Below are positions 1 to 64,000 of a DNA stretch of 64,000 bases, piece after piece. The notes under the pieces are model-generated. The model was not told the origin of the DNA and searched no databases. It saw nothing but the letters and a program-made list of their open reading frames with translations. Origin of the DNA: Rhizophagus irregularis (taxonomy: Eukaryota; Glomeromycota; Glomeromycetes; Glomerales; Glomeraceae); contig NC_089455.1 in NCBI RefSeq assembly GCF_026210795.1, positions 2,356,001-2,420,000 of the forward strand, given 5' to 3'. The position numbers and the translations under genes were made by a program. Position 1 is the first letter of the stretch. Every line of letters begins with the position of its first letter.

Positions 1-930
1 AGTTCATTAGGATGGAGATTTAATTTTTGGTTTATAACAATTTTAAGTGGAATTTTTATGCTCTTAACAATCTTTTTTCTTCCTGAAACATTTCCTCAAC
101 CTCTGTCCAAATTTCTTCCAAATATTACTTTCTCTTCAACCGGTAATCGTTCTTTAACATCGATCAATTGTTCGGATTCAACCTATCGAGCAAATTCAAC
201 TCCATCAATAAGACCTGTATCCATGAAAGCAGCATCCATCGTATCTACAATTAAAACCAAACAATTTAATCCAATGGCACCTTTAACTCTTTTAATTTAT
301 CCTAACGTTGCACTATTATGTTTCAGCAAAATTATAATGACAATAACGAATTATATTCAAAATTTATTAATCGGTGATTTATTGTCAAAATCTTATGGAT
401 TAAATTCATCATCCGTCGGATTAATTTATCTAGTACCAGGTTTAGGATGTATGGTTGGTAGTGTAATAGGTGGTAAATATCAAGATTGGGTTATGGAAAG
501 ATATAAAAGAAAAAATAATATACCATCCGAATTAAATTTTCCTGAAATTAGAATTAAAAGTTGTTGGATAAGTATTATATTAGTACCAATATGTTATTTA
601 CTTAATGGTTTAACTTTAGAAAAAAATTTTGCCATTTATTGGATTTTAATTTCTTTATTCGTTGGATCTTTTGCTATTATAATGATTTTCAACTTGACAT
701 CAACTTACTTAGTCGATGCTTATCCGGAAAAGAGTGCCTCAGCTATCGCTGTATCTGATTGTTTATGTTATATTATTAGTGGTATAATAATTGTTTTCGT
801 TTCTTCTGAAAAGGATACTCTTAATCATTTAACTTTATTTTCATCTATGGCTGGTGTAAGTGCTTTATCTGGTTTAATCTTAATTATCGTAGAAATTAAA
901 GGGGAATCTTGGAGAAATAGATATAATTAA
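1..930 (+). CDS. MFS transporter, 3' part
   Basis: The reading frame is open from base 1 to a TAA at 928-930, so the 5' end lies outside the window. A methionine at 58 is probably internal. The part seen begins in a membrane segment followed by the short motif FLPETF, which matches the end of transmembrane helix 6 in drug:H+ antiporter-type major facilitator proteins. A Ser/Thr-rich cytoplasmic loop follows, then about six hydrophobic helices (IIMTITNYIQNLL, GLIYLVPGLGCMVGS, SCWISIILVPICYLL, YWILISLFVGSFAII, CLCYIISGIIIVF, SALSGLILIIVEI), as expected for the C-terminal half. By family it would be a plasma-membrane exporter or permease; the substrate cannot be told. No intron is seen in this part. 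Confidence 0.85.
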   Translation, partial: SSLGWRFNFWFITILSGIFMLLTIFFLPETFPQPLSKFLPNITFSSTGNRSLTSINCSDSTYRANSTPSIRPVSMKAASIVSTIKTKQFNPMAPLTLLIYPNVALLCFSKIIMTITNYIQNLLIGDLLSKSYGLNSSSVGLIYLVPGLGCMVGSVIGGKYQDWVMERYKRKNNIPSELNFPEIRIKSCWISIILVPICYLLNGLTLEKNFAIYWILISLFVGSFAIIMIFNLTSTYLVDAYPEKSASAIAVSDCLCYIISGIIIVFVSSEKDTLNHLTLFSSMAGVSALSGLILIIVEIKGESWRNRYN

Positions 931-1877
931 TAGAAAGTAGAATAAAAATAAATAAAATAGAATTAATAATAATAATAATAATAAAATAATTTCCCACTCC
1001 TATTCCAAAAATAATTTGAAATTCTAGAACCTGATCATATTCCAAACTAACCGAGTTGATTAGCATATCAGCACCACTTTCATAATAAAGATCTTTGATT
1101 AATTAAGAAAACAAATGATTTTATATATTCAATGTTTATAAATTACATAATATTTATTGTTTCTTTAACATTCAAAAGATAATCAATGTGTTAATTGATA
1201 ATGATCATCCAATAATAATTTACGTGAACGAACTAATTGATTATCGTGATATCTCTTGATATCTTTCAAGAATTATTTCGTTCAACTTGTTGATACGCAT
1301 AATTTAAATTGAAACGTTAGACTTTTCATACACTAAAAAGGATCCGATCTCGTGAAAAAGCTTGTTTGAATCCCCTTGGAAAAGTTGATTAAACCAAATA
1401 TGGATTAAATTTTTTATGATTTCCCATACCGTTCCCACCCAAAAACTCGACTGCTGCATACTTTAAATTGAAATATCGAATCTTTTTTAATCTATCTATA
1501 AACATGATAATTATTCAAAACTAGAAATTCCTTTGCCAGTTATGCACATGTTAAAATATCTGACCTGGTAAGCTGTCAACAATGTTTATTCATTAAAGAT
1601 TTTAACATAAAAATTATTCACGGATTTTTATCCAAGATAATTCCTTCCCCACTTTTTTGAATTTTTATTCTTGAAACGCGAGGAACAGAACAAAACAAAA
1701 CAAAGGAAAACCGCTAATAAGTAACTATATTCAAAGGTAACTATAAATTCACGCGGTAGAAAAGGAAGTTGCTTCAACATAAAAACCAATGAAAAAGAGC
1801 CATGAAATTTTTTTTAAAAAAAAACTGCGCCAACTTACGAATTTTTTTTTTAACGCGTATAATACAGATTTATAGAT
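931..1877. other. Intergenic, AT-rich
   Basis: I see no gene here. It holds an ATA/AAT microsatellite just after the MFS stop (about 965-985), and the last 250 bases are the likely promoter and leader of the gene starting at 1878. A short minus-strand frame at 1749-1937 overlaps that start and has no gene-like content. Confidence 0.6.
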
Positions 1878-2732
1878 ATGGATAGCGCGATTAACCCTAT
1901 TTTTTTTATCCAACAATCCGTTCAACAAGAAGTACAAAGTACTTCAAGTAGTGATTTTCAAACACCACCTCTAACTCTCTCAAGAAGTTCTTCGCCATTT
2001 TCGTTTGATTCAACTAGAGCGAGATATAATAATGATGATTATATTCAAGTTCTTCAATTTAAAATTCAATTAGAATTTGTAAAGAAACCACCTGTTTGGC
2101 GTCGTATCCAGGTCCCGTATGAGTATACATTTTTTCAATTTCATTTAGCGATTCAATGTTGTATGGGTTGGTGTGTAAGTATAATAACTATACAGGTTAA
2201 TTTTGTATATGTAATCACGTGAAAAATTAACAAGATATAATATGTCCTTAATTAATAACAATAGAATTGTCATATGCATGTATTTCGCGCCCAAGAAGGT
2301 TTTGAAATTGGCAATCCCCGTATGAACGAAGATTTTTCCGATTTGCCACAAGTACGAGTACAAGAAGAAAAGACAACTTTACTTAGAGATTATTTTCATA
2401 GTAGGGAACAGAAAATGATATATGAGTACGATTTTGGAGATTCATGGGAACATATTATTACATATGAAGGCACATTTGATCGTAAAGCAAGAACTCAATA
2501 CCCAAAGTGTTTAAAAGGTAGAGGTAAGTGTCCACCTGAAGATATCGGTGGTTACGTAGGTTTTAAGAATTTTAAAGAAATTATGAGTGATAAAAATCAT
2601 CCTGAACATGAACATTTTTATGATTGGTACGGTGGTAAAGATTTTAATCCTGATGAATTTGATAGAAGTTCTGCTTTCGATGGTTTAGAAAATATAAATG
2701 ATTTTAGAGATGTGAGTGATTATCAATTTTAG
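1878..2732 (+). CDS. pRiA4b ORF-3-like protein
   Basis: Two exons, 1878-2174 and 2265-2732, joined across a 90-bp phase-0 intron (donor GTAAGT, acceptor ATAG), give about 254 residues. The start is the first ATG of the exon. The protein has a Ser-rich N-terminal leader, then a core with KPPVWRRIQVP, the spliced GWCNCHMHVF block, YEYDFGDSWEH and CLKGRGKCPPEDIGG. These are the landmarks of the plasmid pRiA4b ORF-3 family, first named from bacterial plasmids and common in fungi. Members lie near mobile DNA in bacteria, but the biochemical role is unknown. The splice is supported because the family block GW-N-H-H-F is only rebuilt by joining the two exons. Confidence 0.85.
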
Positions 2733-3231
2733 TTTTTCGATAATTTTTCGTAATATTTTGTAATTTCTCTCTTTTTTTGTAATCCATAATGGTATTTTTT
2801 CTTTTTCTTTTTTTTTGACAATCTTAATATAAATCATAATACATAATAGTATATGTTTAATATGTCGCGATTTGAATTTTATTTATAATGATCTACATTT
2901 GAGTTATTTATGATTACAAGAACTGATATCGCTAGCATATTATTAAATAATATTATTCTAATATAATAAATAACTATTGTGATGTGAAAATATTTACATA
3001 AAATATAAGTGTAAGAATGAAAAATGTTCTATTTAAATATGTAATAAAATATACCCACATATGAAATTATTGTTTAATTTATTATTTAAAGAAATGATCC
3101 GTGTTTATTTATCTAATTTATAATCCCACTAATCCCACTTCAAAAATTTTATTATTGAAATATAATTTTAGAAAGATGATAAAATATGGTAAACATGACT
3201 AATTAAGTGTTTATTCTTTTCCCACACTCGT
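2733..3231. other. Intergenic, AT-rich
   Basis: No gene is seen. This is the 3' flank of the pRiA4b-like gene and probably the 3' flank of a small minus-strand frame. Confidence 0.5.
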
Positions 3232-3477
3232 TCACAAGTATACTGTAACAGCTTTACTTCCAATAAATCTTGTAATGTGTTCTTGATTTTCAGTATAAAT
3301 CAACATCTCACTTATTTCACATATCGTAGATTTTGTTAAAAATTCACATAATGATGACCAATTCATATAAACCAAGTAGGTAAGATAACCTAATATTAGT
3401 GAGAGCATAAGTGAGATAATTAACATAACGATTAAAACGTAAGCAACCAATTTTGGTGGTGAACAAGGTCGAAACAT
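3232..3477 (-). CDS. Small membrane protein, hypothetical
   Basis: An 81-residue minus-strand frame starts with ATG at 3477. I do not recognise it. One strongly hydrophobic segment (about residues 11-37, AYVLIVMLIISLMLSLILGY) would span a membrane; a polar tail of about 40 residues follows. Pyrimidine-rich sequence upstream (CTCTCTCTCT on the minus strand) fits a leader. No homologous block or splice join supports it, so it may be chance. Confidence 0.3.
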   Translation of the reverse strand: MFRPCSPPKLVAYVLIVMLIISLMLSLILGYLTYLVYMNWSSLCEFLTKSTICEISEMLIYTENQEHITRFIGSKAVTVYL

Positions 3478-4388
3478 TGGGATAGTTTTTTAAATATAAT
3501 ATGAATAAATTTTTTAAGAGAGAGAGATATATATATCTATATGTGTGTGGTTTTTTTTTTGATTGTTAGCTAAGTCTTTTTTTTTATTTTGAAATTCAAA
3601 AATTTCATTCCCTTTGTATTTAAATATATTCATCGTATGTTACTCCATTTATATTAAATTATTACGAAATGAATATCTTTAAAAACAAACATTTCCATTG
3701 CAGAATTTAATTTTGATTGGTTTTCATAAGCTTCTGTGATACAACCAGTTTCCTAAAAAGTGTTTAAAGACGTAAAATGCGGTTAAAAATAAATATAAGT
3801 TTCACATTATTATTGTGTGAATCAGGTCATTTTTTAGGAAAGAATCCACTAAATTAAGGAACCATTTTAACGTCATGATTTTATACATGGAAGGAATAAT
3901 GAACCAGACAATTCGGGCATTAAGGCGTCGTAATTCTGTAATATTTAATTCACCGTGTATACGTCATGATTGACATTATCAAAATTAAGATCCCGAAATC
4001 TATAACTCCGGCCGGTTACCACCACTATTTAATACAACCGTTCATCAAATACGCGGGAAATAAGTAGGATACAATAATCTATAATAGTATACCTACGCCA
4101 CTGGTTTTTCCAACGACAATTCGATTCTGAATAGTCAAGGTGACATGATTACGTAGATTGTGTAACACTATTTATCGTCTTGTGAAGTGATACCGTATAG
4201 GTAGGATGAGCTGTTCTCATTATAGTATAGTTAAAGTTATTTACTAATTTAGAATTGCGTGAGTTAGATTAGATGGCGTGACCTGATCCAGTCCGCAGTA
4301 ACCCGATCAACGATCTATAAATATTATCGGGATAATCGGAGGAAAAAAAAACAAATTTTCTTTTTCTTTTTTTTTTAAAAAAAAAATA
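3478..4388. other. Intergenic, promoter of CBS gene
   Basis: No coding sequence is seen. The segment 3930-4330 is less AT-rich than its surroundings. The leader just before 4389 is a T/A-run (TTTTTCTTTTT then A-rich), typical of this locus. Confidence 0.5.
4315..4324 (+). promoter_or_regulatory. Candidate TATA box, CBS gene
   Basis: CTATAAATAT lies about 70 bases before the ATG at 4389. It is the only such match in the otherwise GC-richer upstream block. Its position suits a core promoter, but there is no other support. Confidence 0.3.
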
Positions 4389-5559
4389 ATGGCGACTAAA
4401 TTAGCTAAATTAACACCTTCAGAAATTAGAGGTTCTTCGAACAAGCCCTTATTAATTGCGGCAAAACCAACTATTACAGTTCGTGAAGCATTGAAAAAAA
4501 TGGAAGAACATAATATTACTTCTCTACCAATTTATTCTCATGATTCCGATAGTATAGTTACTATAGTAAATTTAGTTGATGTATTAAATTACATTATTAA
4601 AGAAGCTGTCGCTGATGAAAAGTTGCCAAGCAAATTGGATAGTGAAAAAAGTCTTAGTTTAAATAATCAAATTGAAGTTGTTATGACTTTGGATGCTGAT
4701 AGAGAAAGTTATAGAATGTTTAAAGCTGATGCTAACGAACCTATTATTTCGGTAAAAAATACATTTCTAAAAATCTCGAACTGTTTTTTAAAAAATATTT
4801 CTTTAGTCTTAACAAGTTTTTTTTTTATTATTATTATTTATAGGTCCTTGAAGCATTTTCTAACGGTATTCATCGATGTTTGGTTATTGACTACACTGAC
4901 AAAGTTCCACCGTATGTCATAACTCAAACTGATATTATAAGATATATACAAGCCAATCCTGAATGTTTATCAGGGATTGATTTGGATCGTTCCTTAGAAG
5001 GTTTTGGTCTTTCTGGACCTCGTAATGTTGTTATTGGAAAAGATAATGAAACTGCTTTAAATGTTTATCGCAGAATGGCTGAAAAAAGTCTTACGGGAAT
5101 ACCAATTATACAACAGTAAGTTATATTTGTTATAAATATATTTTAAAATTGATGAATTTATTAAAGATTAATTTATTCTTCTTTCGTTATAGTGATACCG
5201 AAAAATTAATTGGTACTCTCTCTGTATCTGACTTACGTGGTCTTAATTATGAATCCATCAATAATCTCGTCTTACCAGTTCTCAAGTTCTTGGCTGTATG
5301 TACAAAAATATTTTAAAAACTATTATTTCATTTTATTTTATATTCACTAAAAATCCTTATTCCTTTATATTTATAGACCCTTCCTAAAGCGGAATCAACT
5401 TTGAATCCAATTACAGTCACAAAAGATGTTGCACTTAAAGACGCACTAAAAACAATTGTTGATAATCATATTCATCGTTTATGGGTCGTTAATGAGGACA
5501 AAAAAGTTGATAATGTTGTTTCTCTAACGGATTTGATAAAACTATTTTCACAAGCCTGA
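4389..5559 (+). CDS. CBS-domain protein, AMPK gamma-like
   Basis: Four exons, 4389-4751, 4844-5115, 5193-5295 and 5377-5559, all with GT..AG introns (92, 77 and 81 bp), give 306 residues. Four CBS motifs form two Bateman modules: about 15-72 (PTITVREALKKMEEHNITSL), 95-160 (SVLEAFSNGIHRCLVID and an ITQTDIIRYI helix), 180-235 (NVVIGKDNETALNVYRRM) and 252-306 (ITVTKDVALKDAL, then IHRLWVV and SLTDLIKLF). This is the layout of AMPK/SNF1 gamma subunits and related nucleotide-sensing proteins, which bind AMP, ADP or ATP between CBS pairs. There is no kinase or other catalytic domain. It could be a true SNF1 gamma subunit or a stand-alone four-CBS protein; a tree would decide. It ends 400 bases from the convergent cystathionine gamma-synthase gene. 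Confidence 0.88.
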
Positions 5560-5956
5560 GGAGTGAGACAAAAATTATCTCTTATTTTTTTTTTTGCAAT
5601 AGTCTTATTTTTTACTTAACACTAAATAGGATATAAATTAACCGATAAAATATCTATATGTATAAAATATTATGCTAATACGAATCATTTTATATATCGC
5701 ATTGTCTGAACAAACTTCTAAAAATGATTAGCCCTTCTTTATTTTGTTAATAGTAAAATACTTGTTTAAATTTTATATATCTCACCATGCTAACTTATAA
5801 ATAAAATCTCCGTAGAGATTGGAAATATTATTATTTTTCTTTATTTAAATATTTGAAAATATATCTATATATTCGTCATCTCTCCCATATTAATTTTATA
5901 ATTTTTATTTCCCACACTTTATAATTATTACCTTTAATATTCATTATACACTGATG

Positions 5957-8259
5957 TTATTTATCGATACATATTACATCTGCATTTTTCACAATTTCCT
6001 CCTCATCAGTAATAGAATCTAATCCTTTTTGAAATCCTTTCAACAACATTTCTCTATCTTCCAAGCCAACGCTAACTCTAACTAAATTGGCTTCAACACC
6101 AAATTTAGAAGCCCAATCTAATTCAAAATAATGAGCTAGGATAGTATAAGGACAAGCTAAAGTAAAATTTGTACCCAATGAAGGTCCCTTTGCTATGGGT
6201 AAAGAATCAAAAAATTGTTGTGAAGCTTTTGATGAATAGAAAGTTAATGAAAATAATCCTCCGTAACCTCCGTTTATTTTCTTATATTGTGAATATATTT
6301 CTGGTGTAATATATTTTGGATAATATACTTCCTTAACTAAAAATTGTTAAAAAGCAAAAAGTTAAAATTTTGTGTATATATATATATATAAAGATACTTC
6401 ACTTTTATTATATGAAAGAAATTGATTTTATGCTTACTTTTCGGGCTTTTCGAAAGAAAATCACATAATTCTTCAGTACTTTCATTGATTTTTAGAATAC
6501 GATCACGAAAAGTTCTAGAATTCCTTTCTAAGAAAATAGCATCTTCACTCCAAATTAAATCTTCATAGTCCTGTTCGATTACCTGTTTCAATTTTTCATA
6601 ATGTTTTTTTTGAGGATTCAACACCAACCTGTATTTTTGATATGATAAAATAAAAGTTAATCACCCATTGATTTTTGTTTCTTTAAAATTATATAAATAT
6701 TTACTCACCCACCACCCATAACATTACTAGCACCACTAAAAATTTTAGTTAGACTAGAAACTAAAATATCGGCCCATTCTAATACGCTAACATTAACAAA
6801 ATTACCAATAGTTTCATCAACTACAAGTAAAAAATCGTATTTATCAGCTAATGAACTTAATCTTTTTAAATCTGGTGATTTACACAATGGATTTGATGGA
6901 AATTCACAAAATAATGCTGAAATTTTTTCTCCTGATTCTAATAAATTCTCTATTTGATCAATGTCTTCCGACGTTCCATTTCCGTAAAGATGGCATCCTG
7001 GTCCAAACTTTTCCAAAATTTTCAATGTATCGACATACGGAAATCTAATAAAACCGAAGAAAAAAATAAATAAATGGGATTAAGATTTTTTTGACTAAAT
7101 TTTCTCCAAATGTAATATTTACCCGAAACAGATGCTTTTGTTTGGAGGAAAAGCACTCATGATGTATCTATGAGCGTGAAAAATTGAACTCATCCCAGTA
7201 GAAAATAAAAATACGTCATCCTCGGTAACACCTTTAATACCTCTTTCAGTAACATTCGTACTCTCGATTTTTCTATTTATAACCCCATCCAAATCATCGA
7301 TTTCGCTAGCATTATTTTGCTCTTCAACGCCAAGAACACCAGCAATTCTTCTTCTAAGTGCGATTTTAGCTTTATCTGCAAATGTGATAGGAAGATTACG
7401 ACCATATCTTTCTTCTACATAAAAATTTTCTTCTACGGTAGCTGATTTTTCAGCAAAAGTTGAATCAGTTGGTGACGTTGGCGATTTAGGTTCAGTTATA
7501 TTACTAAAAGTAGAATCATTATTTGTAATATTTGATGTTCGAATATTTGAAGAATAACGTTTGTGAAAGATTGGCCTTCTTAAAGAAATTGATGATTTTT
7601 CGTTACAATTCTCGGTAATAGAACTTTTTTCATCATGTTTAGCTTGCATAATATTTAAGGAATATTCGGCACATCTTGAACTTATTCCTTCTCCTGCATG
7701 TTGCCAATACGATTTCGCTATAGGAAATGCATCTTTAGGAAATAAAACTACATGAAGAGTTACACTCCCTTGAAATGATGATTTCGCTTGGTCAGGAGGA
7801 ATAACTGTAATTTCAGCTAATCGAACACATGGTGTTGGAGAAGTTGACGGGGATGTTGGTGACGTTTGTTTATAATATTGAAGAATAAAATCTCGACATC
7901 TTCGCGCTGATTTACGACTTGGAAATAATAAACATGTTTCTGTTGGTTTTGCAAATTTTTGATCACACGTTGTAATCAACTTTGGTAATTGTGAAAAATA
8001 AATAAAGCAAGTTCTTATTCGTTAAAGGTAAAAAAAAAAATTATTATTTCTTAAAATAAATATAGTTCACCTGTTTTATTTGAGGATGAATGAAAAATCT
8101 TGGATAGCCACATGTCATACGACTAACTACCCTCTCCGCTGCTTCTTCATAATCAACATTATCTTGCCATGTTGGTAATGTAACTGATATTGCATGTGAT
8201 GTATTCGCTGGTATTGGACTTCCGAGTTCTGTTGGTATTGAATAAGATGTTGAAGTCAT
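5957..8259 (-). CDS. Cystathionine gamma-synthase
   Basis: Five exons on the minus strand, 8259-8071, 7979-7123, 7044-6709, 6628-6438 and 6336-5957, give about 650 residues; all joins are GT..AG and keep frame. The N-terminus ([20 protein letters not shown], then [10 protein letters not shown]) and [19 protein letters not shown] are typical of the long fungal form. [18 protein letters not shown] and SSLTKIFSG follow; the lysine of SSLTK (about residue 449) is the expected pyridoxal-phosphate anchor. The enzyme joins cysteine to an activated homoserine ester to make cystathionine in methionine biosynthesis, in the cytosol. Residues about 175-245 and 283-310 are a Ser/Thr/Asn-rich spacer, a likely lineage-specific insertion. 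A second in-frame ATG at 8292 would add 11 residues; I chose 8259 because [13 protein letters not shown] resembles family starts. Confidence 0.9.
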
Positions 8260-9641
8260 GCTATTTATATATTTATATATTACAATTTCCAAGATTAAAT
8301 AAGAAAATGCGAAGCTAACAGATAGTTAATAAAATAAATATAAATATAACTTGCATAAAAATTTATTTTAACTAAGGACATGAAATTCAAGTTAGATTAA
8401 CGATAATCTTTTCTATGCAACTTTTATTTACACTAGCCTATAACAGGAATTTGATAAATGGATAATCGAGGAATTCTGAAGTCTTGGTTGAGTTGATCCA
8501 AGAGTTCCTTTCCTTCTACACGCAAACTTATTAATAGTTCAAGAAAAAGGTGATGCTTCAGACTATCAGAGACAGGATATAAAAGAATTGTTGAAATTAA
8601 ATAATAGACATTACGTAGCTTTTGTCGATTAAACTATCAAGTTAGATTATGTTAATAATATAAAACTCTATGTTTCTAATCACAATATTATGTTATCATG
8701 TCTTAGAAGCTTTTCAACTAGAATTTCCACTTCTTTCTCACCTATTTACTTATTTCACTATTAAACCATTCAAAAATTTTTATTTATAAATAAAAGTAAA
8801 AATGTAGCCAACAATCTCTACGACACCAGCAATTTTAACGGAATTTGATCGTAAGAACGTTTTACATTATTAATTCCTTTCTCGAGTAAGCTATTTTATA
8901 ACTCCTTTCACTTTTTTTAGCAATCCTCGGAATTCCATAATTTTATCGTATCACGGCCGAAACTTGACTTTTATTCTATAATTGACACTCAGACCTGATT
9001 AATTCTTATGGCTGGACAAATTCAAAGCAAAAACTTCGAGAAATTAACGCGACGTGCTGAAGAATGCAAGTATTAGGTTTGAGTAGTTCAATGGTTTGAT
9101 ATATTTGGAACCATTGTGAATAAAAGTTGACGAAGATATTGTAAAATGGTGATCAAGAGCGGTTTATAGATGAGAAGATAGACTAGTACTAGTATTTCAC
9201 GATAAAAATTATGAAAATATAATTTGATAGATGATCATGAACTAGCCTAGCGTTAAGATTCCTGATAACTATTGGATAATTTTTATTATTTATGAAATAA
9301 TGTATATGATGAAAAAAGCACAATATAACATAATTAAATCTTAGACAATTTAAAGTGATCATAATTTACAAAATGAGAGTTTAATTAAACGTACTAATTA
9401 ATAAAATATTAACTCATACACTAGTCTTGGCATAATCTTAAATTGGTTTCAATTTAAATAATTTAAATAATTTGAACTCTATTATTGGTAATTGTAACAA
9501 TCTCCGTGTTTCAGTCAGTAATCCGGGGGATTTGAAACTTCTAATGCTAGGCGAAATTCCTCCCAGAAATATTTTTTATTAAAATACATTAAATATATTA
9601 CTAAAAATACACAATATACACGATTTAAAATAAAATAAATA
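8260..9641. other. Intergenic, 1.4 kb
   Basis: No gene or convincing relic is seen. It separates the 5' end of the cystathionine gamma-synthase gene from the 3' end of the first kelch gene. Confidence 0.5.
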
Positions 9642-11085
9642 TTATATTACATTTCTTCTTCTAGAAGATAATTCTTGTTCACTAGGAATTCCAGCATTAC
9701 TAGGAATTCCATCAGTACCACCAGGAGTCGGAATAGCTTTATTTGTATTTTTACGCCTTTTTATAAATAAGAAAGCGACTATCGATATAATACCAATCAA
9801 CAATATTACACCAACTACACAACCAACTATAACACTTATATTTGTTTTTGGATTTGATGATAATTGCTCTGGTGATGCGGACTTAGTTGCTGGTAAAGTA
9901 GGGTCAAAAGAATTTGTCCAAACATATTCTGAATCATTGCTAATATCAAGCAAAAGTACATCACTTTCACCGCTATCCTTATATTTAGAACTAACAACAC
10001 CATTGGAACCTAAAAATAATTACTATAAGTAAATAAACAAGAAAATAATAGTCACGAATTTTATTAATAAAAGTACGCTTACCAAATGTTACAACCATAT
10101 ATTTTCCAATTACATTAGCACAATGTTCACCACGTTTAAATACAGGACCTTTTCCTCTAACTTTTGGTACATACCATTCAAAACTTGTTGTATCCAATAC
10201 ATATAAATCATTATTATCACCATTAAAACCTCCAAAAAGAATTATTTTATCCCCATTTAAACCAAGTACTGTTGTTATACCAACATCTTTAGGTGGAATG
10301 TTTCCAGTAGTAATTTTTGAATCCCATCTATCCTTAATTGGATCATACAGAAATATCAAATCAAAACCATTTGAAACGGGGATATAAGTTCTATCACCTC
10401 CGCCCATGTAAACTAAATTTCCATTTGGTAATAAAGTAACACCATAACCAAGTCTAGAAAAAACAGAAGCATCTTTGATTGCACAATTTAAATTTATTGT
10501 ATCGCAAACAAATAATCCATCAGAACGTTTTACTCCTTGAACGGTAAAATCAAATCCAGTAAGCAAATATGTTTTTCCGCTATAATCAGTAACAACTCTC
10601 ATTTGATTTCTACCTATAGGTCTAACTCCAGAAAAACTTTGTGTATTCCATACATTATTTGGTGAATTGTAAGAGTGAACTGGAGGGTCTGATTTTATTG
10701 CATTATCTCTTTCATTATTAAAAAAGAATATCGTTTCATTTTTTACACCTCCAATACTTGCTGCCACACCTCCAGTAACTATTGATGCCAATGATCCTAA
10801 AGGAAGATTGTTTACATTATCCGGTATTGGTCTCCATGGTAAGTTTGAAGTATCGAATGAAGTTGATACATCAAGATAAAAAAATCTGTCATCAGGATTT
10901 TTATTATAATTAGTCTCATTTTCGGGGGATAAATTAAGTTCACCAAATCCACCAAAAATATAGAGCTTTTTTTCAACAAGAACCGCGCTATGTAATTTAC
11001 GGTAAGAGGGGCTTAACTGAGCGTTCACTTTTATTATAACCTGAAGTAAACATAATGATATAGAGAATAGAATAAAATTTTTCAT
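9642..11085 (-). CDS. Kelch-repeat type I membrane protein 1
   Basis: Two exons, 11085-10083 and 10009-9642, with a 73-bp phase-1 intron that falls in the codon after TF in VTFG|SNG. The product is 456 residues. A signal peptide (about 1-22, ending VNA before QLSP) is followed by kelch repeats to about residue 335, with blades marked by LYIFGGF, TYLLTGFD, GNLVYMGGGD and DKIILFGGFNGDNND. One transmembrane helix lies at about 392-417 (ISVIVGCVVGVILLIGIISI), then a basic cytosolic tail with the motif IPTPGG. The layout predicts a cell-surface beta-propeller; the ligand is unknown. It is the divergent, opposite-strand paralogue of the genes at 15560 and 18719 and shares their intron position. Confidence 0.9.
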
Positions 11086-11829
11086 TTTTAAGAATTTTTA
11101 GAAAGAAAGTTTTGTATTGTTTAGAAAAGATTAAATAAATAATAAAAGACGTTTCAGGAATAGGGTTCACTAAAATTAGTTGGTCAAATATAGAAATGAC
11201 CAATATCAGATATCTGAAATACAATGTTAAACTTAATAAGTATTAAATTGACGGAAATCAAAAATCCCAATATCCATACATGGAATTGAATCGATTTTTT
11301 ACATTAAAATTAAGAATGTTCTAGCCCAGTAATTACACTTTTAGTTGTTTTATGCCGATCTTAAAGTATAAATAGTATAATAACGTGGCAATGTCCCAAG
11401 TCCCAACCAATCATGAGCAAATTTCTGAAAGATGGTTTTTCTGCGGCGACCTGTAATAATTCTTATCAGTTATCATATATACATTAAACTAGTACAAATT
11501 AATAAATTAATAATAAAATTTTAGAGACCATTATTTGTGTTTTTTTTTATAAAATAGATTACCGAATTAGATACATAATCCAAAAAACAAATTTTGTAAT
11601 TGGATGCGAATACAGAAAAACATCGTCCTTGGAAATAGGATGCGTGTAACATCTCATATCGTATTAAGATCGTCAGTGCGATGATCTATTCTGTTTTGTA
11701 AATTTCATTTTATGAATCAGATCATGATCTGTGTGAAATTACACAAATTAATTTACATCCGACTATCGGAGTTATTAAATATAATAAATATTAAATCTTC
11801 ATTTTTAACGTTACTAAAAAATTATATTT
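11086..11829. other. Kelch 1 upstream region
   Basis: No gene is seen. On the minus strand this is the promoter side of kelch gene 1; a TATTTATA block lies near 11365-11375, about 290 bases from the ATG. Confidence 0.45.
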
Positions 11830-11984
11830 ATGATTTTTACGTCTTCTCATAAAAAAAAAGCACTCAGTGATAAAATACTAGTAACTATTATTGAAGCTAT
11901 AATAATTTTATTCATAATTTTTAATATTTTTTTTTATGTTGATGGTAAATTTGGTGATTGGGAATCAGTTGTTAATGGAATAGG

Positions 11985-12046
11985 ATTAAATGAAATCGTC
12001 CAAACATATTCAAGCAAAAGTACGTCGTCACTCTCACACTTGATCT
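11985..12046 (-). pseudogene. Kelch gene C-terminal relic
   Basis: The stretch GTCCAAACATATTC (plus strand) followed by AAGCAAAAGTACGTCGTCAC matches the part of kelch gene 1 that encodes DVLLLDISNDSEYVWT, with about 15 bases missing in the middle. The orientation is the same as kelch gene 1. A T-rich stretch to its left (11880-11940) may be the decayed transmembrane segment. No intact frame remains, so this is a dead fourth copy. Confidence 0.6.
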
Positions 12047-12404
12047 TTTGTATATTTAGCTTGTAGATCACCATGAAAAATACATAAAGAATAATAAACA
12101 ATTTAACTAGTACAAGGTGTTTTAAGTGTAATATACCTTACTGGTATGATACCATTAAAGCAGCTTCAAAAAATCGCATGATTGTTTGAATCTTTATATC
12201 TTGCTTTTGGGCCATTTAAAGGAGTTTTATAAAATCTATGCCCATACGATCCTGATAAACAACGATTTTACCCTTCCCTGATCAATAAACTAAGGATAAT
12301 AACGTAATATCATTTGTCTACATTAATTTGGAAAGTCATAACAAAACGATAAACAGCAGATTGTCACGAAATTTATCCATCATTATAATGTAAAATACAT
12401 GAGT

Positions 12405-12790
12405 TGTTCATTTCTAAAGGGCTTGTGCCAAAGCTTCTCTGCGCAATCGATGAAGTGATTTATAACATGGAAATAATTGTAATGAAAATATAATGAAGGG
12501 GACACTTTACAACATCTGATCATTCTGATGAGTGAGTATTCAAATGTCTTACATGATGTTAAGACGGTAATTAAGTCGCTTCATGAAAGTAAATTATTTT
12601 TTGGCTATTTTTGAGCACAAACATCGTAGTACATAAAAACATTGAGAACATTTGGGCAATGTTAATTGATTTTGACTGGTACAATAATGGCTATTATCCA
12701 TTCTCAAAGAACCCAAATATTAGATGACCAGAAGAGGTAAAGATTGTGTATCTTTGGATTAAAAGTCATGATATTTACTAATTGAATATA
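12405..12790 (+). pseudogene. Crinkler-type kinase domain relic
   Basis: Short blocks in changing frames resemble the kinase-like domain common in Glomeromycete Crinkler and related proteins. These are KGLVPKLL near 12417, DVKTVIKSLHESKLFFGYF near 12556, and LIDFDWYNNGYYPFSKNPNI near 12663, followed after a stop by PEEVK and a HD pair. The order (GxxPKLL, IxxLH..xxFGDLR, xIDFDW..YP) fits that family. Stops and shifts between blocks show it is dead. The match is from memory of the family pattern. Confidence 0.5.
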
Positions 12791-13426
12791 CTTGAGGAAA
12801 AGAATTACATTAAATTTTTTTTATTTAAATATATTTTGTATAAGTGCATAAACTTATACTTTTAAAAAGTTTCAATTTTGTTATTAAAATCTAATTAATT
12901 AATTGCTATAAAAACATTGAAATATAAATAGATCTTTAGATATAAAAATAAAGTTTTTTACCTTGTATTTTTGTTGGTGTATTGTGTATCCGTGTGTATT
13001 AAGAAATAGAAATCACACATACTGTACTTAAATTTCGCAGACTAATTCTCATAGTATCCGTGTTCAGAATTTAGTAATGAGATTTTTTTCATTCTCTCTC
13101 AAGTCATTCACGATGTTATTTTGTAAACATGCTGTATCTTTATCGGCGGGAAAATTTTATTGCCTATATGTGTCCCTTTTCCAAATGTGAAAAAAAATTT
13201 TGAATGAAAGGAAATTACTAATCAAACACTCTCATTAAAGTATGGATTGGAATTATAAGAAATTAAAAAATCAATATCAATAGTAAAAAGTCTATTTTTA
13301 TGGATAAATAGGGCCCCTGAATATGAAATTTTTTATATAGTGAACCCTGTTTGAGAAATTGCCAAAGTATACAGCAAAATTTTGCTCAAATGTAAGGCAT
13401 CGACAAAAATTTTCTTGTATTGTGCG
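12791..13426. other. Intergenic, AT-rich
   Basis: No gene is seen between the kinase relic and the first short MITE copy. Confidence 0.45.
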
Positions 13427-13671
13427 TAAAGTTGCTGGAGAAACTAGAGGGTTTTGGCAAGTTGGCGAAATGCCGAAATGGTGAAACTTTGCCGAAACTA
13501 TATGAAAGTCTTATTAAAAAGTTGGCGAAACTCTGGATAAAAGCGAAACTTGACGAAGCCTATTATAAATGCCGAAACTGCCAAAACCTTGCCGAAACTA
13601 TAATAAAACTATAGTAAAATTTTAGAGAAACTAATCGTAGAATTTTGGAGAGGTTTAGGCAGGCAACCTTA
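13427..13671. mobile_element. hAT-type MITE, copy 1 (245 bp)
   Basis: The ends are TAAAGTTGCTGGAGAAACTA on the left and GGTTTAGGCAGGCAACCTTA on the right, an imperfect terminal inverted repeat. The inside is dense in GCCGAAACT words. It aligns along its length with copies at 23895-24142 and 24307-24550. The left flank ATTGTGCG recurs on the right as ATTATTTGTGCG, probably an 8-bp target duplication with a later 4-bp gain. A 64-residue frame inside it is only repeat sequence. Confidence 0.75.
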
Positions 13672-14745
13672 ATTATTTGTGCGACATATGTTTAATATTT
13701 ACTTCAAATTTAATCAAAATGTGTATTAAAAAATTATTGTACAAAATTACGACTATTCTTTAATAATAATAATTATTTGTATTAGCATTTATATCAATTA
13801 AATTGTATATCTATTGCAAAAATCTAGAAAGATACAGTAGGTCTGCAAGAAAAGTCATGAAATTGTGATATGTAGATATTTAAAAATTTCCTCATACAAG
13901 ACGACGAAAAATTAATAATTATGACTTTCGCAAAAATGATAAAAAAGAAATTTTATACCAAACTCTCTTGTAAATATATATAATAGGCCAATTGGTTTTA
14001 AAGAAAAGAGAGTATTGCAAAAACGGAATGGAACAATTCCTTCAATGCCATGCAAAAAATGCGGAAATGGACTAACTCATAATAAAAATATGCATCCCCG
14101 ACTAGATTCAAAGTTAAGCAATTAATACAATTAAAAAATTAAATAGTACAGCAAAAAATGCATTACATAAATTGTAAATTATCAAATATATTGTCGAACT
14201 AAAGAAAAGGAATCATCGTGTGATTTATCGTTGGCTTAAATTGTCAAAGAATAATACTTCTGGAGGTAAATCTAGATTAACAACTTTTATGAGTTCTAAC
14301 TAGCATAACGCAGGTTGATTTTTTTGTATTTGGCTTCTTCAATGTATATCTGTACTTCGTCTTCTAAATCCGCCTTCAAATTTCACATGGTTTTACTAGT
14401 AAACAACGTAATGTCTATATTATGTTAATAGAGGTTGTCTCTTTACTAATAAATGACACGGAGTACTATTTGTCATATTTACTTTAAATTTTCGTATACG
14501 CTTTCATTAATATCCAGATGTGTGCATAGAATCCCTTCCAAGGTCTGATCACTTATTCGTTTCTCGTATTATGATTATATATACAGTACATAGTTTTACT
14601 TATTATCGTTTTGTGATAATAATGCATGAAGGAGAAAGGCCTTGTGAATTTTTTTTTTGTGCCCGTTATTAGTCATGTATGGTCATGAACGCGATCACGT
14701 ATCTCCGCTATCTCTCTCATCATTGTCACACTTATTTTGCAATAA
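13672..14745. other. Non-coding, possible old relic
   Basis: No intact gene. One short stretch near 14035-14100 reads SMPCKKCGNGLTHNKN, which could be a scrap of a zinc-binding domain, but nothing around it supports a gene. Confidence 0.35.
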
Positions 14746-15477
14746 CGTGATAAAACATGCGCATTGTTTTGCATGGAGTGTTTATGTGCTATAAAGGATG
14801 TATTACATTGAGCTGTTAGCAAGAAGAAAAAAAACATTGATATGTGATAAATTGAAGAATAAAACATTATTTGGCTCAAAGTTTAAATCGTCACTATGTT
14901 AAATTAGAAAAACTAATATTCAAGGACAAAACTTTACTATCTCTCTGTTCTGCTCTGAAAAAATAAATTCATTCACGAAGTTGAATCTATAATCACAATA
15001 ATTGCCGTATATCAGAAACAACTAATTTACACAGTATATACATAAACAAGAAAATTAAGAAATTTGTTAAAAATAAAAACTCTCATTTATATTCCTGTAT
15101 TCCTGATTTGGGCAATTATCCGGAATCGCTAAGCTTAGGCGGCTATTTTTGCGACGAACTATATCACAATATACAGTATTGTCTTGGACTTAGTTTTTAT
15201 GAAACTAGCTATAATCGGAAACTCAAAGACAAACCAACATTTCTGATTCTTTATATAATGAGACAACTTAATTTCAAATTGAAACGATTATAATGCATTT
15301 ATTTGCTCCACAAATAATATTTTTCTATTTTTTGCAAATAAATTAAGACACAATTTTTTATTGTTATACAATAAAAGTTAATGAAATGTCTTTATCAAAA
15401 AAAAAAACTCTAATTTTAGAAAACTTTCCATGAAACATTTGGGATTTCCGCATACTATCTTGCAGATCGGCATTTCA

Positions 15478-15486
15478 TTTATATAT
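15478..15486 (+). promoter_or_regulatory. Candidate TATA box, kelch 2
   Basis: TTTATATAT follows the conserved ATTTCA block. The same ATTTCATTTATATA occurs at 18646-18659 before kelch 3, at a similar distance (about 60-80 bases) from the ATG, so it is a shared core-promoter candidate. Confidence 0.35.
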
Positions 15487-15559
15487 GTACACAAACTTTT
15501 ATCATTGTCGACCTATCTTTTTCTTAAAAAAAAAAAAAGAAAGAAAAGAAAAAGAGAAA

Positions 15560-16935
15560 ATGAATAAGTTCACATTATTTTTGATAACATTGTCATGTTT
15601 ACTTCAAATTGTAAACTCTCAGCTAAGCCCTAATTTACGTAAATTATTTAGTGCAGTTTTCATCGAAAAAAAACTTTACATTTATGGTGGGTTTATGGAT
15701 AAAGAAGATGCAAATGCTCAAAAAACTCCAGATGATAGATTTTTTTATCTTGATGTATCAATTCCTTTTGATACTTCAAACTTGCCATGGAGAGCGATAC
15801 CAGATAATGCAAAAAATTTACCTCTAGAATCTTTGTCATCAATATTTACCGGAGGTTTGGCAGCAAGTGTTGGAGGTGTAAAAAATGAAACGATATTCTT
15901 TTTAAATAATGAAAAGGATAATACAACATCACCAGTTCACTCTTACAATTCATTAAATAATGTATGGAATACACAAAATTTATCTGGAGTTAGACCTATT
16001 GGTAGAAACCAAATGAGAGCTATTACTGATAATAACGGGAAAATATATTTACTTACTGGGTTTGATTTCACTGCTCAAGAGGTAAATCGTGCCAATGGAT
16101 TATTTATTTGTGATACAATAAATTTAAACTGTGTAATAAAAGATGCTCCTTTGTCTAGACTTGGTTATGGTGTTACTTTATTACCAAATGGAAATTTAGT
16201 TTACATGGGCGGAGGGGATAGAAATTATGTTCCTATTTCAGATGGTTTTAAAGTGATATATTTATACGATCCAATTAATGATAAATGGGATTCAAAAGTT
16301 ACTACTGGAAACATCCCACCTGCAGATGTTGGTATAACAACAGTACTTGGATTAAGTGGGGATAAAATAATTCTTTTTGGAGGTAATAATGGTGATAATA
16401 ATAATTTATATGTATTGGATACTACAAACTATGAATGGTATGTACCAGAAGTTAGAGGAAAAAGTCCTGTATTTAAACGCGGTGAACATTGTGCTAATGT
16501 AATTGGAAAATATATGGTTGTAACATTTGGTAAGCGTACTTTTATTAGTAAAATTATTTATTGTTATTCTTCTTATTTATATTTATAACAATTATTTTAG
16601 GTTCCAATGGTGTCCTTCAAGCTAAATATAGAACGGTTGGTGAAAGTGATGTACTTTTGCTTGACATTAGTAGTGAATCAGAATATATTTGGACGACTTC
16701 TTTTGACCCTTCTTCGTTAACAAATAACTCCACGTCATCAGTTTCCTTACCATCCTTACCGTCAAAATCGAAAAAATATTTTATTATTAAAATTAGTTTT
16801 ATTGTTGGTTTATTAGTACTAATTATTATATCAATAGGAGTTTTCATGTTTGTAAGAAGACGTAAAAGAAATGCAAATGTCATTCCGACTCCTGGCGATG
16901 ATTATGCGTTGCATCATGACAAATCTAAACTTTAG
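15560..16935 (+). CDS. Kelch-repeat type I membrane protein 2
   Basis: Exons 15560-16529 and 16601-16935 (71-bp phase-1 intron, GTAAGC..TTAG) encode 434 residues. The start is the ATG that opens the signal peptide MNKFTLFLITLSCLLQIVNS; an in-frame ATG at 15485 would only add a Lys-rich leader. Kelch blades are marked by LYIYGGFMD, IYLLTGFDFT, GNLVYMGGGD and DKIILFGGNNGDNNNLYVLD. A Ser-rich linker, one transmembrane helix (IIKISFIVGLLVLIIISIGV), a basic RRRKR stop-transfer and a short tail with IPTPG follow. It is closest to kelch 3 and predicted to display a beta-propeller outside the cell. Confidence 0.9.
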
Positions 16936-17526
16936 AATATTTAAAAACAACATCATCGTATTTAGAATTTATTATATATAATCTAGTGAGTAAAATCTGT
17001 TATTAATTTGCATTGTAATAATATACAGCTATTATATATTTTTTGTAAGGTGTAGTAGATCTTTAAACATAAGATTTGGCGAATTTTATTGAATACATTG
17101 TTATGTAACGTTTATCTTCGTATGCAAAAATTCTTTTTTTTTATTATAAATTACGTCTTATTAGAAACTTTAAAAATATTTAAGTGCAATAATTTAAATT
17201 TTATAATAAAATATTACTCTAAATTGTAATATTAATAATTAAATTGATTTTTTAAATTTTATTATTAACGAATTTTCTTCATTAAATGTTGTTCTTATAA
17301 TATTTGTAAATAAACTTTCCTAACTTTCCTATAAAATTCTACTTCTCGTTTAAGTAGTATCTAAAAATTTATACCACGTGACCATTGCGTCACCCGTGCG
17401 TCATTCGCGTCATAAACTGATTTTGTGTGTTACTGTATTTGACAATTATTAATTTATACAATTCATTCAATTCATTAAATTTACTGTAAAGAATTGAACT
17501 TTGACTTTTATTAATTAAATTTGTGT

Positions 17527-17622
17527 CACTTCTTCCGGGCCAAATTTCTTCCCATTTATTTAATTTATTAAAGACTTTTTATTAATATCTTCTGCATAAA
17601 AGTTGTATATGATTGATTTGAT
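17527..17622 (-). pseudogene. Gamma-glutamyltransferase 3' relic A
   Basis: The plus-strand words CACTTCTTCCGGGCCAAAT, CCCATTTATTTAATTTATTA, CTTCTGCATAAAAGT and TATATGATTGATTTGATG match, in order, the last exon of the gene at 28216-31181 (28247-28455). Internal deletions are visible. Only the C-terminal exon is represented. Confidence 0.65.
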
Positions 17623-18650
17623 GCCGCTTAAACTAATATATGTCGTTTCAATGTTTGTGCATGCACAATTTTTAACATAGAATGTGTTTGTACACTGTAA
17701 AGAATATATTACATTCGATTATGAACAAAAAAAAAAAATACTTATACGTGCATTTATTTAGCCCAATGTTTAAATGGATAGGAAAAACAATCGTCACTTG
17801 TTGAATTAGAGGAAACAAATATTTGTGGTTGGAATCCCGACATCCATAATCTCATAATCAAATTATAAAGAAAAGGTTGTAGGCTATCCCGATTATCAAT
17901 AATCTTCTTTATCAATTAAGGTCTTTTTTCGCTTTGAACGTTGCTCATCACGAAGAATACATCAGCTTAAACATCTACTTGTTTTTATCTTTTTTGCGAT
18001 ATCACAAGCTCACAAATTTCACGTTATTTTAAAAAATTCGATTTTCTGACTAAAAAAAAAAAATCCACTAATTGGAATTAAAATTTTACAAATATTTTGT
18101 GATAATTTAAATATTTTGTGTTAGTAATTTTATTAACGATGCAAATGGCCGAATATAATACTTTAAGACTCATCATTTTTTAAATTTTTTTTTTTTAAAA
18201 AAAAAACTTTGGGTTTTGTCAGGATTTTATACTGTCAAGTTTCAATAACTGTTGGAATTTTGATCAGGATTTTAGTGTCGAGTTTATTGACTGTCAAGTG
18301 GTAAGCCCCACTCATTATATGAATAAAAAAAGAATTACTATATATAGAAATTATCGGTAATATTAAGTTCATTAAAAATTTTTTTTTTTTTTCATCTTAA
18401 ACTCACGCAGCCGCATTTTTTAATTGTCAGCCAACCGGAATCACTAAACCGGTTGACAAACAGGTTGTCTTTATGAGGGTTCAGAAATTGGAAACAAACA
18501 TTTCTGAATCTGAAACAGTTTAATTTCAAGTGCATTTATTTGTTTCACAAACAGTGGTTTTCAATGATTCATTGAAATACAATAAAGTTAATTTAACTCT
18601 AAATTTAGTAAACTCTTTATGAAACATTTGGAGTTTAAACTAATCATTTC

Positions 18651-18659
18651 ATTTATATA
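18651..18659 (+). promoter_or_regulatory. Candidate TATA box, kelch 3
   Basis: TTTATATAC lies in the conserved ATTTCATTTATATA block shared with kelch 2, about 60 bases before the ATG. Confidence 0.35.
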
Positions 18660-18718
18660 CGTTTAAAATTTTTGTCATCAACGTCTTACCCTTTTTTTTG
18701 AGAAAAAAGAAAAAAAAA

Positions 18719-20154
18719 ATGAAAAATTTCACGTTATTCTTAATAACGTTACTATGTTTATCTCAAATTATAAACGCTCAATTAAGTCCTAATGTACGTA
18801 AATTATTTAGTACAGTTCACATCGAAAAAAAACTTTACGTTTATGGTGGTTTTATGGATAACGAAAATGCAAATGCTCAAAAAACTCCAGATGATAGATT
18901 TTTTTATCTTGATGTATCAATTCCTTTTGATACTTCAAACTTGCCATGGAGAACGATACCGGATAATGCAAAAAATTTACCTCTAGAATCTTTATCATCA
19001 ATATTTACCGGAGGTTCGGCAGCAAGTATTGGAGGTGTAAATAATGAAACAATATACCTTTTTAATAATGAGAATGATAATAAAACATCAATTCTCTCTT
19101 ATAATTCACAAAGTAATATATGGAATACACAAAATTTTTCAGGAGTTAAACCTATCGGTAGGAATCAAATAACAGCTGTTACTGATTATACCGGAAAAAT
19201 ATATTTGCTTACTGGGTTTGATATTATCGCCCAAGGAGTAAAACGTACTAATGGATTATTTATTTGTGATACGATAAATTCAAATTGTGTAATAAAAGAT
19301 GCTCCTTTATCAAGACTTGGTTATGGTGTTACTTTATTACCAAATGGAAATTTAGTTTACATGGGCGGAAGTGATAAAACTTTTGCGCCTATTTCAGATA
19401 ATTTTAAATTGATATATATATATGATACAATTAATGATAGATGGGATTCAAAAATTACTATTGGAAACTTTCCACCTAGTGATGCTGGCGTAACAACAGT
19501 ACTTGGGTTAAATGGGGATAAAATAATCCTCTTTGGAGGCGTTAATGGTGATGATAATAATCTATATGTCTTAAATCTTGCAAATTTTGAATGGTATGTA
19601 CCAAAAACTAGAGGAAAAGGTCCCGTATTTAAACGTGGTCAACATTGTGCCAATGTAATTGGAAAATATATGGTTTTAACATTTGGTAAGAATTTCTTTA
19701 TTTCTTTATTAGTAAAATTGTGCTATTATTATTTTTTTTTTTTCATTTATTTATAATGAATATTTTAGGTTCCAATGGCGTTACTGAAGTTAAATATAGA
19801 TCAAGTGGCGAAAGTGATGTACTTTTGCTTGATATTAGCAATGATTCAGAATATGTTTGGACGACTTCTTTTGATCCTACTTCATTAGTAACAACTAATT
19901 CAACGTCATCAGTTCCCTTACCATCAAATTCATCAGGATCAAAAAATGATTTAGTTGTTAAAATTGGTATTTCGGTTGGTTTAATAGTACTTATTATTAT
20001 TATATTAATAGTAATTTTCTTGTTTATAAGAAGACGTAAAAATGAACAATCAGCCATTCCAACTCCTGGCAATGCGTATTATGATAAACGTAAAAATGCA
20101 AAAATGGTCATTCCAACTCCTGGCAGTATACATTATGATAAAACTAATATTTAA
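18719..20154 (+). CDS. Kelch-repeat type I membrane protein 3
   Basis: Exons 18719-19685 and 19769-20154 (83-bp phase-1 intron at the same site as its paralogues) encode 450 residues. The start is the ATG of the signal peptide MKNFTLFLITLLCLSQIINA. The kelch blades are as in kelch 2 (LYVYGGFMD, IYLLTGFDII, GNLVYMGGSD, DKIILFGGVNGDDNNLYVLN). The transmembrane helix is VKIGISVGLIVLIIIILIVI. The cytosolic tail is longer than in kelch 2 and carries the IPTPG motif twice (IPTPGNAYYDKRK and IPTPGSIHYDKTN), a small internal duplication. The first exons of kelch 2 and 3 are nearly colinear at DNA level, pointing to recent duplication. Confidence 0.9.
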
Positions 20155-20756
20155 AAATAATATTTATTTAGAATATATTGTATATGTAAATAAATAATCT
20201 ATTAAGTAAAATCTGTTATTAATTTGCATTGTAATAATATTAATATTAATAATATTAGACGTTTGATTCGTGTAACATTTATTTATAATTCGTGTTTTAT
20301 TAGAAACAAAAAATTTTTATGTACTATATTAAATAAAGTTACTTTAAATTGTAATATTAAAGAAAAATTCACTAACGAGAGAAACCCTAATAGTTCTGGA
20401 TTTAATAATTAAAATAATTTTTTTATTATTAACTAATTTTCTTCATTAAATACTTAAAATTTGTGGAAGAAACTCTTTTCCATGACATTCTTTTTTTAAT
20501 TCCAATAGTTAAAGTATTTCACGGCGCGTAGTCATGTGATTTTATTAGTTGTCGACCAAGACATTTTAAGTAATTACTATTAAACTTTAAACATAAAATT
20601 ATGAAGAATAAATTATCGACAAATCTTTATTTCTTTTTAATTATTTATTTCAGTTTGATTCGATATATTAATGAAATAGTGAAAACTGAAAACTGATCAG
20701 TTAATTAAAAAAGTGAATAATTCGATAAGTTTACTGATTTTATAAATTGATTATTC

Positions 20757-20955
20757 AACCGCCATATTATCATCTCCAGGATCACTTCCTCCAGCCCAAA
20801 TAAGTTTTCCACTTCTCTTATCCATTCTTTTTTCAATAATTTTGACTTCTACTATCCTTTAATTACTTTAATTCTTTACTAATACCTTCTTTTGCAAATG
20901 CTATAAGTGGTATGTGATGGATTTGATGGATTATCTCCTGGAATCCTGGATCAAT
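20757..20955 (-). pseudogene. Gamma-glutamyltransferase 3' relic B
   Basis: The plus-strand sequence GATCACTTCCTCCAGCCCAA, AAGTTTTCCACTTCTCTTAT and CATTCTTTTTTCAATAATTT matches 28250-28320 almost base for base. It continues with gaps to 28475 (GGTATGTGATGGATTTGATG, GGAATCCTGGATCAATGCA). About 70 bases of 3' flank (CTGATCAGTTAATT) are also shared. It is truncated inside the last exon, where sequence switches to the kelch upstream block. Confidence 0.8.
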
Positions 20956-21719
20956 GCACTATAAACATTGTACATATTACATTCAGTTGTAGACAAAAAA
21001 TAAAATAAAATAAAAAAGTATTGATACATGGCAAATTGAGAAAAACATTCCTTAAACCCAAAGTTTAAAACAATTGTTGCTTGTTAAAGTGAGAAAACAA
21101 ATTTCAAAGATTGAAGAGGACAAAAATTTTGATATAAACTGAAAATTTATTCATGAATTTGAACCTACAACCATAATAATTGTCAATCTTATATCTGAAA
21201 CCATAATTGCATCCATTATACTGATAAAAAAAAAATTTTTTGCCAAAAATAAAAATTATTAAAAGTATTAATAAACATTCAAAACTATTATTAATTGTAA
21301 TTCAAATAAAAAGGATAGGGCTTTTCTAATTTTTAATCAAATGGTTTGATATTTTGATAAAAAAAATATTTAATATGAAGCTTAAAATTATAAAATTAAT
21401 TTTTAAATATTGTTAATTAAAACATATGTACAATTTTGTCTATTAAGTAATAACTAGAAACAAACCCTAAATAAATTTCAAAATCTTACTTTAAATATAT
21501 AAATTTGAGTATTATACTTATTAATTCTAGAAAATATATTATTACAATATATTACATTTCAATAAAATCAATTTAATAAATTATATTTTATCTTTTTATT
21601 CTATAATTACTAGTTAATGAATTAATATTATAAAAATCATTAAAATTTTCTTTTTAAATTAAATAATTTTATAAATACAAATTTTGAAAATTTTGAAATA
21701 TATGTTTTAAATATATTAA
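20956..21719. other. Tandem unit C start, kelch gene lost
   Basis: The first 170 bases repeat the upstream block of units A and B (ACATATTACATTCAGTTG, a homologous A-run, CCCAAAGTTTAAAACAATTG). No kelch gene follows; the sequence becomes AT-rich and runs into a TTAA-flanked element. Confidence 0.6.
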
Positions 21720-22728
21720 GAGCCGATCCGCCTATGAACGACAGAAAATTACTATATAAATTCAGGGTAAGGTTATTATAAAAATGCCAAAATTGGCTAA
21801 ATTTTATGGGCTATAAAAACTGCAGATCATCATGCTGTGGCACCAAAATTCATATGATGATTCCTTAAATGTCAAAGATGAAAAAAATAAAAAAAAATTG
21901 AGAAATTTATTTATTTGTTCAAAACTTTACTTTGAGGCAGCGTCAGATTTGACAGGTATGTATATATATATATGCGAGAATTTCAAGTCGTATATTACGT
22001 TATTTTAACATATATGAACACTTAAAATTATGTTCTCATGTATTTTATATGTTTGAAACTACTTGTTTTATATAATTCTAATATTTTCTCTTGCTTTTAG
22101 TTTACATGTTACTATGATCTCTTTCTATTTTCATGAGGAGTAACCCGTAAATTAATTTCAAATGGTGGAAGTTTTGATATATGTATTCTTATCTAGTTTT
22201 TCAATTTGAGTGCATCACACAAACTCTTAGCGTTAGTTTGCAAAATATTATTAGCTTTTTGAAAGTGTTGTAACAATAATATAAAAAAAATAACATACAA
22301 TTACCAGAACAATAGGTAATAATGGCTTTTAGAAGGATTTATATAGCAGATAGGTTATTTTAGGTTGAATTTTTCATTTTTAGATCTTTTCTATTTGTAT
22401 GTTAGTTACGCTTGTTTTTAGCCAAAAAACCATCCCTTTGACAATAATATTTGAGTAATTTTCATGCGTGAAGCAATTTTTACTGAATAAATGAATATTT
22501 AAGACACGGTAGGTGTCAGATTTTAGCGTTTATTGTGAGTTTCTATGTGAAAATATTTTTCTCGATATTTTTCTTGACATTTTTAAGTTTCATCACATGA
22601 CTTGGTATCACAACATGATTTGTGATGATTTTGATTGGCAAAATTTTGCCTATTTAGTTTATTTTTTGCAATAAAATTTCCCCTGAATTTATATAGTAAT
22701 TTTCTGTCGATCATAGGCGGATCGAATC
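21720..22728. mobile_element. piggyBac-like non-autonomous element
   Basis: A 1,009-bp element with about 50-bp terminal inverted repeats: the left end reads GAGCCGATCCGCCTATGAAC and the right end, reversed, GATTCGATCCGCCTATGATC. Both continue with the same AGAAAATTACTATATAAATT. TTAA stands immediately outside both ends (21716-21719 and 22729-22732), the target duplication typical of piggyBac elements. No transposase is inside. Confidence 0.75.
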
Positions 22729-23359
22729 TTAAGTTTTTTTTTAATTATTATAAATATTATTTTAAAGTTTTTTTATTTAATAAAAATTTCAAATCATTTT
22801 TATTTTTTATTTAAATATAACCTTATTTCAGATTTAATTAAAAGTATATCTAAATCTTATAATTAATTAATTTACTATTTTTTTACTTAACAACTAGTGG
22901 AAATTTCATTTCTTTCGTAATTATTAATAAATAATGATTTTTTATAATTTATATAACATAATTTTTTTTAAGTTATATATTATAAAACTTTATATATTTT
23001 TGTTCTTTGGGTCTATTTTACTTATTTAAATACCTTTTTTATTTTAAAATACAATATTTATATAAAAAATTTATATTAAGCTAACTTTTATAATTTTAAC
23101 CTCCAAATGCAACTTATTAGTAAAAGATAAGTATTATTTTTAAATATATAAATATATGTAAGTTTTTATAAGGAATCAGGTTACTTAAGAAATAAAAAGC
23201 AGGTTTCTTAATAAATATTATGGTAAATTAAAAATTTATGATTTTTGCAAAAATTAACCAATATTAAACTTAAAATGTTTACATGAATAATTACCAATTT
23301 TTTTGTGTAAATACAATTTTAATTGCAAATTACATATTATGGTAAAATAATATTTTATA
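22729..23359. other. AT-rich, nothing recognised
   Basis: Extremely AT-rich sequence with no gene or clear repeat ends. Confidence 0.4.
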
Positions 23360-23760
23360 TATTTACAATATTTATTAAATTTTATAATTCGACTAATTTT
23401 AAAAAGTCATTAATAGTAAAAGTATTTCAATAATCATTCAATTTTAATAAAATTTAATATATGATCACTTTTAAAGGTTATAAAACAGTATGCAAAATTT
23501 TAGTAGATATTATATATAAAATATTTCAAAATATCAATCAGTATTTTACATATTAACTAAATGATCTGCATTTTTGTGTAATAGTAAATTTATTCAACAA
23601 TTCTATAAATAATATATCCTCAAATTTTACATACTATTTTATAACCTTTTGAAATGATTGTCATTAAATTTTATTAAAATTGGATGATTATTGAAATACT
23701 TTTACTATTAACAACTTTTTAAAATTAGTCAAATTATAAAATTTGATATATATTGTAAAT
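23360..23760. repeat. Foldback repeat beside pogo element
   Basis: The left arm (about 23360-23500) and right arm (about 23615-23760) are inverted copies of about 140 bases with roughly 85-90% identity. They share ATTTACAATAT at the ends, GACTAATTTTAAAAAGT, TAGTAAAAGTATTTCAATAA and AAGGTTATAAAA in order. The central loop is about 115 bases. The right arm ends exactly where the pogo element begins. Confidence 0.75.
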
Positions 23761-23894
23761 ACAGTCGACCCCCTTTATAGGCACCTCCTATATAAGAACT
23801 CCCCTTCTTAAGGCACACATTTTTTAGTCCGAATTTATATATATATAAAATACCCCTTTTATAATCACTTTATTAGTTATAAGTACAATCGCAC

Positions 23895-24142
23895 TAAGTG
23901 CAAGCACCATACTAAACCTCTTCAAAATCCTACGATTAGTTTCATCAAAATTTTACTATAGATTTATTATAGTTTCAGCAGAGTTTCAGCAGTTTCGGCA
24001 TTTATAATAAGTTTCAGCAGTTTCGCCTTTCTCCAAAGTTTCGCCAGTTTTTTAATATAACTTTAATATAGTTTCGGCAGAATTTCGCTTTTCGGCGAAA
24101 TGCCATCTTGCCTAAACCCCTAGGTTTCGGCAAGCAACCTTA
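23895..24142 (-). mobile_element. hAT-type MITE, copy 2 (reverse)
   Basis: The reverse-orientation relative of copies 1 and 3, ending GGTTTCGGCAAGCAACCTTA on the right. The left end is eroded (TAAGTGCAAGCACCATA). The flanks AATCGCAC and AATCACAC agree in 7 of 8 bases, which fits an old 8-bp target duplication. Confidence 0.7.
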
Positions 24143-24306
24143 ATCACACCAAACGTTGGACTCATATTATAGTAAATATATGTAAAATCCCCCCTGCATA
24201 AGCACACAAATCACGTGATTTATAAAATAACTGATAAGGTACACGTTATGCAGTTTGCGCGTTTTATTCAATAAATTCTGTTATTTTTGTTATTTTATCA
24301 TACCAC

Positions 24307-24550
24307 TAAGGTTGCTTGCCGAAACCTAGGGGTTTAGGCAAGATGGCGTTTCGCCGAAAAGTGAAATTCTGCCGAAACTATATTAAAGTTATATTAAAAA
24401 ACTGGCAAAACTTTGGAGAAAGGCGAAACTGCTGAAACTTATTATAAATGCCGAAACTGCTGAAACTCTGCCGAAACTATAATAAATCTATAGTAAAATT
24501 TTGACGAAACTAATCGTAGGATTTTGAAGAGGTTTAGACAAGCAACCTTA
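24307..24550 (+). mobile_element. hAT-type MITE, copy 3 (244 bp)
   Basis: The ends TAAGGTTGCTTGCCGAAACC and GGTTTAGACAAGCAACCTTA form an inverted repeat. A perfect 8-bp direct repeat CATACCAC flanks it (24299-24306 and 24551-24558), the hAT signature. It landed about 90 bases before the pogo transposase ATG and probably cut off its natural N-terminus. Confidence 0.85.
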
Positions 24551-24641
24551 CATACCACCTATTCGTTCACAAAAAACAAATCTAACACAACAAACTCGTA
24601 CTGCAATTAGTATTAATATAAAAAAAGAGATTTGTGAATTT

Positions 24642-26431
24642 ATGGTAGCAAATCCTAACATAAAACAAAGTGATGTTGCTTCATTTTTTAATGAAAAATA
24701 TATAGGATTAAATATTCAAAGAACAACTATTAATAAAATATGGAAAGACAAGCAAAAATGGCTTTCAGTTCTTTCTACTTCACAATTTTCACATACATTT
24801 CGTCAACGTTCTGTTCAATTTCCTGAAGTTGATAAAGCTATGCAAATTTGGACATCACAAGCAATAGCTGCTGGACTTCCATTAAGTGATATGATATTAC
24901 AACAAAAAGGGCTGGAATTTGCAAAGATGTTTAATATGGATGATAAATTAAAGTGTGCTAATGGTTGGGTGTATAGGTTTAAAAAACGAAATGGAATCCA
25001 TAAAATTAAGTTGTCAGGAGAAGCTAACAGTGCGCCTATTGAAAGTCTTCCAGAAGAACGTGCACGTTTACGTGCACTTTTAGCTAAGTATGATAAGGAA
25101 GACATTTATAATGCAGACGAAACAGGCCTTTTTTTTAGAATAGAACCAAATCAAACATTAGGTACCAGTCCAACATCAGGTTATAAAATGGTAAGTTTAT
25201 TTTAGAATTTGTTTTATTAAATAAATTAAATGATCTTAATATTTTTTTATTTTTTTTATAGGATAAAAATCGGATTTCTATTCTTTTTTGCACTAATGCT
25301 ACGGGAAATCACAAATTTCGTCCTCTTGTGATTGGAAAATCATTTAATCCTCGATGTTTTAAAAATTTTAACAAATCAGCTCTTCCTGTAACATATCGAG
25401 CTAATTCCAAAGCTTGGATGCGTTCAGATATTTTTGTTGAATGGCTTAATCATCTTGATTATTATTTTCGTACATTAAATCGAAAAATATTATTGATTAT
25501 TGATAATGCTGGTTCTCATTTTAATCCAAAAAGGTTTGAGAAAAATGATAATGATATTAGTAATGATGAGATGTCAAATGAAGAAAATAGTGAGCAAGGA
25601 TCTAACAAAAAAAAGCAAAAAAATAAAACACAACAAAAAAAAAATATACCTAATCTTACTAATATTGAATTGGCTTATCTTCCACCAAATACAACAGCAC
25701 ATCTTCAACCTATGGATGCTAGAATTATTAATAGTTTTAAATCTAAATACAAACAAGAGTTTTCAAACATTTAATTCAACAATTTGATTCTGGAATAGAT
25801 TATAGGAAGTAAGTTATAAATATTGTTTAATTAATTTTAATAAATAATATTTAACTAATATTATTGTTTACATAGGAATAAGTTGAATATTAAAGAGGCA
25901 ATTGATTATATTGCCGATGCTTGAAATAATGTTACCCAAACAACTATTAAAAATTGTTGGATTAAGACGGGTATTCTTCCATCTGATAATCTTAATGATA
26001 TTAATGATGTAAATAACAATAATGATATCGATATCGATTTAGATTTAAACGAACTTGAAAGTCTTCTTAGTGAATTACCAGAAGATTCTGATGGTCTATT
26101 GGAATATTTTCAAATGCTTGATAAAGAGATTCCAACTGAAGAAGTTCTTACCGATGAACAAATTATTAATTTTATACAACGCGATGAAAATGAGAAAGAT
26201 GATAATAATAATGATGATGATGATGATGACGATGATGATGTAATAGTACCTTTAATATCAGCAAAAAAAGCCGTTGATTTATTAGAGACGTATATCAAAT
26301 ATTTTGAACAACAAAATGATGATGATTTTGATTTTAATGATTTACAAATCTTTAAAAAGTATTTGCGCGTAACGAGATTTAAAGCATTTAATTCTAAAAA
26401 TCAAACTATACTTGATACATTTTTAAACTAA
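24642..26431 (+). pseudogene. pogo/Tigger transposase, broken
   Basis: Three exons: 24642-25190, 25262-25808 and 25876-26431. The N-terminal part has a CENP-B type helix-turn-helix (GWVYRFKKRNGI). The catalytic DDE/D domain shows NADETGLFF, LLIIDNAGSHF and LPPNTTAHLQPMDA, giving the D, D and D metal ligands expected in pogo elements. The C-terminus is acidic (a run of nine Asp). Two lesions are visible. Exon 2 lacks one A near 25764, so KQEF is followed by a false stop. A TGA at 25922-25924 stands where the family has Trp, just before NNVTQTTIKNCW. The frame is open upstream of 24642 to the MITE, so the original start may be lost. Confidence 0.88.
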
Positions 26432-26872
26432 TAGTTTAATATAATAATAGATAATAATAAAGTTCAAAATTTAAATTCGTTGTGTAATTGCAATTTTAAG
26501 GGGTGCATAAGACGCGATTTTTTTTTAAGTTTTTGCGTCGCATTTGTATACGCGTTCGTGTAAAGTAAAAAACTATATAAAGAATTAAAGATCGTATGGG
26601 TGGGTGGTGGGATAAATTAAAGTTTTTTATTTTTCAAAAAATTTGTAAAAAATTAGCATAATATCTTTAATAATTAGCCGATTTTAAGTATATTTTACAT
26701 ATAAACTTTTTTACAAATTTTTTTTTTTGAAGATTTTTTTTTATATAATCACATTTATTTAAAAATTTATATATATGTGATTATATAATTAAACCCTCAC
26801 CAATAGGCACACCTCATTATAATCACATCATTGAATGGTCCCGAGGGGTGTGATTGTAGAGGGGGCTGACTG

Positions 26873-28215
26873 TATACTCTTTCAGACTCACTAATTTTGT
26901 CAAAATTTTCTTCTTCTATCATGTTGACAATAAATGGTAAAAGAAAAGGGTGATAATATTATGATATTAAAGTTTACAATTCTTTTAGTCACTAAAAATA
27001 GATAAAATGAAACTGAGAGATACAACCCTTTAACAACTTCTTTTGTGAAATTTTTTTTAATAAGATTGTAAAAGCGGTCATGGAGTTTTACCTTTATTAT
27101 TTAAGTTAAAGGCGTTACATTGTGTAAATATGGTGTTACATTTGACTCACATTTTTTCATTTTAACAAAATTTAGGTCAATATTACAAATTTGGCCAAAA
27201 TTATGATTTATTAATTGGCGATTTTAATTGAAAAAACTAATTTTAGCCAACTTTTAACTATATATATATGCTATATATTTGAAGACAATGCCACACTAAA
27301 ATTTTTAGATTGACAAACATATTAAAAAAAAATTGCCCTTAATTTTTGGGGACATTTCCAGTAACTGTTAATTATAAATTGTATAAAATAATTTTTTAAA
27401 TAATATCTTTTTAATATTATTATATTATTAATTTTTGAATTTTATAATTTAACAAAAATTATATTTCATATTATAATATCTAATACTATAATTATAATAT
27501 GATTTATACATTTTTTTATTTTAATAATCTGATTAAACTAATACTATTAATGTAATAATTATATTTTATATTACCGTACTTATTAATACTGTAATATATA
27601 TTAATTAAAGCAATTTTTTTAATTTAAGTTATAGTTTTTGTAAAAACACATATTGTAATATTAAATACTAGAATATAGTATTTAATTTATAATTGGTTAT
27701 TTAAATATATAAACATTTTTTTTTAAATAATAAAATAAAGCATTTATTTTTACAAATATTAATTTTATATATTAATACAATAAATACTAATATTTGCTTA
27801 TAATGATATTTTTTTGTTTTTTTATTTTACAATTAATAAAAAATTCTGATATACTTTTAACTAATAACTTTTATGATTCTTATTATATGTTTGATAAAAC
27901 TGAAATCTGCAAACCTGTTTTATAGAATTTACTAAAATTATTTTTTTAACAAATTTATAATAATAAAAAAAAAGAATTATAACAGGATTACCAGCTGAAT
28001 AGTTATCTAATTTTGGCTTATATTATGCTAAATAAAATTCAGTACAAGCTTTTAAATCTATATTTAGCAAAAAATTGATCAGAAAATTTCTTAAGTTTAA
28101 ATTAACTTGAATAACATTATAAAATTATATTAGTATAATTTAGAATATTATGGTGAAACTGATCAGTTAATTTATCATTTTTATTAAACTGGACAATTCA
28201 ATAAATTTAAAATTA
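26873..28215. other. AT-rich spacer
   Basis: No gene is seen. The last 75 bases are the 3' flank of the gamma-glutamyltransferase gene and are shared with relic B. Confidence 0.45.
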
Positions 28216-28972
28216 TTACCATCCAGTCACCATACCATCACCTCTAAGATCACTTCCTCCGGCCCAAATAAGTTTTCCACTCCTCTTGTCTATTCTTTTT
28301 TCAATAATTTGACCTCTACCAAACATACTTCTATTCCATCCTTTAACTAATTTAACATTATGTCCCATTTTATTTAATTCATTAATTACTTCTTTATCAA
28401 CACCTTCTTCTGCATATACTATAGAAGTGGTATATGATGAATTTGATGGATCATCTGGAATACCCAGACCAATACATATTCTTGGCGCATCAAGACTTGT
28501 TTGTGGATTTAGATTGTTATGAAGTAGATTTAATAAAACTTGAACATGTCCTTGCGGCTAATTGTATATGTATATTAAAAAAAAAAGGAATTAAATTTCG
28601 GCTGATTGCATGCTGATTACAATTAATAAATTTACCTGCATGAATTTTCCCATAACTGATTTTTAACAAGTAAATATATACGATATTAAATAAATTTAAT
28701 GTAATAAATATGAAATTTAATGTTCAAAAGAAATATAATATTGTTATATACCTCCATAAGATAACCATAATTCATCCTCTTTAGTTACCATACATGGAAT
28801 AATTGTATGATATGGTCTTTTATTAGGTCCAAGACAATTTGGATGTCCTTTCTCTAATATAAAACCTGATCCGCGACATTGTAACGTAAATCCACAACCT
28901 TTTGGTATAGATCCCTTTTTTACATTCAATTAATCGTTATTTAATAAGTTAGAAGATAATATTATTATATAG

Positions 28973-29003
<31 letters not shown>

Positions 29004-31181
29004 GTATTTAATTACCGTTCCGAACCCATCATAATTGGAAATAATAAAACTACAAGCATTTCCTTCTTGATCAGTGACAGAGAAATACACTGTATCACTT
29101 GAATTAACGGGAGATCCTTTTTTAACATCAACTGAAGCTTTGGACGTATTAATTAATTGTGCTCGTTTACTTAAATATTCCTATATTCACAAATATTTAA
29201 AATTATTACATGTATAAAAATAAGAAAAAAAAAAATAAATGAATAAGAGTAATTCACCTTCGATAATAACTCTTTTATGGGAATATGGTGAACTTCAGGA
29301 TCAGTAACGTAATATTGAGAATCAGCAAATGCTAACCTCAAACTCTCGATTAATATATGTATATATTGTGTAGAATTATGCTCAAGAGAATCTAAGCTCG
29401 GAATTTTTCCTTGATCTTGTAAAGCTTCGAGAATTCCTAATGCTATAAGTGCCGTTATACCTAATTATTTATTAAAAATGTTGATTATAAGATATAATAA
29501 AATTTAGACTAAAAAATTCAAGAATTCTAGACTATCTTTTTTCAACTATGAGACACTTCAAATACCGATTTAGATGATATAAATTATGCATACCTTGACC
29601 ATTTGGAGGACATTCCCAAACCCTTACACCCTTATACTCAATACTTATTGGTTCAACACGCGTAGTTGTATGAGATGCTAAATCTTCCAAAGTCATTACA
29701 CCTCCTTTTGATTGAATTAATTCCACAATGGCTTCAGCAATTCGACCTTTAAAAGATAATTATTTTATTGATTTTATTTATTTATTTAAAAATAAATTAA
29801 ACAAATTTTTTTTTTTAATTTACCTTTATAAAACCCATCTTTTCCTTTTTCTGCTAATTCACGAAAAGTTCTATAATGTACAATCAGGACCATTTTTGCG
29901 GTATGTAAGTCTTGTAAAGGTAATAATTACATAATTTCAAACATAAAAAACAATTTACTTTACCTAGCTAAATTCGGCATATGCATAATTTCGCCAACAT
30001 TTGGAGCACGACCATCAATTAACATATCGCTTCCGTTAGGCGATGCGGTTTGAAGAATCTTTTCATTATTTTTCCACTTTTTTATCAAAAAAAAAGGCTC
30101 TTTTAAAATTTTTATCGAAATAGCTTTGTAAATATATATATTATATTACCTCCCACACACTGATTTCGGATACAGGATATCCATTTTCTGCTAATTCAAT
30201 AGCCGGTTTTAAAATTTCTCCAGGAGATAATTTACCACTACCAAACCATTCAATACAATCAATCCATCCAGCTGCTGCTCCAGGTACAGTACAAGAATTT
30301 ATATTTGTATATGGAATAGAATTTTCAGTGATTCCTAATTTATCTCGAGCATATTCAAGTGTTAATTTTGATGGTGATCTTATAAACAATTTTTCGAATT
30401 ATTAACGTTAGACTATTTTATTATTATTATATCCATGTCAAAGAATCAAATAATTCAAAATAATTCAAACTACCTTCCTGATCCATTCATTCCATGTATT
30501 TTCTTTGTTTTTGCTTCATAAAATAAACAAAAACAATCTCCGCCAATTCCAGTCGATGCAGGTTCTTTATAAAATCAATTTTAAATAAAATAATTTATAA
30601 ATTGAACTAATAAATTAGTAAAATTGACATTACCTGTTACATTTAAGGCAGCAGCTGTGTAAAATAATAAATAAATGATCCAGCTTTAATAATATGTGTA
30701 ATATGATAAATACTATGATTTTAAAATGTACCAGTTGCAACAGCAGCATCCTAAGTAAATAAACTAATTAAAAAAAAATTTTTTTTTAAAAAAAAGCACT
30801 CGAATAATAAAATAGAATTGTTTTACCGCAGCATTTCCGCCTTTTTTTAAAATTTCTAAACCCGCCTGGCATGCCAAGGGTTGACTTTTAAAAAAAACGT
30901 TATTTAATCAATATGTTTTTCCTTTCATAATGGAAGAAAACTTTGTAAATCTATTATGAAAAAATAGAGCAGCCGGCTGAAGAACAACTGGTTGAGGAGC
31001 AATTGGCTATGCAAAACATTGCAGAGCCGGCTAAAAAATTCCTCTACGAGTTCCGACTAAACACTTTTTTTCTAAAAAAGGGGGGATTATCAACTTACGT
31101 ACAAGCTACCATAGCATTAGTACCAAAAACCACTGATCTACGAGAAGGAAATTTGATAAAAGGTTGGTCAATTTCGAACAT
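28216..31181 (-). CDS. Gamma-glutamyltransferase family protein, frameshifted
   Basis: Fourteen exons: 31181-31099, 30884-30827, 30750-30732, 30654-30634, 30564-30474, 30378-30150, 30076-29964, 29870-29824, 29746-29594, 29460-29257, 29180-29016, 28914-28752, 28655-28636 and 28557-28216. All joins are GT..AG; three exons are only 19-21 nt. About 568 residues, the family's usual size. Landmarks are [47 protein letters not shown] with the expected catalytic threonine, GFGTG, SYGGVMGKFMQPQGHVQ and a GGSDLRGDG end. These Ntn-hydrolases self-cleave before that threonine and move or hydrolyse gamma-glutamyl groups. Exon 10 is 204 nt, but frame continuity needs 203: an extra C in the CCCC run (29278-29281) shifts the frame and brings a stop early in exon 11. 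This is either a dead gene or a sequence error. Confidence 0.85.
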
Positions 31182-31519
31182 TTTATGTTAAAAAAAAAAA
31201 GTGAATATAATGTACTCCTCATAAATTGGGATGATAATCAACAGTTTCACAAAAAATTATACGTCAGACGTGATTATATGATTTTCTATATGCAGACGTC
31301 CAAGATCATGTTCCATATAAAAAGCCGGCATAGTAAACAATAAGACAAAAATTAGATGAACATACTTTACAATGATGACGTACTATGACGTAAATAAAGA
31401 AATTTTATTTAAATAAATAAAGATTTTTTTTTCTATAAATTCTAAAATAAATTAAATTAAAATTTTTAATACTTTTTAAATAGAATAGAATACAGTATTT
31501 ATTGCTTCTTTTTTTTTTT
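31182..31519. other. Spacer between two minus-strand genes
   Basis: It holds the promoter side of the gamma-glutamyltransferase gene and the 3' flank of the BTB gene. Nothing else is seen. Confidence 0.5.
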
Positions 31520-32656
31520 TTAATATCTTTTAATAGCAACAGCCATAATTTCTTCAATCCATTCAATATTTCTTGTATCTATAATCTTTTTCATTGCATC
31601 AGTATGTCTAATCTTTAAATAATTTGAGGAAACAAAATCTAAACCACAAGTTTTTAACATTAAATCATCATGTTCCCAACCAAATAATAAAATTTGTTCC
31701 CAATTATCAAGATTAATTAATTTAACTAATCTTAATTTAACTAATTTTTGTAATTTAATTAAACCAATCATTTCACTATTGATATAAATTTCTTTTAATA
31801 AATTAATATCATCATTATTAACTAATTTATTAGTATAAATATAATATAGTATAGATCTAAAAGTTTCATAATTCCAATTACTTAATTTAATAATCTTATT
31901 TGTACCTTCTATCCAACCACCTCTTAACATTTTATCAAAATAAACACTACCACTTGCTAATACAACTCTATGTGCTTTAATAAATCTTCCACAATCCAGT
32001 ATAAAACCTACATCAGCAAAAGCACCATTTTCAAAAAAATGTTCATTTTGATTTAAATTCAATAAAGAATCATGAATTAATGGTTCTTCATAAGTAATAA
32101 AATGTACATGAAAAATTAAATCTATATCACGTGATTTATTTCCGTCAGGAAATAATTGATTAATTTGACATAGTCGACGATAACCTAAATCAGAATCATC
32201 ATTATCAAATTCAAATCTATGTTCTAATATAGTATTATTTGTATCAGATTCAATTAATATATTTCTATTAGGGAAATCATTTAAATCAACCATTTCTAAA
32301 AATAATTTAAATTTCGCGTGACGTACTTTTATATTATTTTTTTTTTCATAAGGGGTTTGTAATGCTTCTAAATAAGCTGATATATGATCATATATATCAT
32401 TCCCATTAGGAAATATTTTAAGTCTCCATTGAGAAATATAAGGTGAATTTTCATAATCTGTTTTATTTGTATTTGTAGAATGAAGTTGTGGAATTGTGAA
32501 TCTAGGACTATAAAATATATTTCCAGATCCTGTATTTTTAATATATTGTTGAAATGATGAAACTCTCCAACTAAATGTACCCAAAGGAAGATTTCTTTGT
32601 GTTTGATTTTCCGTCACTACATATCGGAGTGGGTTAAATAATGTTAAATAATTCAT
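31520..32656 (-). CDS. MATH-like/BTB domain protein
   Basis: A single-exon frame of 378 residues. Residues about 25-190 look like a MATH/TRAF-type sensor (GTFSWRVSSFQQYI, FYSPRFTIP, WRLKIFPNGND, ISAYLEALQTPYEKKN, FKLFLEMVD). Residues about 205-310 are a BTB/POZ fold (FADVGFILDCGRFIKAHRVV, then SVYFDKMLRGGW and FRSILYYIYTNKL), with an alpha-helical tail to the end. Proteins of this plan are substrate adaptors for cullin-3 ubiquitin ligases. Upstream on the minus strand an ATG at 32754 is followed directly by GTGAGT, and an acceptor ends just before 32660. A first exon holding only the start codon would add M-F before the present start and is possible. Confidence 0.85.
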   Translation of the reverse strand: MNYLTLFNPLRYVVTENQTQRNLPLGTFSWRVSSFQQYIKNTGSGNIFYSPRFTIPQLHSTNTNKTDYENSPYISQWRLKIFPNGNDIYDHISAYLEALQTPYEKKNNIKVRHAKFKLFLEMVDLNDFPNRNILIESDTNNTILEHRFEFDNDDSDLGYRRLCQINQLFPDGNKSRDIDLIFHVHFITYEEPLIHDSLLNLNQNEHFFENGAFADVGFILDCGRFIKAHRVVLASGSVYFDKMLRGGWIEGTNKIIKLSNWNYETFRSILYYIYTNKLVNNDDINLLKEIYINSEMIGLIKLQKLVKLRLVKLINLDNWEQILLFGWEHDDLMLKTCGLDFVSSNYLKIRHTDAMKKIIDTRNIEWIEEIMAVAIKRY

Positions 32657-35600
32657 AAACTAGTATAAAAATAATAATTAATAATAATTATAATTAGGAA
32701 TAGAAACATGAAAATTATGAAAATTATGAAATATTTTTAATTTGTACTCACCATTTTAGTAGAATAAATGGTAATAATATAAATTTATTTCTTGTTTTGA
32801 TAAGAAAATTAATATATATTTATTTTATTTATAAATTATTTAATTGTTTTTTTTAAAAAAAAATAAAAAATAAAAAAAAAAATGAGAGAAAAGACTTCCT
32901 TGTCGGATGCATCATTAGATCTTCCACATTCCTTTTATATAATAATTAAAAATTCTTTGTGTCACATGTTGGGGAATTTTTATTTTAATTTAAATAAAAA
33001 CATAAAAAGTAAAGATTATCATACCTACAATTTTTTGACAGCTTAGTAAATCAGCTTGCATGTTCCGCAGTAAGTTAAATTAATTGTAGTTCCTAAATAA
33101 TTGATTTTCATATATTCACGAGCTTTGATTGTGAAAATTGCATGAATAAAGTATATTAAAATCACCTTACATGTATTTAGTTTAAACATGAGATAATAAT
33201 AAAAGAAAAAATCTTATACTTTTTTTTTCTTTGTTTGCATATTGCATTATTATTATTTTGGCGTGGAAAAATATTATATTTTAATTTGTTTTTGCTTATG
33301 TTTGTTGAATTTTTTTGTATTACTACTAATCTTTTAAATCTAAGTGTCAAATTAGATAACAATTATCATTATTGATATAAGGACATTATTAATTATGAAT
33401 TAATATAATATAATTTGAATAAATTACGATTAATTTTTGAACTGATTTACAATTACAATGATGTTGATGGTTTCAATATTTAAAAGCAGGGTGCAGTACA
33501 TCTTTGTAAGTGATATTATGTACAACCGCAGCATTTGTGCTCATACATTACATACATACACAAAATTGTTAACAAAGAATTTTAACATATCGGTATTTTC
33601 CTTTGTTTCTTTTTAACGTTTTACAAAAAATTTAATCATAAGAGAAAATTCATTTCAATCATACGAAATTTCGAAATTTTTGGGGAAAATATATGTTCTT
33701 GTGTAACACTTCACTTGTGAAAATTATCGTCTTGATTAGTTCAATATTTGATTTTATTAGATAGTAGATTAATTTTCCCCATCCTTTATTTTTAAACTCA
33801 TCAATCTTTACTATATCGTACAAGATTTTCATTTTAAAATTGATCATTATTAATTTTTACCATATCAATTATCAAATGAGTATTTTATTAATCAAAAGAC
33901 ACGAATAGAAACAAAAACTTGATCATCGTGATTATTTCTCATGTCTAAATTAATTAATAGTGATGACATTGCTAATCCAAACATTAGTTTATTATAATTA
34001 TGTTAAGATTTATTTATTATAAAATTATATTGAACATTACTATTATTATAATTTTCAACAGTATTACAGGATTATGCATGGACGTGTCTACCGTTTGAAT
34101 GTGAGAGGTATACTGCATCTGAGAAGTAACAGAAGCGGAGGGAGAAGAGAGAGAAATTTCAATAATAACTTGTGGGTTAGAAAGGGCGTCCCACAATTAA
34201 TTCATTCTACAGTTTCACAACCCGTTACACTAATTAAAATGAAATTCTGACACGCGGCAGAATAACTGATATTCATTCATCAAAAGCCATTTGGAATTTT
34301 CTCACTCCTTATCCTAATCCATAACCCACTAATATTTATTGACCTAAACATTTCCTTTAATAACTGCCCAAAGATTTTTCAACGGTATTGAGGATCGTCT
34401 TTGAATGTATTGTTTAATTATTTAGAATTTAGAATGTATATAATATTATTTTCATTATCATTTTTATTCTATATTTTTCACAATCATTGATACAATCATA
34501 TAATACTATCTAAAATTGTCTAGCTAGAATATAATAAAATAGATCTATTATAAGTAGAAGATGCAATCAACTCAACTTAACAATAAGAAATACTACCATA
34601 TCAGATATCTGAAAAAGAAATCAATAAGACTATAGAGAATATACTTAAAGATACTAAGGATTTTATAAAAAATACTTTATAGTAAAATATAGTAAAATTG
34701 ATATTTTTTAAATTATATAAAAATCTATAAATTTTTTTTTTATTTGAAAGCAGATTGATTATAGTTTTTAAAAATATAATCAAGAATATTTTATGTTTAA
34801 AATGTCAAATACTTATAAAATTACAAATAAGTATATATAAAAATTACAAATAAATATATATAATAAAAATTATTACTTTTACTTACAATCAGAAATTTTT
34901 TTTATATTTAAAAGATATTCATTTTTTATTTAATATTTTTAATATTTAAAAACTATAATTGATTAGCTTTCAAATAAAATTTTTATATAATAAATGTATA
35001 TCTTATTTTTCTGTATTGATATTTATCTGCCCAGATTTATATTATCATGATTTTTTATTTGGGGTTTATTAACTTAAATCTCATATTTCTTTGCTAAAAC
35101 TTCTATTTTTTTTAACTATATTATAATGTTATAATGTAAATTTAATACTAATAATACAATTAAAAACAAAATTTGTTAAACTTATTTTATATTTGTATTT
35201 ATGTAATAAAATATTTAAAAAAACACCATTTTGTTTAATTTTTATTTCTTTATAATAAGATATAAATCAGATAAAATAATGCTTTTTAGATGTTTTTTAT
35301 ATATAAATACAAATATAAAATGAATTTAATATATTTCATTTTTATAAGGTATAGTTTTTATATTATAATTATAGCTAACTCTAGTTATAATAAACCTGTT
35401 TATACCAAAACCTTATTATACCAAATCATAATTTTTAAAACTGATTTTTTATAAATAATTTCACTAAATATAACAAACTTTTAATAAAAACATTATATAA
35501 TACATCTGAATTAAATTTAACCAGCCCTATATATCAACTATATAATAACTTTATACTTTATATAACGAATAGTCATATGATTATATAGTATTCCAAGTCA

Positions 35601-35932
35601 ATTTTATAATGTTGGCCAGAATTACTAATAATTTTTTCAAAAATTTATATTAACCAAAATTATACCAGCATTACAAATTTGGCTTTAAAAATATATACTA
35701 AATTAAACTTTCTGGATTTGTTATATTTAAATTAACTGTATAATATTGTAATTATATTGTTAATTATATTATAATATTACTTTTTAATATAATTATTTTG
35801 TAAATTTATATAAAATATTAAAATAAAAAAATAAATTAAATATATTATATACAGAGTATCATTATAAAAAAATATTATATTTATATAATTTGAGATATTA
35901 ATTATTTCTAAAACTATTAATTTTATTTTACA
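32657..35932. other. Gene-poor AT-rich stretch
   Basis: No gene is supported. The first 100 bases are the promoter or 5' intron of the BTB gene. Frames of about 60 codons at 33177, 33659 and 34601 on the minus strand are of chance type in this base composition. From 34.6 kb on the sequence is nearly pure A/T. Confidence 0.5.
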
Positions 35933-36505
35933 ATAAAGCTGCCGCCTGAAATTAGGGAATTTTACTATTTGCTGAAACCAAAATGGTAAAATTAATTTAG
36001 GAAAAATACTTAATTCTGAAATGCTGAAACTATTTCAAAATTCTGATTGGCTGTTATAATATCACGTGACCAAAATTAAAATTTTTACCAAAATTATAAC
36101 TGTATTCTAATACCATAATTCTGGCTCTGTAGCGATCTTCCTAGCACATGTAGCTTCAATTTAAGCCTATGTTCGTTTTATATAACATATATACTATACA
36201 AGGAAATTATATGTCTTTATGCACTGATGTTATACAAAGTGAACATAGGCTTAAAATGAAGCTATATATGCCGAAAGATTGCTACAGAGCCAGAATTATG
36301 GAATTAGAATACAGATAAAATTTTAGCAAATTTATAAAGTCATGTGATTTATAATAAACCAATCAGAAGTTTTGGATAATTTCGGGAGTTTTGGAAAGAT
36401 TTCAGGATTTCGGAAGAATTTTGGGATTTTGGAATTAGTTTCAGAAATAAAATTCTGGCTGAAATTATTTCAGAATTAGGAAATAATTTCGGGCGGCAGC
36501 TTTAT
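35933..36505. mobile_element. Foldback element with nested palindrome
   Basis: The ends ATAAAGCTGCCGCCTGAAAT and (right end, reversed) ATAAAGCTGCCGCCCGAAAT form an inverted repeat. Inside, a second, better conserved inverted repeat is centred near 36210: CATAATTCTGGCTCTGTAGC and GCTACAGAGCCAGAATTATG, plus AAGCCTATGTTC and GAACATAGGCTT. The flanking TTTTACAATAAA/TTTATTTTAC sequence is partly symmetric, so I cannot fix a target duplication. No coding sequence. Confidence 0.7.
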
Positions 36506-37369
36506 TTTACAATAAAAATAATAAAAAAAATAAAAAAAATATAACAAATAAAACTTTAATATTTTTATTCAATTTAATAATTTATAAATTTAAGTTAAAA
36601 CTTTTAAATTTTTTATTATAATTAAATATAAAAAAATTTGTATATTACTAAAAAAAATAAGATTTATGCCAAAAAAAATTTTTGTATAATTAAATATAAT
36701 AAGTTAAGATTTATATATTTATTAATAAATAATTATTTGAATTTTGCTGCTAAAATTTTTTTATTATATAATAATTCTTTTTTCTTTAAAATAAAAAATT
36801 AGTAATTCTAGATGAAACTGAAATATTTAATTATTTGACAAAATTAAAATAGTTTAAACATTTAAAATTTAAAAAAATACTAAAATTCAATATATATTTT
36901 ATAATATTTTTATAGATTTTTTATAGATTTTTATAGATTTTTAATTTAAAATATAGAATAAATGTATTTGTAATTTGTTATATATTTTATTTATAACATT
37001 TTTTTTTATTTTTTTAAATAATAAATTTAATATATACTTTATAAATAAGATTTTTGTATGTAAAATTTAATTTGAAAAACTTTTACTTAATATTTTTAAA
37101 ACAGTTTTATAGACAAAATTTTAAATTATAAGTAATGTTTTGAAATTTTTAAAAAAATTCTTTTGTCTTAGTTATATGACTAATCTTTCATTTTTATTTA
37201 TATTACATCTGATCTTAAATTTTAATTTGATAAAATTGGAAATATTATAAATAAGACATATAACAAGTTATTATAATTAGATTTATTTTAAAACTATAAT
37301 TTTATATAATTAAAATTAAATTTAAAAATTATTATTATAATTTTTGGTAAAAAGAATTTAGTTAAATAT
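36506..37369. other. AT-rich, nothing recognised
   Basis: More than 85% A/T by eye. No gene or clear repeat ends. Confidence 0.4.
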
Positions 37370-38012
37370 AAAGTTCTAATCAGTCTAATCTTAATTTAGC
37401 AATTTGAATTGAAAATTAGGATTGATTCAATTTGGATTGATTCAATTTGAATTGATGCTTCAACCCAAATTGAAATATTTGGTTTGGTCTAGTCTAATTC
37501 TAGATTATAAATCTAACCCAGACTGAATTAAACAGATTGGGACTAAATCAGATTGAGTAATTGTTTTCATATAGTTTTATATTAAAACTATTGTGATTGT
37601 TTAATTATTAAATAAAAAAATATTGCAAAATATTTTTTTTTAATATTTTATTATAAAAAAAATGTTTTTGCAATATTTCTAATATTTCTATAATTAATTT
37701 AATGAAAAAAATATTGCAAAATATTTTTTCAAAGTAATTTAATTAAAAAAATATTGTGAAACATTTTTTCAAAGTAAATGTTTTTGCAATATTATTTTAA
37801 TTAATTTAAAAAAAAATGTTGTGAAACATTTTTAAAAGTAATTATAATTAAAAAATATTTTTGCAATATTTTTTTTTATAAAATTAGACTGGACTAAATT
37901 AAATAACTGGTCTGATATTTAGTTCTGAATTATCTTTAATATAATCCAAATCAGATTGATTTGATTTTAGATTACTCTTCAATTCAGACCAATCTAAACC
38001 ATTTAAAACTTT
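37370..38012. mobile_element. Degenerate element with hairpin array
   Basis: The left end AAAGTTCTAATCAGTCTAAT and the reversed right end AAAGTTTTAAATGGTTTAGA are a weak inverted repeat. AGTTAAATAT (37360-37369) and AGCTAAATAT (38013-38022) flank it as near-identical direct repeats. Inside (37615-37880) is a tandem series of AAATATTGCAAAATATTT-like palindromes. The outer parts are rich in words such as GATTGATTCAATT and CAATCTAAACC. The plan resembles the hAT-like element at 47713. Confidence 0.5.
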
Positions 38013-39982
38013 AGCTAAATATATATTAATAATAATAAATACACATAATTATTCTTTAAAGGTTTAATTTTATAAAAAAAAATTATTTAAAGTTTAAATT
38101 ACGTAAATAAATTGCTAAGGTACTAGTAGATATATTGAGAGTATAATTAGAAGTATTATATTAAACTAGATAAGGACTATTTATATAACTACTTAAATAG
38201 TTTAATTTAACTTCAAATATAAAAAAACTAGAAATTGATATTATTTTTAAATGAATTATAAGAGCTAAAATTATTGAAACTAATCTATGATTTGAATATA
38301 TAAGAAATAGTAATATTTTCTTATATTAAAATAGCAAAACAATATGATTATAAAGTTTTTATATATTACTTATTACTGTAAACTTCAGTTAATTAAAAAT
38401 GTTTAGGCAGTTATAAAGATAAAATTATAAGATCAAATTCATACTTAAACTTATTACCTATTTAAATATACTTTTAAATATATTAAAAAATGAAATAAAC
38501 TTAAAATTTATCTTTTAAATGGTAAAACTTTATAGGCAAATTTACCTGCAATTTTACTAAAAATTCAGTTCTTATCTAATTTTATGAAAAACGAAGTTAA
38601 TATAATAAAATTTTTTTTTGTAAAGAGCTTAAATTATAATTTATGTAATAATAATTATTATTTATTAATTTTATATTATAAGATTGAAGATTAACTATTG
38701 GTCAAAACTCAAAAGTTGTATTTTTTAAATAATAAAAAATTTTAAAAAATTTTGCATTCAACTTTATCAATCTTACTGGAATTTGATTATGACTATATTA
38801 AAGTTTAATAAAATATATAAATTTTGCTGTAAAGAACAATTTTTATTATTATAAGTTTTAATGTTTAAAAGTGGCAATTTGACTTTATATAGAATTTTAA
38901 AAAAAGAATTATTTTTGTAAATTTGTAAAAAAAAATGCATAAAGTTAAATTTTATTATTTTTATTTTATTTATTAAGGTTTGAAGTTTTATAATAAAAAT
39001 AAATAAGTATATTAAAATACTTTGTAATAAAGTAAAATATTATCTGTTATAGTAAAAAAAATTAAAAAATTCTGATGTTATTTTTTTAAAATTAATTTGT
39101 ATTTCATTTTGATGATTAGTTACATATCGAACTATACAATTGATACTAAAAATATAGATCAATATAACTGCAGAATTATAGAAATCAAATCATATTAATA
39201 AAGTTTGTATTTGGATATAATTTTATTTTAAAAAATTGCAGGCAAATTTGCCAGTATTATTATTGTTTAAGGATAATAATTTTAAATAAAAATGTTTAAA
39301 ATACCAAATATATTTTAGAGTTAATATATACATTATTTTTTATATTTTATGTAAAATATTTTATTGTTATTAAGTACTCATTTTTATTTAAAATATTAAA
39401 AAAAAACAAATATGTTATACTTAATTAAATGAAACAATTTATATATTATTATTAAATAGAGTTATTTAGTTAGAAAGAAAAATTTATAGATACTAGATAA
39501 ATTATTTATTGAATTTTTACTTTTTACACATCATTCTATATTTGATTATATTTACATATGGCAAATTTATTTGAAAGAAAAATATATAGACTTCTTTTAG
39601 GTAGTTTTAATGAATTATTTTTGGTATAATTAGTTTGTTTATTTTTTCATTATTCTGTATTAGATAGTATATACATACAGCTTTTATTAATAATAAAGAA
39701 AGAATTATACATGCACGCTATTTATAGTATGTAGAAAAAGAAAAAAATATGATATTAGTAATAAAAATAAAAAAATGAAATCAAAAAGTAAAAAATGTGA
39801 TGGAAACAATTTAGTGAAACTAATTAGAACAAATAGAATGATTTAACATTTCATTAGGATAATCATTGAGCAAATTTTTAGATAGGTCTTAACAGTTACC
39901 TAAAATTTTAGTTGTATCATTATTTGTAATAATGATATAATTGTTTAGGTGACAGGTTAACTTTTTCTTCAAAGAAGTAGTC
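38013..39982. other. AT-rich, nothing recognised
   Basis: Two kilobases of nearly pure A/T without a gene or recognisable repeat ends. Confidence 0.4.
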
Positions 39983-40667
39983 TAGAGTTTGGAACCAGAT
40001 GCACCATCCGGTTTTTAAACCGGTTCCACCCGTTTTTTTTACGATTCAGTTCAATCCGGATTCATGCTGCAAAAACCGGTTTGTGTTTAAAGCGAATGCA
40101 ACTGGGTGCTCAATCCGGTGTGATATTGAAACTTTATAGTGCCGGCCCGAATTACGAAATTATAAATCACGTAATACCAGGTAAATAGTTTAGCCACCGG
40201 GATTTTTATCAGTTATAGAAAATTATGCTACACAAATTCTGGAATTGTGTTACACAAGTTTTGTAATTCTGGCCGAAATTATAAACTCGACCAATTATAT
40301 GCCGATCACATTTAATTTTGGCCAAAATTACAGTGTACTGTAGTACACTTGACAAATTCATCAAATAGAATTTTGTAATTTGTCACGTGTCTCGTACATT
40401 TTGAAATCAGTGTAAGCCTGATGCAAAGAAACTCTAATCCAGGATGTAGATCATAGTAGAATTCCATAAGTTAACTGAAAACAAGAAACGTGACTTCAGA
40501 TGCAGCTAACTATTACTTTATTATTTATTTATTATAATTAAACAAATATAAAACTGGGTACAAAAATTGGTTTCAACCGGGTTTGTAAAAACTGATTTGA
40601 AAAGGGTCGAACCGGTTGCACCCGTTTTAAATCCGGTTTCCAAAAATACAACCAGTTCCAAACTCTA
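39983..40667. mobile_element. hAT-like non-autonomous element
   Basis: A 685-bp element bounded by TAGAGTTTGGAACCAGATGC and, reversed, TAGAGTTTGGAACTGGTTGT. A perfect 8-bp direct repeat AAGTAGTC flanks it (39975-39982 and 40668-40675). The subterminal parts are rich in CCGGTT words in both orientations. No transposase is inside. TAG-type ends with an 8-bp duplication are the hAT signature. Confidence 0.85.
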
Positions 40668-41437
40668 AAGTAGTCTTTTTTTATAATGCTTAGTTCTTAA
40701 TTCTTATATATATTATATTTTTCTTATTTTTATAAGTTTAGTATATATAAGTAAGTGTAATTATATTAAGACAAGATTGCATTTATATAAATTAATAAAA
40801 AAAAAAAAACTTTATGTAAAGTTTAAAGTTACCTTTTTTTATTCTATTTAAATTGTTTTTTACAATAAACATCAGTAATATTTTGAAAATCAAAATTTTT
40901 ACAAATTCTTTATAAATAAAAAGAATCTTTAAGAATTTTTAAATTCTTTAAAAATCTTTAAAAATTTATAGATCTATTTAATTTTTATCAAGAATTCTTA
41001 AAAATATAGATAATTTTTTGAAAATTTTTATAAAAATTCTAATTTTTAAAACATTACTAATGTAGGAGGTGTAATATTTAATTTATAATTATTATCTTAT
41101 ATTATAATAGTAAGAATTATAACAGAATTTTAAACATTTTTTATACAATTCACATTAAAGTTTTGTGTAAAGTTTATATATTAATTTCAACTAGAATTAT
41201 GTATTTTAGAAGTATTTTAAAATTTCTTATCATATATACCACTATTTTTAAACAATCCAGTAATTAGATTTTGACAAATTGGATTCATTAAATTTATCTT
41301 GATAAGATGAATCTAATGGTAGTAAAATCACATTTTTAGTATTATCTAAGTTATTGCTAAAAATACATTACTTTTAAATTATTTAAAAGATACTATTATA
41401 ATCTATTATTACTTTTAAAGTCAAAACATTGTAATAT
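40668..41437. other. AT-rich, nothing recognised
   Basis: No gene. A run of AAATTTTTAAGAATTTTTA-like words at 40920-41040 is low-complexity. Confidence 0.4.
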
Positions 41438-42118
41438 TAGGACCCCACTTACTTATAAGAAACAGAGTGGACATGCATTATATCACAATGTTGATCACTT
41501 ACCGATCATAATATAAGTGATATCACGTTAAATTTGAAGCTTTATTTCAAGTAATAAATGTTCTGACAATTTATGTTAAATTATTTTATTTAATAGTTTT
41601 ATTTATCAATAAATTAATATAAAGTATTGTAGCAAAATAAGGTGTGTTTCCAAAGTTAGATTTTACGTCAAATTTTCAATAATTAATATATATGCTATAT
41701 ACTGTATATATTGATCATCTGCTAACGTGACTTTGAAGCTTCGGGTGAAGCCACAGATCTTTGGGCGAAACTTAAAACTTTTACAGTATATTATTTAGGT
41801 ATTCAAGAATCAATGGCTAAAATAAACCTGAATAATTTTTGATAACCCAAAAGTTATCATTAAATAAATGTTTACAATTATTGTAAAATTAATATATATG
41901 TCTGATATTTGACAAAATCTTTATGAATTATTTTAAGAATTAATTTATTAACAATAAATAAAATAAAGTAAATAAAATCGAAATTTTTTACATTATTATG
42001 TAGAATTTGTGAAAAAACTAATTCAACGGTATTTTTTTATGTGATAATATTGGACAAGTGATCGGCAATATCGTGATAATATGGGAATGTCTGCCCTGTT
42101 CTTATAAGATAGGTCACC
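41438..42118. mobile_element. Inverted-repeat element, TAGGACCCC family
   Basis: The left arm starts TAGGACCCCACTTACTTATA and continues GAAACAGAGTGGACATGC. The right arm (42055-42118), reversed, reads CTTATAAGAACAGGGCAGAC and continues in parallel for about 50 bases. The right arm stops at CTTATAAG, where it fuses with a second member of the family that begins there. Both lack the outermost 14 bases at the junction, as if joined by recombination. Confidence 0.5.
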
Positions 42119-42319
42119 CTAGGCCTAAGGTAAAAATCATATATAAAATTCTTTGCAGATCCTACTATAAAAGGAAATTTTATGTTACATTCACAGGTCG
42201 AAATTAGTTAAATAGGGTATCAATAGGTTATCAATAGGTTATCAATCAGCTATCAATACATCAGGAAATTTTATAGCGCGAAAAATTGCGTAAGTTTACG
42301 ATTTTGTAAGTTTATGAAA

Positions 42320-42890
42320 GTTTATGGCATAATATTTCGAAAAATTTCAAAATATTACGTAAGTTTACAATTTCGTAAGATTTATGTGATATTACGGTTA
42401 AAATATTACGTAAGTTTACAATATCGTAAGATTTACGCAATATTACGGTCAAAATATTCTGCAAATTTACGAAACTGTAAACCTGCGTAATATTACGGTT
42501 GAAATATTTCGAAAATTTACGAAACTGTAAACCTGCGTAATATTACGGTTGAAATATTTCGAAAATTTACGAAACTGTAAACCTGCGTAATATTACGGTT
42601 GAAATATTTCGAAAATTTACGAGACTGTAAATCTGCGTAATATTACGGTTAAAATATTTCGAAAATTTACGAGACTGTAAACCTGCGTAATATTACGGTT
42701 GAAATATTTCGAAAATTTACGACTGTAAACCTGCGTAATATTACGGTTAAAATATTTCGAAAATTTACGAAACTGTAAACCTGCGTAATATTACGGTTGA
42801 AATATTTCGAAAATTTACGAGACTGTAAACCTGCGTAATATTCTGTTTCGAAAATTTACGAGATTGTAAACTGCGTATGCAGTAGAACGT
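42320..42890. repeat. 50-bp minisatellite in transposon
   Basis: About nine to eleven head-to-tail units of 50 bases. The consensus contains GAAATATTTCGAAAATTTAC followed by GAAACTGTAAACCTGCGTAA and TATTACGGTT. Late units are nearly identical; the first two or three are diverged. Each unit contains the palindromes CGTAATATTACG and GAAATATTTC. A related but looser array lies at 45490-45960 in the same element. Confidence 0.85.
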
Positions 42891-43217
42891 ATACAAGGGG
42901 CATGTGATACTATTGAATAATCAAAAATAATATAAACACCTTTTCTTTTATATAAACACCTTTTTTTTTAAGTTTGGGAAAGCAAATTTATTTTTATTTA
43001 CGAATTTTTTATTATTTACAATTTTTATGTTAAAAATTAAAGTAAATTCTAATTTTTATTATAACTTAATAAAAAAATATACATTTGATACTTGTTCGCT
43101 ACTATTTTATAAAATATGACCCAGGCGTACTGGCGTGGACGTCAGTATCGACTACAGTCCCAAAAAAAACGTGAGTCTCCAGCCGATATTTGGTACGGAC
43201 TGGGCCTAGCTACTCAC

Positions 43218-43882
43218 TTAATAAATAAAAAAATAAAAATAATTATCTTCTACGATACGTAGGTAAGTTTCTCCTTCTCCTACGATCATCACGCGTATCT
43301 AAAATTGATCAAATTTATCAAATTTAAAATGTGAACGTAAAATAGAATGTAATATTAATTATAAAATTTTATTATAGTATAATTACCCGGCCTCTCCCAA
43401 AATCTCGTTCTAAATTCGCGATAATATCTTTGGCCGGTACGCGTCCACAGCCACCGCCCAGGCCGATCAGGGTACCATTACGATAAAGGACATAGTTCTA
43501 AATATCAAAATCAGTTTGAATATTCGGTAAATACATTTAATTTAAATGAATGTAATTTTATTTATTTACTTACATGGTAATCCCTGACGAGGTTCCTCCA
43601 CTTTTGGCTGCACTGTTGCCCGGAAACCCTCGTTCGAAATATTCTATTTATTCTGATTCAATTAAATGGATTGGTTAATTTGAATTTAAATTCTTTCTTA
43701 AAGAAAATTATAGATATTAGTCATATGAACCTATTGGCAACAGAGTCCCAAAAATCATGGCGGCTTCTACCATTAATATTATGGTAGGCGCGGTTTCTGT
43801 CGCGGCGTATGTCGACAAGTTCGTCCATCATAGCCCAGTTCCAATGGACGTTATAGGAACGACGACGTGTTTGGCGAGGCAT
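43218..43882 (-). CDS. Myb/SANT-like DNA-binding protein
   Basis: Four exons: 43882-43731, 43643-43574, 43497-43387 and about 43298-43218, giving about 137 residues. The start is the ATG opening MPRQTRRRSYNVHWNW; the longer upstream frame looks non-coding. The domain has tryptophans in WNWAMMDELVDIRRDRN, FWDSVANR and QQCSQKWRNLVRDYHNYV, the three-helix pattern of Myb/SANT or trihelix domains. A Gly-rich stretch (GLGGGCGRVP) follows. The third codon region is GC-rich compared with all neighbours. Exon 4 is uncertain: in phase 0 it reads IRVMIVGEG, while the +1 reading is Arg-rich (DDRRRRRN) and looks more like protein, so a one-base lesion or another splice is possible. It probably binds the element's own ends. 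Confidence 0.65.
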
Positions 43883-44439
43883 TATTAGATTTGATTTTAT
43901 TTTTATAATTTGATTTTGGGATGAGTAAAAATTTGAAAGAAAGTCGTAAAATGTCACTTTAAATAAAATTTGAACAATACCTCTTTGGTTTGATTTTATT
44001 TCTCGTTTCAATTAAAATTTAATTTATTAGACTTTTCATCATTAAACATATTAATTAAATCTCATGCGGATATGGATTATCTAAATATAAATATCATGAT
44101 TCTAAATATAAATATAAATCACTTAATTTATTTTAATTTTTTTTTAAAAAAAATCTTAGTTTGATTTCAATTAAAAATAATTAAAAATCATGTACATGTT
44201 TTGGTTATTTAAATATAAATATCAATATATTATATTTAAAAATAAACCAATTTATTATTAGCACATTCTATTGAATTTTAAAAAAATCAATTTTTTTTTT
44301 AAAAAAAAATCAATATATCATATTTAAAAATAAAACAATTATATTCTGATTAAATATTTTGCGTACATTTCTTAAAAAAATCATAAAAAAAAATCTTGTA
44401 CGTCGTACATGCAATTACTAAATATCATCCCCTTGTGAT

Positions 44440-45960
44440 AAATAAAAAATTACGCAACACAAATTCAACACAAACTCAACACAAATTTAACAAATTTAAC
44501 GAAATTTGGCCAAAATTAATAATTTTTTACCAGAATTATCAACACAAATTGAACACAAATTGAACACAAATTGAACACAAATTTCAGTCACGATTTATTT
44601 ATGTCACACCCGCTGTACAATATACATAATTTTTTAAAATGCGGATTTCCGTAATTTTACGATATCGTATTTTCTGGCCAATCAAATTAGGCTGATCCTT
44701 GCATGTGATTTAATCATTTAATCATTTAATCATGCACGCGTTTTTGTCTTATTTATTTTTGTTTCTTATTTCTTTATTCTTTTGTTCAATATTTTTAATT
44801 TTTTTGTCTCTTCTTTCTATTATTTCTTTAATTATATACAATATATTTACATATATTTCATAATTTATTGCTTTGCAGGTATAGAAATATTTGTTTATTA
44901 ATACTAATTATTTTCATTTTTTTTTACCTCTTTGTTATTTTGTATCGTAATACTAACAATAATATCCATGTTTCCTTTATTCCTTTTTACTTGTACTTTA
45001 ATACTAACGATACTAACAATACTAACAACATGTTTATTTTTTCCTTTCTCTTTATTTCTTTATTCTTTTGTTCAATTACTTTGCAGGTATAGAAATATTT
45101 ATTTATTAATACTAATTATTTTAATATTAACGCGTTTTTTTTTACCTCTTTGTTACTTTATGTCGTAATACTAACAATACTATCTACGTTTCCTTTATTT
45201 CTTTTTACTTGTACTTTAATACTAACGATAATATCCATGTTTCTTTTACTCCTTTTACTGTTTCTTTAACTCTTTTACCTTAATACTAACAATAATAACA
45301 ATATTTCTTTTATCTTTATATCTAATACTAACGTTACTATAGCTGTTTCTCTTCTTTTTACGTCTAATAATATTGTTACTCTACTCTTTCTCTTTTTTAC
45401 TTTTATGTATTCTGTATATATTAATAAATACTTGTAATTTTTTATGATTATATCTAATAAAACATACATTATATAAACTTATAGTACAGAAAATGAAGTA
45501 TTATTTATCGAAATATTTTGAAATATTACGAAATATTAAGTTGTGTAAAATCACAGAATATTACGAATCGTCAAATTATGGAACATTACGCATCATAGAA
45601 TTTCGAAATATTTTAAAAAGTTGCGAAGTATTACGCAGTAAAATTACGGAATATTACGAATCGTAAAATTACGAAGCCTTGCATACAGTAATATTTCGAA
45701 ATATTTTAAAAAGTTACAAAATATTACGCTTACGCAAACTTGCGGCGGGTCTGAAAACTTACGAAATATTATGTAAAATTACGAAATATTGCGAACCGCA
45801 AAATTACGGAATATTACAAATCGTAAAATTACGAAGCTTTGCATATCGTAATATTTCGAAATATTTTAAAAAGTTACGAAATATTACGCTTACGCAAACT
45901 TGCGGCGGGTCTGGAAGCTTACGAAATATTATGATGTGTAAACTTGCGCAACTTTTCGCA
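44440..45960. repeat. Tandem repeats inside the 4.1 kb element
   Basis: Three blocks. At 44455-44585, CACAAATTGAA-type units repeat. At 44868-45330, a roughly 210-base unit containing TTTGCAGGTATAGAAATATT and TACTAACAATA words is repeated about twice and then decays. At 45490-45960, ATTACGAAATATT-type units include a near-exact repeat of CTTACGCAAACTTGCGGCGG at 45727 and 45887. Short open frames here are by-products of the repeats. Confidence 0.65.
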
Positions 45961-45980
45961 CTATATAATTTCCTGATGTA

Positions 45981-46209
45981 GGCTACCCTATTGGTAGCTT
46001 ATTGAACTTGCGCCATAATCCGTCACCAATTGGGCAGGCTGATTGTTAGCCAATTAATAACTTATTGATAACCTATTAGTATCCTATTGGTATTTTTATC
46101 AAATTGGTTATCAATAAGGTATTAATAGGTTTTCAATAGGTTATCAATTAGCCTGCCCGATTGGTGACGGATTATGGCGCAAGTTCAATAGGCTACCAAT
46201 AGGGTAGCC
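45981..46209. mobile_element. Palindromic MITE inside transposon end
   Basis: A 229-bp near-perfect palindrome, with arms starting GGCTACCCTATTGGTAGCTT and GGCTACCCTATTGGTAGCCT (reversed right arm). TA flanks both ends (45979-45980 and 46210-46211). It lies inside the right terminal repeat of the 4.1 kb element: the left terminal repeat continues into CATCAGGAAATTTTATAG, and the matching sequence on the right (reverse of 45935-45980) resumes only beyond this insert. Confidence 0.75.
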
Positions 46210-46402
46210 TATTGATAGCTGATTGATAACCTATTGATAACCTATTGATACCCTATTTAACTAATTTCGACCTGTGATTGTTATGATTTTTTTCCTTTTT
46301 AGCTAATTAACCAATAGAATTTAAGAAAAAAGTAAGGTAAAAACTATTAGTAAAGGGCCAATTTTCTACAGTAACTTTTATTATAAGTAAGCGGGTCCTG
46401 TA

Positions 46403-47283
46403 ATATTATAATAAAATTCCATACATAAAATTATTGCACTTTTTAAAATTATACTACTTCCTATAAATCATCTGATAAAAAAATTATTAGATTACAAGAT
46501 AATTACCAGATAAAAATCAGAGAATGTTGTCCTGTAATTGTCCTGTAATTATAATCACTTAATAATCACAATATACATAGAATTCTGAAAACTGCAATAA
46601 ATATTTTTGCTTTTTCTAAAATAGATTTAATTTGCTTAAAATTAAATTATCACATTAACTTTATACTAATTTGCTAAAACTTATTTAATTTATTTAATAA
46701 AATATAATTTCAGTTTATTTAAATTATTTTATAAATCATTTATTAAAATTAACAATCTTTTTTTTATTATCAATAAAAAAAATTAATAATTAATATCATA
46801 TTTTAAATTACTAATTTTTTATAATTTATATGTAAATAATAAATAAAATAATAATTAATAAAAATAATAAATATAAATAATTATTAAAAACTGTGAGTCT
46901 CGTGATCACCAAACATTGAAGATAGGGCCTTTATGGTTAAGATGACCCGTTACTAAACGAAGTCTACTTACAGAGTCAAACAATCACTCAACAGCGCACA
47001 TGCGTACTTACCAGTATGACGAGTGGTTTGTAATTTAATTATATTAGAGTAGTTATTAGGGAATTTTACTTTGTATATATTTTCTTTATTTTTTTACTTT
47101 AATAAAACTGCAAATTCGCTGCAGAAAAAAAAAAAAAATTATTAAAAAATGATTTTTTTTAAAACTAATTAAAATGGTTTTTAGCTTGCATTATACTTAA
47201 TTTTGGCTAAAATATAATCCAAATCCTAAAACTAATATTTAATTATTTTTAACATAGTATTTCTATATAATTTATAAGTATTA
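46403..47283. other. AT-rich spacer before CACTG element
   Basis: No gene. A less AT-rich patch at 46890-47040 has no recognisable content. Confidence 0.45.
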
Positions 47284-47712
47284 CACTGGTCAGAATAGTC
47301 TATTTTGGCAAAATTTTAAATTGCCGAATGTTAGACGAAATTCGGTCTGACTTTAGCCGATCAGCACCAAAAAAATCAGCAACTAATTTTATGGACGATT
47401 TGCACCGTAACGCCTGCCACTTGGCAATCACAAATCAGCAAAAATTCATTAAAAATCGGAAATAAACTATTTGTCAATTTTTTACTAGACATTCGTCCAA
47501 ATTTCAAATTGCCGAATGTTGGACAAAATTAAGTCTAATTTTGTCTAATTGTTAATGATTTTTATGTATTTAGCTTATTTTTAATTTTGTAATAACAATC
47601 AATTGATTAAATTTTATTATTTCGCTTTATTAAAATTACATATTAAAAATTATCATATTAAATATCTAATATCTACATTCTACAGTATCTGTCTATTTAC
47701 ACCTACTACCAT

Positions 47713-48443
47713 TAGGGATGGTTAGATGCCATCCCCTGTCCTGTCGTCCCATTCTGACCTATAAGTCCTATTCAACCCGGACTGCAGACTGGGTGGCCCT
47801 GTTAGGACCAGTCCTGGCAGGTTCAAAGGCCCCAAGACCTGGTCCTGACTAAGTTATTTATAGATTTTATGAATTTTAGTAATAATTAAATATAAAAAAG
47901 TGAGTTGCGATATCGGGATTCACTTTTTTATATTGATTTTATATAAAAAAAGTGAGTTGCGGTATCGCGATTCACTTTTTTATATTGATTTTATATAAAA
48001 AAAGTGAGTTGTGGTATCACGATTCACTTTTTTATATTGATTTTATATAAAAAAAAGTGAGTTGCGGTATCGCGATTCACTTTTTTATATTGATTTTATA
48101 TAAAAAAAGTGAGTTGCGGTATCGCGATTCACTTTTTTATATTGATTTTAATATAAAAATGTGAATCGCAATATCGCAACTCATTTTTTATATGATTTTA
48201 ATAATATAAAAATTGTATTGCAATATTGCAGTGCACTTTTTTATAATTTATAATTACTTAAAATCAAATTTACAGCAAATTATACATATATAATTTAAAC
48301 ATATAGATCTCTTATAACCTTATTGGCTAGGACTTTTTGCAGGCTCTCCGCTTACTCTGGTCCAAAATTTGGACCTAAAGATCTGCAGACCAGGTCCTAG
48401 GACCAGGTCTTTAGGTCCAGGACCTAGGACTTTACCATCCCTA
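47713..48443. mobile_element. hAT-like element, TAGGGATGG ends
   Basis: A 731-bp element with ends TAGGGATGG and CCATCCCTA, the classic Ac/hAT terminal sequence, and a perfect 8-bp target duplication ACTACCAT (47705-47712 and 48444-48451). The subterminal parts are GC-rich for this region and full of GGACC/GGTCC words in both orientations. The middle is a hairpin array (47890-48245). No coding sequence. Confidence 0.9.
47890..48245. repeat. Tandem hairpin array in hAT-like element
   Basis: About six units of 56-57 bases. Each is a near-perfect hairpin in which AAAAAGTGAGTTGCGGTATC pairs with GCGATTCACTTTTTT, separated by a TATATTGATTTTATATAAA linker. The first five units are almost identical; the last two are diverged. 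Confidence 0.85.
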
Positions 48444-48529
48444 ACTACCATTCACCATTCACCATCTATTGTCAACCATCGATCGCAGCTGATACCTACA
48501 AAATAAAAAAAGAAATAAAAATTAAAAAT

Positions 48530-50800
48530 TTTCTTAAAGTTTTGAAAAGAAAGCAAAGTTTTGAAACTCACCTATCCAAAGCCCAAGAACTGAAAGTCAA
48601 AATCTACAAAATAGAAAAAAGAAACAATTAAAAAAATATTTCTTTTAAAAAGTTTCGAAGTTTCACTTTGAAACTCACCTATATATCCAAATGCCCTAGA
48701 GCTGAAAGAAATCTACAAAATAGAAAAAAAAAACAATTAAGAAAACCAATTTTTTTTAAAGTTTCGAAATTTTACTTCGAAACTTACCCATATATCCAAA
48801 GCCCAACCGAAAGTCGAACCTACAAAATAGAAAAAAAAAACAATTAAAAAAAATTTCTTTTAAAAAGTTTCGAAGTTTTAACTTCAAAACTTACCCATAT
48901 ATCCAAAGCCCAACCGAAAGTTGAAACCTACAAAGTAGAAAAAAAAGATTAAAATATAATTAAAAAAATATATTTTTTTAAAATAAGTTACGAAGTTTTA
49001 CTTCGAAACTTACCCATATATCCAAAGTCCAACCAAAAGTCGAAACCTACAAAGTAGAAAAATAAAATTAAAATAAATTAAAAAAAAAATATTTTTTTTA
49101 AAAAAAAGCTTTGAAGTTTTCACTTCAAAACTCACCCATATATCCAAAATCCATGAACCGAAATCTATAAAATAGAAAAAAAAAATTTAAAAAATATTTC
49201 TTTTAAATAGTTTTGAAGTTTTAACTTCGAAACTTATCCATATATCCAAAGCCCAACCGAAAGTCGAACTTACAAAATAGAAAAAAGAAAACAATTAAAA
49301 AAAAATTAAAAAAAAATCTTTTTTTAAAATAAGTTTTGAAGTTTCACTTCGAAACTTACCCATAAATCCAAAGCCCAAGAACCGAAAGTTGAACCTACAA
49401 ATAGAAAAAAAAAATTAAAAAAAATTAAAATAATTTTTTTTAGAAAAAGTTTCAAAGTTTTACTTCAAAACTTACCCATATATCCAACGCTCAAGAATTG
49501 AATGCCGAAACCTACAAAATAAAAGAAAAAAAAATCAAAAAAATATAATAAAAAATAAAGACCAAGATTCGTATTTGTACTTACGAATCTTGGTTTATCT
49601 ATTCATCGGAAATCCACCTGACATATAAAAAAAAGAGAGGAACGGTTATTAGTAACTGTTCGTAATATTAAAAATAAAACAAAAAAATAAACCAAGATTC
49701 GTATATACTTATGAATCTTGGTTCTTTTCTGATCTTCGGAATTCAGAAGTCCACCGAACCTAAAAAAAAGAATGAATGGTTATTAGTAACTGTTCGTTAA
49801 TAAAATTAAAAAAAAAACAAAATAAAAAACCAAGATTCGTATATATACTCACGAATCTTGGTTTTTTTTCGTTCTTCGGAACTCAGAAGTCCCTCCCACC
49901 TATAAAAAATAAAAGAAAAAGAACGGTTAATAACCGTTCATAATATTAAAAATTAAACAAAAAAAAAATAACCAAGTTTCGAACTTACAAAACTTGGTTT
50001 TTTCCATTTTTCTATTCTTCAGAAGTCATCTGAGAGCCGACTTAAAAATAAAAGAAAAAGAACGGTTAGTATTAACCATTCATATTTTATTAAAAAAAAA
50101 CAAAAAAAAAATCCAAAGAATTCGTATTACTTACGAATCTTTGGATTTCTGTACTTCGGAAGCCCACTCGAGTGCCGAAACTAAAAAAAAAGTAAAAAGA
50201 ACGGTTAGTATTAACCATTCATATTTTATTTAAAAAAAAAACAAAAAAAAATCCAAAGAATTTGTACTACTTACGAATCTTTGGATTTCTGTACTTCGGA
50301 AGCCCACCCGAGTGCTGAAACTAAAAAAAAGTAAAAAAGAACGGTTAGTATTAACCGTTTATATTTTATTAAAAAAAAAAAATTAAAGAACTTACGAAGT
50401 TTTTTTATTATAGTTTCGAAATTTTTCGAAACTTATCTTGGGTTTCGGTATCTAAGTTGGAACCGATAGCCCTACAATTAAATATAAAAAAAACGTTAAA
50501 AACGTTTTTTTTTAAAGTTTCGAAAATGAAACTTATCTGGAATATCGGCGTCCACGCTGAAGCCGAATTCCTATATAAAAAAGATAAAAAAAACATTTTT
50601 TTTTATTAAAAAACGTTTTAAAGAAGTTTCGAAACTTTAGTTTTAAAACTTATCTGAAATATCGGCGTTCACGTTGGAGTCAAATTCCTATATAAAAAAA
50701 AAAACATTTTTTTTATTAAAAAACATTTTTAAAGAAGTTTCGAAATATTTGTTTCGAAACTTACCTAGAATATCGGCGTCCACGTTGGAGCAGAACCCCA
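48530..50800 (-). repeat. Splice-site cassette array, left
   Basis: About 19 tandem units in three families of roughly 110-140 bases (48530-49540, 49555-50395, 50400-50800). Read on the minus strand, nearly every unit is a block of 30-55 nt that starts after a 3' splice site (TTTTGTAG or TTTATATAG) and ends at a 5' splice site (GTAAGTTTCG or GTAAGT). The spacer folds: AAGTTTCGAAACTT-like in families 1 and 3, GAACGGTTAGTATTAACCGT in family 2. The third family recurs at 59760-60480. I see no open frame running through the joined blocks. Confidence 0.75.
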
Positions 50801-53179
50801 AAGATTATATATATAACTGGGATTCAGGTTTGTATAAAGTTACTATATCACTTTTTAGAAACTTAAAGTTAAATTTGTATAATCCGATCAGTCGGTAAAT
50901 TTAGAAGTTAGGTATACGTTTGTATAACGGAAATAGATTTTTAAAGCAAGTCAGATTTTAATTTGTATAAAATACATTTATACATTATTAGTATATATCT
51001 ATATATAAAAAATGTGATCATACAATTTTTCATCATACAATTTTTCATCATCGTGCATTTCATCTTTTTTTTCATCGTGCATTTCATTTTTTTTTATCGT
51101 GCATTTTATTTTTTTATTGTGTATTTTCATTTCTTGTTATACGTTTTATTTTTAAAAATTCTTCATATTTTTATCATAAACTTTGGTTCTTTTTGTTTTT
51201 CTTAAAATGCCATTTGCTTGGAAATATAGCAAGGAAAGACTTGCAAAACATCCATATTGCGCTCACATACTTCGTATGAAGAAAGTTATTTATCGTTGTG
51301 GTAAAACTATTAAACTTGGTCGTCGCTATGATGAAACCTTTTTAAATATTCACGTTAAGGGTAAAGGATGTTTGGCTAAGCAAGGAGTTCAATCTATCTT
51401 GAATTTTTATAAACCGATTTCTAAGCTAAAAAAAAATGAAAAAAATGAAAATGCAGATGATGTTAGTAGTGCCGAAGAATGGGAAAGTGATGATGATGAT
51501 AGAATGGATGATGATGATTTGTTTAACGTTGATGAAGAAAATGAAGTACAAACAGAAAGTGATATTGAGGATGAATACTCAAGTAGTGAAGATGATGCAA
51601 TAACCTTATCTAACAATAAACGAAAACCTTGCCCTGGTCTCAAATCTAGATCAATTCGCCAATATATCAGTCGTACTCCTGTTCAATTTGGCGGAACTAG
51701 AAGAATTGAAATTGTAGCAAAGGAGCTTTCCCTAATCTCTTTCCAAATAAATTTACGCGTAAGAGATTAACTCATTCACAAAAATGCCGATTGAATCGTC
51801 AGTTATATTCAGAAGCAATATGGCGAGTTGATCGTGATTGTAAGTTGAAGCGCTATTTGTTTCATATAATCTGTATATATACATATTAATAAAATATCTT
51901 TAATCAAGGTAATTCTGTACGTTCAATGAATTGCGCAGGATATACTGATAAAAGTGTTTGTAATGAATGTCTTAGCTTAAAAGTTGATAAGAATTTACAA
52001 AATCGAATTGCAATTGTAAAACCACCAAAATCAAAATTGAAGCATATCCCAAAACACTATTTCGAAAATGATCCTCTGAAAAAGTATTTGAAATATGTTG
52101 ATCTTAATATCGTTTGGTCTCTTATCAAAGACAATAACTCTGATACAGCTTCAGATGTTTGGGTAACATTGGCAAATAAAGGTATTAATGGTGCTTTTAA
52201 AGAAAAACCAGTTTTTACAGGTCTTTGTGAAATTATGACACAAGTTGCATCTAAAAAAGAGAAAAATAAGGGTAAACAAAACCTGAAATATTCTGAGGAA
52301 TTTAAAAACTTTCTCATAGTACTTGGTACCTTTAGTCCGCGTGCATTAAATTTATTTCGACAAAACTTAGAAGGTTTAACGATCCAGAATATCAGGTATA
52401 AAATTACTATCTTGGTACATTTTATTTAAAAAATAACTTAATAAAGCTTTTTAACAATCTTTAGGCGTTTGCGTTCTAATTCTGAAGATATATTAACGGA
52501 TCCAACACTTTGTTTTGAAAACGTAGCTCATTTTAAGCGATTTTTGGATTCAATTGGTTATGATGGACCGATTGCAGCTATGTCCGACAATACAAAACTA
52601 AAACCTCGCCTCCGATATTCATTGCAGATGGGATGCATAATTGGATCTACATTTTCAGTTAATGAGACAAGTATCGAAACATATAACGATATTCCACTTG
52701 TAATCAACAAAATTAAGGAAAATAATTCTATTGCAAAATATGTAAGAGTGTATATATTACAGGTAAATATTATTAATATATTGGTAAGGCAGGTTAAATA
52801 TAATTATGTTAACATTACGAAATTCTATTTAGGTTCCGTTGCCAAAATTTCCTCCAGTAATTATTGCTCTTCTTCCTAACAATAGATCCGATAAAACGGA
52901 ATCAATCGTCAATATACATAAGTTACTTTTGGATTTTGCACAGGAACTTGGATTACACATAATCTCAATTGGTTCTGATGGTGCCACTGGTCAAAATCAA
53001 TGCTATCGGGTATATATCGGGCACCCATATATTGGTGACTAATCAGACATATATCGGGCATTTACATATATTGGGTACCCGATTTGTCACTGATAAGTTT
53101 TCTAATATATATCGGGTACCCGATTTGTCACTGATATGTTTCCAAATATATATCGGGCACCCGATATTTGTACTGTTTA

Positions 53180-53440
53180 GGGCAACCTAAAGAAAGAAAC
53201 ATTTAGTATCATTTCTTAAAGAATATTCCCGATTCTCTTTGGCAATCTAAAAAAAAGGAAGAAAGAAACGTTTAGTAATGTTTCTTAATAAATATAATAA
53301 AAAAACCTATTTCCCACCCCCTTTTTACCTAAATTCCAAAGTTCGGGTCATATTATTTCGTCCGGCAACCTAAAAAAAGAAAAAGAGAAGCGTTAGAAAC
53401 GTTTCTCTTAAAAAAATAAGAAATACAACCCCTTTCCTCT
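53180..53440 (-). repeat. Minus-strand cassettes, short block
   Basis: Three diverged units. Read on the minus strand each starts after TTTTTAG followed by GTTGCC and carries an AAACGTTTCT-like hairpin spacer (GAAACGTTTAGTAATGTTTC at 53256-53275). They resemble the arrays outside this element. Confidence 0.5.
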
Positions 53441-53444
53441 ACCT

Positions 53445-53560
53445 TAAGGTTGCTTGCCAAAACCCATTTGGTCCAACGTGAAATGCTGAAATGCCAAAAC
53501 CTAAGACTAGCATTGTATTATAGTTTCGGCATAGTATCAGCTTTCAGTACCCAAGGCTAT
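53445..53560 (+). mobile_element. hAT-type MITE, left-end fragment
   Basis: It begins TAAGGTTGCTTGCCAAAACC, as copy 3 does, and keeps a few GCCAAAAC/TTTCGGCA words for about 115 bases. No right end is found, so it is a truncated or rearranged copy of the family at 13427, 23895 and 24307. Confidence 0.55.
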
Positions 53561-53879
53561 GGTGACCTAAAGAAGAAATATTAACATTAAAATAACTCAC
53601 CCTTCTTCATTACTAATTAATTTAATTACGCCCTGACGTATTAAATTATGGCTAATCACATGATGATCATATTATCTTTAACAGATCGTTATACAAAAAA
53701 GAAATTCTCATTTTTTCGGTCTTTTAACAGACTATTTTATTAAAAAAAACATATTTTTGGTCTTTATAGTTATACCATTTCATTAAAGAATAAAATAAAA
53801 TTTTTTTCAGTCTTTAATATTATATTTTGCCTCGAAAAAAAATTGATTAAATGATCAGATTTGATTATCTGATCTTTTT

Positions 53880-55910
53880 TTTTCTCCAGTTTCTTCAAGA
53901 ACAGACCGAACGGTACTTTCAGAACGGCGATTTGGACTTCTAAGAATGCAAGAGGTGTGGAAGGTTAGTATATTTCATTTTTTTTTCATTTTTTTTCTTT
54001 TTTCTTTTTTTTTTACTTACTTTATTTATTTCTTTAGGAATTGTCTCTTTAGAACAGCGAGTTCGGTGAACTTCTAAGAATACAAGAGATACGGGAAGGT
54101 TAGTATATTTTTTCGTTTTTTCATTTTTTTTTTATTTATAATTTTAGGTTTTTTCTTTCTTTTACTTACTTTATCCTTATTTCTTTAGAAAGGTTTCTTC
54201 TTTCTCTTCTTTCAGAATGACAATTTCGGTGGACCTCTAAGAATGCAAGATGGACGGGAAGGTTAGTATATTTTCGTTTATTTTCATTTTTTTTATTTAT
54301 TCACCTTATTCTTATTTCTTTAGGAACAGTCTCTTCTTTCAAAACGGCAGTTTCGGTAGATTTCTAAGAATGCAGGAAGTTGTGCAAGGTTAGTATTTTC
54401 ATTTTTTTTTTTCATTTTTTTTCTTTACTCACCTTATTTTTATTCTTTAGGAACGGTCTCTTCTTTTGGAATGGTGATGATCGGGAATAGAGGTAAATGA
54501 GGAGCGGATAATTAAGAAACGTTTTAACGTTTCTTTTCAGATCATTAAAGTTCAGTCTTTAATTATTAAAAAAATTATTTTTTTTTTGGAAATACTTTAG
54601 GAACTGTCACCCGGACTTGAATTCGTGAAAGAGTAAGTTAAGCATATGGTTTTTTTGTTATAGGAACATCACTAACGTTCCTTTTTTTTCTTTAGGAACT
54701 GGCATTCGGACTTGGAATTCTTTTGCGAAAGGGTAAGTTAAAGGTGTGAGAGGAGGGAGGTTTGCTGTGGGAACGTCATTAACGTTCCTTTTTATTAAAA
54801 AAACCTTCCCTTTAAGTCGTTAACTTACTTTTTAATCTTCAAGGGCAGGTTCGTCTAAAAGTTCATCCCTAAAGAAAGAAATGAAAAGGAACGTTAGTAA
54901 CGTTCCCAAATAAAAAGAAAAAAATAAAATAAACTTACCTTTCGCTAATTCGCATTAAAAATAAAAAAAAATATTAATCAACGATCAGTAAATCGCTCAG
55001 TAAATCAGATCATATGACCCGTTTCTAAACAAATCTGCCGATATGATAAATATTCTATTAAAAAGCATTTCATCAGCTTCAGTATCAGTCACATGACTCA
55101 CCAACTGAACATAAAAAAAAAATACTTTTTTCTTTTTTAGGAGCGTCTTCGGTCTTCTCCCTTTGGAATGTGACTTAGACGGCTTGAACGGCTTTGATTT
55201 CAGATGGTAAATGGAAATTTCTTTGTTTTTTTGTCTTAGGAACACCATTAACGTTCCTCTTTCTTTTTTCTTTAGGGATGCCTTTCTAAGGTCTTAGATT
55301 CGACTTGGATTATAAAAGGTAAGTTAGGAGGTGGGATTTTTCACTTTTTTTTGCCTTTGGAATATCATTAACATGCCTTTTCTTCTCTTTTTTAGGGGGC
55401 GTGTCTTCCTGGTCCTAGGTAAAGCGTTCATTCATCTTGCTTTAATACTTTCATGTTTAATTATACCAATTTTGCATTAACTTTATTTTTCTCTTTAGGA
55501 CTCCAGGTTCGTCTTTTGGATACCTGACATGGAAACGTAAGTAGAATGGGAGGTGAGAAGGGAGTTTTTTTTAAAAAATTGAGAACGTTAATGAACATTA
55601 TTAACATTCCCCTTTTTTTTCTTTAGGGACGTGGCTTCTTGAATAATAATACGAACTGTAAGCTGAAGGGTGAGGGGAGGGAATTTTTTTTTTAAATTAG
55701 GAACATTTACTAATGTTCCCTTTCTTTTTTTATCTTTAGAGACTCTTGTTTGCAGCTATTGGATACTGGACTTCAGAATGGGCTAATAGTAAGTAGAATG
55801 GGAAGGGAGGAGGTTTCTTTGTGTTGGGAACGTTTACTAACTTTTTTTCTTCTTTAGAGATGCAGCTTCTTGGATAATAATACGAACTGTAAGTTGAATG
55901 GGTGAAGGAG
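53880..55910 (+). repeat. Splice-site cassette array, plus strand
   Basis: About 14 blocks on the plus strand, the same strand as the interrupted gene. Each starts after a pyrimidine-rich 3' splice site, most often TTTCTTTAG, and ends at a 5' splice site: GTTAGTAT in the first units (53964, 54099, 54260, 54390) and GTAAGT or similar in later ones (54632, 54735, 55318, 55540, 55660, 55890). Block bodies are 30-90 nt and related in subfamilies (GGACTTCTAAGAATGCAAGA; CTTGAATAATAATACGAACT). The spacers carry GGAACGTTAGTAACGTTCC-like hairpins. A few units near 54840-54950 run on the other strand. Confidence 0.75.
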
Positions 55911-55929
55911 AAAGATTCTGAATGAATAT

Positions 55930-57290
55930 TTATTATTGTGATATTATGAAAAATCAGTGATTTAACTTGTTGACTGGTATATGTATAATAGGCTACCGAT
56001 AGGTACCCGATATGTGACTAATTGGTATATTTAAGTAGGGTTTTGTATTATTTAAAGTAATAAAGAGTTTAACTTGCAGTGTAATTCTAGTATAAATAGT
56101 ATAAATGCATTTTATTAATTATAATAATCCGGATCGATATGTTGGGGTTAAAATCCATGGCCCAATCAGAATTTGTTGTTGTAATCAGGCGATTGATCAC
56201 ATGATTTCAGTATTTATATTTCGCACTTTGTTTATTTTTTTTTTTCCTTTCGTAAAAACCTTTCTCTTAAACTTTTTATTTAAAACAAACTCTTTACTTA
56301 GGTATTATGAAATAATATTATTATTATATTTTTTTATTTATTTTTATATTAGAAATAAACATAAAGGTATATTTTCATTATGCTTGTTTTTTTCTTTTAT
56401 ATATACATTTTCTATTGACGTTCTAATACTTTTTTTCTTTTCTCTCACTATGTTTTCTACCACTTATTAACATTTTCTATTAATATTAAATACTACTAAC
56501 ATGTTTTTATTAACATTCTCGTATTAATATTTTCTATTTTACTAACTTTTCTTTCTTCCTACTAACATTTTTACTAATATTTTCTATATTTATCACTAAC
56601 GTTTTTATTAACATTTCTATTTTTATTTCTCTTATTAATTAATATACTTACTAATATTTTCACTAATATTTCTTTTAAATGTTAAACAGATAATTTTATT
56701 ATCATTGTTACTTTTAGTAGAACTTTACATATTACATAGTATAATTATTTATTTTTAATGTTCAACTTTATTTGATTTTACATATGTAGTAGATAGAGTA
56801 AGACTTGTATTATTGTTTAAATTTTAATAAAGTTGAATTTCACTTTATCTGAATTAAAATAAAAAAAGAGATATATATCTATTGGTTTCAATATGAAATT
56901 TATAGCTACTAACTGATGTATTACAAATATTTTACTACCCGATATATGTGTGTTAAATATATGATATCTATAATATATATCACTGATATTTGACTACCCG
57001 ATATGTATAAGATATATACGTGATGTTTACAAGATATGTCACCGATATTTGACTACCCGATATGTATAAGATATATACATGATGTTTACAAGATATGTCA
57101 TCGATATTTGACTACCCGATATGTGTAAGATGTATACATGATGTTTACAGTATATGTCACCGATTTTCTACATTTCTACTACACATATTGGGTACCTGAT
57201 ATGTGTGATATTGTTAAATATCATACACATATATCACATATATTATACACATATCAGGTACCCGATATGTACCCGATAGTATTGATTTTG
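55930..57290. repeat. Subterminal repeats of 4.3 kb element
   Basis: 56930-57290 holds a 62-63-base repeat (GATATTTGACTACCCGATAT followed by GTATAAGATATATACATGAT), about four copies, then ATCAGGTACCCGATATG words. The left subterminal region (53005-53165) has the same words (ATATATCGGGTACCCGATTT) in inverted sense. 56110-56900 is T-rich with TACTAACATTTT words. No gene. Confidence 0.65.
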
Positions 57291-59759
57291 ACCAGTGTGC
57301 ACAAGTTGAGTTTAACGCACAAACTCAAATTCAACAGATTAAAACTTCCGATAGACTTAGATTTAATTATACACCATATAACATTGATTTCAGTTGTCCA
57401 ATTTTTCCAAATATTGGACCAATAGTACGAATTCAAGATCCTAAACATGCTAAGAAGACGGGACGTAATGCAGCAATGTCTGGTGCTCGAGCTCTCACAT
57501 TTGGTCATTCTACTATAGGATTTAATCATTTTACAAAATTGTTATCTCATCTCCAAAGTCCCATGTATAAGTCTGATGTGTATAAGCTTGATCGTCAAGA
57601 CGATGGTGCAGCTTATCGAACCTTTTGCCCTAAAAATTTGGCATGTTGCCTTGATTCTAATAATAAGATCAAATCCGAATTCAAGGGCACATTTATATAT
57701 CTATTTATAATTGGTAAGGAACTGCAACTCTTTTGTTTATAAATATAAATATACTAAATATATTTATTTAATATTTATCTTATTTTATTAGGTGAATTGG
57801 TTGATAGTTATTTGAATAGAAATATTTCACCTCTTGAACGAATAAGAATGGCAATGACTTCTTATTTTTTTTTGCGAATTTGGCGATTTCATATAAATAC
57901 ATTAGCACGAAAGTATCCTGAATTTATTTCTGTATCTCAGAACTTTATTGCATCTCAAACATTTGCAATAATGACTTCATTAGCAGAATCAATAGTTTTA
58001 CTTGTAAAAGCTCATAGAGATTATTATAGTCAATATCCTCTTATTCCTTGGATTCATGGTTCAGAAGCCTGTGAACATTTTTTTGGAGCAGCACGGCAAA
58101 TTAATGCTGATTTTGATTTTGCAGAGTTGTTAGAAATGGTACCGAAAATTGGCCACTATACCAAAGCATTAAATTCAAAAGAATTGTCTTTCAATAAAGA
58201 GAAATCTGTACGTGATGGTAAGTAAAAAAAATTCCTTTGTTTAATACTATATAATGATTATAGCTAACATATAAATAAATTAATTATTTTACTTGATAGG
58301 ATATCAATTTGAATATAATAACGAAATTATTGAATTTGATCAAGCGAATATATTGCGATCTTGGCCAAATGATATTCAAATTCATCATGCATTTGATCAG
58401 TCACGCCAACTAGCATGTGATCTTGCTGAATTTCTAGGAATGTTGACTCCCGATATTGTACCTATTAATTCACTTCGGCCTTATATCTTAATAGGTCCTA
58501 ATGATGGAGAAGTATCTGGTTCAGATAATCATGATGAATGCATGCAAGATTCAGATGAGAATTTTTCTAATCTTGATCTTTCTCAAATAATTGGTTATGC
58601 GGCTAAAGAAGTGAATCTTATAAGACAAAAAAGAAAATGAAAGGGAAAAAGTAAACATAAATAAAGATAGTCAAAATTTGTCTTTAAATGAATGTCAAAA
58701 GCAACTTTCTTTTATTGATATAGATGAAACATTGGATTCAAGTATAATTAATACAGGTAATGTTAAAGAATTACAATTTATAAATAATTATTTATAGATA
58801 CTAATATTATTTATTTTAAATTTAAGATATTAATAATACTGATACTACTATACTGGTTACTGAAAATGTAATTGATTTTCAAGAAATGGTGTATCAACGT
58901 GAGAAGCATAATGCTTATAATTCTCGCAATATTGAACGTACAATTAAAACTAATAGTACAAAATTATGCAAATCTGGTTTAATTAAACCTAATCAAGCAA
59001 ATCATATTGTCTCATTTTTTAGTAAAAATGAAAATGCTGAAATGCGAATTGTTAAACAACGTGAAAAGAGATGGAAAAATGAGCGAAAAACTATGAGCCA
59101 ATCTCTTGCTACTTTTTATGAAAAGGGGCAATCAAAAAAACGGCAAAAAATTTTAATTGATAATAAAAATTTAAGTGAGTATAAATTGAATAAGTTTATT
59201 ATATTATTAGAAATTATTAAAATAATTTTTTCATTTTATAGTTGAAAATATTGAATCAGCAAATATTAATAGTCATAATCCTCTTAATGAGCAAGATTTT
59301 GTTCTAGTTGTTTTTGGATTACAACTTTGTATTGGACAAGTAATTTCTAGCTTTTATGAAGCATATGGATATCATAGTTATCATCAAGAACCAATTACAG
59401 ACATTGAAAATATATCATATATAACTCTCAAAGTTTTTACTTCTATACGTAATATTTTTTCAGCTTTAACAGAGGAGGGATGTTTTTTAATTACTCATCA
59501 ACATCCAAAAAATGTTATTTATCATTTAAACATGCAAGATATAAAGGTTTTTGATGATAATACTCTTCAGTTATTAAACAAAGCAAAAATTCATTATAAT
59601 TTTTTTAATCAAAAAGAAGTAATTCAGATAATTGCACAGAATTTATAACTTAGAGGTAAAGTTGTATAAAATTATAATAGGATTAGAACTTATATACTGA
59701 TTTTGTATAAAGCTATTAATAAAAATTAAATGTATAAAGAACATATTAAAATTTAAATT

Positions 59760-60480
59760 TGGATCTGAGTTATTTATATATTCTTCGGGGTCCTGTTGGA
59801 GCCGATTTCCTATATAAAGAAAATAAAAAAAACGTTTTTTTTTATTAAAAAACGTTTTATTAAAGTTTCGAAACTTTAGTTTCGAAACTTAATTGGAATA
59901 TCGGCGTCCACGCTGGAGCCGAATTCCTATACAAAAATAAAAAAAAACGTTTATTAAAAATATTCTATTAAAGAAAGTTTCGAAAATTTTTTTTAAAACT
60001 TTACCTGGAATATCGGTATCCACGCCAGAACTGATTTCCTACAAAAATTAATAAAAAAAAACGTTTTTATTGTTAAAAAACGTTTTTTAAGAAAGTTTCG
60101 AAACTTTAGTTTCAAAACTTAACTGGAATATCAGCATCCACGCTGGAGCCGATTTCCTATACAAAAATAAAAAAAACGTTTTATTAAAACGTTTTATTAA
60201 AGAAAGTTTCAAAAATTTTTTTCAAAACTTTACCTAGGGAACCGGTATCCACACCGGAATCGATTTCCTGCAAAAAATATAAAAAAGAAATGTTTTTAGC
60301 TAAAAACGTTTTTTTTTTAAAAGAAAGTTTCGAAATTTTTCGAAACTTTACCTGTAATATCGGTATCCACACTGGAACTGATTTTCTTCACTAAAAGTAT
60401 AAAAAAGAAACGTTTTTTCATGTAAAAAACGTTTTTTTAAAGAAAGTTTTGAAACTTTTTTGATTTAATAAAAAGTTACC
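59760..60480 (-). repeat. Splice-site cassette array, right
   Basis: About six units of roughly 120 bases, the same family and orientation as 50400-50800. Blocks read on the minus strand contain GGCTCCAGCGTGGACGCCGA, start after TTTTTGTATAG and end near GTAAGTTTCG or its variants. The spacers fold through AAAAAACGTTTT pairs. Some donors are mutated (AATTAAGTTTCG), so not all units are spliceable. Confidence 0.7.
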
Positions 60481-61020
60481 GAATTCAATGTGTACATTTA
60501 CGGATGAAAGAGAAAGGCGAAAAGTTTAAAAAGTTTAAAAAAGTTTATTTTAAAAAGACCCGTAAAATGTCAATAGATCATCTGATTTTTTCAGTCATTT
60601 ACCAACTGATTTGCCGAATTATTGCCAATTAGTTATTGATTTTTACCGTTTGGCAAATTTGGCAAATTTGTGTTGATTTATATGACCAATCAGTATAATT
60701 TTACTGAATGATCTTAAAAGAGCAATTTTTCGTATAACAATCGGTATAAATTGATTTTTCACCAAAAGACTAAATGAGTTTTCGTTTAACAATCAGTATT
60801 AGTTGATTTGTAAATGATTTTACCGATTTTTGCCATTGGTCAAAAAATGTGACGAATCACATGACCAATCGGCAAAAATTATGCCGAAAGCTCTTAACGG
60901 TCGAAAGTTTTGATTTCGACCAGTGTTATTAAATATTATCATTATTTACAATTATAATTATTATAATTTAGGATAAATTAAATTTAAAAAAAAGTACCAA
61001 TTTATTCAAATATACTGTAA

Positions 61021-61247
61021 TAGGACTCCGCTTACTTATAATAAAGGTACTGTAGAAAATTGGCCCTTTACTAATAGTTTTTACTTTACTTTTTTCTTAA
61101 ATTCTATTGGTTAATTAGCTAAAAAGGAAAAAAATCATAACAATGTAACATAAAATTTCCTTTTATAGTAGGATCTGCAAAGAATTTTATATATGATTTT
61201 TACCTTAGGCCTGGGGGTGATCTATCTTATAAGTAAGTAGGGTCCTA
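61021..61247 (+). mobile_element. Intact TAGGACC MITE (227 bp)
   Basis: The ends TAGGACTCCGCTTACTTATA and (reversed) TAGGACCCTACTTACTTATA form a terminal inverted repeat of about 22 bases. It has the full-length sequence that is split by the 4.1 kb element at 42192-46276. The flanks (CTGTAA and TTATAA) do not give a clear target duplication. Confidence 0.75.
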
Positions 61248-61739
61248 TTATAATATATGATATTATAAAAATCAATACAATTTGCTAAAACTCATAATTA
61301 TGATTATTAATTAATTTTCAATCAACTTGCTCTATTTAAACTTATAAATTTAATTTGAATTTGCTAAAATTAAAATGTGAGTTATATATGTAATATCTGG
61401 AATTCTATTTCAATTATTAATAAAATATACTGGTAAGCAAAGGATATAACAAATTAAACCCCTATTTACTTAAGTGCAATAGTAAATATATCCTATAAGC
61501 ATTCATACCAATGTAATCTTGTAATCTATATATAAAGAGTTAGTAAAAATTAAAAGAAAAAATTCAAATAGAGAAAAATTTTGAAAAAATTCTGAATGAA
61601 ACTAAAATTTCTATCTGTAAAACAAAACTATTGGCAAAAATAATAAATTCAAGTAAGAAATAGTTGAAAGAATAGCCAATGTTATTCTTGTAGAATTGCT
61701 AGAAAAAATTATTACTAATTTCTTGGGTACTTGCTAAAA
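61248..61739. other. AT-rich spacer
   Basis: No gene or clear repeat ends. Confidence 0.4.
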
Positions 61740-62515
61740 AAACAACTATACTAATTCATTCATTTCTAGCAATATGGAAAACTACTACATTAAGAGAAAT
61801 CACTCTGGCATTAAAAGATAAGTTGAATGATATTTCTTTTTTGCCATGCTATACCTGGATCTCTTACTGAAAGTCTTTTAGCAATGAATCAAAAGCAAAA
61901 CTTGATAAGTTGGAAGTATTAGGTTTCTGAATTTGTAATTACCAAAATATGCAAGGAGATTTATCTATCAGGAATTATAATACAAGTTGAAAGTCTTTTC
62001 TGTATTAAGTTTACAGCTCGTCCATTTGTAGCTTTTCTTGATGAGGCCAATGACATTATGTGTAAAACGTCTAGTACAAATGCACAGGAATCTGAGAGTG
62101 CAATACGAAAATCATTGAGACATGTATTGGCTATGGTCGCCTTTACAATACATCAACATTAACCTTATATCGTGATGAACATATTCATGTAGTTGATTGA
62201 TCCAAATAGTGGAGCTGAAAGCTATGCGAATAGGATATGAGTTTTTGAGGCAGGTAAACATATGGCATTTGTATCTACTGAAGCAGTGATGGCTAGAGCA
62301 TTAGTAGAAAAAACACCTACTGTAAGTTGTCTAACCTGATAATTCGTCTGTTAGAGCCCGTGCATATTATGGAGATATGGATGGGATCTGAAAAGATGGC
62401 TATACCATCAGACATAAATCCAAAACATTTTTTGAAAAACATCGCAACTTTTGTTAATTATGCATCATATGATCATGTAACATACAGAAACTTTATTAAA
62501 GTTATTCTGATATGA
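61740..62515 (+). pseudogene. Helicase-like gene relic
   Basis: Coding-like blocks in shifting frames: IIQVESL near 61976, RPFVAFLDEANDIM near 62020, a Ser/Asn-rich link, KHMAFVSTEAVMARALVEK near 62258, and VRARAYYGDMDG near 62350. The order, with an LDEAN box like a DExx Walker B motif followed by an FVST block, fits a superfamily-2 helicase of the origin-binding-protein type that I recall as multi-copy in Glomeromycetes. Stops and frameshifts separate the blocks, so it is dead. The family assignment is from memory. Confidence 0.45.
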
Positions 62516-62644
62516 GCGATTTAGGCAATTTCATATGAGAACAGAACTGAGATATCTTATACTAAATACATTTCATATATTATACTAAAAATTAACATGA
62601 TAAAATAATACAAATTAAGATTACAAATAGAAATCGAGAACACA

Positions 62645-63340
62645 TTATTTGCGATCATTTCGATTAATATGATGGATACTTCGGATTTTTGCAACCGCTT
62701 TTTCGAGATACATCTTGTTGGCACATGGAACATGGTTTTCGGATTTCTCGTTCAAGCAGTGCATACCAACACACAGTTTCCCCATGGGTAGTTGCAGCCT
62801 TTGATTGTGGTAATATTCGAGTTTAACATTGGTATATTTATTGCCCTCGACAAATAAAGCTATTGAAGCTTGGTACCTGAACAGCATTTTACTAGTAATT
62901 GTGGTTGTTTTCCTTCCACTACGAACCGACGCCCCAAACATAAACTTCACAATCTTCTCTTCCCGTTGATATCGTTATATTTACTGCTGCCAGACTTTTT
63001 TTATTCGTGTCCATCATATCATCATTCTTGAGAGATATTTTTTTTGGTCTTGAAAGCCCATTCCCTTAAATGATTCCATCCTCATAATGTATATTGTCCA
63101 TAGGAGTGCGTTCGTGTCCATCATATCATCATTCTTGAGAGATATTTTTTTTGGTCTTGAAAGCCCATTCCCTTAAATGATTCCATCCTCATAATGTATA
63201 TTGTCCATAGGAGTGCGGCCGCATCCCATACAGAATTAGTCGACAGAATGATGGTTCTATTAATTTTCCTCCAGTGCCAAAGGGAATAAACGGAATCCTG
63301 ACCTGGGCTTTGGTTCCTAAATGAAAATTTTTTCATTAGC
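62645..63340 (-). pseudogene. Unrecognised coding-like stretch
   Basis: Minus-strand frames 63336-63121 and 62950-62645 are less AT-rich than their surroundings and read like protein (GQDSVYSLWHWRKINRT; ITSKMLFRYQASIALFVEG; LCVGMHCLNEKS). An alternative frame reads VRIPFIPFGTGGKLIEPSFC. I do not recognise the product. The 107-bp tandem duplication between the frames is not a multiple of three and breaks any single reading, so it is probably a broken gene. A real short gene ending at 62645 cannot be excluded. Confidence 0.3.
63004..63217. repeat. 107-bp perfect tandem duplication
   Basis: 63004-63110 and 63111-63217 appear identical, both starting TTCGTGTCCATCATATCATC and ending TCCATAGGAGTGCG. 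There are just two copies. Confidence 0.85.
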
Positions 63341-64000
63341 CATATCTATCACTTCGAAATATTGCAAATAATAAATAAATTCAATTCAATTTTATTTTAT
63401 TACTATAATAATGTATTACTGGGAATATATGATTATATTCGGGTTATTTTCAAAACATACCTGAAGGGTTTTATTTAATCAATTTTTTGGTCCATTTTTC
63501 ATTATTAAGGTTTTCTAATCAAGGACCAAGCAAAAAAAATTGAAATTAGCAGTAGTACTTTACAAAAGGGACAAAAGGGACAAAAGTGGTATATCTGGGG
63601 GGATCATATTCTTTATTGTTTTCATAATCCCTTTATTGCAAATTCGGCCGCAGTGTTAATCAATGGATCAATACAAATTAAAATATTATTTAATCATACT
63701 AATTTGTTGATATTAATGATTTGACTGATCGATCTAACGTATTACATCTAACAACTGTTTTTTGACAAGTAAAAATATTAAGTGGTAGTAAAAAAAGTAA
63801 AATAAATTAATCAGTTTGCATGATCTTAACAGTCAAATAGCTTTTATTATATTAATAGATCCTCTAAAAATAACGACTGCGGTTATACAAAATCACATGA
63901 TACAGTGGCGTAGTCATATCACATTCATTATTTATACTTTATAGTGTTTAAAACAACCAAAACAACCTATAGTCTGAAAAAAATCGCGAAGTTGTGTTTT
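63341..64000. other. Intergenic, nothing recognised
   Basis: AT-rich. A short direct repeat GGGACAAAA occurs at about 63567-63585. No gene is seen up to the window end. Confidence 0.4.

Follow-up and report, generated by a model that had tools for sequence, protein, structure and literature searches.

Non-autonomous DNA transposons of the CMC/Plavaka (CACTA-like) type are characterized by CACTA-like ends (here CACTG) and 3-bp target-site duplications (TSDs), and those of the hAT type by short terminal inverted repeats (TIRs) and 8-bp TSDs. Rows of tiny exons are known from the schistosome micro-exon genes, in which many coding exons follow one another with lengths divisible by three. Introners, as presented in the main text of PMC9860276, are carried by DNA transposons with TIRs or TSDs and represent spliceosomal introns inserted in many genes; that main text makes no mention of 'Glomero' or 'tandem'. 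Spliced non-coding RNAs derived from transposons occur in the fungus Blumeria hordei where, by the exon numbers given in PMC10648671, transcripts of two exons make up over half of the set and those of over five exons less than 1.9%.

The elements described here share ends and duplications with the two transposon types above, yet differ from both in their bodies. In the window (the whole 64,000-nt stretch of Rhizophagus irregularis DNA that was analyzed), a CACTG element has a non-coding array of microexons and introns as its body, and elsewhere in the genome such an array fills most of a hAT-like element. In contrast to introners, introns and exons alternate in tandem within one non-coding element. 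Unlike in the schistosome genes, the rows of tiny exons carry no coding signal and only one exon family (E) has lengths that are mostly multiples of three. The likeness to the Blumeria RNAs depends on the splicing predicted here, and one array (L027) is a chain of 18 introns. In a literature search of open-access journal papers, nothing resembling these arrays came up. Their carriers belong to familiar transposon types but, to our knowledge, the microexon/intron body is new. On balance, the arrays are probably made up of genuine spliceosomal introns alternating with tiny non-coding exons, and as such constitute the body of the non-autonomous DNA elements that carry them.

The window array and its carrier element

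The genome assembly comprises 146.7 Mb in 32 contigs, with about 26% G+C. In the window, the array-bearing element interrupts a transposase gene that is itself enclosed in a larger element:

52985..57297, + strand: non-autonomous CACTG element of 4,313 bp, with TIRs, a TSD and no recognisable protein
52985-53025 and 57257-57297: TIRs of 41 nt, 93% complementary, starting with CACTG
52982..52984 (left) and 57298-57300 (right): TSD TGC flanking the element
51207..52984, + strand: 5' part of the host gene, a P-element-like transposase that on inspection contains introns
57298..59645, + strand: 3' part of the host gene, ORFs
50791-59795: larger element enclosing the P-like gene, ends CAGnACCCC, flanked on both sides by TTGGAG

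With CACTG-starting TIRs and a 3-bp TSD (scored for this element only among the CACTG elements) but without a transposase of its own, the window element is at most a non-autonomous member of the CMC/CACTA-like (CACTG type) transposons. Its longest stop-to-stop frame spans 121 aa, and a Pfam scan of six of its ORFs returned no match. One piece of the 5' part of the host gene hits PF12017 at 22.5 bits, just below the 23-bit cut-off, and the ORF pieces of the 3' part had no match in a Pfam scan. The array inside the element is organized as follows, with exon sites set by hand:

53890-55888, + strand: array of 14 short exons of 23-74 nt, each with YAG before and a donor after
53890-53963, 54038-54098, 54189-54261, 54324-54388 and 54451-54492, + strand: exons 1-5 (53890..54492), family A type, donors GTTAGT (four) and GTAAAT
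54601-54632 and 54696-54732, + strand: exons 6-7 (54601..54732), donors GTAAGT, the intervening intron with GGAACATCACTAACGTTCC around the branch word CTAAC
54829..54868, - strand: inverted single cassette within the 408-nt spacer 54733-55140
54888-54906: hairpin GGAACGTTAGTAACGTTCC within the same spacer
55141-55206, 55276-55318, 55396-55418, 55499-55536, 55627-55657, 55740-55788 and 55858-55888, + strand: exons 8-14 (55141..55888), introns with YTAAC or YTTAC, several inside a GGAAC..GTTCC-like hairpin

All 14 exons have AG before and GT after (28 of 28 dinucleotides verified). Under a fixed rule, 12 cassettes were counted on the + strand of 53880-55910, against a mean of 0.42 and a maximum of 3 in 500 dinucleotide shuffles; the minus strand has one. 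A strict chain scan, which undercounts and misses the minus-strand arrays of the window, gave this array as its sole hit within the window and nothing in five arbitrarily chosen 10-kb pieces or in five shuffled copies of each. The shuffle counts and the chain scan rule out a chance origin. The original prediction of about 14 splice-bounded blocks thus describes a real array of 14 blocks, 23-74 nt long, which in the comparison with shuffled sequence that it had proposed stands well above the controls.

Exons and introns differ in GC content (0.44 versus 0.27), and introns measure 62-90 nt in 11 of 13 cases, the other two being of 108 and 408 nt. A YTNAC-type word (YTAAC, YTCAC or YTTAC) occurs in the final 55 nt of 12 of the 13 spacers, compared to a mean of 5.0 and a maximum of 11 in 2000 shuffles of the spacer tails, and the stricter YTRAC in 6 of 13, compared to 1.85; taken alone, the window array offers moderate evidence of branch sites. 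Hairpins had been proposed to bring donor and acceptor together, but those of the + strand, such as GGAACATCACTAACGTTCC, surround the branch site close to the 3' end of the intron and bridge no donor and acceptor. The hairpin GGAACGTTAGTAACGTTCC, quoted in that context, lies in the 408-nt spacer that holds the inverted unit.

Other arrays occur on the minus strand of the window. One, with exons like GAATTCGGCTCCAGCGTGGACGCCGATATTCCAG (50529-50791 and 59802-60461), is split by the P-like element (50791-59795). Those in 48436-50314 belong to other families, with exons like GTTTCGACTTTCGGTTGGGCTTTGGATATATGG and donors GTAAGT, and include units in which the exon end and intron start could pair, leaving the donor in the loop (CCAAGATTC-GTGAGTATATATAC-GAATCTTGG). 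A perfect 107-bp tandem duplication is found at 63004-63217.

As predicted, the array lies within a transposon, which is inserted in a gene of the same orientation, although this is a single case. The orientation would suit an element designed for removal from host mRNA by splicing, limiting the harm of its insertion, as had also been proposed; the anatomy speaks against this reading, which is highly improbable. No good donor was found at the left end: the only donor-like word upstream of exon 1 is GTATAT, 26 nt inside the element (some acceptor-like words occur there too), and its use would leave 25 nt of element and 665 nt of exons in the mRNA, where the array exons would stay as frame-breaking exons. 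Moreover, clean excision takes one donor and one acceptor rather than 14, and 9 of 10 copies of the hAT-like element described below start with an acceptor and have no donor before it. It is possible that the array yields many alternative exons.

Array families and their carriers across the genome

Arrays were collected genome-wide by similarity, paired ends and pattern, and families were named by exon:

Family A, exon of 64 nt: L018, L021-L025, L031, L032 and the window
Family B, exon of 43 nt: L020, L023, L026-L029, L031 and the window, also L054-L059
Family C, exon of 31 nt: L005-L007, L009 and L010
Family D, exon of 59 nt: L009, L010 and L033-L035
Families E and its sister E2, exon of 42 nt: L036-L040 and L046, with overlapping unit sets

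Several divergent exon families form arrays, carried by CACTG elements and by a hAT-like element, and the unit around window exon 9 (55276-55318) matches family B arrays. Tandem periods of about 106-140 nt bear out the suggestion that the duplicating unit is the exon plus its intron. Donors vary by family (GTAAGT, GTGAGT, GTTAGT, GTAAAG or GTAAAA). Genome-wide, the pattern TTCTTTAGG-N20-50-GTAAGTT was found 282 times, TTAACGTTC-N4-30-TTTAGG 497 times and CTAACGTT-N4-30-TTTAGG 496 times, against 10, 22 and 45 for the respective reversed-pattern controls. In family A (L021, L022, L024 and window 53940-54432), a chain of introns can be read from the other strand as well, since GTTAGTA is the reverse complement of TACTAAC and GTGAGTA that of TACTCAC.

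Among six loci chosen to find introner-like host genes (L041-L046), inspection by eye identified two as arrays (L045, L046) and two as array-like (L043, L044), the reading of L041 and L042 being ambiguous; a coding host gene was established at none of the six. SP7-like effector genes were set apart by description, not sequence, the architecture given in the relevant parts of the published descriptions being no match. Spliced genomic copies, sought for two exon junctions, were not found, which is a weak result given that DNA transposons need no RNA step. An Rfam scan of L001, L005, L022, L024, L026 and L027 gave six miRNA-like matches, all below cut-off and near element ends, and end-finding at family A and E loci produced no convincing ends.

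CACTG end-like words number 411 in the genome, against 20 in controls, and Plavaka transposase domains gave 123 scored matches. Thirteen CACTG elements were chosen by their ends alone, out of 17 paired ends 4-9 kb apart among those listed, the window being excluded. Five of them carry chains of five or six introns and eight have no intron chain, which indicates that the array is dispensable for mobility; L017 has four cassettes by a looser rule, though no chain by the stricter count. The five array-bearing elements amount to fewer than five independent cases, since L005-L007 are 95-99% alike. A second type of tandem array, with some 27-54 units of 81 nt (or 242-nt triples), occurs in L005-L008 and L011-L017, without intron chains in L008 and L011-L016.

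Family B fills most of an element with ends TAGAGGTGTGCTCC, whose short TIR TAGAGGTGTGC we take to be hAT-like. Its left end was found 29 times, against none in controls, and 13 of the 29 are followed, among the matches listed, by a family B array in the same orientation. Both ends are in hand for six of ten copies, with an exact 8-bp TSD in four, a 7/8 match in one and none in one. Unit number is variable, the complete copies (n=6) holding 12-24 donor words each. The longest frames in five copies measure 83-119 aa; by this length hAT transposase is not encoded and the family B carrier is non-autonomous. Matches to hAT dimerisation domains in the genome number 150 (scored matches).

The first signal in 9 of the 10 hAT-like copies is an acceptor, +229 to +253 from the end and with no donor upstream, the exception being L029, where the leading acceptor is lost. 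A TATA-like ACATAAAT lies shortly upstream of the first acceptor in 7 of 10. The six copies with a right end share a nearly identical terminal exon after the last acceptor, beyond which the sole donor word is a GTGAGC 212-237 nt downstream. This layout fits a splice trap, in which the leading acceptors would let an upstream host donor splice in, and the array with its terminal exon would capture host transcripts, giving expression of the element or ending the host transcript. The family C array of L010 begins, by eye, about 80 nt from an internal CACTG end, also in keeping with a trap. However, tandem duplication may have left the first acceptor behind as a remnant and L029 does without it, and the TATA-like word implies that a start could fall at the first exon; such a trap is considered unlikely.

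Conservation of splice letters, coding tests and hairpins

Units with at least 70% coverage were aligned per family (A 35, B 55, C 50, D 49, E 78, E2 90). Donor GT and branch T and A are nearly fixed, whereas the columns of the exon bodies show differences of 9-26%. The branch A is retained in 34/35 (A), 55/55 (B), 50/50 (C), 44/49 (D), 77/78 (E) and 89/90 (E2) units, and at the first branch position C and T both occur, which is compatible with the splicing consensus. In some alignments the acceptor is less strict than the donor, the acceptor G being retained in B 49/54, D 44/49, E 67/78 and E2 76/90, and the donor G of family D is kept in 41/48. Both AG and GT are intact in 34/35, 42/55, 45/50, 40/49, 67/78 and 76/90 units of A, B, C, D, E and E2, respectively.

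In a stricter test, each unit was compared to its nearest relative at another locus (189 pairs from five families, with divergence of at most 12%, units without such a partner dropped and E2 excluded). Changes affected 12 of 1128 core letters (AG, GT, branch T and A) and 13 of 923 other splice letters, against 499 of 8150 in exons, 450 of 10989 in the remaining intron and 116 of 4206 at exon A/T sites, a class that serves to lessen the effect of decaying CpG. Fisher p values for the core letters, from pairs that are not independent, were 3e-16 versus exon, 1e-8 versus intron and 6e-4 versus exon A/T sites. In the window array, AG and GT are kept in the homologue L018 at all seven exons compared (1-7), L019 and L020 serving for the region of exons 8-14; against three homologues, 2 of 78 AG/GT letters were changed versus 74 of 866 exon letters. 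Between copies, splice letters change several-fold less than the remaining letters, and the splice signals are more conserved than the block bodies, a point that the original prediction had proposed to check. Tandem homogenisation alone should not give this pattern, as the positions are compared within the same units. These comparisons suggest that selection preserves the splicing signals without a protein, although the test does not fully separate selection before the spread of the copies from selection after it.

The exons show no sign of being coding, with stops about as frequent in sense as in antisense (A 83/69, B 87/90, C 50/50, D 122/121, E 71/60, E2 78/64). Pointing the other way, stops are rarer than in base shuffles in A, C, D, E and E2, on both strands. 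The joined window exons have a longest open stretch of 55 codons, against a shuffle mean of 64, and 12 of the 14 have lengths that are not multiples of three. Lengths of mostly 3n, and mostly 42 nt, are seen in family E alone, whose joined frames exceed all 200 shuffles in three of five loci (L036 191 vs 158, L037 148 vs 138, L038 135 vs 130); on the reverse strand, openness reaches 212 in L036 and 183 in L037, above the sense value, and 93 in L038, below it. Coding microexons are rejected given the parity of sense and antisense stops and exon lengths mostly other than 3n outside E.

Non-autonomous elements often carry captured pieces of genes. The arrays could accordingly descend from a host gene with many tiny exons that was taken up by transposons, its splice signals being inherited relics. 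Consensus exons were closer than shuffles at p<0.05 in 8 of 36 pairs (1.8 expected), mostly involving B or H; the lowest p is not below 0.0014 and none survives correction. Independent origin of all exon families is unsupported in view of these eight pairs, and a distant common origin, suggested by the consensus comparisons, is possible. This weak similarity fits one distant source and raises the standing of the captured gene, which is nevertheless a distinctly unlikely explanation, given the lack of a coding signal and the fact that splice letters stay conserved when units of different loci, on average 2-6% apart, are compared.

Perfect stems of at least 7 pairs surround the branch A in 35-71% of B, C, D, E and E2 units, versus 0-4% in shuffles, and the donor in 39-44% of D, E and E2 units, versus 0-1%. 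The donor stem is absent in B and C, and family A has neither donor nor branch stem. Selection on RNA pairing within families was not seen: there were 88 C>T changes, by which a G-U pair is preserved, and 108 G>A changes, by which pairing is lost (counts summed over family type lists, in which E and E2 overlap). The hairpins may act in RNA or in DNA. Of the double changes in stems, 24 restore the pair versus 11 that do not, many being inherited together. That branch-site stems are conserved even so, and that several share an AACGTT core, would agree with a minisatellite that is never spliced, its conserved words being DNA-level motifs such as palindromes or sites for transposase or other proteins. 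Against this reading, the family-specific donors still obey intron rules, branch position 1 varies mainly between C and T, acceptor, tract and spacing fit introns, and the stemless family A conserves its splice letters as well; an array without splicing is very unlikely.

Possible benefit of splicing

Under the preferred reading of real introns around non-coding microexons, the unit would be an acceptor, a short exon, a donor and an intron of mostly 60-90 nt with a branch site, multiplying by tandem duplication within the element. The array-bearing elements, of CACTG-ended and hAT-like types, would in turn multiply by transposition. The element would be transcribed and, judging from its sequence, spliced into a non-coding RNA; a promoter was not identified. 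Crowded with introns, this transcript could be treated as normal pre-mRNA, so that the element, or a transcript containing it, would be shielded from small-RNA silencing and nuclear decay, and copies with broken splice sites would be lost.

Shielding from RNAi or RNA decay is the preferred benefit, but only tentatively, by analogy with other systems. According to PMC5554785, which also cites plant work, introns in C. elegans act as a barrier against nuclear RNAi, and in Cryptococcus, according to the results given in PMC3744415, intron number alters mRNA level cumulatively. Work on Cryptococcus cited in PMC5554785 counts against the proposal, as unspliced introns there trigger small RNAs instead. 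A shielded non-coding transcript is ranked above the splice trap because conservation spans the internal introns, whereas a trap needs only the first acceptor.

In its broadest form, the proposal would be that non-autonomous elements of different superfamilies in this genome surround microexons of no meaning with tens of functional introns, several families keeping donor and branch site in the loops of hairpins. Their RNA would thereby be taken for ordinary pre-mRNA and evade silencing by small RNAs ('intron armour'). This full version is rather doubtful, its standing being lowered by the possible shared distant origin of the exon families. If true, it would add a new class to the known adaptations of selfish DNA. 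Splicing maintained by selection where no protein is under selection would be an unusual indication that a selfish element can profit from introns themselves. The arrays form a large natural set of introns that vary in donor, branch hairpin and number, and make it testable whether introns protect transcripts from RNA-based genome defence. Also, in genomes of this kind, transposon arrays may be wrongly annotated as genes with many exons.
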